This document shows positions 1 to 36,114 of a DNA stretch of 36,114 nucleotides, piece after piece. The position numbers and the translations under genes were made by a program. This stretch comes from a virus, in IMG/VR virus record IMGVR_UViG_3300009553_000014, positions 1 to 36,114 of that record; one strand, given 5' to 3'. The stretch's first letter is position 1, and each line of letters opens with the position of its first letter. The notes beneath the pieces were generated by a model. That model was given only the letters and a program-made list of their open reading frames with translations. It was not told the DNA's origin and searched no databases.

Positions 1-123
1 CGTTTCTTTAAGCTTTTCATTAAGGTTATAAACCGCCTTTTCTGCAGATTCCCCCCACGAAAAATTATGAGGGTCTACCTCTCCTTGGTAATATGCGCAC
101 CAACTACGCTTGGGCGCTGGATC
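1..123. repeat. Terminal direct repeat, left copy
   Basis: The first 123 bases are identical to bases 35992-36114. A reading frame continues across the joint without interruption, so the repeat marks a circular or circularly permuted molecule of about 35,991 bp. A repeat this short may simply be an assembler overlap; a physical short terminal repeat is the alternative. Confidence 0.95.
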
Positions 124-174
124 AGCAAAATTAACAAATTCTACTATTATTCTTTTAGGAGATGTAAAAAACAT
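1..174 (-). CDS. Small HicB-like protein, 5' part (gene crosses the window ends)
   Basis: The frame starts at ATG 172-174 and is open to base 1, giving 58 residues. Joined to the right edge it continues at 35991 and stops at 35950, for a 71-residue protein. The middle contains a segment like WCAYYQGEVDPHNFSWGESA followed by EKAVYNLNEKL, which resembles the short beta strand plus G-E-S/T-xxAxxNL helix of HicB-type folds. That resemblance is inference only. No HicA-like toxin gene lies beside it. The Shine-Dalgarno is weak (GAG well upstream). It lies between the unknown gene 35553-35942 and the SSB-like gene in the leftward early unit. Confidence 0.75.
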   Translation of the reverse strand, partial: MFFTSPKRIIVEFVNFADPAPKRSWCAYYQGEVDPHNFSWGESAEKAVYNLNEKLKET

Positions 175-194
175 AATTATTATTTCAACTCTTG

Positions 195-653
195 TTAAAA
201 TGGTACATCTTTGTCAAATTGATTGAGTAAATCATCAATATCATTTTTATGGGTGTTATTAGGCATAGCAGAATCGCTAACAAAATCCAATATCACATTT
301 TTAGCCTTATACATTCCACCAGTAGGGTTAATTTTTTCAGGTTCAAATCCAATAGTTACTTTGCCTCCGGATTTATTCATAAACTTATAAGATGGAATAT
401 CACCTGATTTATAGTCCTCTTCCATGCCATTAACATCGCAAAAATGCTTAAGTAACTTTATTGACCATAGGTTGCAAAATATTAATCTTTCTTTTCCGGC
501 TTTATCCCATACTGTAAGCTCTAAAGCAATATAATCGTTGCCTGTTTTATCTGATTTTTTTTCAGAAGATTTAACTACTTTATAGTTATAAGAACCATCC
601 TCAATAAACATAGCTCGTTTAATTTCTTCTTCCGTTAGTGGTTGGAATTTCAT
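195..653 (-). CDS. DUF669-like single-stranded DNA-binding protein
   Basis: This 152-residue protein resembles the DUF669 family, which commonly sits beside Sak4-type ATPases in phage recombination modules. The N-terminal part (about residues 20-60) has the pattern of a G-x-Y-x-(V/A) strand, a lysine-rich turn and a strand ending in a L-T-V-W motif, as in OB-like folds. The C-terminus is acidic and ends DDLLNQFDKDVPF, very like the DDDIPF tip by which bacterial SSB recruits replication proteins. It lies one base downstream of the ATPase gene with an AAAGGAG ribosome site. Predicted role: coating single-stranded DNA during phage replication and recombination. Family assignment is from memory; the C-terminal tip is directly visible. 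Confidence 0.75.
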   Translation of the reverse strand: MKFQPLTEEEIKRAMFIEDGSYNYKVVKSSEKKSDKTGNDYIALELTVWDKAGKERLIFCNLWSIKLLKHFCDVNGMEEDYKSGDIPSYKFMNKSGGKVTIGFEPEKINPTGGMYKAKNVILDFVSDSAMPNNTHKNDIDDLLNQFDKDVPF

Positions 654-654
654 A

Positions 655-1500
655 TTAATCTCCTTTTATTTTAGATTTAAGATGGTCAATAATTTTTTGA
701 ATTGCTTCTTTTGAAAGCTCTTGAAAACTTTCTGCATTATGTTTTTCTAGCCATTTTGAATAAGTCTCTTCAGAAATTTTGAATAGGTCTATCAATCTTT
801 CTGCCTCTTCAACTTGTTTTGCATCCGCTAACTCTTGAGGAATAACCTTTTTTTCTATAGACTCCGAACCGTATCTTTTTATAACCTCATCATAGGAAAA
901 AACAAATGATTCATTCATCGGAAACTCATCTATGCGAGATTTTTTTGTTACAGCAAAAAATTTGTCTCCTCGGATTTGTGTTTCAAAGACAAGATCAAAC
1001 ATATAACCTAGACGATTATAACAACTATAAGTTTGACCTATTACAGACATATTGCTCCCATATTCTTTTTTAGCTTGACAACATACAATAACATTTAAAT
1101 CCATTTTAAGAAGCAGATTAACCAACAGCTTCATTTTTTTATTAGCGGCTGTAACATGTCTACCAAATTCACTACCTGTCACCTTTTCACATTCTGATTG
1201 TAAGTTTTCATAAGGTATTGTCAAAGAATCAATAACTAATGTCTTAAACTCATGATTGGTAGACATGAGTTCTTTTACTTGGGATAGTATTTCATCAAAG
1301 TCACCAGTGGCCAATACTGCCCCACCATTTTCAATAATCATGTTGGCATATTTTTTCTTAGAGGTTGTATCTTCTGTGTCAATGTAAGCGGTCAATGGAA
1401 ATTGACAAGCGCAGGTAGATTTTCCTGTACCCATTTCTCCATAAAACATTGCTTTTAATCTTTGTTGTTTTGGTTCTGGTTTTTTAAACTTTAAAGACAT
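655..1500 (-). CDS. Sak4-like RecA-type ATPase (AAA_24 family)
   Basis: The 281-residue protein has a Walker A motif GEMGTGKST at residues 21-29 and a Walker B-like strand TLVIDSLT near residues 86-93. Further on, conserved polar segments match the nucleotide-binding RecA fold of phage Sak4 / AAA_24 proteins. These ATPases act in single-strand annealing or DNA replication of the phage, usually with a partner SSB, and the neighbour at 195-653 is such a partner. No N- or C-terminal domain beyond the RecA core is evident. The start ATG at 1498-1500 has GAGGAG upstream, inside the preceding small gene, indicating translational coupling. Confidence 0.85.
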   Translation of the reverse strand: MSLKFKKPEPKQQRLKAMFYGEMGTGKSTCACQFPLTAYIDTEDTTSKKKYANMIIENGGAVLATGDFDEILSQVKELMSTNHEFKTLVIDSLTIPYENLQSECEKVTGSEFGRHVTAANKKMKLLVNLLLKMDLNVIVCCQAKKEYGSNMSVIGQTYSCYNRLGYMFDLVFETQIRGDKFFAVTKKSRIDEFPMNESFVFSYDEVIKRYGSESIEKKVIPQELADAKQVEEAERLIDLFKISEETYSKWLEKHNAESFQELSKEAIQKIIDHLKSKIKGD

Positions 1501-1583
1501 GATTTTTGCTCCTCATTAATAATTGGTTCAGATTTATTTTCTTCTAGCCATTCATTATATTTTTCTGTTTCGTGACAGCTCAT
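1491..1583 (-). CDS. Very small protein coupled to the Sak4-like gene
   Basis: A 30-residue frame (begins MSCHETEKYNEW) starts at 1583. Its ATG overlaps the TGA of the upstream small gene as ATGA, and its end overlaps the ATPase gene by 10 bases. The peptide is acidic with two cysteines and has no recognised family. Support is the tight stop-start coupling on both sides. It could be a leader whose translation carries ribosomes to the ATPase start. Confidence 0.5.
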   Translation of the reverse strand: MSCHETEKYNEWLEENKSEPIINEEQKSCL

Positions 1584-1705
1584 ACATCCCCCTTAATAGA
1601 CATAACTTGTCTCAGTACGCCGTCTAAACCTTTCTGGTAATAGATAAGTGTTACAATTGTTTTGCCGCCCACAGACTCTATACGCTTAACAATAAGTATT
1701 GGCAT
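1580..1705 (-). CDS. Small protein of unknown function
   Basis: A 41-residue frame starting MPILIVKRIESVGGK has an AGGTGAT ribosome site about five bases upstream and ends in a stop that overlaps the next start (ATGA). It looks like two short beta strands with basic residues. No family was recognised. Position and coupling place it in the leftward early operon. Confidence 0.55.
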   Translation of the reverse strand: MPILIVKRIESVGGKTIVTLIYYQKGLDGVLRQVMSIKGDV

Positions 1706-1713
1706 ATATCACC

Positions 1714-1803
1714 TCAGTTTGTTATTAATATTAAACTGTAGTAAAACATTCCAAATAGGAACAACACTCCAAAAACATTAAATAAAGTTGGATAAGGATT
1801 CAT
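1714..1803 (-). CDS. Very small single-pass membrane protein
   Basis: A 29-residue frame begins MNPYPTLFNVFGVLFLFGMF, nearly all hydrophobic, and can span the membrane once. The ribosome site GAGGAGAAGG lies upstream and the start is inside the end of the 1778-2242 gene. It is one of three tiny hydrophobic proteins in this operon. Function is unknown; phage peptides of this type often modify membrane proteins of the host or exclude other phages, but nothing here proves that. Confidence 0.55.
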   Translation of the reverse strand: MNPYPTLFNVFGVLFLFGMFYYSLILITN

Positions 1804-2242
1804 AATAGCCTTCTCCTCTTAGGCCTCTATCTGAGTTATATTCCTGTAGGTATTCTTCTATTAGTTCTTCAAGTAGTGGCTTAAAGTATTCGCCAACTCC
1901 CTCACGCCATGAATCTATAAAGTCTCTTTGTGCATCGTGCTCTATAGGATGAGAAAGTAGTTTAGTAAGTGCTGGAAGAAGTTTATTTGAATAACAAGGA
2001 TTGTCTGGGCCTGTAGCTTCCATTGCTCTATCATCATCAAGCTTCATGATTAGAGATGCGAACTTCCATAGATCTATTTCATCTATTTTCTCTATTGGTA
2101 GAATGTAGTTACCAGATTTAGAATGATATTCTGAGTAGTTATTAACGAGACGCTTAACGATGGATAATACTTCCTTCTTGTGACGCATATTTGTCATTCC
2201 TTTGACAATTGCAAAACGTGACGATAGTATAGTATCTGACAT
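1778..2242 (-). CDS. Conserved-looking early protein of unknown function
   Basis: The 154-residue protein is mixed alpha-helical and acidic, with helices near residues 20-40, 55-70 and 110-140. No catalytic motif, zinc site or membrane segment is visible. A TAGGAGAT ribosome site precedes the ATG at 2240-2242. It sits between small membrane proteins in the leftward early unit, so a host take-over or DNA metabolism role is possible, but I do not recognise the family. Confidence 0.75.
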   Translation of the reverse strand: MSDTILSSRFAIVKGMTNMRHKKEVLSIVKRLVNNYSEYHSKSGNYILPIEKIDEIDLWKFASLIMKLDDDRAMEATGPDNPCYSNKLLPALTKLLSHPIEHDAQRDFIDSWREGVGEYFKPLLEELIEEYLQEYNSDRGLRGEGYYESLSNFI

Positions 2243-2302
2243 ATAAATCTCCTAAATAAATATGTTAGTAGCTGGGGAGCCATCAACTCCCTAGTTACAC
2301 CT

Positions 2303-2452
2303 TTATAAAAACAAAAATATCAAAAAACTATATACAGCTAGCATTATGCCTATGCTAAAACATACACCAGAAGCAATAGGCCACATTGACCCTTTATCAC
2401 ATTGCAGTGAAAATACTGCACTTGCTATTAGAAATAATGCTGACTCAGTCAT
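2303..2452 (-). CDS. Small membrane protein
   Basis: A 49-residue frame with a strong AAGGAG site six bases before the ATG. Residues 4-15 and about 26-49 are hydrophobic, giving one or two membrane segments joined by a short loop (QCDKGSMWP). No family recognised. It is the second of three tiny membrane proteins encoded in tandem. Confidence 0.6.
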   Translation of the reverse strand: MTESALFLIASAVFSLQCDKGSMWPIASGVCFSIGIMLAVYSFLIFLFL

Positions 2453-2498
2453 CTTCTCTGCTCCTTAATGGGGTAGGTGGCTACTCTGACTAGCCGGC

Positions 2499-2618
2499 CT
2501 ATTCGTTAACTGCAATAGCTAATCCAAATGCAAATATACCAATCAATGCCCATCCTGGCAGAACAGTTAATAATCCTAAACATATTAATATTCCAAAAAA
2601 CGTTATCAGGATGGACAT
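2499..2618 (-). CDS. Small membrane protein
   Basis: A 39-residue frame starting MSILITFFGILICLGLL, with two hydrophobic halves separated by a P-G-W turn, so a helical hairpin is likely. GAGGT lies about five bases before the start. No family recognised; it is the first-transcribed of the tiny membrane proteins. Confidence 0.6.
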   Translation of the reverse strand: MSILITFFGILICLGLLTVLPGWALIGIFAFGLAIAVNE

Positions 2619-2629
2619 ATATACCTCTG

Positions 2630-2803
2630 TTAGTTACCTTCAACTACTTCTGCTAACTTACTCTTCTTGCTAATACTTCTTTCTAGTATCTCTTGTACTA
2701 CTAGTTGCAGAGATATTTCCTTCTGCACTGCAAGGACCTTAAGGGTCTTCCAGCATTCTTTACTAACCTCTGCTGTTACTTTTTTCATGTTGTCTCTGGA
2801 CAT
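2630..2803 (-). CDS. Ribbon-helix-helix DNA-binding protein
   Basis: A 57-residue protein. The pattern is a short N-terminal strand (MKKVTAEVS), helix CWKTLKVLAVQKE, the I-S-L-Q turn and a second helix LVVQEILERSI, which fits Arc/CopG/MetJ proteins that bind DNA as dimers through the strand. An AAGGAAATGA ribosome site precedes it. The leftward promoter at 3476-3504 has a dyad that such a protein could bind. The target is inference. A second, unlike RHH gene lies just upstream at 2848-3036. Confidence 0.65.
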   Translation of the reverse strand: MSRDNMKKVTAEVSKECWKTLKVLAVQKEISLQLVVQEILERSISKKSKLAEVVEGN

Positions 2804-2847
2804 TTGCTCATTTCCTTAATCAGTTGATATACTAGCATTATATATTA

Positions 2848-3036
2848 CTAGTATTTAATGTCAACATTATTTTCATATTTATTTATTATTTTTTTAATAG
2901 CTTCCCTAACTAGAGCACTCATGCTTATTTCTTCTTCACAAGATATTTTCTTAAAAGATTTCCAAAGATCGTATTCTAGAGGAATAACTATTATTTTATT
3001 TGATTTTTTATTAATTAGCTTTTTGGGATTTTTCAT
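2848..3036 (-). CDS. Ribbon-helix-helix DNA-binding protein paired with nuclease
   Basis: A 62-residue basic protein. After a lysine/asparagine-rich arm, the strand IIVIPLEYDLW leads to helix KSFKKISCEE, the turn ISMSAL and helix VREAIKKIINKY, a typical CopG/Arc layout. Its start lies inside the 3' end of the upstream nuclease gene (26 bases shared), so the two are co-translated. A repressor-like RHH protein tightly linked to a nuclease could be an autoregulator or a DNA-targeting partner. Classic antitoxin order (antitoxin first) is reversed here, so a toxin-antitoxin call is not made. Confidence 0.7.
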   Translation of the reverse strand: MKNPKKLINKKSNKIIVIPLEYDLWKSFKKISCEEEISMSALVREAIKKIINKYENNVDIKY

Positions 3037-3445
3037 ACTTTTTCCTTTTGTCTTTAAAAGACAGAACTGTTAAATCATTAAATCTATCAGAATAGATATA
3101 ATATTTTTTCTTAATTTCCTTTTTTATCAAGGAATTAATGCTTTTTTCTACATTTTCTAAATCATTTATAACTACAATAGGACATTTTAATTTTTTATAT
3201 CTATATAGTTGTTGTTTCAACAAATATTTCTGTTTAAATGCAGATTTAGTTTTGCATTCAATTATAATGCTTTTATTATTTATAATTATCACCGCATCTA
3301 GCCTACCAATCGTTGGTATTATTATTTCCAAATGACAGGGTATATTATTATTTTTGCAAAAAAAATATATTTCAGCTTGTATATTTCTTTCATTTTTTTT
3401 GTTGATAAATACTAGTCCATTGTATTTTGGAAATAATTCATTCAT
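3011..3445 (-). CDS. PD-(D/E)XK-superfamily nuclease
   Basis: A 144-residue, lysine-rich protein. Candidate active-site residues are visible in the right order: E25 in the first helix (NIQAEIYFFCKN), D50 in GRLDAVI, then the E63-C-K65 strand motif (IIIECKTK) and Q79 in the next helix (KQQLYRY). This is the layout of PD-(D/E)XK nucleases related to VRR-NUC and Holliday-junction resolvases. The gene is first in the leftward early unit, about 24 bases after the predicted transcription start, and its end overlaps an RHH gene. Roles could include recombination, host DNA breakdown or exclusion of other phages. The Shine-Dalgarno is poor. Confidence 0.7.
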   Translation of the reverse strand: MNELFPKYNGLVFINKKNERNIQAEIYFFCKNNNIPCHLEIIIPTIGRLDAVIIINNKSIIIECKTKSAFKQKYLLKQQLYRYKKLKCPIVVINDLENVEKSINSLIKKEIKKKYYIYSDRFNDLTVLSFKDKRKKYEKSQKAN

Positions 3446-3447
3446 AA

Positions 3448-3478
3448 AATACTTATATATTAATTTAATACAAGTATT
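3448..3478 (-). promoter_or_regulatory. Dyad operator over leftward promoter -10 and leader
   Basis: AATACTT at 3448-3454 is repeated inverted as AAGTATT at 3472-3478, with an AT-only centre. The dyad overlaps the -10 box at 3476-3481 and covers the predicted start and leader of the nuclease gene, where a repressor would block transcription. An RHH protein encoded in the same operon is a natural candidate, by inference. Confidence 0.5.
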
Positions 3479-3504
3479 ATATATAACAATATAGTTTTAC
3501 ACAA
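3476..3504 (-). promoter_or_regulatory. Leftward early promoter
   Basis: On the minus strand TTGTGT (3504-3499) is followed by a 17-base spacer and a perfect TATAAT (3481-3476). It points at the nuclease gene starting at 3445 and is the only strong sigma70-type site upstream of the leftward operon, so it probably drives all genes leftward to the tRNA-Tyr. Confidence 0.65.
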
Positions 3505-3621
3505 TCTTTTCATAGAATATTTGGATAAATTTTAGGATTATGACTTACAAGAGGAATATTAAGAGTCTGCTTACAAGGTATAAGTTTTGAGTTAGGATAG
3601 GGGTTTACGGTTTTTTGGTCA

Positions 3622-3711
3622 TGCGCCCCGTATTCAGCGAGGCGCACTTAATTCAACGGGTAGTCATTACCCTAGTGCACATAACCGCTATTGTATAGCG
3701 TACGACTAGGG
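3622..3711 (+). promoter_or_regulatory. Structured leader upstream of the initiator gene
   Basis: The gap between the divergent units (3446-3741) has no gene. It holds TGCGCC/GGCGCA (3622-3627, 3641-3646), GGGTA/TACCC (3658-3662, 3668-3672), and CCCTAGT/ACTAGGG (3670-3676, 3705-3711) enclosing CGCTAT-TGT-ATAGCG (3686-3700). The second and third pairings share bases 3670-3672 and compete, as in a switchable leader. No convincing rightward promoter was found. Confidence 0.4.
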
Positions 3712-3723
3712 AAGGTCAACCAC

Positions 3724-3741
3724 AACATTAAGGATTATGTT
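3724..3741 (+). promoter_or_regulatory. SD-in-loop hairpin before initiator gene
   Basis: AACAT and ATGTT flank the loop TAAGGATT, so the ribosome site AAGGA is displayed in the loop and the stem touches the ATG at 3742. This decides the start. Confidence 0.5.
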
Positions 3742-4581
3742 ATGTCTACTATAGCATTAGTTTGGATAGATTCTATACAAGTTGGAAATTCCACCGCTAA
3801 ATCACTTCTACGATATCTCGCTACTCACAATTTTCATAAGCCAGGCTTCTATTTTAAGAATGCCACTTATATGCAAGCTTTAGAGATCTCTGAAAGAACT
3901 TTGCACAGAGCGTTTGAGCATTTAGAAAAAAACAATTTTATTACCATAGAGCATAGATTTGATGAAAATGGCAGACAAATTTCTAATGGTATTTATATTA
4001 ATATTCCACAAGAATTTATTGATAATTATGAAGAAATGATTCAAATGGAGGGTGCCAAAAATGTTGTGGATAACCACCCCGTCAAAATGACCACCCTAGG
4101 GGCGTCAAAATGTCCACCACCACCCCGTCAAAATGACCACCCTTATAATAATAATAAAACTAATAATAAATTAAATAATAAGAGAGAGCGCGAAAAGAAA
4201 AAGCCGTGCCCCCCTCTCTCTCCTTTTGTTCCAAATGAAGAAGCCACCCTACTATGTAAGACCAAGGGATTAGATCTATTATTCATGACTGATAAATTTT
4301 TGACCATGAATAAAGCTAAAGGATTAAAGCATAATGATATTGATGCTGCATTTAAGTTATTTGTTATGCGTGAATACAAACCAAAGGAACAGAAAGAGAA
4401 ATCTGCCCTCCAAGAAACTACCCATGTAAATTCCTCAGACTACATCGAGCGCTTTAGGCCATGCAGCGCCTGCAAGGCGCCTTTGCAGTATTGCACATGC
4501 AATCTTGCTTCAAAGGAAACCAATCTTGCAGGCATAAAGAAAATTAGAGAGATGTTATCAGGAGTAAGAAAAGGAGCTTAG
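3742..4581 (+). CDS. Replication initiator, lambda O-like, with origin inside
   Basis: The 279-residue protein starts at ATG 3742 after AAGGAT; an earlier in-frame TTG at 3691 has no ribosome site. Residues about 1-90 look like a winged helix-turn-helix domain (ALEISERTLHRAFEHLEKN followed by a beta wing), as in lambda O and related phage initiators. A low-complexity linker (proline and asparagine rich, about 110-165) is encoded by the iterons and AT-rich DNA. The C-terminal part is helical with a cysteine cluster CSACKAPLQYCTC near residue 240 that may bind zinc. Predicted role: bind the origin within its own gene and load the host helicase. No helicase gene follows, so use of host DnaB is inferred. 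Confidence 0.75.
   Translation: MSTIALVWIDSIQVGNSTAKSLLRYLATHNFHKPGFYFKNATYMQALEISERTLHRAFEHLEKNNFITIEHRFDENGRQISNGIYINIPQEFIDNYEEMIQMEGAKNVVDNHPVKMTTLGASKCPPPPRQNDHPYNNNKTNNKLNNKREREKKKPCPPLSPFVPNEEATLLCKTKGLDLLFMTDKFLTMNKAKGLKHNDIDAAFKLFVMREYKPKEQKEKSALQETTHVNSSDYIERFRPCSACKAPLQYCTCNLASKETNLAGIKKIREMLSGVRKGA
4074..4221 (+). other. Iteron-type replication origin inside the initiator gene
   Basis: Three direct repeats of exactly 23 bp start at 4074, 4097 and 4120. Units 1 and 3 are identical and unit 2 shares the core CGTCAAAATGNCCACC. Each core of units 1 and 3 contains the small dyad GTCA-AAA-TGAC. They are followed by an almost pure A/T stretch (4143-4180) and then by AGAGAGAG (4181-4188) paired with CTCTCTCT (4214-4221). 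Iterons, AT-rich DNA and an inverted repeat inside the O gene is the arrangement of lambda ori. Because 23 is not a multiple of three, each repeat is read in another frame, so the DNA itself is conserved rather than a peptide repeat. Confidence 0.75.
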
Positions 4582-4584
4582 AGC

Positions 4585-4944
4585 ATGACATTTTGGGGAA
4601 GGTATGGACACTTATCCTCAGTTGATGCAGCCAGGGAATCTCTGATTGATATTGCTGAGAATGTTGATCCTAAGTTATTTGACAAAAGCGAATTTGATGA
4701 AAGTTTTCCCGTTGACCAGAGATATGATCTTATCCGATTGAAGCGTACGATTTATGGATTGCAACGGGTTATTTGGTTAAATGGAGGAACCGAACCTATC
4801 ACTTGGTTGCCTAAGATTTTTGATCCAAAGGATGAAAGAATAAGATTTTATAGTCAGAAATTAATAGATCATAAACCTCAAAAACTATTGACCAATAACA
4901 CCAAGGATGGTGACTATGTGGAAACCAAGCAAGAAGTATCTTAA
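4585..4944 (+). CDS. Unknown protein between initiator and nuclease
   Basis: A 119-residue protein rich in charged residues, predicted mostly helical, without visible motifs. It starts three bases after the initiator stop, with AAGGAG upstream in a TAAG/CTTA hairpin loop, and overlaps the VRR-NUC gene by 29 bases. The position of lambda P (helicase loader) is comparable, but the protein is too short and no similarity can be claimed. Confidence 0.65.
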   Translation: MTFWGRYGHLSSVDAARESLIDIAENVDPKLFDKSEFDESFPVDQRYDLIRLKRTIYGLQRVIWLNGGTEPITWLPKIFDPKDERIRFYSQKLIDHKPQKLLTNNTKDGDYVETKQEVS

Positions 4945-5374
4945 CAATTTGTCAGTACTGTATGGCGATAAATCACCCGTAAAACTCAATACAGTTCGCA
5001 AGGTTAAACGATCTCGCAAGAGCACTGAGTCATCTATACAAATTGCGATCGTCCAATGGGCGCGATTACAGGGGCTTTTACTGTTATCGATACCGAATCA
5101 TGGTAAGCGATCTCCTTGGCTTGGGGAGAGAGAGCGGCTTATGGGTCTTATGGCGGGTGCTTCAGATCTTCTCTTGGCAATGGCAAGCGGCTGTGGTAAG
5201 TATCATGGGTTCTTCCTAGAGATAAAAGCGCCTGGCAAGAAGCCTACTGCGCTACAGTTGGAGTTCATGGAGAAGGCGAGAGCACAAGGGTACAAAGCAG
5301 AGTGGTTTGATGATCCAGATGAGGCTATCTCTGATATCAAGGAATATTTGTCAGGTATGCCTAAAGCTGCCTGA
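4916..5374 (+). CDS. VRR-NUC domain nuclease
   Basis: The 152-residue protein carries the VRR-NUC pattern: a helix with a conserved glutamate (STESSIQIAIVQWAR), the metal-binding aspartate in GASDLLLA, the strand FLEIKAPGKKPTALQ with the E-x-K pair, and the final QGYKAEW strand. Phage VRR-NUC proteins are stand-alone nucleases thought to act in recombination or on branched DNA. The start at 4916 has AAGGA in the loop of CACC/GGTG (4899-4912); an ATG at 4907 would overlap that site. It forms the replication/recombination block with the initiator. Confidence 0.85.
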   Translation: MWKPSKKYLNNLSVLYGDKSPVKLNTVRKVKRSRKSTESSIQIAIVQWARLQGLLLLSIPNHGKRSPWLGERERLMGLMAGASDLLLAMASGCGKYHGFFLEIKAPGKKPTALQLEFMEKARAQGYKAEWFDDPDEAISDIKEYLSGMPKAA

Positions 5375-5391
5375 TTTCAAAGGGAATGGGT

Positions 5392-5559
5392 ATGATAATA
5401 AGTAAATGTTGCGAAAAAGAAGTATGGGTGTGTGATCAGGGGGATTTTAGTGCCTTTTATGTCTGTTATGCTTGTGAGCTACCTTGTGATACACTTGATT
5501 CTACATATTTAATCAAGGACGATTTGCATGATGACCCAGGAGATCTTGGTCAAACTTAG
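5392..5559 (+). CDS. Small cysteine-rich protein, probable zinc binder
   Basis: A 55-residue frame with Cys pairs at the start (SKCCEKE), WVCD, and FYVCYACELPC. The C-x2-C pattern suggests a zinc ribbon. AAAGGGAATGGGT lies upstream. Its end overlaps the lysozyme gene by 32 bases. Function unknown. Confidence 0.6.
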   Translation: MIISKCCEKEVWVCDQGDFSAFYVCYACELPCDTLDSTYLIKDDLHDDPGDLGQT

Positions 5560-5956
5560 GCGTTCTTTGCTGAGACACGAGGGCTATGACAAGTACCCTT
5601 ACATCGATTCAGTAGGAAAAATCACAATAGGCATTGGTTACAATCTTAGTGATAGAGGCATGAGTGATGAGTGGATTGCAAATCAGTATCTCGAAGATGT
5701 TAATTATTTTTATAACAAATTATCTGAGTTTCCATGGTTTTTGAAGCTTAATCATGATAGACAAATTGTGCTTATTGATATGTGTTTTATGGGAATTCGG
5801 AAGTTTTTAAGTTTTAAGAAAATGATTGTTGCTTTGGAAAAAGAAGATTATGTTGAGGCTGCTCGTGAAATAGTAGATAGTAAGTGGGCTTCACAAGTCG
5901 GAATCAGGGCTAATGTTTTAGCAGATGCTATGTGGAAAGGAGTATATGACATATAA
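5528..5956 (+). CDS. GH24 lysozyme (endolysin, T4-lysozyme family)
   Basis: A 142-residue muramidase. The catalytic triad spacing of T4 lysozyme (E11-D20-T26) is kept as E18 (RHEG), D27 (YIDSVG) and T33 (KITIGIGYNL). It cleaves the glycan strands of peptidoglycan for host lysis. No signal peptide or signal-anchor is visible, so a holin is needed for release; the best nearby candidate is the membrane protein at 6897-7076. AAGGAC is displayed in the loop of AATC/GATT (5511-5524). Its site between replication and packaging genes, away from the tail genes, is somewhat unusual. Confidence 0.9.
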   Translation: MMTQEILVKLRRSLLRHEGYDKYPYIDSVGKITIGIGYNLSDRGMSDEWIANQYLEDVNYFYNKLSEFPWFLKLNHDRQIVLIDMCFMGIRKFLSFKKMIVALEKEDYVEAAREIVDSKWASQVGIRANVLADAMWKGVYDI

Positions 5957-5988
5957 CTATCAGGGATGATTAATTATTCCAAGGTAAT

Positions 5989-6201
5989 ATGTTAATTAAG
6001 TTTGAGAATCCAAATAACGGAAGATTCTACTACGTAAATGTTCAAAGGGATTTGCTCAATCACAACGTTATTATCGTTTATCGTGGCGGCATTGGTGGGT
6101 TATCTTTTCATAGAACTGTCTATGCTGGCAATGAGATTGATATTAACATCCAAAAAATATGTAAAAAAAGGTTACAAAGAGGATATATTTTAGTATCATA
6201 A
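5989..6201 (+). CDS. WGR-like small protein
   Basis: A 70-residue protein with strands FYYVNVQRDL and VIIVYRGGIGG, then a stretch ending in a helix IQKICKKRLQRGYILV. This order (strand, R-G-G-I-G in place of W-G-R-I-G, K-rich helix, GY) fits the WGR domain, which binds nucleic acid in PARP-type and bacterial proteins. The signature tryptophan is replaced, so the call is tentative. CCAAGG precedes the start. Confidence 0.6.
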   Translation: MLIKFENPNNGRFYYVNVQRDLLNHNVIIVYRGGIGGLSFHRTVYAGNEIDINIQKICKKRLQRGYILVS

Positions 6202-6211
6202 TTCATCACCA

Positions 6212-6229
6212 ACACAAAAGGATTTGTGT
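6212..6229 (+). promoter_or_regulatory. SD-in-loop hairpin before terminase small subunit
   Basis: ACACAAA (6212-6218) and TTTGTGT (6223-6229) form a perfect 7-bp stem with the four-base loop AGGA, placing the ribosome site in the loop nine bases before the ATG. Confidence 0.6.
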
Positions 6230-6231
6230 AG

Positions 6232-6699
6232 ATGTCGCGCGGAAGACCAACAGATTATACCCCAAAATTAGCCAAAGAAATTTGCGATAAGATAGCAACT
6301 CATGGTGATGGCATTCGCACAATTTGCAAAGCAAATCCTGATTTTCCAAATCCTGATACAATCTACGCGTGGTTAAGAAAATACAAAGAATTTTCCGAAC
6401 TCTACGCAAGAGCAAAAAAAGAACAAGTCCATGCTTTAGTAGAAGATATTTTAGAAATATCCGACGATTCTTCAAACGATATTTGTGAAGATGAAAATGG
6501 AAATATGAGATTCAATTCTGAGTTTACAGCGCGCTCTCGTTTGCGTGTTGATACTCGCAAATGGATAGCCGCAAAACTTGTGCCTAGATTATATGGAGAC
6601 AATATTATTGCCCGTGAACTCTCTGATGAGATAGAGGAATTAAAGAAATTACTTAAGGAAAAGAATCATGGCCAAACTAACAACGAAGAAACGAAATAA
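6232..6699 (+). CDS. Terminase small subunit
   Basis: The 155-residue protein opens with MSRGRPTDYTPKLAKEICDK and a helix-turn-helix region (GIRTICKAN...PNPDTIYAWLRKYKEF), the pattern of a common phage small terminase family. It has a central helical oligomerisation region and a charged, lysine-rich C-terminus. It recognises phage DNA for packaging with the large subunit encoded at 7516-9072. Four short genes separate the two subunits. Confidence 0.8.
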   Translation: MSRGRPTDYTPKLAKEICDKIATHGDGIRTICKANPDFPNPDTIYAWLRKYKEFSELYARAKKEQVHALVEDILEISDDSSNDICEDENGNMRFNSEFTARSRLRVDTRKWIAAKLVPRLYGDNIIARELSDEIEELKKLLKEKNHGQTNNEETK

Positions 6700-6895
6700 G
6701 ATTCCCAAGTCTGAATTTGGTATGCCAAAAGAGAGAAAGTATCCGTTGTCAGATAGAGCTCACGCAATAAATGCCAAAGCTCGCGCATCACAAATGGTGA
6801 AACGCGGTAAGTTATCCTCTTCTGAAAAAGCTAAGATAGATCGCAAAGCTAATAAGGTAATAGGTCATAAAACTTTATCAGGATTGAGGAAATAA
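6668..6895 (+). CDS. Small basic conserved phage protein
   Basis: A 75-residue, strongly basic protein. The block FGMPKERKYPLSDRAHAINA followed by a lysine-rich helix is a widespread phage motif, often seen near head or packaging genes, whose function I cannot state. It overlaps the small terminase gene by 32 bases and has AAGGAAAAG upstream of its ATG. Confidence 0.75.
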   Translation: MAKLTTKKRNKIPKSEFGMPKERKYPLSDRAHAINAKARASQMVKRGKLSSSEKAKIDRKANKVIGHKTLSGLRK

Positions 6896-6896
6896 T

Positions 6897-7076
6897 ATGT
6901 CACTATTAATTCTGCTTTCGTTACTTATATCCATCCTAATGATGTTTAAGATATTTGTTTTCTATGGCATGTCTTGGTGGCTCGTATTTTCCCCTATTTG
7001 GATCATGGCAATATCAGTCATGTCAGCGTATTTTGCATATATTTATGTTTTAGAAAAGAGTAATAAAGGAGATTAA
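6897..7076 (+). CDS. Small two-pass membrane protein, holin candidate
   Basis: A 59-residue frame, not more than a base after the preceding stop, with two hydrophobic segments (about residues 2-22 and 24-50) and a short charged tail EKSNKGD. GAGGA lies upstream. Size and topology fit a small class II holin, and the lysozyme is 1 kb away. The assignment rests only on topology and context. Confidence 0.55.
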   Translation: MSLLILLSLLISILMMFKIFVFYGMSWWLVFSPIWIMAISVMSAYFAYIYVLEKSNKGD

Positions 7077-7078
7077 TT

Positions 7079-7258
7079 ATGGATAGTAATATCAAAGAAG
7101 GAGTTGGTGTAACTGTATTTGATTTACCTAATTCCCAAAATCCAGAGCCCCATGCGCCAATATTTCATACAAAAATGAAGGTTCCACATAGAACAAATGA
7201 AGCAGCTAAACATGTGGATCGCAGTAAAGTAATGGGACAAGTGCTGGATGCAAAATAG
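7079..7258 (+). CDS. Small protein of unknown function
   Basis: A 59-residue hydrophilic protein with a histidine- and proline-rich middle (NPEPHAPIFHTKMKVPH). AAAGGAG sits in the loop of TAAT/ATTA (7061-7075), eight bases before the ATG. The TAG stop overlaps the GTG start of the next gene. No family recognised. Confidence 0.6.
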   Translation: MDSNIKEGVGVTVFDLPNSQNPEPHAPIFHTKMKVPHRTNEAAKHVDRSKVMGQVLDAK

Positions 7259-7503
7259 TGTTGAGAAATCAGAAAGGTAATCGTGCGCTGATTTCTTCCA
7301 TTATATTGCAGGCTGTAACAGATGCCTTAAGTGATGTAAAAGATAGAGAGCATTATAATGCAATGCAGTTTTTAAAATATGACAACGAATTATTTATTTA
7401 TTACTGTACATTATTAAAGATTAATCCCGATTATGCAGCAGAAAAGATTCAAAATGCACTGAAAAAAGATAAGTTGGGATTATCTAAAAACTTAAAGCGA
7501 TAA
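7258..7503 (+). CDS. Unknown helical protein before large terminase
   Basis: An 81-residue, mostly helical protein (HYNAMQFLKYDNELFIYYCTLLKIN is the most distinctive region) that starts with GTG overlapping the previous stop as TAGTG. No Shine-Dalgarno of note; translation is probably coupled. Genes of this size directly before a large terminase are common in phages, but no function is known to me. Confidence 0.65.
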   Translation: MLRNQKGNRALISSIILQAVTDALSDVKDREHYNAMQFLKYDNELFIYYCTLLKINPDYAAEKIQNALKKDKLGLSKNLKR

Positions 7504-7517
7504 CTAAGGAAAGTTAT
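7500..7517 (+). promoter_or_regulatory. SD-in-loop hairpin before terminase large subunit
   Basis: ATAACT (7500-7505) and AGTTAT (7512-7517) pair around the loop AAGGAA. The stem includes the first two bases of the ATG at 7516, so the hairpin both displays the ribosome site and partly hides the start codon. Confidence 0.6.
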
Positions 7518-9072
7518 GGTATCTCTTGCGCAGTGTCGCCAGGAGTTCAATCAAATTCGTGATTCTTTATCACGAACACAATCGCAGCACATACAATTTA
7601 ACAAGGATGAAACCATTATTTATGCAAGCGATAAAAATAAGATTTATGTACCCTCTCCTACTGGTAAATTGTTTCATGAGTCTAATAGTTTTATTAATCT
7701 CGTTATCGGTCCTTATGGATCTGGGAAAAGTACAATGTGCATTAACCATATTGTTAAAACAGTATGCGATATGCCCAGATGGCATAATGGAAGACGCAGA
7801 GCAAGATGGGCAATTGTCAGGAATACATCGGGTGAGTTATATTCCACCACCTTACAAACGTGGCTCACATGGTTCGGAGAACTTGGCGATGTTCGTAAGC
7901 GTCAAAAACCATTACTCACCTATGAGCATATATTCAATGATGGAGCTGGAGTAGTTGAACTTGAACTTATTTTCATTGCTCTCGATCGTGAAGAGGACTT
8001 ACGAAAGATTAAGTCCCTTGAGGTTACAGGTGCTTATATTAACGAACTTAGTGAAGTTCCGCAGGGTGCTTTGGCGCATTTTAAGGGTCGTGTTAATAAG
8101 CGTTATCCTTCTCGTAGTTTTTGTTCAGAAGATTATTGGTCGGGGATTATTGCTGATACGAACCCTCCTGACATCGATCATTGGATCTATAGAGACTTCG
8201 AACAAAAATCTCTTGAATCTTATCGGATCTTTCATCAACCACCAGGATTATTAAAGCAAGACGGGATTTGGGTATTAAATCCTGATTGTGATAATGCCGC
8301 TAATTTAGCCCATGATTATTACACAAAGTTGGCAGAAGGCCAGACAGAAGACTTTGTTAAGGTCTTTTGTCTTGGCGAATATGGATCTGTTGGTTTTGGT
8401 AAAAAAGTCTACCCCGAATTTAATCCTGACCTACATGCTGTTGCTACCCTTCAGGCACTGCAAGGAGAGCCGTTATATTTGGGGCTAGATTTTGGTCTAA
8501 CTCCTGCTTGTGTTGTAATGCAGGTATCTCCGCGCGGTCAGTTGATGGTACTCAAAGAATACATCGGTATCGATATCGGTATTAGATCATTCATTGAAAT
8601 GGTGGTCATACCTGGGTTGAAGAAAGACTTTCCTTATTGCCCGAGATGGCAAGCTTATGCAGATCCTGCAGGTAACAATAGATCTGAAATCATGGATGAG
8701 ATGTCTTGCATAGGAGAGGTTAATCAATTAGGAATTGATTGTGAGGCAGCACGCACTAATGATATAGAGCCACGATTAGCATCAGTGCGGTTTTATCTTA
8801 ATCGCATGATTGATGGTAAGCCTGCATTTATCATGGATCGCACTCAGTGTCCTACATTGTTACGTGGTTTCATTAAAGATTACGTGTATAAGCGTTTGGC
8901 TGTATCAGGTGAAGAGAGATTCAAAGATAAGCCAGATAAAAACATGTCATCACATCCAATGGATGGGTTAGGATATGGATGCATTGAACTGGCATCAGAT
9001 AATATAGCGCGAGATAAATCGGTTAAACAGAAAGTTGATATGAATAACCCGGTGTTTAGGTGGAGTAATTGA
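7516..9072 (+). CDS. terL: Terminase large subunit (packaging ATPase/nuclease)
   Basis: A 518-residue protein with Walker A GPYGSGKST at residues 65-73, a Walker B-like strand GAYINELSEV near residue 175, and a C-terminal RNase H-like nuclease domain with acidic residues in YLGLDFGLTP, AYADPAGNN and SHPMDGLGYG. It drives DNA into the prohead and cuts concatemers. The length and motifs are normal for TerL. Its TGA overlaps the next ATG (TGATG). Confidence 0.95.
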   Translation: MVSLAQCRQEFNQIRDSLSRTQSQHIQFNKDETIIYASDKNKIYVPSPTGKLFHESNSFINLVIGPYGSGKSTMCINHIVKTVCDMPRWHNGRRRARWAIVRNTSGELYSTTLQTWLTWFGELGDVRKRQKPLLTYEHIFNDGAGVVELELIFIALDREEDLRKIKSLEVTGAYINELSEVPQGALAHFKGRVNKRYPSRSFCSEDYWSGIIADTNPPDIDHWIYRDFEQKSLESYRIFHQPPGLLKQDGIWVLNPDCDNAANLAHDYYTKLAEGQTEDFVKVFCLGEYGSVGFGKKVYPEFNPDLHAVATLQALQGEPLYLGLDFGLTPACVVMQVSPRGQLMVLKEYIGIDIGIRSFIEMVVIPGLKKDFPYCPRWQAYADPAGNNRSEIMDEMSCIGEVNQLGIDCEAARTNDIEPRLASVRFYLNRMIDGKPAFIMDRTQCPTLLRGFIKDYVYKRLAVSGEERFKDKPDKNMSSHPMDGLGYGCIELASDNIARDKSVKQKVDMNNPVFRWSN

Positions 9073-9227
9073 TGACATTATGTGATCACAAATACAAAGT
9101 AGATGGTTTCTGTGAGTGGGAAAGTAAGGGTAAAGTTAAAAGACAAATTACTTTTCAGTGTATTAAATGTGATGATGATAAGGAAAGCGAAATTGAAGTA
9201 TTATGCTCTGAGAATAACCTGTCGTAG
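9072..9227 (+). CDS. Small zinc-finger-like protein
   Basis: A 51-residue frame whose ATG overlaps the terminase stop. Cys/His residues (C4, H6, C14, C30-x2-C33) suggest one zinc site. Function unknown. Confidence 0.6.
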   Translation: MTLCDHKYKVDGFCEWESKGKVKRQITFQCIKCDDDKESEIEVLCSENNLS

Positions 9228-9238
9228 GATCGACGACG

Positions 9239-9286
9239 AGTCACAACCAGTTTCTCCATGTTAAAGAAATCCTGTTATGAGTGACT
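9239..9286 (+). other. Long imperfect hairpin between genes
   Basis: The gap 9228-9327 lacks a gene. AGTCAC/GTGACT (9239-9244, 9281-9286), AA/TT, CAG/CTG and TTTCT/AGAAA (9251-9255, 9265-9269) stack into a hairpin of about 16 bp with small bulges and loop CCATGTTAA. No U tract follows, so it is not an ordinary terminator. Confidence 0.4.
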
Positions 9287-9327
9287 AAAGCCGATTCTTG
9301 GAGCGTCTAATTAAGGGAGTAAACAAA

Positions 9328-9519
9328 ATGTTATGGAAATTTGGAAATGGGTTTTATATTGATCCGAATGAAATAATTTCTATTGATAAAGATAAAAATA
9401 TTTTAAGGGTTATTATGAGATCTTACGAAAGGCAATTTGTTTTTAATACGCGCACCAAGATAGGAAAAGAATTCATTAAGTTGATTGATGAATATGTATG
9501 CGATAATGAGAGGTATTAA
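9328..9519 (+). CDS. Small protein of unknown function
   Basis: A 63-residue protein starting MLWKFGNGFYIDPNEIISID. The start at 9328 is chosen because AAGGGAG lies ten bases upstream; an upstream TTG has no site. Predicted beta-rich N-terminus with a C-terminal helix (IGKEFIKLIDEYV). No family recognised. Confidence 0.65.
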   Translation: MLWKFGNGFYIDPNEIISIDKDKNILRVIMRSYERQFVFNTRTKIGKEFIKLIDEYVCDNERY

Positions 9520-9522
9520 TTA

Positions 9523-9804
9523 ATGGGCTGCTCTTGCACGAATCACGATGGAACTCTGAGTACACGATGTTTTGGAACTTGTAAAGATAAAATAATACTA
9601 CATGTAGAAGAGCAGAAACGCGATCCTATGGGTGGCTTTGCTGAGATGATTATGAATCAAGTTAAAACTTTAATAAATCATCGAATGACTACTCTTAAGT
9701 TAGAATTCCAAAAGGAACAATTTGATCTATATAATGATGCATTCTTGAAAGGAATTAAAGAAGGAATTAGGTTAAGAGATTCTTATGGTAATGATTTTGA
9801 ATAG
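9523..9804 (+). CDS. Small cysteine-containing protein
   Basis: A 93-residue protein whose N-terminus has four cysteines (MGCSCTNHDGTLSTRCFGTC), a plausible zinc site, followed by helices. It starts three bases after the previous stop. Function unknown; it belongs to the run of small zinc-site genes between terminase and portal. Confidence 0.6.
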   Translation: MGCSCTNHDGTLSTRCFGTCKDKIILHVEEQKRDPMGGFAEMIMNQVKTLINHRMTTLKLEFQKEQFDLYNDAFLKGIKEGIRLRDSYGNDFE

Positions 9805-9850
9805 ACAAATTGAAATTAAAAAACTTGAACATAACAAATGAGAAGTATTA

Positions 9851-9937
9851 ATGAGCGCATGTTATTGGTTCCATATTAATACTAATCACTGTACACATTG
9901 TGGATGGGTGATTAGTAAAATTTATCCAAGGGCTTAG
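9851..9937 (+). CDS. Very small zinc-site peptide
   Basis: A 28-residue frame with C4, H8, H13-C14, H16 and a HCTHCGWV motif, so it could hold one metal ion. It ends two bases before the next start. The ribosome site is weak (GAGAAG). Kept because of context and composition. Confidence 0.4.
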   Translation: MSACYWFHINTNHCTHCGWVISKIYPRA

Positions 9938-9939
9938 AT

Positions 9940-10365
9940 ATGAGTTGTGGAGTTCCAGAAGAAACTTTGTCTGTTTGTAAGCATCAGGTGCCAGTTAAGT
10001 ATGGATGTCATTTGTGTATAGAAGAACGTATTAAAAAGTTAGAAAACATAATGTTAAACGACGAACCTACGTTGGAATTATGTCCTCATATGATTTTAAA
10101 ATCACTTCCTTGTTTTTTTTGTTCTATAGAAGAGCGAATTAATAAATTGGAAGAACATAAAATCAGACAAATTGATGAAAATAGGAAAGTATCTAAGAGA
10201 ATGGATGAGTTATTTAAAAAGTTTGATTTTTTGGCGAATGCTGCTGCAAGAAATAAAAAACCACATAAGTGTTCGATGTGTAATGGTATAGGTGGATTCT
10301 ATATCAGCGGCATTATGGATGAAGAATGTAGCGCATGCGAAGGCTCAGGTTTGGTATTGGGTTAA
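9940..10365 (+). CDS. Zinc protein with duplicated C-x-H...C-x2-C module and DnaJ-type finger
   Basis: A 141-residue protein with an internal duplication: C13-x-H15...C23-x2-C26 followed by IEERIKKLE, and C48-x-H50...C58-x2-C61 followed by IEERINKLE, 35 residues apart. The C-terminus has two DnaJ-like units, CSMCNGIGG and CSACEGSG. Each part should bind zinc, and the helices may pair as coiled coils. The partner is unknown; it could bind a protein or nucleic acid. Confidence 0.75.
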   Translation: MSCGVPEETLSVCKHQVPVKYGCHLCIEERIKKLENIMLNDEPTLELCPHMILKSLPCFFCSIEERINKLEEHKIRQIDENRKVSKRMDELFKKFDFLANAAARNKKPHKCSMCNGIGGFYISGIMDEECSACEGSGLVLG

Positions 10366-10378
10366 TTAGGAGAAATAA

Positions 10379-10741
10379 ATGTCATTAGTCGGATGGTTGT
10401 ATTTTGTTGACTTATTTAAGAACGTGGATCGTTTATTATTTTTATTGGGATTTTTTTGGGCTCTATATATTATTGTTTCATTGGGGTGGACAGTTAAAGG
10501 TGATTCTTATCGTGAGAATGTAGAAAGAGAAAAATTTATTTATCCTAAAATGAAGAAATCCTTATGGATTCCAATATCTCTAATTTCCATTAGTTGTTTA
10601 TTCCCATCAACTAAGACTATGTACCTCATGCTTGGTGCAAGCTACTTTCAACAATCTAATCTCCCGTCTAAAGTCTCGCAGGCTTTAGAGCTTAAGCTTG
10701 ATGATGTGATTAAGGAATTGAAGGAAGAAAAGGATGCCTGA
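10379..10741 (+). CDS. Phage membrane protein with two membrane segments
   Basis: A 120-residue protein with hydrophobic segments at about residues 18-36 and 62-84, an internal loop rich in charged residues, and a C-terminal amphipathic helix (KVSQALELKLDDVIKELKEE). Similar proteins occur in many phages and are unassigned. TAGGAG precedes the ATG. The stop overlaps the start of the next gene. Confidence 0.75.
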   Translation: MSLVGWLYFVDLFKNVDRLLFLLGFFWALYIIVSLGWTVKGDSYRENVEREKFIYPKMKKSLWIPISLISISCLFPSTKTMYLMLGASYFQQSNLPSKVSQALELKLDDVIKELKEEKDA

Positions 10742-10979
10742 AACAGAATATGAAGATAAGGACACATTACAACCATTTATCACAATTACTTTGGATGCTA
10801 ACATTTTTCGGGGTTGTTATTGTCTTTGTGTAAATAACAATAAACAGATATTTGTAGCTGAATTGGAAAAGAATGAAGAAATATATCCTTTCTCTGGGGG
10901 TAATATTCTTTTAGAGGTCATTCCTGATCTAATTAAATTCCTGCAAGATTATTATGATAGTGTGAGCAAATATGCCTGA
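10734..10979 (+). CDS. Unknown protein
   Basis: An 81-residue acidic protein of mixed fold with strands PFITITLD and KQIFVAELE and a C-terminal helix. It overlaps the previous gene by 8 bases and has AAAGG directly before the ATG. No family recognised. Confidence 0.65.
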   Translation: MPETEYEDKDTLQPFITITLDANIFRGCYCLCVNNNKQIFVAELEKNEEIYPFSGGNILLEVIPDLIKFLQDYYDSVSKYA

Positions 10980-11172
10980 AATCAGAAAAAAAGTTGTGCC
11001 GATTTCTATAAATTATAGGTGTGATAATTGCGGAAATTTTATTTATGGTATAGATAGAATGATCTGTATTATCCCTCCTATTTGGCAATATGTATGTAGT
11101 AATAACTTGTGTAATAAAACATATGAATTTAGAGAAACCTACCCAAGAATCGAATATGAGGAAGTTGAATGA
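10972..11172 (+). CDS. Small zinc-ribbon-like protein
   Basis: A 66-residue protein with CDNCGNF and VCSNNLCNK, the two Cys pairs of a zinc ribbon. Start overlaps the previous gene by 8 bases; stop overlaps the next ATG (ATGA). Function unknown. Confidence 0.7.
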   Translation: MPEIRKKVVPISINYRCDNCGNFIYGIDRMICIIPPIWQYVCSNNLCNKTYEFRETYPRIEYEEVE

Positions 11173-11480
11173 CCGATTTTACCTATTACGGACGAATGGA
11201 AGGAAAACCAAAAGGAGAAACGCTAATGGTATATGCAGTTGATCAAGCCTTCAAAAGGGTCGTCAAGAAAAATTCTGAGCTATTTAGGGAAGAACAAAAG
11301 GTAGTTATTGAAGAGCTTAAAGAGTGTTTCAAAGATGAGATTAAAGCGTTCAATAAAAAAATATCCAATCTTTTGGATAAGATAAAAACTCTTGAAGAAG
11401 AAACAAATAAACACCTAGTTGTGATTCGGGCTAAATTGGAGGAACATAGTAAATCTAAATCTATTAACAAGGAGTGTTAA
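11169..11480 (+). CDS. Coiled-coil protein
   Basis: A 103-residue protein, helical from about residue 27 to the end with heptad-like spacing (IKAFNKKISNLLDKIKTLEEE). The start at 11169 is coupled to the previous stop with GAGG seven bases upstream. A second in-frame ATG at 11226 has an even better AAAGGAG site, so two forms may be made. Role unknown. Confidence 0.65.
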   Translation: MTDFTYYGRMEGKPKGETLMVYAVDQAFKRVVKKNSELFREEQKVVIEELKECFKDEIKAFNKKISNLLDKIKTLEEETNKHLVVIRAKLEEHSKSKSINKEC

Positions 11481-11481
11481 T
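11463..11481 (+). promoter_or_regulatory. SD-in-loop hairpin before 11483 gene
   Basis: ATTAACA (11463-11469) and TGTTAAT (11475-11481) form a perfect 7-bp stem around loop AGGAG, two bases before the ATG at 11483. It lies partly within the end of the preceding gene. Confidence 0.65.
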
Positions 11482-11482
11482 T

Positions 11483-11734
11483 ATGACCGTTAATCAATTC
11501 ACCATTAATTTTCCAGGGCAAAACAATATAATCCCCAGATTTGGCCATTTATATGCTCCCACGAATACTTTAGCCCAGATAGCTACGGCAGGGTATCTGG
11601 ATAGCTACATACAGAGCCAAGGTTTCAGTGTTTTACCAACTGATGTTATTTGCGCCGTGGGTTCCGATGGTACGCAATGGTATAAACCAGTGTTTAGTGC
11701 AAGCAGATCATGCACTCTCACAGTCCTGCCGTAA
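11483..11734 (+). CDS. Small beta-rich protein, possibly virion-associated
   Basis: An 83-residue protein starting MTVNQFTINFPGQNN, with pattern LAQIATAGYLDSYIQSQGF and a C-terminal strand region that includes VGSDGTQWY. The start at 11483 is fixed by the AGGAG hairpin. The segment resembles short phage tail or head decoration proteins, but I cannot assign a family. Confidence 0.65.
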   Translation: MTVNQFTINFPGQNNIIPRFGHLYAPTNTLAQIATAGYLDSYIQSQGFSVLPTDVICAVGSDGTQWYKPVFSASRSCTLTVLP

Positions 11735-11777
11735 TTATTGATCATCGAAAAGAGTGTTTTAGGTAGGAGTTTATTTT

Positions 11778-12482
11778 ATGAAAGACTGTAAATGTAAAGA
11801 AAGTTATGATCCATGCTGTAACCGAATGAAAGGTGAACAAGGGCCAGCTGGGATCCAAGGACCTCGAGGAGAGGCGGGAAGAGACGGCAAAGACGGTTTG
11901 GATGGATTACAAGGACCTCAAGGTATACAAGGTGTTCAAGGTATTCCAGGTTCGTGCGTTAATTGCGAAGGCAATGGCGAGCCTCATTCTTGCGATTGCC
12001 CGGAACCAGAGTTTGCAGAGGTGTTTTCTAAAACCAATCAAGATTTGGCGGCTTCTCCCGGATCATTACTACCAGGACAGGTTGTTATTTTGGAAAATAC
12101 GATTTTTGCAACATCTGGTATTGATGTGTCACAAGCAAGCGTAAACGGTCAGATAGTTATTAATAAAGCAGGATGGTATGACGTTGCAACAGGGATTTGT
12201 GGTTCTTTGAATCCTATTGCTTCTCCTTTGCCATGCTGGACATTATCGCTATTTGTAAACGGTGTTTATGTTCCCGGGTCTACTTTTGCTAATCAAACAA
12301 TTTCTCCTGAACAAAAAGCAAATGAAATTGTAGCTGATGTGTTCGTGCATTTTAATAAAGGTGATGTATTAACTTTAGCAAATACAAGTAATGCTGTTGT
12401 CAATATGTCTGCCCCTACATTGGGTACGAATGCTCCAGCAAGTAGTGCTTATATGAAGATTATCATGTTGAAATCTGATTAG
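11778..12482 (+). CDS. Collagen-like protein with C-terminal jelly-roll-like domain
   Basis: A 234-residue protein. Residues G19-G58 are an unbroken run of 13 Gly-X-Y triplets (for example GEQGPAGIQGPRGEAG). Cysteines flank it on both sides (C4, C6, C13, C14 and C60-x2-C63 onward), which could lock a trimer. Residues about 78-234 form a beta-rich domain (GQVVILENTIF...GWYDVATGICG...LSLFVNGVYVPGS) like the trimeric BclA/C1q-type heads. The likely product is a virion fibre or decoration that binds host or environment. TAGGAG precedes the start and a terminator follows. Confidence 0.85.
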   Translation: MKDCKCKESYDPCCNRMKGEQGPAGIQGPRGEAGRDGKDGLDGLQGPQGIQGVQGIPGSCVNCEGNGEPHSCDCPEPEFAEVFSKTNQDLAASPGSLLPGQVVILENTIFATSGIDVSQASVNGQIVINKAGWYDVATGICGSLNPIASPLPCWTLSLFVNGVYVPGSTFANQTISPEQKANEIVADVFVHFNKGDVLTLANTSNAVVNMSAPTLGTNAPASSAYMKIIMLKSD

Positions 12483-12492
12483 TTGGTACGTT

Positions 12493-12520
12493 AAATAGGG
12501 AGATTAACTTCTCCCTATTT
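12493..12520 (+). terminator. Rho-independent terminator
   Basis: AAATAGGGAGA (12493-12503) pairs perfectly with TCTCCCTATTT (12510-12520) over a six-base loop, followed by an ATTT tract. It ends or attenuates transcription after the collagen-like gene. Confidence 0.7.
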
Positions 12521-12537
12521 ATTTGGAGAACTGAATA

Positions 12538-12699
12538 ATGGATAACAAAATAACTAAGAATGGATGGGAAAGTACTCGAATAAAAGAGCTCACTCCTGGT
12601 ATTCAAAATAAATATGAGAAAGCTAATTTCAAGAATCTTGATTTTCATAAATCTCAGCTAAAGAATGAAGAACTATGGTATAGGGTTCAGCAGCGATAG
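12538..12699 (+). CDS. Small charged protein of unknown function
   Basis: A 53-residue hydrophilic protein (MDNKITKNGWESTRIKELT) ending LWYRVQQR. TGGAGAA lies upstream. No family recognised. It starts right after the terminator, in the block before the portal gene. Confidence 0.6.
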   Translation: MDNKITKNGWESTRIKELTPGIQNKYEKANFKNLDFHKSQLKNEELWYRVQQR

Positions 12700-12717
12700 G
12701 ATTCAATTAACTAAGGA
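12700..12717 (+). repeat. Repeated translation leader
   Basis: GATTCAATTAACYAAGGA occurs here and again at 12999-13016, in each case just before a start (12727 and 13027). Copies of the same leader next to each other suggest local duplication; the 12999 copy forms a much better hairpin. Confidence 0.5.
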
Positions 12718-12726
12718 GAGCAGTGA

Positions 12727-12945
12727 ATGTTATTTTCAGATGCGTTGAGACTATTACAGCAAGGTGAATTTTTAGTAAGAGAAGCATGGGCAGGAACAGA
12801 GTATATCTGTCATATGCCTGGTATGCAGTCATTGTGGAGAGTAATAACGCACCCAAGTGCTCAAGCCGGTAATTGGCAGCCTTTGATGGAAGATCTATGT
12901 GCAGAAGATTGGAAGTCATATGAAAGGTCTAAACCAGTACAATAA
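12727..12945 (+). CDS. Tad2-like protein (DUF2829), putative anti-Thoeris sponge
   Basis: A 72-residue protein matching the short DUF2829 pattern: MLFSDALRLLQQGEFLVREA then W-A-G, a YICHMPGM strand, LWRV, and the C-terminal LCAEDWKSYE. DUF2829 includes Tad2, a phage protein that binds the cyclic ADP-ribose signal of the Thoeris system and so blocks the abortive response; some members also bind CBASS signals. The N-terminal FxxAL-x-LxxG and final (A/E)EDW motifs are both visible. Its place between collagen-like and portal genes is unusual for an early anti-defence gene, so late expression or virion association should be considered. Ligand specificity cannot be read from sequence. Confidence 0.75.
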   Translation: MLFSDALRLLQQGEFLVREAWAGTEYICHMPGMQSLWRVITHPSAQAGNWQPLMEDLCAEDWKSYERSKPVQ

Positions 12946-12956
12946 TAGATAAAACG

Positions 12957-12990
12957 CATTCAGCACTGTCTAGGATGATGGTGCTGAATG
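12957..12990 (+). other. Perfect 10-bp hairpin before the portal gene
   Basis: CATTCAGCAC (12957-12966) pairs with GTGCTGAATG (12981-12990) over a 14-base loop. No T tract follows. It may stabilise the portal mRNA 5' end or mark a processing site. Confidence 0.5.
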
Positions 12991-13004
12991 AAAGTCACGA
13001 TTCA

Positions 13005-13024
13005 ATTAACCAAGGATGGTTAAT
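13005..13024 (+). promoter_or_regulatory. SD-in-loop hairpin before portal
   Basis: ATTAACC (13005-13011) and GGTTAAT (13018-13024) form a 7-bp stem around loop AAGGAT; the ATG is at 13027. Confidence 0.65.
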
Positions 13025-13026
13025 CA

Positions 13027-15210
13027 ATGCAGCGCGAACCTGATGATTTGGTGTCATTAGATCCAGATGAAATAAATGAAATGGAAGAGCGTCGCATCAG
13101 CCAGCTTAATGAAGCTGGAATTGATGAAGGAGACGTTATTGATCAAGCCGGAAAAGATATTAATACCTGGCAATCTTATTTCCAAGAAAACATTACCCGA
13201 GGAAAAGACGACTTAAACTTTGTTTTACGCGATCAATGGACGGCAGTTGAAAGATCGGAATTTACTCGATTGTTCAAGCCATGCATGACGTTTAATAAGC
13301 TATATGATGCCACAAAAAAGATTGTGGGAGAGCAAAGAAAGAATAAACCTGATTTAATAGTAAGGTCTCTGACGGGTAAAGCCACGCAAGATCAGATAAA
13401 TCTTCGAGCAGATTTAGTCCGCACAATATCCTACCAATCTCAAAACGATCTAATTTATCAAACAGCATTCAAATCCGCTCTCATGTTGGGTTTTGGTGCC
13501 TTTCAAATATGTTTAGATTATGAAGCGCCTAGATCATTCAATCGTATCATTAGGTACGATATTATTACAGATCCTACAATGTGTGCTTGGGATCCAACAG
13601 CGACAAAACCTCATAAAGGTGATGGAAACTGGTGTTCGAGACGCTACATATTCACTCGAGATGAATTCTTTGCGACTTACCCTTATGTGACTAACCCTAT
13701 CTCATTTGTAGATCCTAATATGTTACTGGATTTCCAGTGGCAGACCAAAGACACAATCTGTGTTTGTGATCAATTTAAGAAAGAATGGTTTCCTCTAAAG
13801 ATTTATAAGTTATCCAATGGCGAAGTTGTAACGGACTATGAATGGAAGGAAAGGGAGAAAAAGTTCGAAGATAACAAAGAATTTGTTAAAGATAACATTA
13901 TAGGGGAAATTATCGCTCGTGAAATCCCAAGAATAGTTTCTGAACGTCACACGCAAGACTATAAAATCATGCACTATCGTATGATTCGCGATCAAATTAT
14001 CGATTTTTCTGAGTGGCCATCAAGACAATTGCCCATCCCATTTGTAGATGGAGATAGTTATTACATTGAAGGCAGGCAATATACCAAATCCTTTATTCAT
14101 GAAGCTCGTGATGCTCAAAAATCACTGAATTATGCCAAATCAGAACAGATGGCAGAATTAAAGAACCGTAGACGAGAACAATGGATTGCAACTCCAGATA
14201 ATATCATTGGCTATGAACAACAGTGGAGAAATCCAGAGCTCCAAATGGGTGCATTAATGGCAAAACCTGATCCTAAAACGGGTCAAATGCCTATTAAATC
14301 TCCTGCATGGGAAGTGTCCCAAGGATTATTTGTAGCAGCACAATCATCTACTCAAGATTTGCGCGAGATCCTAGGATTTTCAGAAAACGAAGAGATGCAA
14401 GGACGCGATATATCTGGAAAAGCACGACGTGAACGTAAGATGGAGGGCTCAATGTCTGCTTATGTGTTTTTCAGCAATCTCAATCAAGCAATTGAACAAG
14501 GGGGTCGTGTTGTTAATGATCTTCTACCTTATATTGTTGGAGAAGAAGAAAGAAACATGACCGTTTCTCGTAAAAACGGTAAATCTGACTCCATAATCAT
14601 TAATGAACGATCAGGAGAAAAAATATTAAATGATTTAGGGGAAGGTGATTTTGATGTTGAAATAGATACAGGACCCTCATTTGCAGTACAAAAAGATACT
14701 GCTCTGGAATTCTTGCAACAAACCATTCAAGCATTCCCACAGGCATTCCCATTAATTGCAGATCTATGGGCATCTAATTTAGATGTGCAGTTTATGCCTA
14801 TGCTTAAAGACCGGCTTAAAAACTTAGTTCCTGCTGAAATATTAGCTAAGGAAGAAGGAAAAGCACCACCTCCTAAACAACCAAATCCACAAGAAATAAT
14901 GATGCAAATGGAAATGCAAGAGAAAAAGGCCGAGATCGACAATAAAATGGCAAAAGTGCAATTGGAGGCTCAGAAACTTAAGCTTCAAGAGGCAGAGTTG
15001 CTATTAGAAGCGCAAAAGATTCAAACTGAAAGTGAATTAAACGTTTTTGATCATAAAATAAATTTAGCAAAAACCATGGCAACTCATCATGTTGACCACA
15101 AAAATAGTGAACAGAATTTCAGTGCACAGATCGCAAAGATTCTATCAGATATTCATAGAGACGAAATGAAGGCAGAATCGAGCAGAAACTCTAGTGAAAA
15201 TAACTCTTGA
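13027..15210 (+). CDS. P22-like portal protein
   Basis: A 727-residue protein, close to the 725 residues of P22 gp1. Typical portal features are visible: a DQW-containing N-terminal region, FKSALMLGFGAFQICLDYE, WDPTATKPHKGDG, a long acidic/basic middle, and a glutamine- and lysine-rich coiled-coil C-terminus (about 620-727) like the P22 barrel. It forms the dodecameric vertex channel for DNA entry and neck attachment. Confidence 0.9.
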   Translation: MQREPDDLVSLDPDEINEMEERRISQLNEAGIDEGDVIDQAGKDINTWQSYFQENITRGKDDLNFVLRDQWTAVERSEFTRLFKPCMTFNKLYDATKKIVGEQRKNKPDLIVRSLTGKATQDQINLRADLVRTISYQSQNDLIYQTAFKSALMLGFGAFQICLDYEAPRSFNRIIRYDIITDPTMCAWDPTATKPHKGDGNWCSRRYIFTRDEFFATYPYVTNPISFVDPNMLLDFQWQTKDTICVCDQFKKEWFPLKIYKLSNGEVVTDYEWKEREKKFEDNKEFVKDNIIGEIIAREIPRIVSERHTQDYKIMHYRMIRDQIIDFSEWPSRQLPIPFVDGDSYYIEGRQYTKSFIHEARDAQKSLNYAKSEQMAELKNRRREQWIATPDNIIGYEQQWRNPELQMGALMAKPDPKTGQMPIKSPAWEVSQGLFVAAQSSTQDLREILGFSENEEMQGRDISGKARRERKMEGSMSAYVFFSNLNQAIEQGGRVVNDLLPYIVGEEERNMTVSRKNGKSDSIIINERSGEKILNDLGEGDFDVEIDTGPSFAVQKDTALEFLQQTIQAFPQAFPLIADLWASNLDVQFMPMLKDRLKNLVPAEILAKEEGKAPPPKQPNPQEIMMQMEMQEKKAEIDNKMAKVQLEAQKLKLQEAELLLEAQKIQTESELNVFDHKINLAKTMATHHVDHKNSEQNFSAQIAKILSDIHRDEMKAESSRNSSENNS

Positions 15211-15358
15211 CTTTTTCTTGCAATGCATAAAAAGCAGAGTAGGATAGATTTATACGCAAATGGAATTTGCGGGGCTATACAGAGGGCCGCAATTTAAAAA
15301 TAGGTGATGAATCTATTTATCTCTGGGGCAAATGAATTGCCGTGTGGAGTTCGTGATT
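15211..15358 (+). other. Intergenic leader with hairpin before scaffold gene
   Basis: This 148-base gap has no gene. CGCAAAT-GGA-ATTTGCG (15255-15271) is a perfect 7-bp hairpin, flanked by TATA on both sides. An in-frame ATG at 15332 was not chosen because it lacks a ribosome site; GGAG precedes the ATG at 15359. Confidence 0.4.
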
Positions 15359-16147
15359 ATGGATGATCAGAATTTGTCTGGACAGGCCCAGGATGGTCTT
15401 GCCAGTGAAGTGATGGAAAGTTTAGGCGAGTCCAATGACGCTACGAAAGAGGAAGCTCCGAGTAGTGCGGACGAAGGCGGAGAGACTCTGCCGAATGGTG
15501 TTAAAGATCGTCTCTGGAGACAGGAACGAAAACACCAGCGCGAAATGCGGAATATGCGTGCGCAGCTTGAAAACCTGCAATCACAAATGTCGCAAAACCA
15601 AACATCAAACACTGAGACAAATCCCTATTCCGGCAGTGATGCTGGTGTAGATGAGCAAATTCACAAGGCAGTGAGCTATGCGCTCCAACATAAGGAAGCG
15701 GAAGAGCGTAAAGCTAAAGAAGCTGAACGGATGCAACACGTACATAAGCAGTATCAAGAGCTGCATAAGCACCTTGATGATACGGCTGATAAGTACGAGG
15801 ATTTTGAGGATACAGTAAGGGGACCTCATGCCCCATTCACTCCTCACATGCGTGATGCTGCTTTATTATTGCCGCGTAAAGGTGCAGGAAGCGCCGGTGA
15901 AGTGCTCTATAAGCTTGGTAAAAACCCTTCTGAATTAGACCGTATCTCGAAACTACACCCATTAGATCAAGCAGCGGAAGTTGTGGCTTTGTCACATGCT
16001 TTGATCAACGGTGAAGACACGAAAACGTCTACTCCAAGACCTTTAGGTCAGATCAAAAGCAATCCGGTCACAAATACGCATGCAGTTACCGATAAAACAC
16101 CGGTATCTGATTTACGTAAACGGATGAAAGGCTGGAAAGGTCATTAA
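15359..16147 (+). CDS. Scaffolding protein (P22 gp8-like)
   Basis: A 262-residue acidic, helical protein with many Gln/Glu (MRNMRAQLENLQSQMSQNQ) and a lysine-rich region near residues 100-130. Its place between portal and coat genes and its composition are those of a scaffold that assembles the procapsid and leaves it. Sequence similarity alone would not be enough; order decides. Confidence 0.8.
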   Translation: MDDQNLSGQAQDGLASEVMESLGESNDATKEEAPSSADEGGETLPNGVKDRLWRQERKHQREMRNMRAQLENLQSQMSQNQTSNTETNPYSGSDAGVDEQIHKAVSYALQHKEAEERKAKEAERMQHVHKQYQELHKHLDDTADKYEDFEDTVRGPHAPFTPHMRDAALLLPRKGAGSAGEVLYKLGKNPSELDRISKLHPLDQAAEVVALSHALINGEDTKTSTPRPLGQIKSNPVTNTHAVTDKTPVSDLRKRMKGWKGH

Positions 16148-16203
16148 GGAATAATGATTGACCGCTTTTCAAAGAACTAAACCAAGGATGGAGTAGCTTT
16201 GTC

Positions 16204-17424
16204 ATGCCCAATCAATTTATCACAACTCAATTAGTTAGTAACACCGCCTTAGCAATGTTTGCAAATAATGCACCATTTGTTATGACTGGTTCTCGTATTT
16301 ATCAAGATGATTTCAATAGTTCAGGTTATAAAATCGGCGATACTTTACAAGTTCGTAGACAAAATAACTTTGTTATTGGAGATGGTTCAACTGCTGTTCC
16401 TCAAGATATTATTGAGACTGTAGAAACTATCACTGTCGCTCATCAATATCATGCCCTCATTGCTTATACGATTCAGGATCTTTCTTTAAGAATTGAAGAC
16501 TTTTCTCGTATGTTTATTCAGCCTGCGATTCAAAACATCATTTCGCAAATGGAACGTGATGTCAGTTCTGCAGCCGAACAACAATTATATTTATTTTCTG
16601 GAACGGCAGGCAGTCCAATTAATTCATTTCAAACAGTAGATTTGGCTGGTGCTAAGCTTTTAGAAATGGGCGTTAATATTGCATCTGATGCATATCTTGC
16701 AATGACTGTTCGAGATGGAAGTGCATTAAAGTCTGCATTATTAAATAACTTTACTCCAGTATTTAATGAAGACATTGTGAGACAATCTGCAATTGGTCAC
16801 TTATCTTATTTTGATATTTTCCAATCACAAAATATTGTTCAGCATGTGGCTGGTGCTGGTCCTCTTTTGCATCCTGGTGACACTTTAACTGTGAATGGTG
16901 CGGTTGCGTCAGGTAGCACCCTTGTCCTTGCAGGTGCAAACGGTGGTGGTGCTGCTGTTACAAATTACTTTTTACCTGGGGATTTAATTTCTATTGCAGG
17001 TGTTCATAGCGTAAATCCTCTGTCCCGTCAATCTACTGGTCAGAACATGCAGTTTGTTATCACGCAAGCGGCATCTTCATTATTGGGTGGTGCTATTTCA
17101 ATCACTGTTTCTCCAGTGATAAATAGCAACAGTGCTAGCCCTTTACAGAACATTGATGCAGTTATACCAAATGGTGCTGCAGTGACCGTTGTACCAAGCT
17201 ACAATGTAAACGTTGCATATCCTGCTCGTGGATTAGATATTGTATGTCCTCCGCTTTATAAGTTACAAGTTCCATATTCCAGTGTTGCAATTGATCCTGA
17301 AACTGGTCTATCACTTGCTGTAACTCAGACTGGCGATATCTTGGGATATCAAAACTTTATGCGTATAGATGTTTTATGCGGATTTTTATGGCATCCGCAA
17401 TATGCTGTGAAATTACTGTCATAG
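16204..17424 (+). CDS. Major coat protein (P22 gp5-like)
   Basis: A 406-residue protein with an N-terminal helix and a central segment resembling the P22 coat insertion domain: LPGDLISIAGVHSVNPLSRQ resembles the P22 stretch that reads G-D-K-I-S-F-A-G-V. HK97-fold capsid protein by homology with P22 gp5 (430 residues). The start follows an AAGGAT motif within a CTA-CC/GG-TAG imperfect hairpin. It forms the icosahedral shell. Confidence 0.85.
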   Translation: MPNQFITTQLVSNTALAMFANNAPFVMTGSRIYQDDFNSSGYKIGDTLQVRRQNNFVIGDGSTAVPQDIIETVETITVAHQYHALIAYTIQDLSLRIEDFSRMFIQPAIQNIISQMERDVSSAAEQQLYLFSGTAGSPINSFQTVDLAGAKLLEMGVNIASDAYLAMTVRDGSALKSALLNNFTPVFNEDIVRQSAIGHLSYFDIFQSQNIVQHVAGAGPLLHPGDTLTVNGAVASGSTLVLAGANGGGAAVTNYFLPGDLISIAGVHSVNPLSRQSTGQNMQFVITQAASSLLGGAISITVSPVINSNSASPLQNIDAVIPNGAAVTVVPSYNVNVAYPARGLDIVCPPLYKLQVPYSSVAIDPETGLSLAVTQTGDILGYQNFMRIDVLCGFLWHPQYAVKLLS

Positions 17425-17436
17425 GAACTTTTTATT

Positions 17437-17667
17437 ATGACATTTCAAAGAAGCTGCCTCTATCATCCGAATGATGGAATGCGTGTGATAGAGGCTCAAG
17501 ATGAAGACGAATACAGACGTTTGTTAAGTACAGGTATGTGGTTCGATCATCCTAATAAAGCAAAGGAAGCTAAACTAATTAAGATTAAAGAGGATAATAA
17601 AGATGAAAAGCCGATACGACAATACACCAGGAAAAGACGCAGCAATGGCGAAGACTCGTCAGAATAG
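17437..17667 (+). CDS. Small conserved phage protein after coat
   Basis: A 76-residue protein: YHPNDGMRVIEAQDEDEYRR then a TGMWFDHPNKAKEAK block, followed by a basic tail. This pattern is common between coat and neck genes; function unknown. GTCATA/TATGAC (17418-17423, 17436-17441) encloses GGAA and the start codon. Confidence 0.75.
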   Translation: MTFQRSCLYHPNDGMRVIEAQDEDEYRRLLSTGMWFDHPNKAKEAKLIKIKEDNKDEKPIRQYTRKRRSNGEDSSE

Positions 17668-17887
17668 ATTTGAATCTGAGCATAGTGCAAAAGATGAATT
17701 TGTAAAACGTGTTCAAAACGAACAAGCACGTAATGCAGGCCGTAGCCCCAATTTAAAAGGTGAGGCAATGGAGTTCAATGCTTACATGTGTAATAACGGC
17801 GAACACGCGCAAATGTTAGGTAAAAAACTAACTGCTGGATTAGATAAAGTTGCATTTCCTGTTGATGGTGAAGGCAACGACTCTTAA
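17603..17887 (+). CDS. Small protein of unknown function
   Basis: A 94-residue charged protein (FESEHSAKDEFVKRVQNEQA) that overlaps the previous gene by 65 bases. GAGG lies eight bases before the ATG at 17603; a second in-frame ATG at 17645 is possible and would cut the overlap. No family recognised. Confidence 0.6.
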   Translation: MKSRYDNTPGKDAAMAKTRQNRFESEHSAKDEFVKRVQNEQARNAGRSPNLKGEAMEFNAYMCNNGEHAQMLGKKLTAGLDKVAFPVDGEGNDS

Positions 17888-17945
17888 TGTCGAAATAATA
17901 CAATAAAATCGACATATATCCGTTATATGTCGATTTGCTCGACAT
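17887..17945 (+). promoter_or_regulatory. Four alternating ATGTCGA boxes, attenuator-like
   Basis: ATGTCGA (17887-17893 and 17927-17933) alternates with TCGACAT (17909-17915 and 17939-17945). The best pairing is boxes 2 and 3, a perfect 13-bp stem (17906-17918 with 17924-17936, loop TCCGT), but 1 with 2 and 3 with 4 are mutually exclusive options. It lies between the coat and neck modules. Confidence 0.55.
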
Positions 17946-17962
17946 AGTGTAGAGGGCATGGA

Positions 17963-19006
17963 ATGCCACAAGTAACTCGTACAACTAATCAATTAATTAT
18001 AAATTCTCTTTATTTACTGGGAGAGTTAGGAGTAGGGGAAACTCCTGATGCTTTTATGTTATCTACTGGAATTGAGCTTATCAATGAGTTATTAGATAAG
18101 TTTTCATCAGACGGTATTTACATTCCTTTTTTAACAACGCTTTCATCTCAGTTTGTAGTAGGACAAGATACTTATTCTATTTCAGATATGGTTTTAGGAA
18201 CAAACATTGTTGCAGATAGAGTAGTAGATTTAACTTTTGCAAATTATGTAGTGCCCGGAGTGGGATTTAATCAAAATGCAAATCCTATAACGTTTAGTTT
18301 TACGGCTGATATATCAACAAATCTCATTACTTTATCTGGATCTAGCACTGCATTTCCTACAGGAACGCCAGTTACTATTACTACTTTTGGAACAATTCCA
18401 TCACCGTTAGTGCAAGGTGTGACTTATTATGCGATTTTTATTAGTCCGAATCAGTTGCAGTTAGCTTTAAGTAATATGGATGCATTAAATAATGATCCGA
18501 TTATTTTATTAAGTGATGGAACACCAATAAATAATATTACTACTTATACGGGATCATTATCTGGTGCAAACACCAGTTTAGTTTATCCTCTTCGCATTAT
18601 TAATAAAGCTACTTATTGGAATGTAGTGAGACAAACTAATTTATTAGCTCGTCCCGGATTTATATTTTTGAATAAACAAAATGATGAATCGTTTATTACT
18701 GTTTATCCTGTTCCTGATCAGCCATATCCCTATTCTATTCAATGTAAGTTGATGATCGATTCTTTAGGTCCTCAAGATACATTAATTGAACTTCCTCCAA
18801 ATTATTATGGATTTATGAAACGTGCTCTTGCGCGCACTTTTCGATCTTATTATCCATCTGGCAATTGGACAGATACAATGGAAGAAGAATACCAAGATTA
18901 TTATCAAACATTAAAGAATGCTAATGAGACAGATTTAACAATAAGACCGTCCGTTGTACTAACAGCGCCAGAGCCTTTCTATTGGCCAAATATATTGAGC
19001 TATTAA
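17963..19006 (+). CDS. Neck protein, P22 gp4-like, with inserted beta domain
   Basis: A 347-residue protein. The outer parts (about 1-105 and 203-347, including YSIQCKLMIDSLGPQDTLI and the terminal helical PSGNWTDTMEEEYQDYY) fit the gp4 tail accessory factor (166 residues in P22), which seals the portal. Residues about 105-202 are an extra beta domain with FPTGTPVTITTFGTIPSPLVQ then GVTYYAIFISPNQLQLALS, similar to a segment of the next protein. The insertion doubles the length. Confidence 0.8.
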   Translation: MPQVTRTTNQLIINSLYLLGELGVGETPDAFMLSTGIELINELLDKFSSDGIYIPFLTTLSSQFVVGQDTYSISDMVLGTNIVADRVVDLTFANYVVPGVGFNQNANPITFSFTADISTNLITLSGSSTAFPTGTPVTITTFGTIPSPLVQGVTYYAIFISPNQLQLALSNMDALNNDPIILLSDGTPINNITTYTGSLSGANTSLVYPLRIINKATYWNVVRQTNLLARPGFIFLNKQNDESFITVYPVPDQPYPYSIQCKLMIDSLGPQDTLIELPPNYYGFMKRALARTFRSYYPSGNWTDTMEEEYQDYYQTLKNANETDLTIRPSVVLTAPEPFYWPNILSY

Positions 19007-19007
19007 T

Positions 19008-20858
19008 GTGGGAAAGACAGAAGATTTTGACATTGTGGGAAGTTTCAATAGTCAGCGTACAAGTGAAATTGATGCTGAACGCTCTATTAATGTCTTTGAA
19101 TACACTGATCAACTTGGTAAAAAGCCAAAATCCCTTATTTATACTTCTGGATTAATTAATACTAATTCTGATTTCGGTGCAACAATTGGAGGGGCGCGAA
19201 CTCAATTTGTATTTAAAGAATTAGAATATATTGTATTTGGCAATACATTATTTCGTATCACAACTGCAGGAACAGTTTCACCAATTGGAGTATTTATAAA
19301 TACAATTGTAGGTTACATAGGAGTAGATGCAAATACCTATCAAATTCTTTTTGTTGATGGTGAGAATGGTTATATTTGGGATACGATTGCCAATACTTTT
19401 ACCATGATCACTGATCCTGCTTTTCCAGGGCGTCCAATTGACTGTTGCTATTTAGATGGGTTTTTTGTTGTAGCTAATGGTGGAACAAACACTTTTCAAT
19501 TATCTGAATTTAATCAGGGATTAATTTGGGGACCGGACAATTCTGGGACAGCAAGTACATTTACTATGGCTGCGGGATCTTCAAATATAGTAATTACTTA
19601 TGCGACCGGTGGTTCCATTGCAAACTATGCAGTAGGGACAACTGTGACATTTACAGGAGGAGCGCTTCCAGCAGAGATTGTCTCTGGAACCACGTATTAT
19701 GTTGTAGGAATTGTAGGTTCTACAACTATTAGGGTTTCAGCCACTGACGGGGGAACTGCTATTACATCAACAGCAGGAGGTAATGGCTCTATAACAAACA
19801 ATGGGCAATTACAGCTAGGATCTATTACTTCTCATCCTGGCACTATTGTTGCATGCCGCACATTGCATAGAAGATTATTTTTGTTTTCTCAATTTTTTAC
19901 AGAAGTTTGGGAAAATGCAGGAATTGGAACAAATCTGCCATTTAGAAGAAATAATTCATCATTAATAGAATATGGAACTACTTCAGCATCTAGTATTTCC
20001 GTTGGATTTGATATGATGGCATTTTTATCTCAATCACGTGATGGGTTGGGATCTGTGATGCAGGTTATAGGAACTGATGCTATACCTATAAGTACACGTG
20101 CATTAGATTTTATTCTTGCTCAATATGCATCTTTGGGGCAGGTGTCCGATTGTAATGGATTTCTAATAAAAGAAAATGGTTTGATTTTTTATAGAATGAA
20201 TTTTACTTTGGCTAATCATACTTATGTTTATAATGTCACACAAAGCAATCCTCAATCTGATGCAACAAAATTTTGGCATGAGGAGGAAGTATTAAATGGT
20301 GATAGACATCCTGCACAAACCCATGCTTATTTTAATGGTATGAATTATGTCGGACATTACAGTTTGCCTATACTTTATCAACTCGATCCTAATACTTTTA
20401 CAAATGATGGAGAAGCAATAAGGCGCGTACGCATTACGCGTTCTATTGTTCCTCCTGGTTATCAAAGATTGCGTATTGATAGATTACAAATAGATATTTT
20501 ACAAGGTCAAATAAATGATGTTGAAGCATTAGATATTGAGCTAGATTTATTATCTGAAGATGCATTTATTATTGAAACCGAAACTGATGAAGATATTTTA
20601 TTGGAGCAAGAATTAAAGATTATATCTCCAGATCAATTGTTCGTTTATCTTTCCATTTCAAAAGATGGTGGTCAGACTTATGGAAATGTTATCAAGGCAC
20701 CATTAGGCCATGTTGGTCAAAGAACATTTAGAACTTTGTGGAGAAAATTAGGGACTATTCCTAGAGGACAAGGATTTGTTGCTAAATTCGAATTTTATGA
20801 TGCAGTACCATTTGTCATATTAGGTGCTTCATGGGCCTATGAAGTGATGCCGGAGTAA
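19008..20858 (+). CDS. Neck protein, P22 gp10-like, with inserted beta domain
   Basis: A 616-residue protein (P22 gp10 has 472) starting with GTG at 19008 just after the previous stop. The N-terminus SFNSQRTSEIDAERSINVFE and the beta-propeller-like strand repeats fit gp10, the tail protein that binds gp4. Residues about 182-265 form an extra beta domain (VGTTVTFTGGALPAEIVSGT then TYYVVGI) like that inserted in the gp4-like protein. Confidence 0.8.
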   Translation: MGKTEDFDIVGSFNSQRTSEIDAERSINVFEYTDQLGKKPKSLIYTSGLINTNSDFGATIGGARTQFVFKELEYIVFGNTLFRITTAGTVSPIGVFINTIVGYIGVDANTYQILFVDGENGYIWDTIANTFTMITDPAFPGRPIDCCYLDGFFVVANGGTNTFQLSEFNQGLIWGPDNSGTASTFTMAAGSSNIVITYATGGSIANYAVGTTVTFTGGALPAEIVSGTTYYVVGIVGSTTIRVSATDGGTAITSTAGGNGSITNNGQLQLGSITSHPGTIVACRTLHRRLFLFSQFFTEVWENAGIGTNLPFRRNNSSLIEYGTTSASSISVGFDMMAFLSQSRDGLGSVMQVIGTDAIPISTRALDFILAQYASLGQVSDCNGFLIKENGLIFYRMNFTLANHTYVYNVTQSNPQSDATKFWHEEEVLNGDRHPAQTHAYFNGMNYVGHYSLPILYQLDPNTFTNDGEAIRRVRITRSIVPPGYQRLRIDRLQIDILQGQINDVEALDIELDLLSEDAFIIETETDEDILLEQELKIISPDQLFVYLSISKDGGQTYGNVIKAPLGHVGQRTFRTLWRKLGTIPRGQGFVAKFEFYDAVPFVILGASWAYEVMPE

Positions 20859-20860
20859 TT

Positions 20861-21124
20861 ATGTCACAAGATTTTGATCAGTTTCCTATTTATGATCCCT
20901 TAATAAAAAAGGGAACAGATAAAATGTCCTCTGTTTGGACAGATTTTATGGCGACATTTTACATGAATTTGATTAGTTATTTAACGCAAGGCGGTATATT
21001 GCTTCCTCAGCTAACTACAGCGCAGCGCGATAAACTGATTGATGTAACCAATGGACAAACGATTTATAATACTACGATAGGATCGGCACAATACTTCAAG
21101 GCAGGAGTGTGGACGTCGTTCTAA
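20861..21124 (+). CDS. Small tail-associated protein
   Basis: An 87-residue protein. The C-terminal half (LTTAQRDKLIDVTNGQTIYN) is a short beta motif found at the end of many phage tail shaft proteins. N-terminus is helical. It follows gp10-like by two bases and so probably joins the neck or tail complex. Confidence 0.7.
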   Translation: MSQDFDQFPIYDPLIKKGTDKMSSVWTDFMATFYMNLISYLTQGGILLPQLTTAQRDKLIDVTNGQTIYNTTIGSAQYFKAGVWTSF

Positions 21125-21142
21125 CTACATAAGGATGTGTAG
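21125..21142 (+). promoter_or_regulatory. SD-in-loop hairpin before 21145 gene
   Basis: CTACAT (21125-21130) and GTGTAG (21137-21142) pair (five Watson-Crick pairs and one G-T) around loop AAGGAT; ATG follows two bases later. Confidence 0.5.
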
Positions 21143-21144
21143 CT

Positions 21145-21780
21145 ATGGCAAATTCAAGATTTTCAGATGATCAATTAAGGTCTCTCATGATGGGAGGAGG
21201 ATTTAGTAGTCTTCTGAGTGGGCTATTTGGTGATTCTGGTGCTCCTTATGAAGCTGCAATGGATCAATATAATAAGTTTTTGAATCAAGCTCGAGAAACA
21301 CAAAATCCTTTCTATCAAGCTGGTAGGCGCGCAATTACTCCTTATCAAAACTGGCTAAAAGGTATGCAAGATCCGTCAGGATTTATTAACAATCTTATGG
21401 GAAAATATCAGGAATCTCCTTACGCTCATTTTCAGCAACAGCAAGGGTTGCGAGCTGCACAAAATCTAGGTTCAGCATATGGCTTAACAGGATCAACCCC
21501 TCTTCAGATGCAAGCACAACAAAATGCACAGAATATTTCTTCCCAAGATATGAATCAATGGTTACAGAATGTTCTAGGTATAAATACTCAATTTGGGGAA
21601 GGAGAAAAATCATTGATTGGTGCAGGACAGGGATCTGCAAATGCTTTGACTGATCTAATAGGTAATTATGGTAAATCAATGGGTGATGCAGCTTATGGAA
21701 AAGAAGCAGGAAAACAAAACGATTGGTCAAATATTTTTGGTGGTTTTGGCTCTTTATTATCTGGCTTTAGACTATCTTAG
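21145..21780 (+). CDS. DNA ejection protein (P22 gp7-like)
   Basis: A 211-residue protein rich in Gln, Gly, Ala and Asn with MGGGFSSLLSGLFGDSGAP and QQQQGLRAAQNLGSAYGLTG. Low-complexity, helical and glycine-rich, it fits small ejection proteins that travel with the DNA through the tail. Position after gp10-like supports this. Confidence 0.7.
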   Translation: MANSRFSDDQLRSLMMGGGFSSLLSGLFGDSGAPYEAAMDQYNKFLNQARETQNPFYQAGRRAITPYQNWLKGMQDPSGFINNLMGKYQESPYAHFQQQQGLRAAQNLGSAYGLTGSTPLQMQAQQNAQNISSQDMNQWLQNVLGINTQFGEGEKSLIGAGQGSANALTDLIGNYGKSMGDAAYGKEAGKQNDWSNIFGGFGSLLSGFRLS

Positions 21781-21789
21781 GAAATAATT

Positions 21790-23052
21790 ATGGCACTTCC
21801 ATTACCGCAAGTAATTCCCGATGTAGGTCCAGGTGGACGCATATGGGATGTTTATAAAAATATAGTAGGTGGATCTAATGCTTTGGCTAAAGGAGCTGTT
21901 GAAGCAAAATATGCTCCTATTACGGCACAAGCTGATGCAGCTTCTAAACTTGCTTATGCCAATTTAATGGGCCCTCAATTCCTAGCAAAGATTATGGGAA
22001 ATGAAGATGTATTGGCTAATTTAACGCCTGAACAACGTAATCAAGCATTAAGGTCTATTTACCAGGCAGGTAGTGGACAAGGACAAGGTAATGCTTTGAT
22101 GAATTTACCTCAACAAGAAGAATCATCTTTATCTAAACTTGTTAATAATGTAAAAAATGCTTTTGGTTTTGGTCAACAAACACCACAAATGAAATCATAT
22201 AATTCTTTAATGCAACAACCTGTTTTATCTCAACAGGATAAATTATCTTTATCACAAATGCAGCCAGGTGAATCTTATACTATACAAGGACAAAATGCTG
22301 ATTCTGGAATGTCTTATGATAGAAAAGGTAATAATATTGTTGCGCCTGAATCTGAAATTAACGCTATTGCTAATAGACCAAGTAATTTACAAAATTCTTT
22401 CGCTGAAAATGTAGGATCTTATTCTGGAATTAAAGAAGAAGGTAAAGAGTCAGGAAAAATTAGAGCTCAAAATATATCTGATTTAAGTGATGTTGTTTTT
22501 CAGGGGCAAACTAAAGCTGCAACATTGGATAATATTTCTAAAATTGTGAGTTCACCAGAATTTGAGCAGATAAGACAAACTCCTATTTTGGGTCATCATG
22601 AACTTTCTTATTATGAAAGATATGGCACACCTACTCAGCAAAATATGGTGGGTCAATTAAGAGTATTAAGTGGTAATGTTATTCGAGATGCGGCACAAGA
22701 TTTCAAAGGTGCTTTTAGAAAAGGTGAACAACAACTATTGGAAAACATGAAAATTAATCCAGGAGATACAGTTGAGTCTGCCAGAGGAAAGATGGAACAG
22801 TTATCTTATCTAAATAAAATGATAACAGAACGGGCTCGTTTAACTGCACAATATATGCAACAAAATCATATTAGCAAGTTACAAGCAGAACAAATTGCAG
22901 ATAAACAAATTAATGGTGATGCAATTAGATCTGAAATTCATAATTCATTGAATCCAAAACCAACTAATGATGATATTAAATTTATGTCCCAAAAATATAA
23001 TATTTCTGTTGATGAAGTTAAAAAAAGATTGAAAAATAAGGGAATTTTATAA
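21790..23052 (+). CDS. Probable ejection protein
   Basis: A 420-residue hydrophilic, helix-rich protein with many Gln (QQEESSLSKLVNNVKNAFGF) and a long coiled-coil-like C-terminal half. It fits the position of P22 gp20/gp16 ejection proteins; motifs are not diagnostic. It shares its stop with the next start (TAATG). Confidence 0.65.
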   Translation: MALPLPQVIPDVGPGGRIWDVYKNIVGGSNALAKGAVEAKYAPITAQADAASKLAYANLMGPQFLAKIMGNEDVLANLTPEQRNQALRSIYQAGSGQGQGNALMNLPQQEESSLSKLVNNVKNAFGFGQQTPQMKSYNSLMQQPVLSQQDKLSLSQMQPGESYTIQGQNADSGMSYDRKGNNIVAPESEINAIANRPSNLQNSFAENVGSYSGIKEEGKESGKIRAQNISDLSDVVFQGQTKAATLDNISKIVSSPEFEQIRQTPILGHHELSYYERYGTPTQQNMVGQLRVLSGNVIRDAAQDFKGAFRKGEQQLLENMKINPGDTVESARGKMEQLSYLNKMITERARLTAQYMQQNHISKLQAEQIADKQINGDAIRSEIHNSLNPKPTNDDIKFMSQKYNISVDEVKKRLKNKGIL

Positions 23053-24245
23053 TGCCAAGAGATTTTCTTTCTGATGAAAATGGCTCACTTAAAATTGAAA
23101 ATCTTCCAGGAAGAGATTTTTTATATGAACAACCAAAAGAAAGTTTTGGTGTATCTGCTGCTCTAGCTGTTCCTAGAATTGGTCAGGACATTATAAAAGG
23201 TGGTTATAATTTTGTTAAAAATATTCCTGAATATTATCAATCTGCAAAAACAGAAGTTCCTGGATTAATTAATACGTTACAACAACAACCGCGTCATGCT
23301 TTAGGTCAAAGTTTGGCTGGTGTGGGTGAGCTTGGACAAGGTTTATTTAATTTACCCCATGATATTGTTAATTATATATCCAATAGACTTAATTTAATTC
23401 CTGAGAATATTAATCAAAAAATACAAATGGGAAGAATGCCTGCTGATACACAACAGATGATTAGTAATACATTTGGAGAGCCACAATATCCTGGCGAACA
23501 ATTAGCTCGTGGTTTAGGTAGAAATTCTCTAAATATTATAGGAGGAGGCGCTATTGCAAAAACATTAAATCCTATGAATTTAACTTCTAAAAATATTGTT
23601 AAAGATGTTTTAAATACCGGAGAGAAAAATAAAAAAATTTATAGCAATAGATATAATAATTTATGGAATGAAGCTGAGAAAAAAGGTTTTGGAGATGCTC
23701 TTTATAATGTCGATATTGATATACCAACTCTTAAAAAGTTTTCTCCTGGTAAGTCTATTAAAGGTGTGGTTGATTTTGATAAAAATCCCACACTTCAAAA
23801 TGCACATGCTGCCAAAAGTGATTTATTGCGCATTCAAAGAGATCTTACCAAATTGCCTACATTAAGAAGCGCAGAGCGTCAACAATTAAAAGCGGCGACT
23901 GATGCTATTAATAGTATTCAATCTAATATGTTTAAAGATGCTTCTGGAAAAATTGATCAAAATATGTTGAATAAATATAACAATATACAGACAGGATATG
24001 CTACCGAGGTTATTCCTTATAAGAATAAAGCTATTAATAAGTTTAAACGCAATGAAATATCTGCGAAAGAATTAGTTAACTCTCTATCTAAAGGTGAATT
24101 TTCAGCTAAGAGAGGAGAGAAACATCGTGCAATTGGCATAAGAAATATTTTATCTAGTCATCCATATGTTACGGTAGCAGGATTGGGTGGGTTAGCAACA
24201 TGGCTTTTGCATAATATAATGGGAAATCAGCCTTCTGAACAATAG
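23052..24245 (+). CDS. Probable ejection protein
   Basis: A 397-residue protein with the N-terminal region GVSAALAVPRIGQDIIKGGY, a glycine/alanine-rich segment near residue 170 (IGGGAIAKTL) and a hydrophobic C-terminal segment (VTVAGLGGLATWLLHNIM) that could cross a membrane. It fits a membrane-interacting ejection protein. AAGGGA lies in the loop of AAAAT/ATTTT (23033-23048), inside the preceding gene. Confidence 0.65.
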   Translation: MPRDFLSDENGSLKIENLPGRDFLYEQPKESFGVSAALAVPRIGQDIIKGGYNFVKNIPEYYQSAKTEVPGLINTLQQQPRHALGQSLAGVGELGQGLFNLPHDIVNYISNRLNLIPENINQKIQMGRMPADTQQMISNTFGEPQYPGEQLARGLGRNSLNIIGGGAIAKTLNPMNLTSKNIVKDVLNTGEKNKKIYSNRYNNLWNEAEKKGFGDALYNVDIDIPTLKKFSPGKSIKGVVDFDKNPTLQNAHAAKSDLLRIQRDLTKLPTLRSAERQQLKAATDAINSIQSNMFKDASGKIDQNMLNKYNNIQTGYATEVIPYKNKAINKFKRNEISAKELVNSLSKGEFSAKRGEKHRAIGIRNILSSHPYVTVAGLGGLATWLLHNIMGNQPSEQ

Positions 24246-24280
24246 GAATGCGCCTAAAACACATGTAAAATGATTCATCT

Positions 24281-24296
24281 ATCACAAGGAAGTGAT
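24281..24296 (+). promoter_or_regulatory. SD-in-loop hairpin before tail fibre
   Basis: ATCAC (24281-24285) and GTGAT (24292-24296) flank the loop AAGGAA. Three in-frame starts (GTG 24292, ATG 24295, ATG 24301) follow; 24301 is the one clear of the stem. Confidence 0.5.
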
Positions 24297-24300
24297 GAAG

Positions 24301-25932
24301 ATGGCAATAACGTATAGTCTAGCCCCCAATCCGAAATGGTACATAGCCGATCTCGCGGGTCTCCCTTTGGCGGGTGGCTATATGGCTACGTTTCGCGCGC
24401 TAGATCCATCTCAAATTAAACTAGTTTTTGAAGATCCCTCTGGAAATTTTCCTTTTCCTTATGTCCAAATTCCTAATGTAGGAAGCCTTGGGATATTATT
24501 TGATGAAAATGGTTCTCAAGGACCTTTTTATTGGGCATTTGATTCTGCAAATCCTGATGATAGTTATTATATAGAGATCTATGATTTTAATGGTAATTTG
24601 CAATGGACTATCGATGATTTTCCGTCTCAATCTGGATCTGGCGGTAGTATTGTAACAACTGCTGTAAATTTGCAGAATTTAATCACTAATAGTGTATTTT
24701 GGCGAAATATTGGATCATCTGCAAATCCTATTGGTACTACTTTATTAAAAATTGCCCCAGGTGCACATGCTGGATTAGCAGCCACTTCTTCCAATGCAGG
24801 GCCGGATATTCTTTTTTTAAAGAATAACACTTCTGCAACGGATGTATTGCAATTTTTGAATTTTACTTTGGGCTCAACTCCTTTTGCTGGAGATGTAACC
24901 CCAGTACAGTATCTTAATTATACATGTACTGGGGCAGGGACAAGTGAAACGCAAAAATGCGTTCAGATACCCATTACAAGAAATGTACAAAATTTAACAA
25001 ATCAATCAGTAACTGTTACTATTTGGGCTAGAGTAAATTCAGGAAATAATTCTTTATTATTGCAATGGAGGCAGTTTTTTGGCGATGGTGGAACACCTAC
25101 GGCAGATCAAATTATTCCCATACAAACTCTCACCTTATCTAGTTCGTGGCAGAAATTTTCTATTACGACTGTTGTGCCCAGTGTTTTAGCGTCGCCACCA
25201 AATGTATTGGGAGATTGTGGAAATGATGCATTATTTTTGCAGATACAATTTCCTTTAGGAGCTACTACAAACCAGGATTTAGTTTTACCTAGTTTATATT
25301 TAGGTAGTTTATCTCCAGACAATGATTATGTTACTTATGACATGATCGATGGGGTAATTAATGCGCCTAGAACTGGTTATATTTTTTCAGGATATGACAC
25401 AGTCGCTCCACCAGGATATGTTTACATGAATGATGGCACTATCGGAAGTGCATCATCAGGTGCCACATCTAGAGCTAATATAGATACATTCCCGTTATAT
25501 AATTTGCTTTATACGAATGTCACTATTCCATCAGGAAATACTCTTTGCAATGTTACGGGTTATACAGGTAATCCCATTGTAGATTTTTCAGCAAATAGAT
25601 CTATGAGTATTCCTCGTGCACTGGGAAGAGTATTTTCAGGTTCAGGACTTGGTGCGACATTAACAAATCATGCATTAGGATTTTTTAATGGGGAAGAAAC
25701 TCACCCATTAACTATACCTGAAATGCCATCACATACTCATCCAGGATCAACAGTTCCGTTTTCTAATGTTGCTGCCTCTAGGGGATCTAGTGGATCCGAT
25801 ACTGTAATAGCACCAGGTCCAGGTTCTGTTACTGTCGCAGCTCAAGGTGGTGGTGTTGTTGGTGTTGGTCCTGGTAATGCCCATAACACGATTCAACCGA
25901 CATCATATGCGAATCATTTTATAAAATTATAG
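24301..25932 (+). CDS. Tail fibre with collar domain
   Basis: A 543-residue protein. The N-terminus (MAITYSLAPNPKWYIADLAG) is typical of a family of phage tail proteins with the GLPLAGGYMATFRALDPSQ block. The middle (about 190-340) has a beta-sandwich that resembles a carbohydrate-binding module. The C-terminus (about 360-543) is a phage tail-collar type domain, with HTHPGS and HNTIQPTSYANHFIKL. Such domains sit at the tip and bind the host surface. Confidence 0.8.
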   Translation: MAITYSLAPNPKWYIADLAGLPLAGGYMATFRALDPSQIKLVFEDPSGNFPFPYVQIPNVGSLGILFDENGSQGPFYWAFDSANPDDSYYIEIYDFNGNLQWTIDDFPSQSGSGGSIVTTAVNLQNLITNSVFWRNIGSSANPIGTTLLKIAPGAHAGLAATSSNAGPDILFLKNNTSATDVLQFLNFTLGSTPFAGDVTPVQYLNYTCTGAGTSETQKCVQIPITRNVQNLTNQSVTVTIWARVNSGNNSLLLQWRQFFGDGGTPTADQIIPIQTLTLSSSWQKFSITTVVPSVLASPPNVLGDCGNDALFLQIQFPLGATTNQDLVLPSLYLGSLSPDNDYVTYDMIDGVINAPRTGYIFSGYDTVAPPGYVYMNDGTIGSASSGATSRANIDTFPLYNLLYTNVTIPSGNTLCNVTGYTGNPIVDFSANRSMSIPRALGRVFSGSGLGATLTNHALGFFNGEETHPLTIPEMPSHTHPGSTVPFSNVAASRGSSGSDTVIAPGPGSVTVAAQGGGVVGVGPGNAHNTIQPTSYANHFIKL

Positions 25933-25944
25933 GAGTGCCAAGGA

Positions 25945-26232
25945 ATGGCAATTGCAACAGTGGACGTGAAAGCATTAGATCCCTACATAAAGACAGGGCC
26001 AACAAGAGTAATGTCTGGTCCAGTAAGAATGCGTTCTGTTGTACTGGACACAGCTTATGGTGAGTTTGCTACCTGGTTATACATTGGTGTTGGAGGGGAC
26101 GTAAATATCACTGAATGGGATGGAACAACCATCACAATTGTAGGATTAGTAGCAGGAGTTTGGCACCCGATTTATTCTTTACAGGTTAATTCGGCAGGAA
26201 CAACCGCAACTAATATTTTATGGGGAAGTTAA
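25945..26232 (+). CDS. Spike base / tail tip protein (RCAP_Rcc01079-type)
   Basis: A 95-residue protein. The pattern WLYIGVGGDVNITEWDG followed by VGLVAGVWHPIYSLQVNSAG and ATNILWGS matches the short spike-base proteins described from a gene transfer agent and many phages. AGGAG (25931-25935) is the ribosome site; TGCCA/TGGCA (25936-25940, 25946-25950) pairs around the start region, hiding part of the ATG. Confidence 0.75.
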   Translation: MAIATVDVKALDPYIKTGPTRVMSGPVRMRSVVLDTAYGEFATWLYIGVGGDVNITEWDGTTITIVGLVAGVWHPIYSLQVNSAGTTATNILWGS

Positions 26233-26247
26233 AATTAATTTATCAAC

Positions 26248-26267
26248 TTTGAAAAAGGAATTTCAAA
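26248..26267 (+). promoter_or_regulatory. SD-in-loop hairpin before 26268 gene
   Basis: TTTGAAA (26248-26254) and TTTCAAA (26261-26267) form a perfect 7-bp stem around loop AAGGAA, ending exactly at the ATG. Confidence 0.7.
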
Positions 26268-27497
26268 ATGAGTACATTTCAACAATATAATGTTTATCCA
26301 GGTTTAACTCCTGTACGTCTTGTATCAACATCAAACGTATCAGGAACATACAATAATGGCCAAAACAATAATGGAGTTGGTGCAACACTTACTATTGCTG
26401 CATCATCTTTAACTATTGATAGTGTTGCATGTGCAGTTGGTGATCGTGTATTGCTTCAAACACAAACGAATACCAATGAACAAGGTATTTATGTAGTGAG
26501 CAGTATAGGTTCAACAGTCGTACTGCAAAGGGCTGCAGATCAACAAAGTTTAGAGCAAATGAAAGCAGGTCAATTTGTTTCAGTAGGCGCAGGATCTCTA
26601 AATGCTGGGAATATTTATAGTATCGTTGAGCCACTTCCTGCTCATTTAGGTATTGATCCCTTAGTTTTTAATGCAGATCCCTCATCTGGCGCTGTAGCGT
26701 TTTCTGGTCCTGCATCTACTGCCAATGCATTGGCTGTATTTGCTGATACCGCAGGAAATGTTAAGGCTGCATCAACGACTACTACTCTAGGTCAGGCATT
26801 ATCTATTACAGGCGCTTTAACGGCATCAGGTGCGATTGCATCCACCGCTGGGGATGTCACATCTGGTTCCTCAGGAGATGCCGGTAAATTTGTTTCGTTC
26901 CCTGCAACTGCTGCAAATGGAACATTTATTTTCGAAGCGCTTAATGCGGGCGGTGCTTTTAATACTACAGTGCGAAATAGCGTAATGGGTCAATCTAGTG
27001 TTATTTCTATTCCTGATCCGGGTGCTGCTACCAGCAAATTTGTATTACAAGATGGCACAAATACATCTGGTACTTTTACTACTCTTAATGCTGTCAACTT
27101 GAAATATGGTGCAACTCCGGTTGCTCAAGTTGATCCTGCATCCTGTACTATCACTGCAGCAGCGGGAGCGGCTAACGTATCTACCGTTACTATTCAGCTT
27201 AAAGATGGTAGTGGAACAAATATGGCTCGTGTTATTCCGTTTACAGTTTATTCCTCTTCGGCCGCGGATGGCTTGACTTTACAGTCTGCTGCTTCTACTG
27301 GGTATTCTGTGGCTTCAGGTGGTTTAAGCATCAACAATGGCGAAGCAATTACTACTCAGATACGTTGCGTTTCATCTGCAACTGGTGGCTGCGTATTGAG
27401 TTTAACCGATACTGCCAAACAGACAAGTTATTTAGTTCTCGTGCTAGCAAACGGTATTAAAATTAGCGCTCAATTGTCTGCTGGATCTTATGGTTAA
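26268..27497 (+). CDS. Tail fibre / tail tip protein
   Basis: A 409-residue protein of low-complexity beta structure. The N-terminal YNVYPGLTPVRLVSTSNV and the block DRVLLQTQTNTNEQGIYVVS are common at the start of phage fibre proteins. The rest is glycine/alanine/threonine-rich. A strong terminator follows. Its receptor or attachment partner cannot be read. Confidence 0.75.
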   Translation: MSTFQQYNVYPGLTPVRLVSTSNVSGTYNNGQNNNGVGATLTIAASSLTIDSVACAVGDRVLLQTQTNTNEQGIYVVSSIGSTVVLQRAADQQSLEQMKAGQFVSVGAGSLNAGNIYSIVEPLPAHLGIDPLVFNADPSSGAVAFSGPASTANALAVFADTAGNVKAASTTTTLGQALSITGALTASGAIASTAGDVTSGSSGDAGKFVSFPATAANGTFIFEALNAGGAFNTTVRNSVMGQSSVISIPDPGAATSKFVLQDGTNTSGTFTTLNAVNLKYGATPVAQVDPASCTITAAAGAANVSTVTIQLKDGSGTNMARVIPFTVYSSSAADGLTLQSAASTGYSVASGGLSINNGEAITTQIRCVSSATGGCVLSLTDTAKQTSYLVLVLANGIKISAQLSAGSYG

Positions 27498-27498
27498 G

Positions 27499-27523
27499 AA
27501 AAGGGGAGAAATCCCCTTTTTTT
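27499..27523 (+). terminator. Rho-independent terminator with GAAA tetraloop
   Basis: AAAAGGGGA (27499-27507) pairs with TCCCCTTTT (27512-27520) over a GAAA tetraloop and is followed by further T residues. It divides the fibre region into two transcription blocks. Confidence 0.85.
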
Positions 27524-27534
27524 AAGGATTATTT

Positions 27535-27678
27535 ATGAATTGGTGGGGTTCAGGATTTATAACGATAATGATTTATGGTTCATTTTCTGAATCTCATGAA
27601 CAACAATTCACTATATTAACTGAAAATGGTTTTGATTTATTAACTGAAGATGGAAATGCGTTGTTAACTGAGCATTAA
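27535..27678 (+). CDS. Small protein with LLTE repeats
   Basis: A 47-residue peptide with three near copies of (L/I)LTExG at the C-terminus (ILTENGFDLLTEDGNALLTE). AAGGAT precedes the start. Such peptides are common beside fibre genes; function unknown. Its stop lies inside the hairpin of the next gene. Confidence 0.6.
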   Translation: MNWWGSGFITIMIYGSFSESHEQQFTILTENGFDLLTEDGNALLTEH

Positions 27679-27690
27679 AAGGAATTTAAT
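27674..27690 (+). promoter_or_regulatory. SD-in-loop hairpin before fibre 27694
   Basis: ATTAAA (27674-27679) and TTTAAT (27685-27690) pair around loop AGGAA; ATG at 27694. Confidence 0.6.
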
Positions 27691-27693
27691 CTC

Positions 27694-28887
27694 ATGGCCG
27701 GTATAGAAATATCAGCGTTACCAGCGGTAGGAACTGCACTAGGATCAGATTATTTTCCTGTTGTGCAAGGTGGTGTCACAAAACGTGAAACTGCAGATCA
27801 ATTAATAAGTAAAAATAATTCTATTATTGGTTTAGCTTCAACTTCATCGTCTAGTGTTGGTGTAATTAATCAGAATGGAAATTCATTTATTCATACCTTT
27901 GGAACAGGAAATACTTTTGTTGGTGTTTCTTCAGGTAATTTTACATTATCAAGTTCATCAAGAAATACTGCAGTAGGTTCAGGCGCTTTAGATGATATAA
28001 CAACTAATGCCAATGACAATACTTGTATTGGATGGACTAGTGCAAGTATTACAACGGGATCACAAAATACATTTGTGGGAAGTGCAATTGCTGGCGTTAC
28101 AACTGGATCAGGAAATAATTTTTTTGGATTTGCGACAGGAGCAAATTATACAAGTTCAGAAAGTGATAATATTTTAATTCAGAACGCTGGTGTATTGGGT
28201 GAATCAAATATTTGTCGTATAGGAACAGAAGGAACTGGGGCAGGTCAAATTACTGATATGTATTTGGCTGGAACTGTTCATGCTTCCCAGATTGCAACGG
28301 CAGGAATTACAGGAACATCTACCTTAAGTTTTACAAGAAATAGTATCGCCTCATCATATACAAATACTTTTTCAAATACTGATAACACTGATCCAGCTAG
28401 TGCACTTGTTTTACAATTAACGACAGGAGGAGCGTCAGGTGGCGATCCTTATATTCTTTATCAAGTGACAGGAGTAACGTCATGGACGACTGGCATTGAT
28501 AATTCCGATAGCGATACATGGAAAATCTCAAACTCTACTGCTCCAGGAACCAATGATTATTTTTCCGTTACTACGGGACAAACAATTAATCTAAATGCAG
28601 GTCAAGTTGTAAAAGTAAGAACAGTTACGGCAGCTAGTGATACAGCTGCTGCAACAGATTATTTTTTAGCTTGCAATAGATCAGGTGCAATTGCGCTTGC
28701 TCTTATGGCATCTCCTGAAACAGGGCGCACATTTAGAGTAAAAGACATATCTGGATCCGCCTCAGTAAATAATATAACTATTACGCCTGCAGCAGGAAAT
28801 ATCGATGGAGCGGCAACTTACGTGATTAATACAAATCATGGCGAAGTTGGTTTTATTTATACTGGTAGTGAATGGAGTGTATTTTAA
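27694..28887 (+). CDS. Tail fibre with anchor module A
   Basis: A 397-residue protein. The first 40 residues (MAGIEISALPAVGTALGSDY then FPVVQGGVTKRE) are an anchor domain shared with the gene at 29773. Residues about 85-160 hold NT-x-(F/V/C)-x-G repeats (NTFVGVSSGNF, NTAVGSGALDD, NTCIGWTS, NTFVGSAIAG), resembling trimeric adhesin head repeats. The C-terminus is a beta domain with TPAAGNIDGAATYVINTNHG. Likely host-binding fibre. Confidence 0.8.
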   Translation: MAGIEISALPAVGTALGSDYFPVVQGGVTKRETADQLISKNNSIIGLASTSSSSVGVINQNGNSFIHTFGTGNTFVGVSSGNFTLSSSSRNTAVGSGALDDITTNANDNTCIGWTSASITTGSQNTFVGSAIAGVTTGSGNNFFGFATGANYTSSESDNILIQNAGVLGESNICRIGTEGTGAGQITDMYLAGTVHASQIATAGITGTSTLSFTRNSIASSYTNTFSNTDNTDPASALVLQLTTGGASGGDPYILYQVTGVTSWTTGIDNSDSDTWKISNSTAPGTNDYFSVTTGQTINLNAGQVVKVRTVTAASDTAAATDYFLACNRSGAIALALMASPETGRTFRVKDISGSASVNNITITPAAGNIDGAATYVINTNHGEVGFIYTGSEWSVF

Positions 28888-29351
28888 TGTCATATCAATC
28901 ACCATCTTCTCAGCTAGTTTTATCTGGAACCATTTCTAGTCTTACCGGAGTGGAAACAACGGGAATTCAATTTATTCCGGCACCAGGCGCGGGAAAACTA
29001 ATTTTAGTAAATAAAGTTTTCTTAATCATTAAAAATGGCAGTGTTGCTTGGGGTGGAGTAGGAAATGCATGGTTAACTTATGGTAATACAGGAAATGATC
29101 AAGTCAACTTAGCATCGGCTTTCATTACAAATATCATACCAGGAGGAACGGTTAGCACGAACTATATGGCCAGCGGACTTGGTGTGGTTGGTGCTGATTG
29201 GCTAGGAGGAGGATATGGTACTGTCACCAGGGTAACTTCTGCAAATTCAATTAATAAAGCGGTTTGTTTTACTACTTCAAATGCTGCAACTGGTGGAACT
29301 GGTGGAACAATTGACTGGCGCGTGTGGTACACAATCGTACCAGCTTCATAA
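28887..29351 (+). CDS. Tail tip / fibre-associated protein
   Basis: A 154-residue beta-rich protein (MSYQSPSSQLVLSGTISSL). The start at 28887 overlaps the previous stop (TAATG), with GGAG nine bases upstream. The strands GAGKLILVNKVFLIIKNGS and INKAVCFTTSNAATGGTGG resemble jelly-roll modules of phage tips. Probably interacts with the fibres. Confidence 0.7.
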   Translation: MSYQSPSSQLVLSGTISSLTGVETTGIQFIPAPGAGKLILVNKVFLIIKNGSVAWGGVGNAWLTYGNTGNDQVNLASAFITNIIPGGTVSTNYMASGLGVVGADWLGGGYGTVTRVTSANSINKAVCFTTSNAATGGTGGTIDWRVWYTIVPAS

Positions 29352-29362
29352 GGAGATTTAAA

Positions 29363-29746
29363 ATGGGTTATAAACTTTCTACACCGATTGTTGGATTTAC
29401 TGATAGCAATGTAAATGTAAAAAACACAGGCGCTACATTGATTTTTACCAATGCAGATTCAACAAAGTTATTTTTTCCATTTAAGATCAGAGTTTACGGT
29501 ACTAATATAGTTTCTCCGGTAACTCCTGCAACATTATCTATTGGAACAAATGCATCAAATTACAATAATATTTTATCATCTGTATCATTAACAGGATTGG
29601 TAACAACTGGAACGTTCATAGACTATTTGCCTACTTATCCTATATCTACTATTTCTGCAGGAACAGATGTCTATGTGAATGTTACAGTAGGTGCATCAGC
29701 GACAACATTTGGTGTACGAATTGCAGTTTATGGGGATTCTATTTAG
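29363..29746 (+). CDS. Tail tip / fibre-associated protein
   Basis: A 127-residue beta-rich protein (MGYKLSTPIVGFTDSNVNVK) with AGGAG upstream of the start. It resembles the preceding protein in fold, with FFPFKIRVYGTN and a repeated VYVNVTVGASATTF. Probably a small tip or shaft protein. Confidence 0.7.
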   Translation: MGYKLSTPIVGFTDSNVNVKNTGATLIFTNADSTKLFFPFKIRVYGTNIVSPVTPATLSIGTNASNYNNILSSVSLTGLVTTGTFIDYLPTYPISTISAGTDVYVNVTVGASATTFGVRIAVYGDSI

Positions 29747-29751
29747 TAAAA

Positions 29752-29772
29752 TAATCACAAGGAGTGTGATTA
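29752..29772 (+). promoter_or_regulatory. SD-in-loop hairpin before fibre 29773
   Basis: TAATCACA (29752-29759) and TGTGATTA (29765-29772) form an 8-bp perfect stem around loop AGGAG, ending immediately before the ATG. It is the longest of the set. Confidence 0.7.
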
Positions 29773-30528
29773 ATGGCAGGCGTAAAAATTAGTGGTCTAC
29801 CACCTGTGGCAACATCACTTACTACAGATTTCTTTCCCGTTGTGCAAGGTGGTATTACTAAACGAGAAACATTGACTCAGGTAGGTACCTTATTTGGGTT
29901 TACTGCTGGAATATTAGCAGTGACTAATGGTGGTACAGGATTATCCTCAACAACTGCTAATCAATTATTATATTCATCAGGCAGTAATGTTATTGCAGGA
30001 TTAGCGACATCTAATAGTGCAATACTTAGAACAAATGCTAGTGGGATTCCTGCGTGGAGCGCATCATTAACGAATGGACAAATATTGATTGGATCTACAG
30101 GTGCCACCCCTACACCTTCTACAATTTCTCCAGGTCCTGGTATATCAATATCCAATGGTGCAGGAAGCATTACAATTTCGGGTACAGGTTCCGGTATTGG
30201 CTGGACTGAAGTAACTAGCGCCAGCCAATTAATGGTTGCTGATAATGGATATGTTACAAATAATGCGGGGCTAGTAACTTTAACCCTTCCTGCCACTGCT
30301 GCATTTGGCACTGCAATCAATGTTATTGGAAAAGGGGCCGGTGGTTGGTCTATTGCTCAAAATGCAGGTCAAAGCGTACAGATTGGTTCGGTATCTTCAA
30401 CAATAGGTGTAGGTGGAAGTGTTTCATCAACTAATAGTTTCGATTCCCTTGAATTAATTTGCACAACAGCAAATACAATTTGGACAGCTATGGGAGCAGG
30501 ACAAAGCGCAGGGTTTACGATTGTTTAA
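29773..30528 (+). CDS. Tail fibre with anchor module B
   Basis: A 251-residue protein. The N-terminal anchor (MAGVKISGLPPVATSLTTDF then FPVVQGGITKRE) is closely related to that at 27694, so both fibres probably attach to the same site. The middle has GTGLSSTTANQLLYSSGSN, typical of phage fibre shafts, and the end is a beta domain (VGGSVSSTNSFDSLELICTT). Confidence 0.8.
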   Translation: MAGVKISGLPPVATSLTTDFFPVVQGGITKRETLTQVGTLFGFTAGILAVTNGGTGLSSTTANQLLYSSGSNVIAGLATSNSAILRTNASGIPAWSASLTNGQILIGSTGATPTPSTISPGPGISISNGAGSITISGTGSGIGWTEVTSASQLMVADNGYVTNNAGLVTLTLPATAAFGTAINVIGKGAGGWSIAQNAGQSVQIGSVSSTIGVGGSVSSTNSFDSLELICTTANTIWTAMGAGQSAGFTIV

Positions 30529-30541
30529 AAGGATTTAATGC

Positions 30542-31207
30542 ATGACTATAAATAATGCGATAAATAATCAATTGGGCACACCATTATCAGGAATATTAAC
30601 TAATTGCACGGGACTTCCTGTCTCAACAGGAGTTTCAGGATTGGGATCTAATGTTGCTACATTTCTTGGTACTCCATCTAGTGCTAATTTATTGGCCGCA
30701 TTGACTGACGAAACCGGTACCGGATCTACTGTATTTGGAACCTCACCTACAATAACAACGCCAACAATTAATCAAGCTAATCTTGTCGGTACCACGACCA
30801 ATGATAATGCGGCTGCAGGAAGTGTTGGGGAATTGATTTCTTCTGTGGTTGCTGCTGGATCTGCTATTTCTCTTACTACTGCAACTCCTGCGAATATTAC
30901 ATCTATTTCTCTTACAGCCGGAGATTGGGACGTTTGGGGAAATGTAAATTTTTCGTGGAATATTACTGCTGCGAATGTCAATATGTTTGGTTGGAGCAGT
31001 ACTACTTCTGCAACATTACCCGATAGATCACTTTATAATTCAGAAACTATTATTGTAGGGGGAGCTGGTAATAGTGTTGATGGGTTTTCTATACCATCAA
31101 TTCGATATAGTTTACCAGGTACAACTACAATTTATCTTTCATGCGAAGCCACATTTAATAATACCTGTAACGCTTGCGGTGGTATTTATGCAAGAAGGAG
31201 AAGGTAA
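30542..31207 (+). CDS. Tail fibre C-terminal-type protein
   Basis: A 221-residue protein. Its N-terminus (LSGILTNCTGLPVSTGVSGL) is a common linker of phage fibres and the C-terminal half is a beta domain (ISLTAGDWDVWGNVNFSWN) ending in RRRR. AGGA lies in the loop of TTAAA/TTTAA (30525-30538). It may be a receptor-binding tip carried by the preceding fibre. Confidence 0.75.
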   Translation: MTINNAINNQLGTPLSGILTNCTGLPVSTGVSGLGSNVATFLGTPSSANLLAALTDETGTGSTVFGTSPTITTPTINQANLVGTTTNDNAAAGSVGELISSVVAAGSAISLTTATPANITSISLTAGDWDVWGNVNFSWNITAANVNMFGWSSTTSATLPDRSLYNSETIIVGGAGNSVDGFSIPSIRYSLPGTTTIYLSCEATFNNTCNACGGIYARRRR

Positions 31208-31248
31208 AAAACCCGCTGGGGTGCGCATTTTTAAGAGGCGTAGCGGGT
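31205..31248 (-). terminator. Leftward rho-independent terminator
   Basis: On the minus strand ACCCGCT (31248-31242) pairs with AGCGGGT (31217-31211) and a run of T follows (31211-31206). It ends the leftward DUF6496-like gene; on the plus strand no T tract follows. Confidence 0.6.
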
Positions 31249-31255
31249 GTCGTTA

Positions 31256-31432
31256 TTAATACATTGGATCTTTACTTTTCTTTTGTTTTTTCTTTTTTGG
31301 AATCTTAGCGCCTGATTTTCTCGCTTCGTTTAGGGATGCTGCAATCGCCTGTTTTCTTGGATGACCGCTTTCTTCCATCTCTTTGATGTTTTTGCCTATC
31401 ACTTTTCTTGAAGTTCCCTTTTTAAGTGGCAT
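31256..31432 (-). CDS. Small basic DUF6496-like phage protein
   Basis: A 58-residue strongly basic protein. MPLKKGTSRKVIGKNIKEME, then HPRKQAIAASLNEARKSGA and a lysine-rich tail match the DUF6496-type proteins found in many phages and bacteria, whose function is not known. It is a lone leftward gene between the fibres and an RHH gene, with AAAGGAAC upstream. Confidence 0.8.
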   Translation of the reverse strand: MPLKKGTSRKVIGKNIKEMEESGHPRKQAIAASLNEARKSGAKIPKKKKQKKSKDPMY

Positions 31433-31512
31433 AGATTGGTTCCTTTAATTAGTTGTTTATTTACAAGATATATAATATTATTTTACTTTACAAATTGAAA
31501 GGATTATTACAC

Positions 31513-31638
31513 ATGCCACGTCCTCCTAATTATATTACCACCAAACAGTTTAATGATTACAAAAAAGAGATTAATAAAGTTATTAGACATTTGGAAAAGG
31601 AAATAACTAAGTTTCTTAAAAAGCAGAAAAATAAATGA
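31513..31638 (+). CDS. Small basic helical protein
   Basis: A 41-residue lysine-rich protein (MPRPPNYITTKQFNDYKKEI) with a coiled-coil-like C-terminal half. The start at 31513 has AAGGA nine bases upstream. Its TGA overlaps the RHH start (ATGA), so the two are co-translated. The gap 31433-31512 is AT-rich and may hold divergent promoters (TATAAT near 31477), which I do not call firmly. Confidence 0.6.
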   Translation: MPRPPNYITTKQFNDYKKEINKVIRHLEKEITKFLKKQKNK

Positions 31639-31835
31639 TTGAGCTTAATCTTGAATTAGATAGTAGTGCATCACAAACTATTCATGAGTTGATGCACTAC
31701 TATAATATAAGAAGTAGAGCTGAATTAGTTTCTAAAGCCATTGATTTACTCACTCTTGCAACGCATGTAGATAAAACCAATGGTGAATTATTTGCAAGAA
31801 AAGGAACGCATGAAACTAAAATAATATTAAGATAA
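31635..31835 (+). CDS. Ribbon-helix-helix-like DNA-binding protein
   Basis: A 66-residue protein. The strand MIELNLELDSS is followed by helix QTIHELMHYYN, the turn IRSRAEL and helix VSKAIDLLTLA, the CopG/Arc arrangement, plus a C-terminal tail. It is coupled to the small basic protein upstream. It may regulate the divergent leftward gene or its own unit. It is the third RHH-like gene in the genome. Confidence 0.65.
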   Translation: MIELNLELDSSASQTIHELMHYYNIRSRAELVSKAIDLLTLATHVDKTNGELFARKGTHETKIILR

Positions 31836-31850
31836 AATTTAAGAGGGATC

Positions 31851-32111
31851 ATGGATGATCTTTATAAAGTATCTGAGCTTGATACAAATAAATTAAATGG
31901 AAGGATAAATACTGGTAAAATTACTGAAAGAGACAAATTCCTTGCAGCCAAACAAATATTACTTGGTTTGTCTATATTATATTTATTAACAATAGGCGCT
32001 TATTTATTAAGACCAATAGAATGTGCTAAATTAATTGATATTTGTACCACGACTTTCCCGCCTCTGGCCACTTTAATCCTTGTGGCCTATTTCCGTGATA
32101 AAAGTCATTGA
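31851..32111 (+). CDS. Two-pass membrane protein
   Basis: An 86-residue protein with membrane segments at about 35-52 and 62-80, a cytoplasmic-type charged N-terminus and a short FRDKSH tail. The start codon sits in GATCAT-GG-ATGATC (31847-31860), a perfect 6-bp hairpin. Size and topology allow a holin or holin-antagonist role, but the lysozyme is far away. It is convergent with the next leftward gene, overlapping by 7 bases. Confidence 0.65.
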   Translation: MDDLYKVSELDTNKLNGRINTGKITERDKFLAAKQILLGLSILYLLTIGAYLLRPIECAKLIDICTTTFPPLATLILVAYFRDKSH

Positions 32112-32281
32112 TCAAACTCTATTCGTAAAATGAATTGTATATAAGCCAAATAATATATAGCAGAAATTCCAATAGAAATACATGCTGGTTCAAATCCGTA
32201 AAATTTATATATCCAAAATGGACCAGTTATTAATGACAAATGTAAAAATAAACCTAATAAATATTCAATGAATTGCCACAT
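32105..32281 (-). CDS. Small two-pass membrane protein
   Basis: A 58-residue protein (MWQFIEYLLGLFLHLSLITG) with two hydrophobic segments separated by KFYGFEPA. AGGAAT lies upstream. Function unknown. It has its own predicted promoter at 32310-32337. Confidence 0.6.
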   Translation of the reverse strand: MWQFIEYLLGLFLHLSLITGPFWIYKFYGFEPACISIGISAIYYLAYIQFILRIEFDQ

Positions 32282-32309
32282 GATTTTATTCCTATTTTGT
32301 GCTACTATT

Positions 32310-32337
32310 TGTATATAATGTGAACTATAAACTTCAA
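32310..32337 (-). promoter_or_regulatory. Leftward promoter candidate
   Basis: Minus strand TTGAAG (32337-32332), 16-base spacer, TATACA (32315-32310). It points at the small membrane protein starting at 32281. Confidence 0.4.
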
Positions 32338-32341
32338 ACTT

Positions 32342-32361
32342 CCAGTAAGTTGGCTTACTGG
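32342..32361 (-). terminator. Perfect 8-bp hairpin at end of the leftward Lar/DUF551 unit
   Basis: CCAGTAAG and CTTACTGG (32342-32349, 32354-32361) pair over a four-base loop two bases after the stop of the leftward gene at 32364. The following minus-strand bases are only moderately T-rich, so termination is probable rather than certain. Confidence 0.5.
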
Positions 32362-32363
32362 CA

Positions 32364-32765
32364 CTATGATTTCTTTATTTTTCTCATTAAATTAGTTTGC
32401 ATTGATTGTCTAGTTGATAATTGATAATCGAAGCATTTATTTTCACCTAATTGTATTGAATCTGATAAAACTTTAAAAAGAAACATAATTTCATTGGAAG
32501 TTATGTGTTTCTTTAGATTTATGTCTGATAAATGATAGGATTTATCTTTTTGATTTTCTGATTTATCTATAGTTTTTTCAGGATTATTTGGCAACTCCAT
32601 CCAATATTTTACATTATTTATTATTGCATGACTTCCGTCACCCGTAATAAAGTTTTTTATATTTTTAAATACTCTAAAAAAACAAATGAAAGGTCTGTGA
32701 GTTCCAGTAGAGCATAAATAAAACCCTTCTTTGTCAGGATATAACTCTTTCACGCTATTCCACAT
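32364..32765 (-). CDS. DUF551-related phage protein
   Basis: A 133-residue protein. The first 60 residues (MWNSVKELYPDKEGFYLCST to VKYWMELPNNPE) follow the DUF551 plan in which W-x-(S/P)-V-K-x-x-x-P opens and W-M-x-L-P-x-x-P-E closes. The C-terminal half is helical and unlike DUF551. Function unknown; such genes are frequent in phage accessory blocks. Confidence 0.65.
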   Translation of the reverse strand: MWNSVKELYPDKEGFYLCSTGTHRPFICFFRVFKNIKNFITGDGSHAIINNVKYWMELPNNPEKTIDKSENQKDKSYHLSDINLKKHITSNEIMFLFKVLSDSIQLGENKCFDYQLSTRQSMQTNLMRKIKKS

Positions 32766-33099
32766 TATCGTATTTCTCTGTATATTCTTCTAAAGTGATT
32801 TCTTTGTTTGTTCCAAAGTCACGAACATAAATTCCACTATCGCATGAATCGCTTTTAGGAGGAATGGTGTTCCACCAATATAGAATGCTTCTCATCCAAT
32901 CAGATCGACAATCTTTGCAGACACGCAAAGTATAAAAAGTCCTTCCAGTAGGAATATTGCTTATATTTTTTTGTTCTTTATCAAGCATAGCTTCTTTATC
33001 AAATGGAATTTTTAATTCATCCATATCATAAAAACAAGCCATCCACAGTGTTCTTCTATCATCACCTTCCTCTTTGCATCGTTGACATAATTCAGTCAT
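32755..33099 (-). CDS. Conserved phage zinc protein (GDDRRTLWMACFYDM type)
   Basis: A 114-residue protein with an N-terminal CQRCKEEGDDRRTLWMACFY block and RVCKDCRSDWMRSILYW; two Cys pairs probably bind zinc. The pattern is one I know as a common, unassigned phage protein. It overlaps the next gene by 11 bases and its ATG overlaps the preceding stop. Confidence 0.75.
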   Translation of the reverse strand: MTELCQRCKEEGDDRRTLWMACFYDMDELKIPFDKEAMLDKEQKNISNIPTGRTFYTLRVCKDCRSDWMRSILYWWNTIPPKSDSCDSGIYVRDFGTNKEITLEEYTEKYDNVE

Positions 33100-33350
33100 T
33101 ATAGTTCACCTATTTCTTTGAGTAATTTTTCCCAGTCATCTTTATCAGCAAGTTTTAGTTTATAATGTTCAGGAATAAATGTTTGCATATTTTTAACAAA
33201 CTCCAATAGCTTTTGATATTTATACTCTAAATGATAAATTGTTTGGGTAGGTGGCATTACAATCTCAACGATATCATCACTCTTATTTGTTACAGATATG
33301 GTAGTTCCAGATTCAGCGATACTTGGTAGTACTATTGTCTTTTTACTCAT
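33099..33350 (-). CDS. Small protein of unknown function
   Basis: An 83-residue protein: beta-rich N-terminus (TIVLPSIAESGTTISVTNKS) followed by two helices. It sits two bases from the DUF551 gene. No family recognised. Confidence 0.65.
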   Translation of the reverse strand: MSKKTIVLPSIAESGTTISVTNKSDDIVEIVMPPTQTIYHLEYKYQKLLEFVKNMQTFIPEHYKLKLADKDDWEKLLKEIGEL

Positions 33351-33352
33351 TT

Positions 33353-33583
33353 CTACTCCGGTGGCTCAGGTAATGGCATCCAATGGCTAATATCCCTTAA
33401 TATAAATTCTTTTTTCATATATAAATTACCCATTATTTGTTTTTTATGATGAGATGAATAACCTAATAAAATAAAATTATCACCCATAAAAAATGAATCA
33501 TATAAACTTCCATCACTCCAAGCCAGTATTCTGGAATTGTTTTCTGGCAATCTATCTTTCACGCTGATCCATTTACTCATCAA
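33353..33583 (-). CDS. DUF551 protein
   Basis: A 76-residue protein with MSKWISVKDRLPENNSRILA at the start and SHWMPLPEPPE at the end, the signature of DUF551. It is found in many phage and prophage accessory blocks; no biochemical role is known to me. It overlaps the Lar-like gene by four bases. Confidence 0.85.
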   Translation of the reverse strand: MMSKWISVKDRLPENNSRILAWSDGSLYDSFFMGDNFILLGYSSHHKKQIMGNLYMKKEFILRDISHWMPLPEPPE

Positions 33584-33825
33584 TCATCCAATGGCTCATT
33601 CAATTCTTGAACTATTTCTTTAGGTATTTTAATTGTGTAAACATCTTCGGGTAATGTGCGAGTATTCCAGTATGTAATAGCATTGTCTTTGGAATCCATC
33701 CATTTCTCTGCGCAATTTAAATTACTACACATTACTTTATATAAAGTTTTTAGGCCATAATCAGATTTATGGCATTTAAAATAGGCTTTTTCTCCACAAA
33801 ACGGACATGGTAATAAGTCAGTCAT
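33580..33825 (-). CDS. Lar-like restriction alleviation zinc protein
   Basis: An 81-residue protein. LLPCPFCGEKAYF near the start and the C-x4-C pair CSNLNCAEK followed by AITYWNTR match the Lar family, zinc proteins of lambdoid phages that lower type I restriction. The start is set at 33825 because its ATG overlaps the TGA of the upstream gene (ATGA); a longer frame from 33879 adds 18 residues without support. Anti-restriction in this host is inferred. Confidence 0.8.
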   Translation of the reverse strand: MTDLLPCPFCGEKAYFKCHKSDYGLKTLYKVMCSNLNCAEKWMDSKDNAITYWNTRTLPEDVYTIKIPKEIVQELNEPLDD

Positions 33826-33923
33826 AATGATGCCTGCCAAAATATTACAATTAATACAGCAGCTAAACAAATAGCACATCCCACAGCAGTAAAAGCCTGT
33901 GGCCAGTTTGTGATGTCACTCAT
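33822..33923 (-). CDS. Very small membrane protein coupled to Lar-like gene
   Basis: A 33-residue frame (MSDITNWPQAFTAVGCAICL) with one hydrophobic segment at about residues 9-28. Start overlaps the preceding gene by 8 bases and the stop overlaps the Lar-like start. It is supported by coupling; function unknown. Confidence 0.5.
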   Translation of the reverse strand: MSDITNWPQAFTAVGCAICLAAVLIVIFWQASL

Positions 33924-34047
33924 ATCCCTTACCTCCGCAACTTCTACAAGGCTTAACACTCTTTTGCCACAAATATTTTTCCCATCTATCCCATATCATT
34001 CGAACCAAACGATAGCCATAACCATTGCATGCGCGACAGTCATTCAT
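33916..34047 (-). CDS. Small DnaJ-type zinc-finger protein
   Basis: A 43-residue protein with CRACNGYGY and CRSCGGKGYE, the two C-x2-C-x-G-x-G units of a DnaJ-like zinc finger. GGAGAAAG lies upstream of the ATG. It resembles the C-terminal part of the protein at 9940-10365. A protein-binding role is possible. Confidence 0.65.
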   Translation of the reverse strand: MNDCRACNGYGYRLVRMIWDRWEKYLWQKSVKPCRSCGGKGYE

Positions 34048-34070
34048 AACTTTCTCCGCTATTAATTAGA

Positions 34071-34171
34071 GGCAATCGGCCAGAATTGCACTGGCTAGTT
34101 AAGGGACTGCGCGCATATCCTTCTTAACGGGAGTTGAAATCCTACGTGTCACTGTCCACGTCGCGATTGCC
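34071..34171 (-). ncRNA. tRNA-like cloverleaf with UCA anticodon
   Basis: Minus-strand folding gives GGCAATCG/CGATTGCC (34171-34164, 34078-34071), a D-arm ACGTG/CACGT, an anticodon loop TTTCAAC with T33 and TCA (34137-34135), a long extra arm GTTAAG/CTTAAC, and a T-arm GCCAG-TGCAATT-CTGGC. Eight acceptor plus five T pairs, a long extra arm and UCA are features of bacterial tRNA-Sec. Against it: anticodon stem has a mismatch, the D-loop lacks GG, the T-loop has G at position 55 and no CCA is encoded. It could be a decayed or specialised tRNA or another structured RNA. Confidence 0.4.
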
Positions 34172-34282
34172 GTTAATAAATGATGGCTTCCTAGAATGCA
34201 TTTACCACTCTATCTGCTTGAGTATTTTTCAACTCCTGGTGGCACCATCGTTATCAACAGTCTTTTTCTTGTGAGGTATAAA

Positions 34283-34363
34283 TCATTCAAAATCATCCCA
34301 GTCACCGCCATATTTTTTTCTCATATAACTTTTATAATCATTCAATTTATCTTGATCTGTCAT
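34283..34363 (-). CDS. Very small acidic peptide gene
   Basis: A 26-residue frame (MTDQDKLNDYKSYMRKKYGG, ending DWDDFE) with GGAG upstream. It is the first frame after the promoter region at 34455-34497. No family. The adjacent stretch 34172-34282 has no gene; GGAGTTGAAA (34130-34139) pairs with TTTCAACTCC (34227-34236). Confidence 0.45.
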   Translation of the reverse strand: MTDQDKLNDYKSYMRKKYGGDWDDFE

Positions 34364-34428
34364 TTTAGTTGCTCCATAATTGTTTTACCTAGTCTTTGTA
34401 CCTGACACGGGCACCGGATGGTGTTCCT

Positions 34429-34497
34429 CTTTAGAACTTCTAAAGTAGGGTACATTGACGATATTCTTTGTCAACCTTATGAAAAACATTGTCAACC
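34429..34497 (-). promoter_or_regulatory. Leftward promoter region with tandem TTGACA and palindrome
   Basis: On the minus strand GGTTGACAA occurs twice, 21 bp apart (34497-34489 and 34476-34468), each with a perfect TTGACA. The second can pair with a weak -10 (TACCCT, 16-base spacer). CTTTAGAA-C-TTCTAAAG (34429-34445) is a perfect 17-base palindrome just downstream, a possible operator. It should drive the second leftward unit. Confidence 0.45.
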
Positions 34498-34499
34498 AA

Positions 34500-34581
34500 T
34501 GGATTGGGGTGGATTCGAACCACCTCGCCTTAAGGGAACAGATTTACAGTCTGTGGCAATCGACCACTCTGCCACCAATCC
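34500..34581 (-). tRNA. tRNA-Tyr (GTA)
   Basis: A complete cloverleaf: acceptor GGATTGG/CCAATCC, D-arm with GAGTGGTCGA, anticodon stem ACAGA-CTGTAAA-TCTGT (anticodon GTA), a 13-nt variable region as in class II tRNA-Tyr, T-arm GGTGG-TTCGAAT-CCACC, discriminator A. CCA is not encoded. It is at the far end of the leftward early unit and probably supplies Tyr codons; no integrase makes use of it as an attachment site evident here. Confidence 0.93.
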
Positions 34582-34594
34582 TTAAATAAGTGGG

Positions 34595-34669
34595 CTATTT
34601 TCCCTTAGTATTATGTTGTGCCAATCCGGCTGCTAATAAAGATAGCGATAAAAGTAACGCTTTTTTCAT
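34595..34669 (-). CDS. 24-residue signal-peptide-like peptide
   Basis: MKKALLLSLSLLAAGLAQHN followed by TKGK has a basic N-terminus, a hydrophobic core and an A-x-A-like end, so it resembles a bare signal sequence. AAGGAAG lies upstream and the ATG overlaps the previous stop (ATGA), which argues that it is translated. It has no lipobox cysteine. Function unknown; it could be a membrane peptide. Confidence 0.5.
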   Translation of the reverse strand: MKKALLLSLSLLAAGLAQHNTKGK

Positions 34670-34911
34670 TGTGTAACTTCCTTTTGTTGTTGTGAAAATC
34701 TAACTTTGTTTATCCAATACTCCATCATGAGTTGGCTATGTATGTGCTTAACATGACAGCATTCCGCATGAGGGTGTTGTGGAAAAGTTTTTTTACATCG
34801 GTCACATTGAATAAGTGACTTAACTATAAAAATATGCTCCGGAGATGTGCTTTCCGTTGTTGTGGTTATGGATGGATGAACACAAAAAAATTGCTTTAAA
34901 AAAGTAATCAT
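34666..34911 (-). CDS. Small Cys/His zinc protein
   Basis: An 81-residue protein. IQCDRCKKTFP and AECCHVKHIHS give a cluster of Cys and His that may bind zinc; the N-terminus has FFCVHPS. Start and stop each overlap neighbouring genes as ATGA. Function unknown. Confidence 0.7.
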   Translation of the reverse strand: MITFLKQFFCVHPSITTTTESTSPEHIFIVKSLIQCDRCKKTFPQHPHAECCHVKHIHSQLMMEYWINKVRFSQQQKEVTQ

Positions 34912-35084
34912 ATTTTTTTCCTATTCCATATCCATAATAGATTATTAAGCTGGTTTTTACCGCGACTAACCATCGAGTCATTGTAATACTCATCATGAGC
35001 AAATTTCATAATGGGCTTATCCCAAGCTAGTGTATCCTTTAGGATTTGAACTAACATCATCAATTGTTTATTTGTTATTATCAT
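34908..35084 (-). CDS. Small unknown protein
   Basis: A 58-residue protein (MIITNKQLMMLVQILKDTLA) that is helical with aromatic C-terminus (LLWIWNRKK). It overlaps the upstream gene by 17 bases and couples to the next by ATGA. No family recognised. Confidence 0.65.
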   Translation of the reverse strand: MIITNKQLMMLVQILKDTLAWDKPIMKFAHDEYYNDSMVSRGKNQLNNLLWIWNRKKI

Positions 35085-35550
35085 GCTGCCACCAAAGCCA
35101 TTCTACAGAGACGATATCGTTTTCGATTAGGTAAATGAGCATTTTTGCTCTGGCATCTGCTTCCTTTTCATCATAAGTATGACACGCCCTACTTCTTGCA
35201 AGAGGGTTATTGATTTCTTTCCCTTTTATAGAATCGCATTCATAAGAAACGATAAATTGAATATTTCTAGATTTGCGTTTAATAGTTTCAAGCCCAAAGA
35301 TATTGAAAGGTTCGTTTTGTTTTGTATCAATCCAAGCAGGAAGCATATCGCCCAATTCTGCGGTGTTGAATGCTGAATATAAAATCTCAGGATTTGGATA
35401 ATCTTGGTAAACATGTCCTTGTTCATGCCAATCAGCAAAAGGTTCTCTTAGCCCTTTATACCAATAAAACAGACTCTCCTGCCTTACACCCAACTCTTTC
35501 AGTCGTTTAGCAAGACCAAGGGAACAGACTTGTTGTTCAAGTGGTAACAT
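35068..35550 (-). CDS. Conserved phage protein of unknown function
   Basis: A 160-residue protein. The start MLPLEQQVCSLGLAKRLKEL and the W-Y-K motif after QESLFYW are a familiar pattern in phages with no known role. It ends EKEADARAKMLIYLIENDIV, helical. AAAGGG lies upstream. Part of the leftward early operon. Confidence 0.8.
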   Translation of the reverse strand: MLPLEQQVCSLGLAKRLKELGVRQESLFYWYKGLREPFADWHEQGHVYQDYPNPEILYSAFNTAELGDMLPAWIDTKQNEPFNIFGLETIKRKSRNIQFIVSYECDSIKGKEINNPLARSRACHTYDEKEADARAKMLIYLIENDIVSVEWLWWQHDNNK

Positions 35551-35552
35551 GA

Positions 35553-35942
35553 CTAATGATCCCTTTCTAATAATTTCTTTGGCTTAAGTTTATTGTGCGG
35601 TAATTTTATTTTTCGTTCTAATGCATAGATATATTCAACAAAGAATAAAGCAATATCTACAGGCGCTGATGATCCAGGCAAAGACCTATTAAATAAATTC
35701 TGAGCAGAGGAAAAACTGACATGGGCAGGAACATGATATTGTGTGAGCAATTCTATCACTTCATCTCTGCACTTATCCCATCGATTCATTAGCATATCTA
35801 GAGTAAAATATTTTCTATTTTTAGTTATTTCTTTATATTCTTTTATCTCATTATTAGCACTTACCTTAGTAATCACAATAGGAACATTTGCTCCTGTGGA
35901 TTTATGCTTAACCATGTGTATCACTTTTTTTGAAATACCCAT
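35553..35942 (-). CDS. Unknown protein, possible winged-helix
   Basis: A 129-residue basic protein. Strands at the N-terminus (NVPIVITKVSANNEIKEYK) are followed by a helix-rich part (FTLDMLMNRWDKCRDEVIEL) that could hold a DNA-binding helix pair. AAGGGAAAT precedes the ATG at 35942. No family recognised. Confidence 0.65.
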   Translation of the reverse strand: MGISKKVIHMVKHKSTGANVPIVITKVSANNEIKEYKEITKNRKYFTLDMLMNRWDKCRDEVIELLTQYHVPAHVSFSSAQNLFNRSLPGSSAPVDIALFFVEYIYALERKIKLPHNKLKPKKLLERDH

Positions 35943-35949
35943 ATTTCCC

Positions 35950-36114
35950 TTATGTTATATCAAAATTATTATCAAAACTATCAGTATCTTGCGTTTCTTT
36001 AAGCTTTTCATTAAGGTTATAAACCGCCTTTTCTGCAGATTCCCCCCACGAAAAATTATGAGGGTCTACCTCTCCTTGGTAATATGCGCACCAACTACGC
36101 TTGGGCGCTGGATC
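35950..36114 (-). CDS. Small HicB-like protein, 3' part (gene crosses the window ends)
   Basis: This is the right-hand piece of the gene whose start lies at 174. The last 13 residues outside the repeat (QDTDSFDNNFDIT) and the stop at 35950-35952 lie here; bases 35992-36114 repeat the left end. Joined, the protein has 71 residues. The uninterrupted frame supports a circular molecule. Confidence 0.75.
   Translation of the reverse strand, partial: DPAPKRSWCAYYQGEVDPHNFSWGESAEKAVYNLNEKLKETQDTDSFDNNFDIT
35992..36114. repeat. Terminal direct repeat, right copy
   Basis: An exact copy of bases 1-123. Together they define the unit length of about 35,991 bp. Confidence 0.95.

What the first reader, a model, noticed from the sequence alone, without database searches (positions are those of the whole stretch)
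12727..12945. Tad2-like anti-Thoeris candidate inside the structural region
A 72-residue protein has the DUF2829 pattern including ALRLLQQG and AEDW. Tad2 proteins sequester cyclic ADP-ribose type signals of the Thoeris defence, and some bind CBASS signals. Its place directly before the portal gene suggests late expression or packaging, unlike usual early anti-defence genes.
Basis: partly seen in the sequence, partly recalled or inferred. Interest (0 to 1): 0.65.

Follow-up and report, generated by a model that had tools for sequence, protein, structure and literature searches.

The report
Tad2-like phage protein before portal gene
A small gene next to the capsid genes of an uncultured phage encodes a protein with the fold of Tad2, which soaks up bacterial alarm molecules, so it is probably counter-defence cargo of a known kind, although its binding site is changed and its target is untested.

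Summary
Window 12727-12945 (+) encodes a 72-residue protein that matches Pfam PF11195 (Tad2-like; 35.8 bits, cut-off 25). It has a confident predicted fold (pLDDT 92) that superposes on solved Tad2 structures (Z 10.8, 1.4 Å, 64 residues). Homologues sit between terL and portal in 23 of 42 related phage contigs, under strong purifying selection. So it is a real, accessory gene of the Tad2 family.

The protein lacks the roughly 20-residue insertion that other Tad2 proteins have between strands 2 and 3. The canonical N-G-K, MKTAD and SQTD motifs are replaced by a clade-specific PGM...WK...PNPNAGNWxP motif. Ligand and target are therefore open, and CBASS-signal binding is less likely. The late, structural-region position is not unusual: Skulduggery, Koot, KPPK108.2 and EF2-1 have comparable placements. 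Nothing suggests that the protein is packaged.

Best reading: a late-expressed Tad2-fold sponge for an ADP-ribose-type signal. It is a new member of a known kind.

Side finds: tandem two-domain Tad2 proteins in relatives, a covarying hairpin over the portal ribosome-binding site, and a solitary abiF antitoxin-type RNA.

The parts
12727..12945 (+). Tad2-like gene, 72 aa
   Evidence: PF11195 35.8 bits; AF2 fold pLDDT 92.4, Z 10.8 to SPO1 Tad2
12700..12717 (+). Leader of the Tad2-like gene; 17/18 direct repeat of the portal leader, holds AAGGA ribosome-binding site
12999..13016 (+). Second copy of the 18-nt repeat, in the portal leader; the two copies bracket the Tad2-like gene
12492..12521 (.). 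Strong hairpin after the collagen-like gene, upstream boundary of the unit
   Evidence: RNA fold -17 kcal/mol, z -4.0; not called a terminator by the scan
12957..12990 (+). 14-bp hairpin between the Tad2-like gene and portal; no T-run
   Evidence: RNA fold of the gap -28.7 kcal/mol, z -6.4
13005..13024 (+). Hairpin with the portal Shine-Dalgarno AAGGA in its loop, covarying in relatives
12538..12699 (+). 53-aa gene of unknown family just upstream, probably same transcript
   Evidence: no Pfam or PHROG match; similar ORFs near portal in L012, L013, L047, L066, L081
13027..15210 (+). Portal protein (P22-like)
   Evidence: PF16510 E=1.1e-102, phrog_156
11778..12482 (+). Collagen-like protein, upstream neighbour
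   Evidence: PF01391, phrog_30509
7516..9072 (+). Terminase large subunit, left boundary of the variable terL-portal interval
   Evidence: phrog_2 E=3e-25
16204..17424 (+). Major capsid protein, downstream in the same module
   Evidence: phrog_283 E=1e-49

Best explanation
The gene encodes a short Tad2-family protein. It is accessory counter-defence cargo in the variable interval between terminase and portal of a clade of uncultured P22-like podoviruses. Most likely it assembles, like Tad2, into an oligomer with pockets formed by the beta3-beta4 loop, strand beta4 and the beta4-alpha3 loop. There it holds an ADP-ribose-type nucleotide alarm (cyclic ADPR isomer, His-ADPR or a relative) made by a TIR enzyme during infection, so that the host effector is not switched on. 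Because it lies in the structural operon, it is probably made together with portal and capsid. That timing fits, because a Thoeris sensor is reported to recognise the major head protein. Shown here: the family, the fold, conservation, purifying selection and the accessory, recurrent position. Inferred: oligomer, ligand, late timing and anti-defence effect.
For: PF11195 match above its cut-off. The profile of 29 relatives finds SPO1 Tad2, ModTad2, SptTad2 and HgmTad2/AcrIIA7 in the PDB at E 4e-12 to 1e-9. AF2 model pLDDT 92.4, VIA Z 9.7-10.8, rmsd 1.4-1.8 A over 63-65 residues to all solved Tad2 proteins, against Z 5.7 for the next unrelated chain. The residues conserved in the clade (P31 G32 M33 W37 P43 A47 G48 D56, with N49 W50 P52 in close relatives) cluster in or next to the loops that line the gcADPR pocket of SPO1 Tad2 according to PMC12043709. 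Present in 23 and absent from 19 related contigs that carry both terL and portal, as expected of cargo and not of an essential part. The major head protein as Thoeris trigger is from PMC12043709.
Against: Of 12 residues invariant in a set of classical Tad2-like proteins (F7 G17 R22 G24 W25 N26 G27 F31 W73 S76 D79 D84 in SPO1 numbering), the clade reliably keeps only F, G, R, W, W, D and D. The N-G-K and MKTAD motifs are gone. The host is unknown, so no Thoeris or CBASS system can be paired with it. No ligand or expression data exist. Many PF11195 proteins have no tested function.
Confidence: 0.55

Rival explanations
1. Tad2-fold protein that binds a different nucleotide signal (not a Thoeris cADPR), for example of another TIR, CBASS or unknown system, using its remodelled pocket.
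For: Clade-specific motif PGM...WK...PNPNAGNWxP replaces the canonical pocket-side motifs; members of the fold already bind gcADPR, His-ADPR and cGG (PDB titles).
Against: The insertion that a review links to dinucleotide binding is absent (PMC12043709), so a classical CBASS dinucleotide is less likely; no positive evidence for any other ligand.
Confidence: 0.25
2. Head assembly or neck protein: a structural or morphogenetic factor with a Tad2-like fold, placed before portal because it acts in head assembly.
For: Position 81 bp before portal, in the structural operon; weak fold resemblance to a neck chain of phage 812 (8qkh_S, Z 5.7, rmsd 5.0 A).
Against: Absent between terL and portal from 19 of 42 related contigs, and from some long contigs of relatives altogether; diverges much faster than portal or capsid (mean identity 44% against 70% and 85%); much closer to sponge proteins than to 8qkh_S.
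Confidence: 0.08
3. Anti-CRISPR of the AcrIIA7 type: PF11195 includes proteins deposited as AcrIIA7 inhibitors of type II CRISPR-Cas.
For: The profile matches 8kbi ('Inhibitor of Type II CRISPR-Cas system') and 9kzr (AcrIIA7) at E 3e-10 to 1e-9.
Against: The same protein is titled HgmTad2 in entry 8kbj and solved with 1',2'-cADPR, so the Acr label may not be its main role; its profile E-value is weaker than that of the Myroides Tad2.
Confidence: 0.05

Closest known systems
SPO1 Tad2 (gp34.65; PDB 8sme, 8smf, 8wje)
   Same: Family PF11195 and fold; keeps the F, G, R, W, W, D, D positions; Z 10.8 over 64 residues
   Different: 89 aa against 72; SPO1 has about 20 more residues between beta2 and beta3 and the NGK and KTAD motifs; encoded among many small genes near the right end of a myovirus, not in a structural operon
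ModTad2 (PDB 8v3e, 9eib; binds His-ADPR)
   Same: Best profile match in the PDB, E 4e-12; Z 10.2-10.4, 30% identity over 64 aligned residues
   Different: Longer middle; GWNGKGM and LKTVD motifs absent from the window protein
HgmTad2/AcrIIA7 (PDB 8kbi-8kbm) and SptTad2 (8wjd)
   Same: Same fold (Z 9.7-10.3)
   Different: 101-104 residues, with the long insertion; solved with 1',2'-cADPR and/or cGG; the window protein lacks the insertion
Tad2-like gene p015 of Sinorhizobium phage AP-20-A (PMC13299392)
   Same: PF11195 gene in a podovirus, function untested
   Different: 97 aa, 50% identical to ModTad2, i.e. a classical member; MCP and TerL of that phage are closest to Paenibacillus phages
Tad2-like ORF gp08 of Pseudomonas phage Skulduggery
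   Same: Same interval, between terL and portal
   Different: 164-aa protein with the domain at its C-terminal end

Membership tests
Tad2-like (PF11195) | Profile match above the curated cut-off | tested here: met
   35.8 bits against 25; hhalign 98.6% to known Tad2 set
Tad2-like (PF11195) | alpha-beta fold of solved Tad2 proteins | tested here: met
   AF2 pLDDT 92.4; Z 9.7-10.8, 1.4-1.8 A to all solved members aligned
Tad2 anti-Thoeris sponge | Homotetramer with shared pockets | not testable with these tools
   only single-chain prediction was available
Tad2 anti-Thoeris sponge | Conserved residues of proven Tad2 proteins around the pocket (NGK after W, MKTAD, WxxSQTD) | tested here: inconclusive
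   7 of 12 classical invariants kept, NGK and MKTAD replaced by a clade-specific motif; which ones contact ligand could not be checked
Tad2 anti-Thoeris sponge | Binds gcADPR or His-ADPR | not testable with these tools
   needs purified protein
Tad2 anti-Thoeris sponge | Protects phage against Thoeris | not testable with these tools
   needs an infection assay
Tad2 variants that bind cyclic dinucleotides | Insertion between beta2 and the following strands | tested here: not met
   insertion absent in the window protein and its clade; role of the insertion from PMC12043709
AcrIIA7 anti-CRISPR | Inhibits type II CRISPR-Cas | not testable with these tools
   only family-level similarity

The most novel reading that the evidence does not exclude
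This clade is a distinct Tad2 subfamily with a rebuilt pocket that holds a signal not yet known to be sponged, and it is deployed late, in the same transcript as the capsid protein that triggers the alarm. Some relatives also carry a two-domain, strand-swapped Tad2 tandem in the replication gene cluster, with another specificity.
Probability: 0.25. Interest if true: 0.62.

Novelty: new member of a known kind. Interest (0 to 1): 0.38.

Why it matters
It extends a proven counter-defence fold to a large uncultured podovirus clade and shows that Tad2-like genes recurrently sit in structural modules. This suggests that sponges can be timed to a late, capsid-triggered alarm. The clade-specific pocket motif gives a ready panel of about 25 natural variants for ligand screening.

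Tried and rejected
NCBIfam gave no match. PADLOC gave no match for the protein and only weak hits elsewhere. A first scan of viral contigs with the single protein found one distant relative; scanning with portal and capsid instead gave the relatives. Alignment A2 was too diverse for a scan, and the hits of A3 looked like more of the same clade. Host search: the capsid matches only two MAG contigs, labelled Sulfuricurvum and Planctomycetota, which is not convincing as a host, so pairing with Thoeris failed. The papers with SPO1 Tad2 pocket residues are not held, so pocket contacts could not be mapped residue by residue. Gene exchange of the Tad2-like gene is suggested by poor agreement of its distances with portal, capsid and terL, but the test is inconclusive (rho 0.22, p 0.09 with portal; portal-capsid rho 0.60, p 0.002). 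The 18-nt repeat that brackets the gene may only be a shared leader, because relatives have different leaders before this gene. A second Tad2 copy in the window was looked for and not found.

Full report
Observation. The ORF at 12727-12945 (+) is as described: 72 residues, ALRLLQQG and AEDW present. Pfam PF11195, Tad2-like, matches residues 1-63 at 1.2e-8 and 35.8 bits (cut-off 25). PHROGs gives only weak matches and NCBIfam none. The next gene downstream is a P22-type portal, 81 bp away. The window is an IMG/VR virus record with a 123-bp terminal direct repeat, so the genome is complete. It holds exactly one PF11195 match.

Relatives. Scans with portal and capsid protein returned a large clade of uncultured phages, with portals mostly 59-77% and capsids 78-89% identical to the window's. 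ORF searches found the Tad2-like gene in many of them, nearly always on the same strand between terL and portal. Of 42 distinct contigs in which terL and portal were both found, 23 have it in that interval and 19 do not. It is therefore accessory cargo in a variable interval that also holds other small genes and, in some relatives, tRNAs. Mean pairwise identity is 44% for this protein, 70% for portal and 85% for capsid. dN/dS of the closest pairs is mostly 0.04-0.14 with high dS, so the protein is under purifying selection.

Fold. AlphaFold2 with 29 relatives gives pLDDT 92.4 and the order H3-11, E16-18, E25-28, E37-40, E46-49, H54-58, E62-64. Foldseek and VIA-align 2 put the solved Tad2 proteins on top (Z 9.7-10.8, rmsd 1.4-1.8 Å, 63-65 residues), and the next chain, a phage 812 neck protein, far below (Z 5.7, rmsd 5.0 Å). 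The PDB profile search agrees.

What differs. Aligned with classical members, the clade lacks roughly 20 residues between beta2 and beta3, has no GWNGKGM and no MKTAD motif, and instead conserves PGM...WK...P.PNAGNWxP. It keeps the arginine and tryptophan after beta1, the second tryptophan, and the D...A.DW end. According to PMC12043709, the gcADPR pocket of SPO1 Tad2 is built from the beta1-beta2 loop, beta3-beta4 loop, beta4, beta4-alpha3 loop and alpha3, and dinucleotides bind through the insertion. The clade's conserved residues fall in the beta2-beta3, beta3-beta4 and beta4-alpha3 regions. So a pocket is plausibly kept but rebuilt, and dinucleotide binding is less likely. This is inference from position; contacts could not be measured.

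Place in the genome. The unit is bounded by two strong hairpins, 12492-12521 and 12957-12990, and by an 18-nt direct repeat (17/18) at 12700 and 12999. Tad2-like genes in unrelated phages vary in place. SPO1, VLCpiS11a, Listeria LMTA-57, PVP21 and SopranoGao have them among small accessory or early-type genes. Skulduggery has one between terL and portal, Koot between internal virion proteins, KPPK108.2 right after capsid, and EF2-1 right after coat protein. A late position is therefore recurrent. Since PMC12043709 reports that a Thoeris sensor recognises the major head protein, making the sponge with the capsid is a sensible, untested rationale.

Verdict. It is a confirmed Tad2-family gene. 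Its anti-defence role is likely, anti-Thoeris is the leading guess, and the ligand is open. The kind is known, and a PF11195 gene in a podovirus has already been published (PMC13299392). What is new is the clade, its changed pocket motif and its position.

Side findings. Relatives carry a second protein with two tandem Tad2-like halves, in several cases close to the DUF669 gene. Its model (pLDDT 91.4) aligns 68 residues, taken from between positions 1 and 130, to a single Tad2 chain (Z 12.3, 1.4 Å), and its beta3 and beta4 run on as one long strand. This suggests two Tad2 units that swap halves within one chain; it is a prediction only. The portal leader forms a hairpin with the ribosome-binding site in its loop: in 39 sequences 94.9% of cells pair and the covariation score is 0.778, against 0.197 in shuffles and at most 0.172 in slid versions. 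A solitary abiF RNA lies at 31211-31247 (-), 46.4 bits (cut-off 37), with no Abi_2 gene in the genome. abiF motifs form the antitoxin RNA of AbiF toxins (PMC12373285), so this could be a second, RNA-based counter-defence element.

Noticed in passing
window 13005-13024 (+); same place in 46 further leaders of relatives: Hairpin directly before the portal start with the Shine-Dalgarno AAGGA in its loop; the stem covaries strongly across relatives (94.9% paired, score 0.778 against 0.197 shuffled). Looks like a translational operator or a presented ribosome-binding site.
   Followed up: partly
window 31211-31247 (-): Solitary abiF RNA (RF03085, 46.4 bits) between two convergent genes, without any Abi_2 toxin gene in the genome; could act as a decoy antitoxin against host AbiF, or be only a terminator-like hairpin.
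   Followed up: partly
L120:1105-1494, L121:478-879, L122:1-345, L123:622-1005, L124:788-1159, L125:516-911, L126:818-1195: Relatives encode a protein of about 125-135 aa with two tandem Tad2-like halves, in several cases close to the DUF669 gene; the AF2 model (pLDDT 91.4) suggests an intramolecular strand swap. The window lacks it.
   Followed up: partly
L128:464-1181: Three consecutive Tad2-like ORFs just upstream of terL in one relative.
   Followed up: no
gaps between the Tad2-like gene and portal in L005, L032, L065, L077: Similar structured-looking non-coding stretch (..GGC..CGATACT....GGGGAAAATAGGCC..), no Rfam match apart from a tRNA in L032.
   Followed up: no
window 1-123 and 35992-36114: 123-bp terminal direct repeat: the record is a closed or terminally redundant complete genome.
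   Followed up: yes
window 3011-3445 (-): Small protein with weak similarity to the nuclease part of Card1/Csx1-type proteins.
   Followed up: no
window 34500-34581 (-): tRNA-Tyr gene.
   Followed up: no
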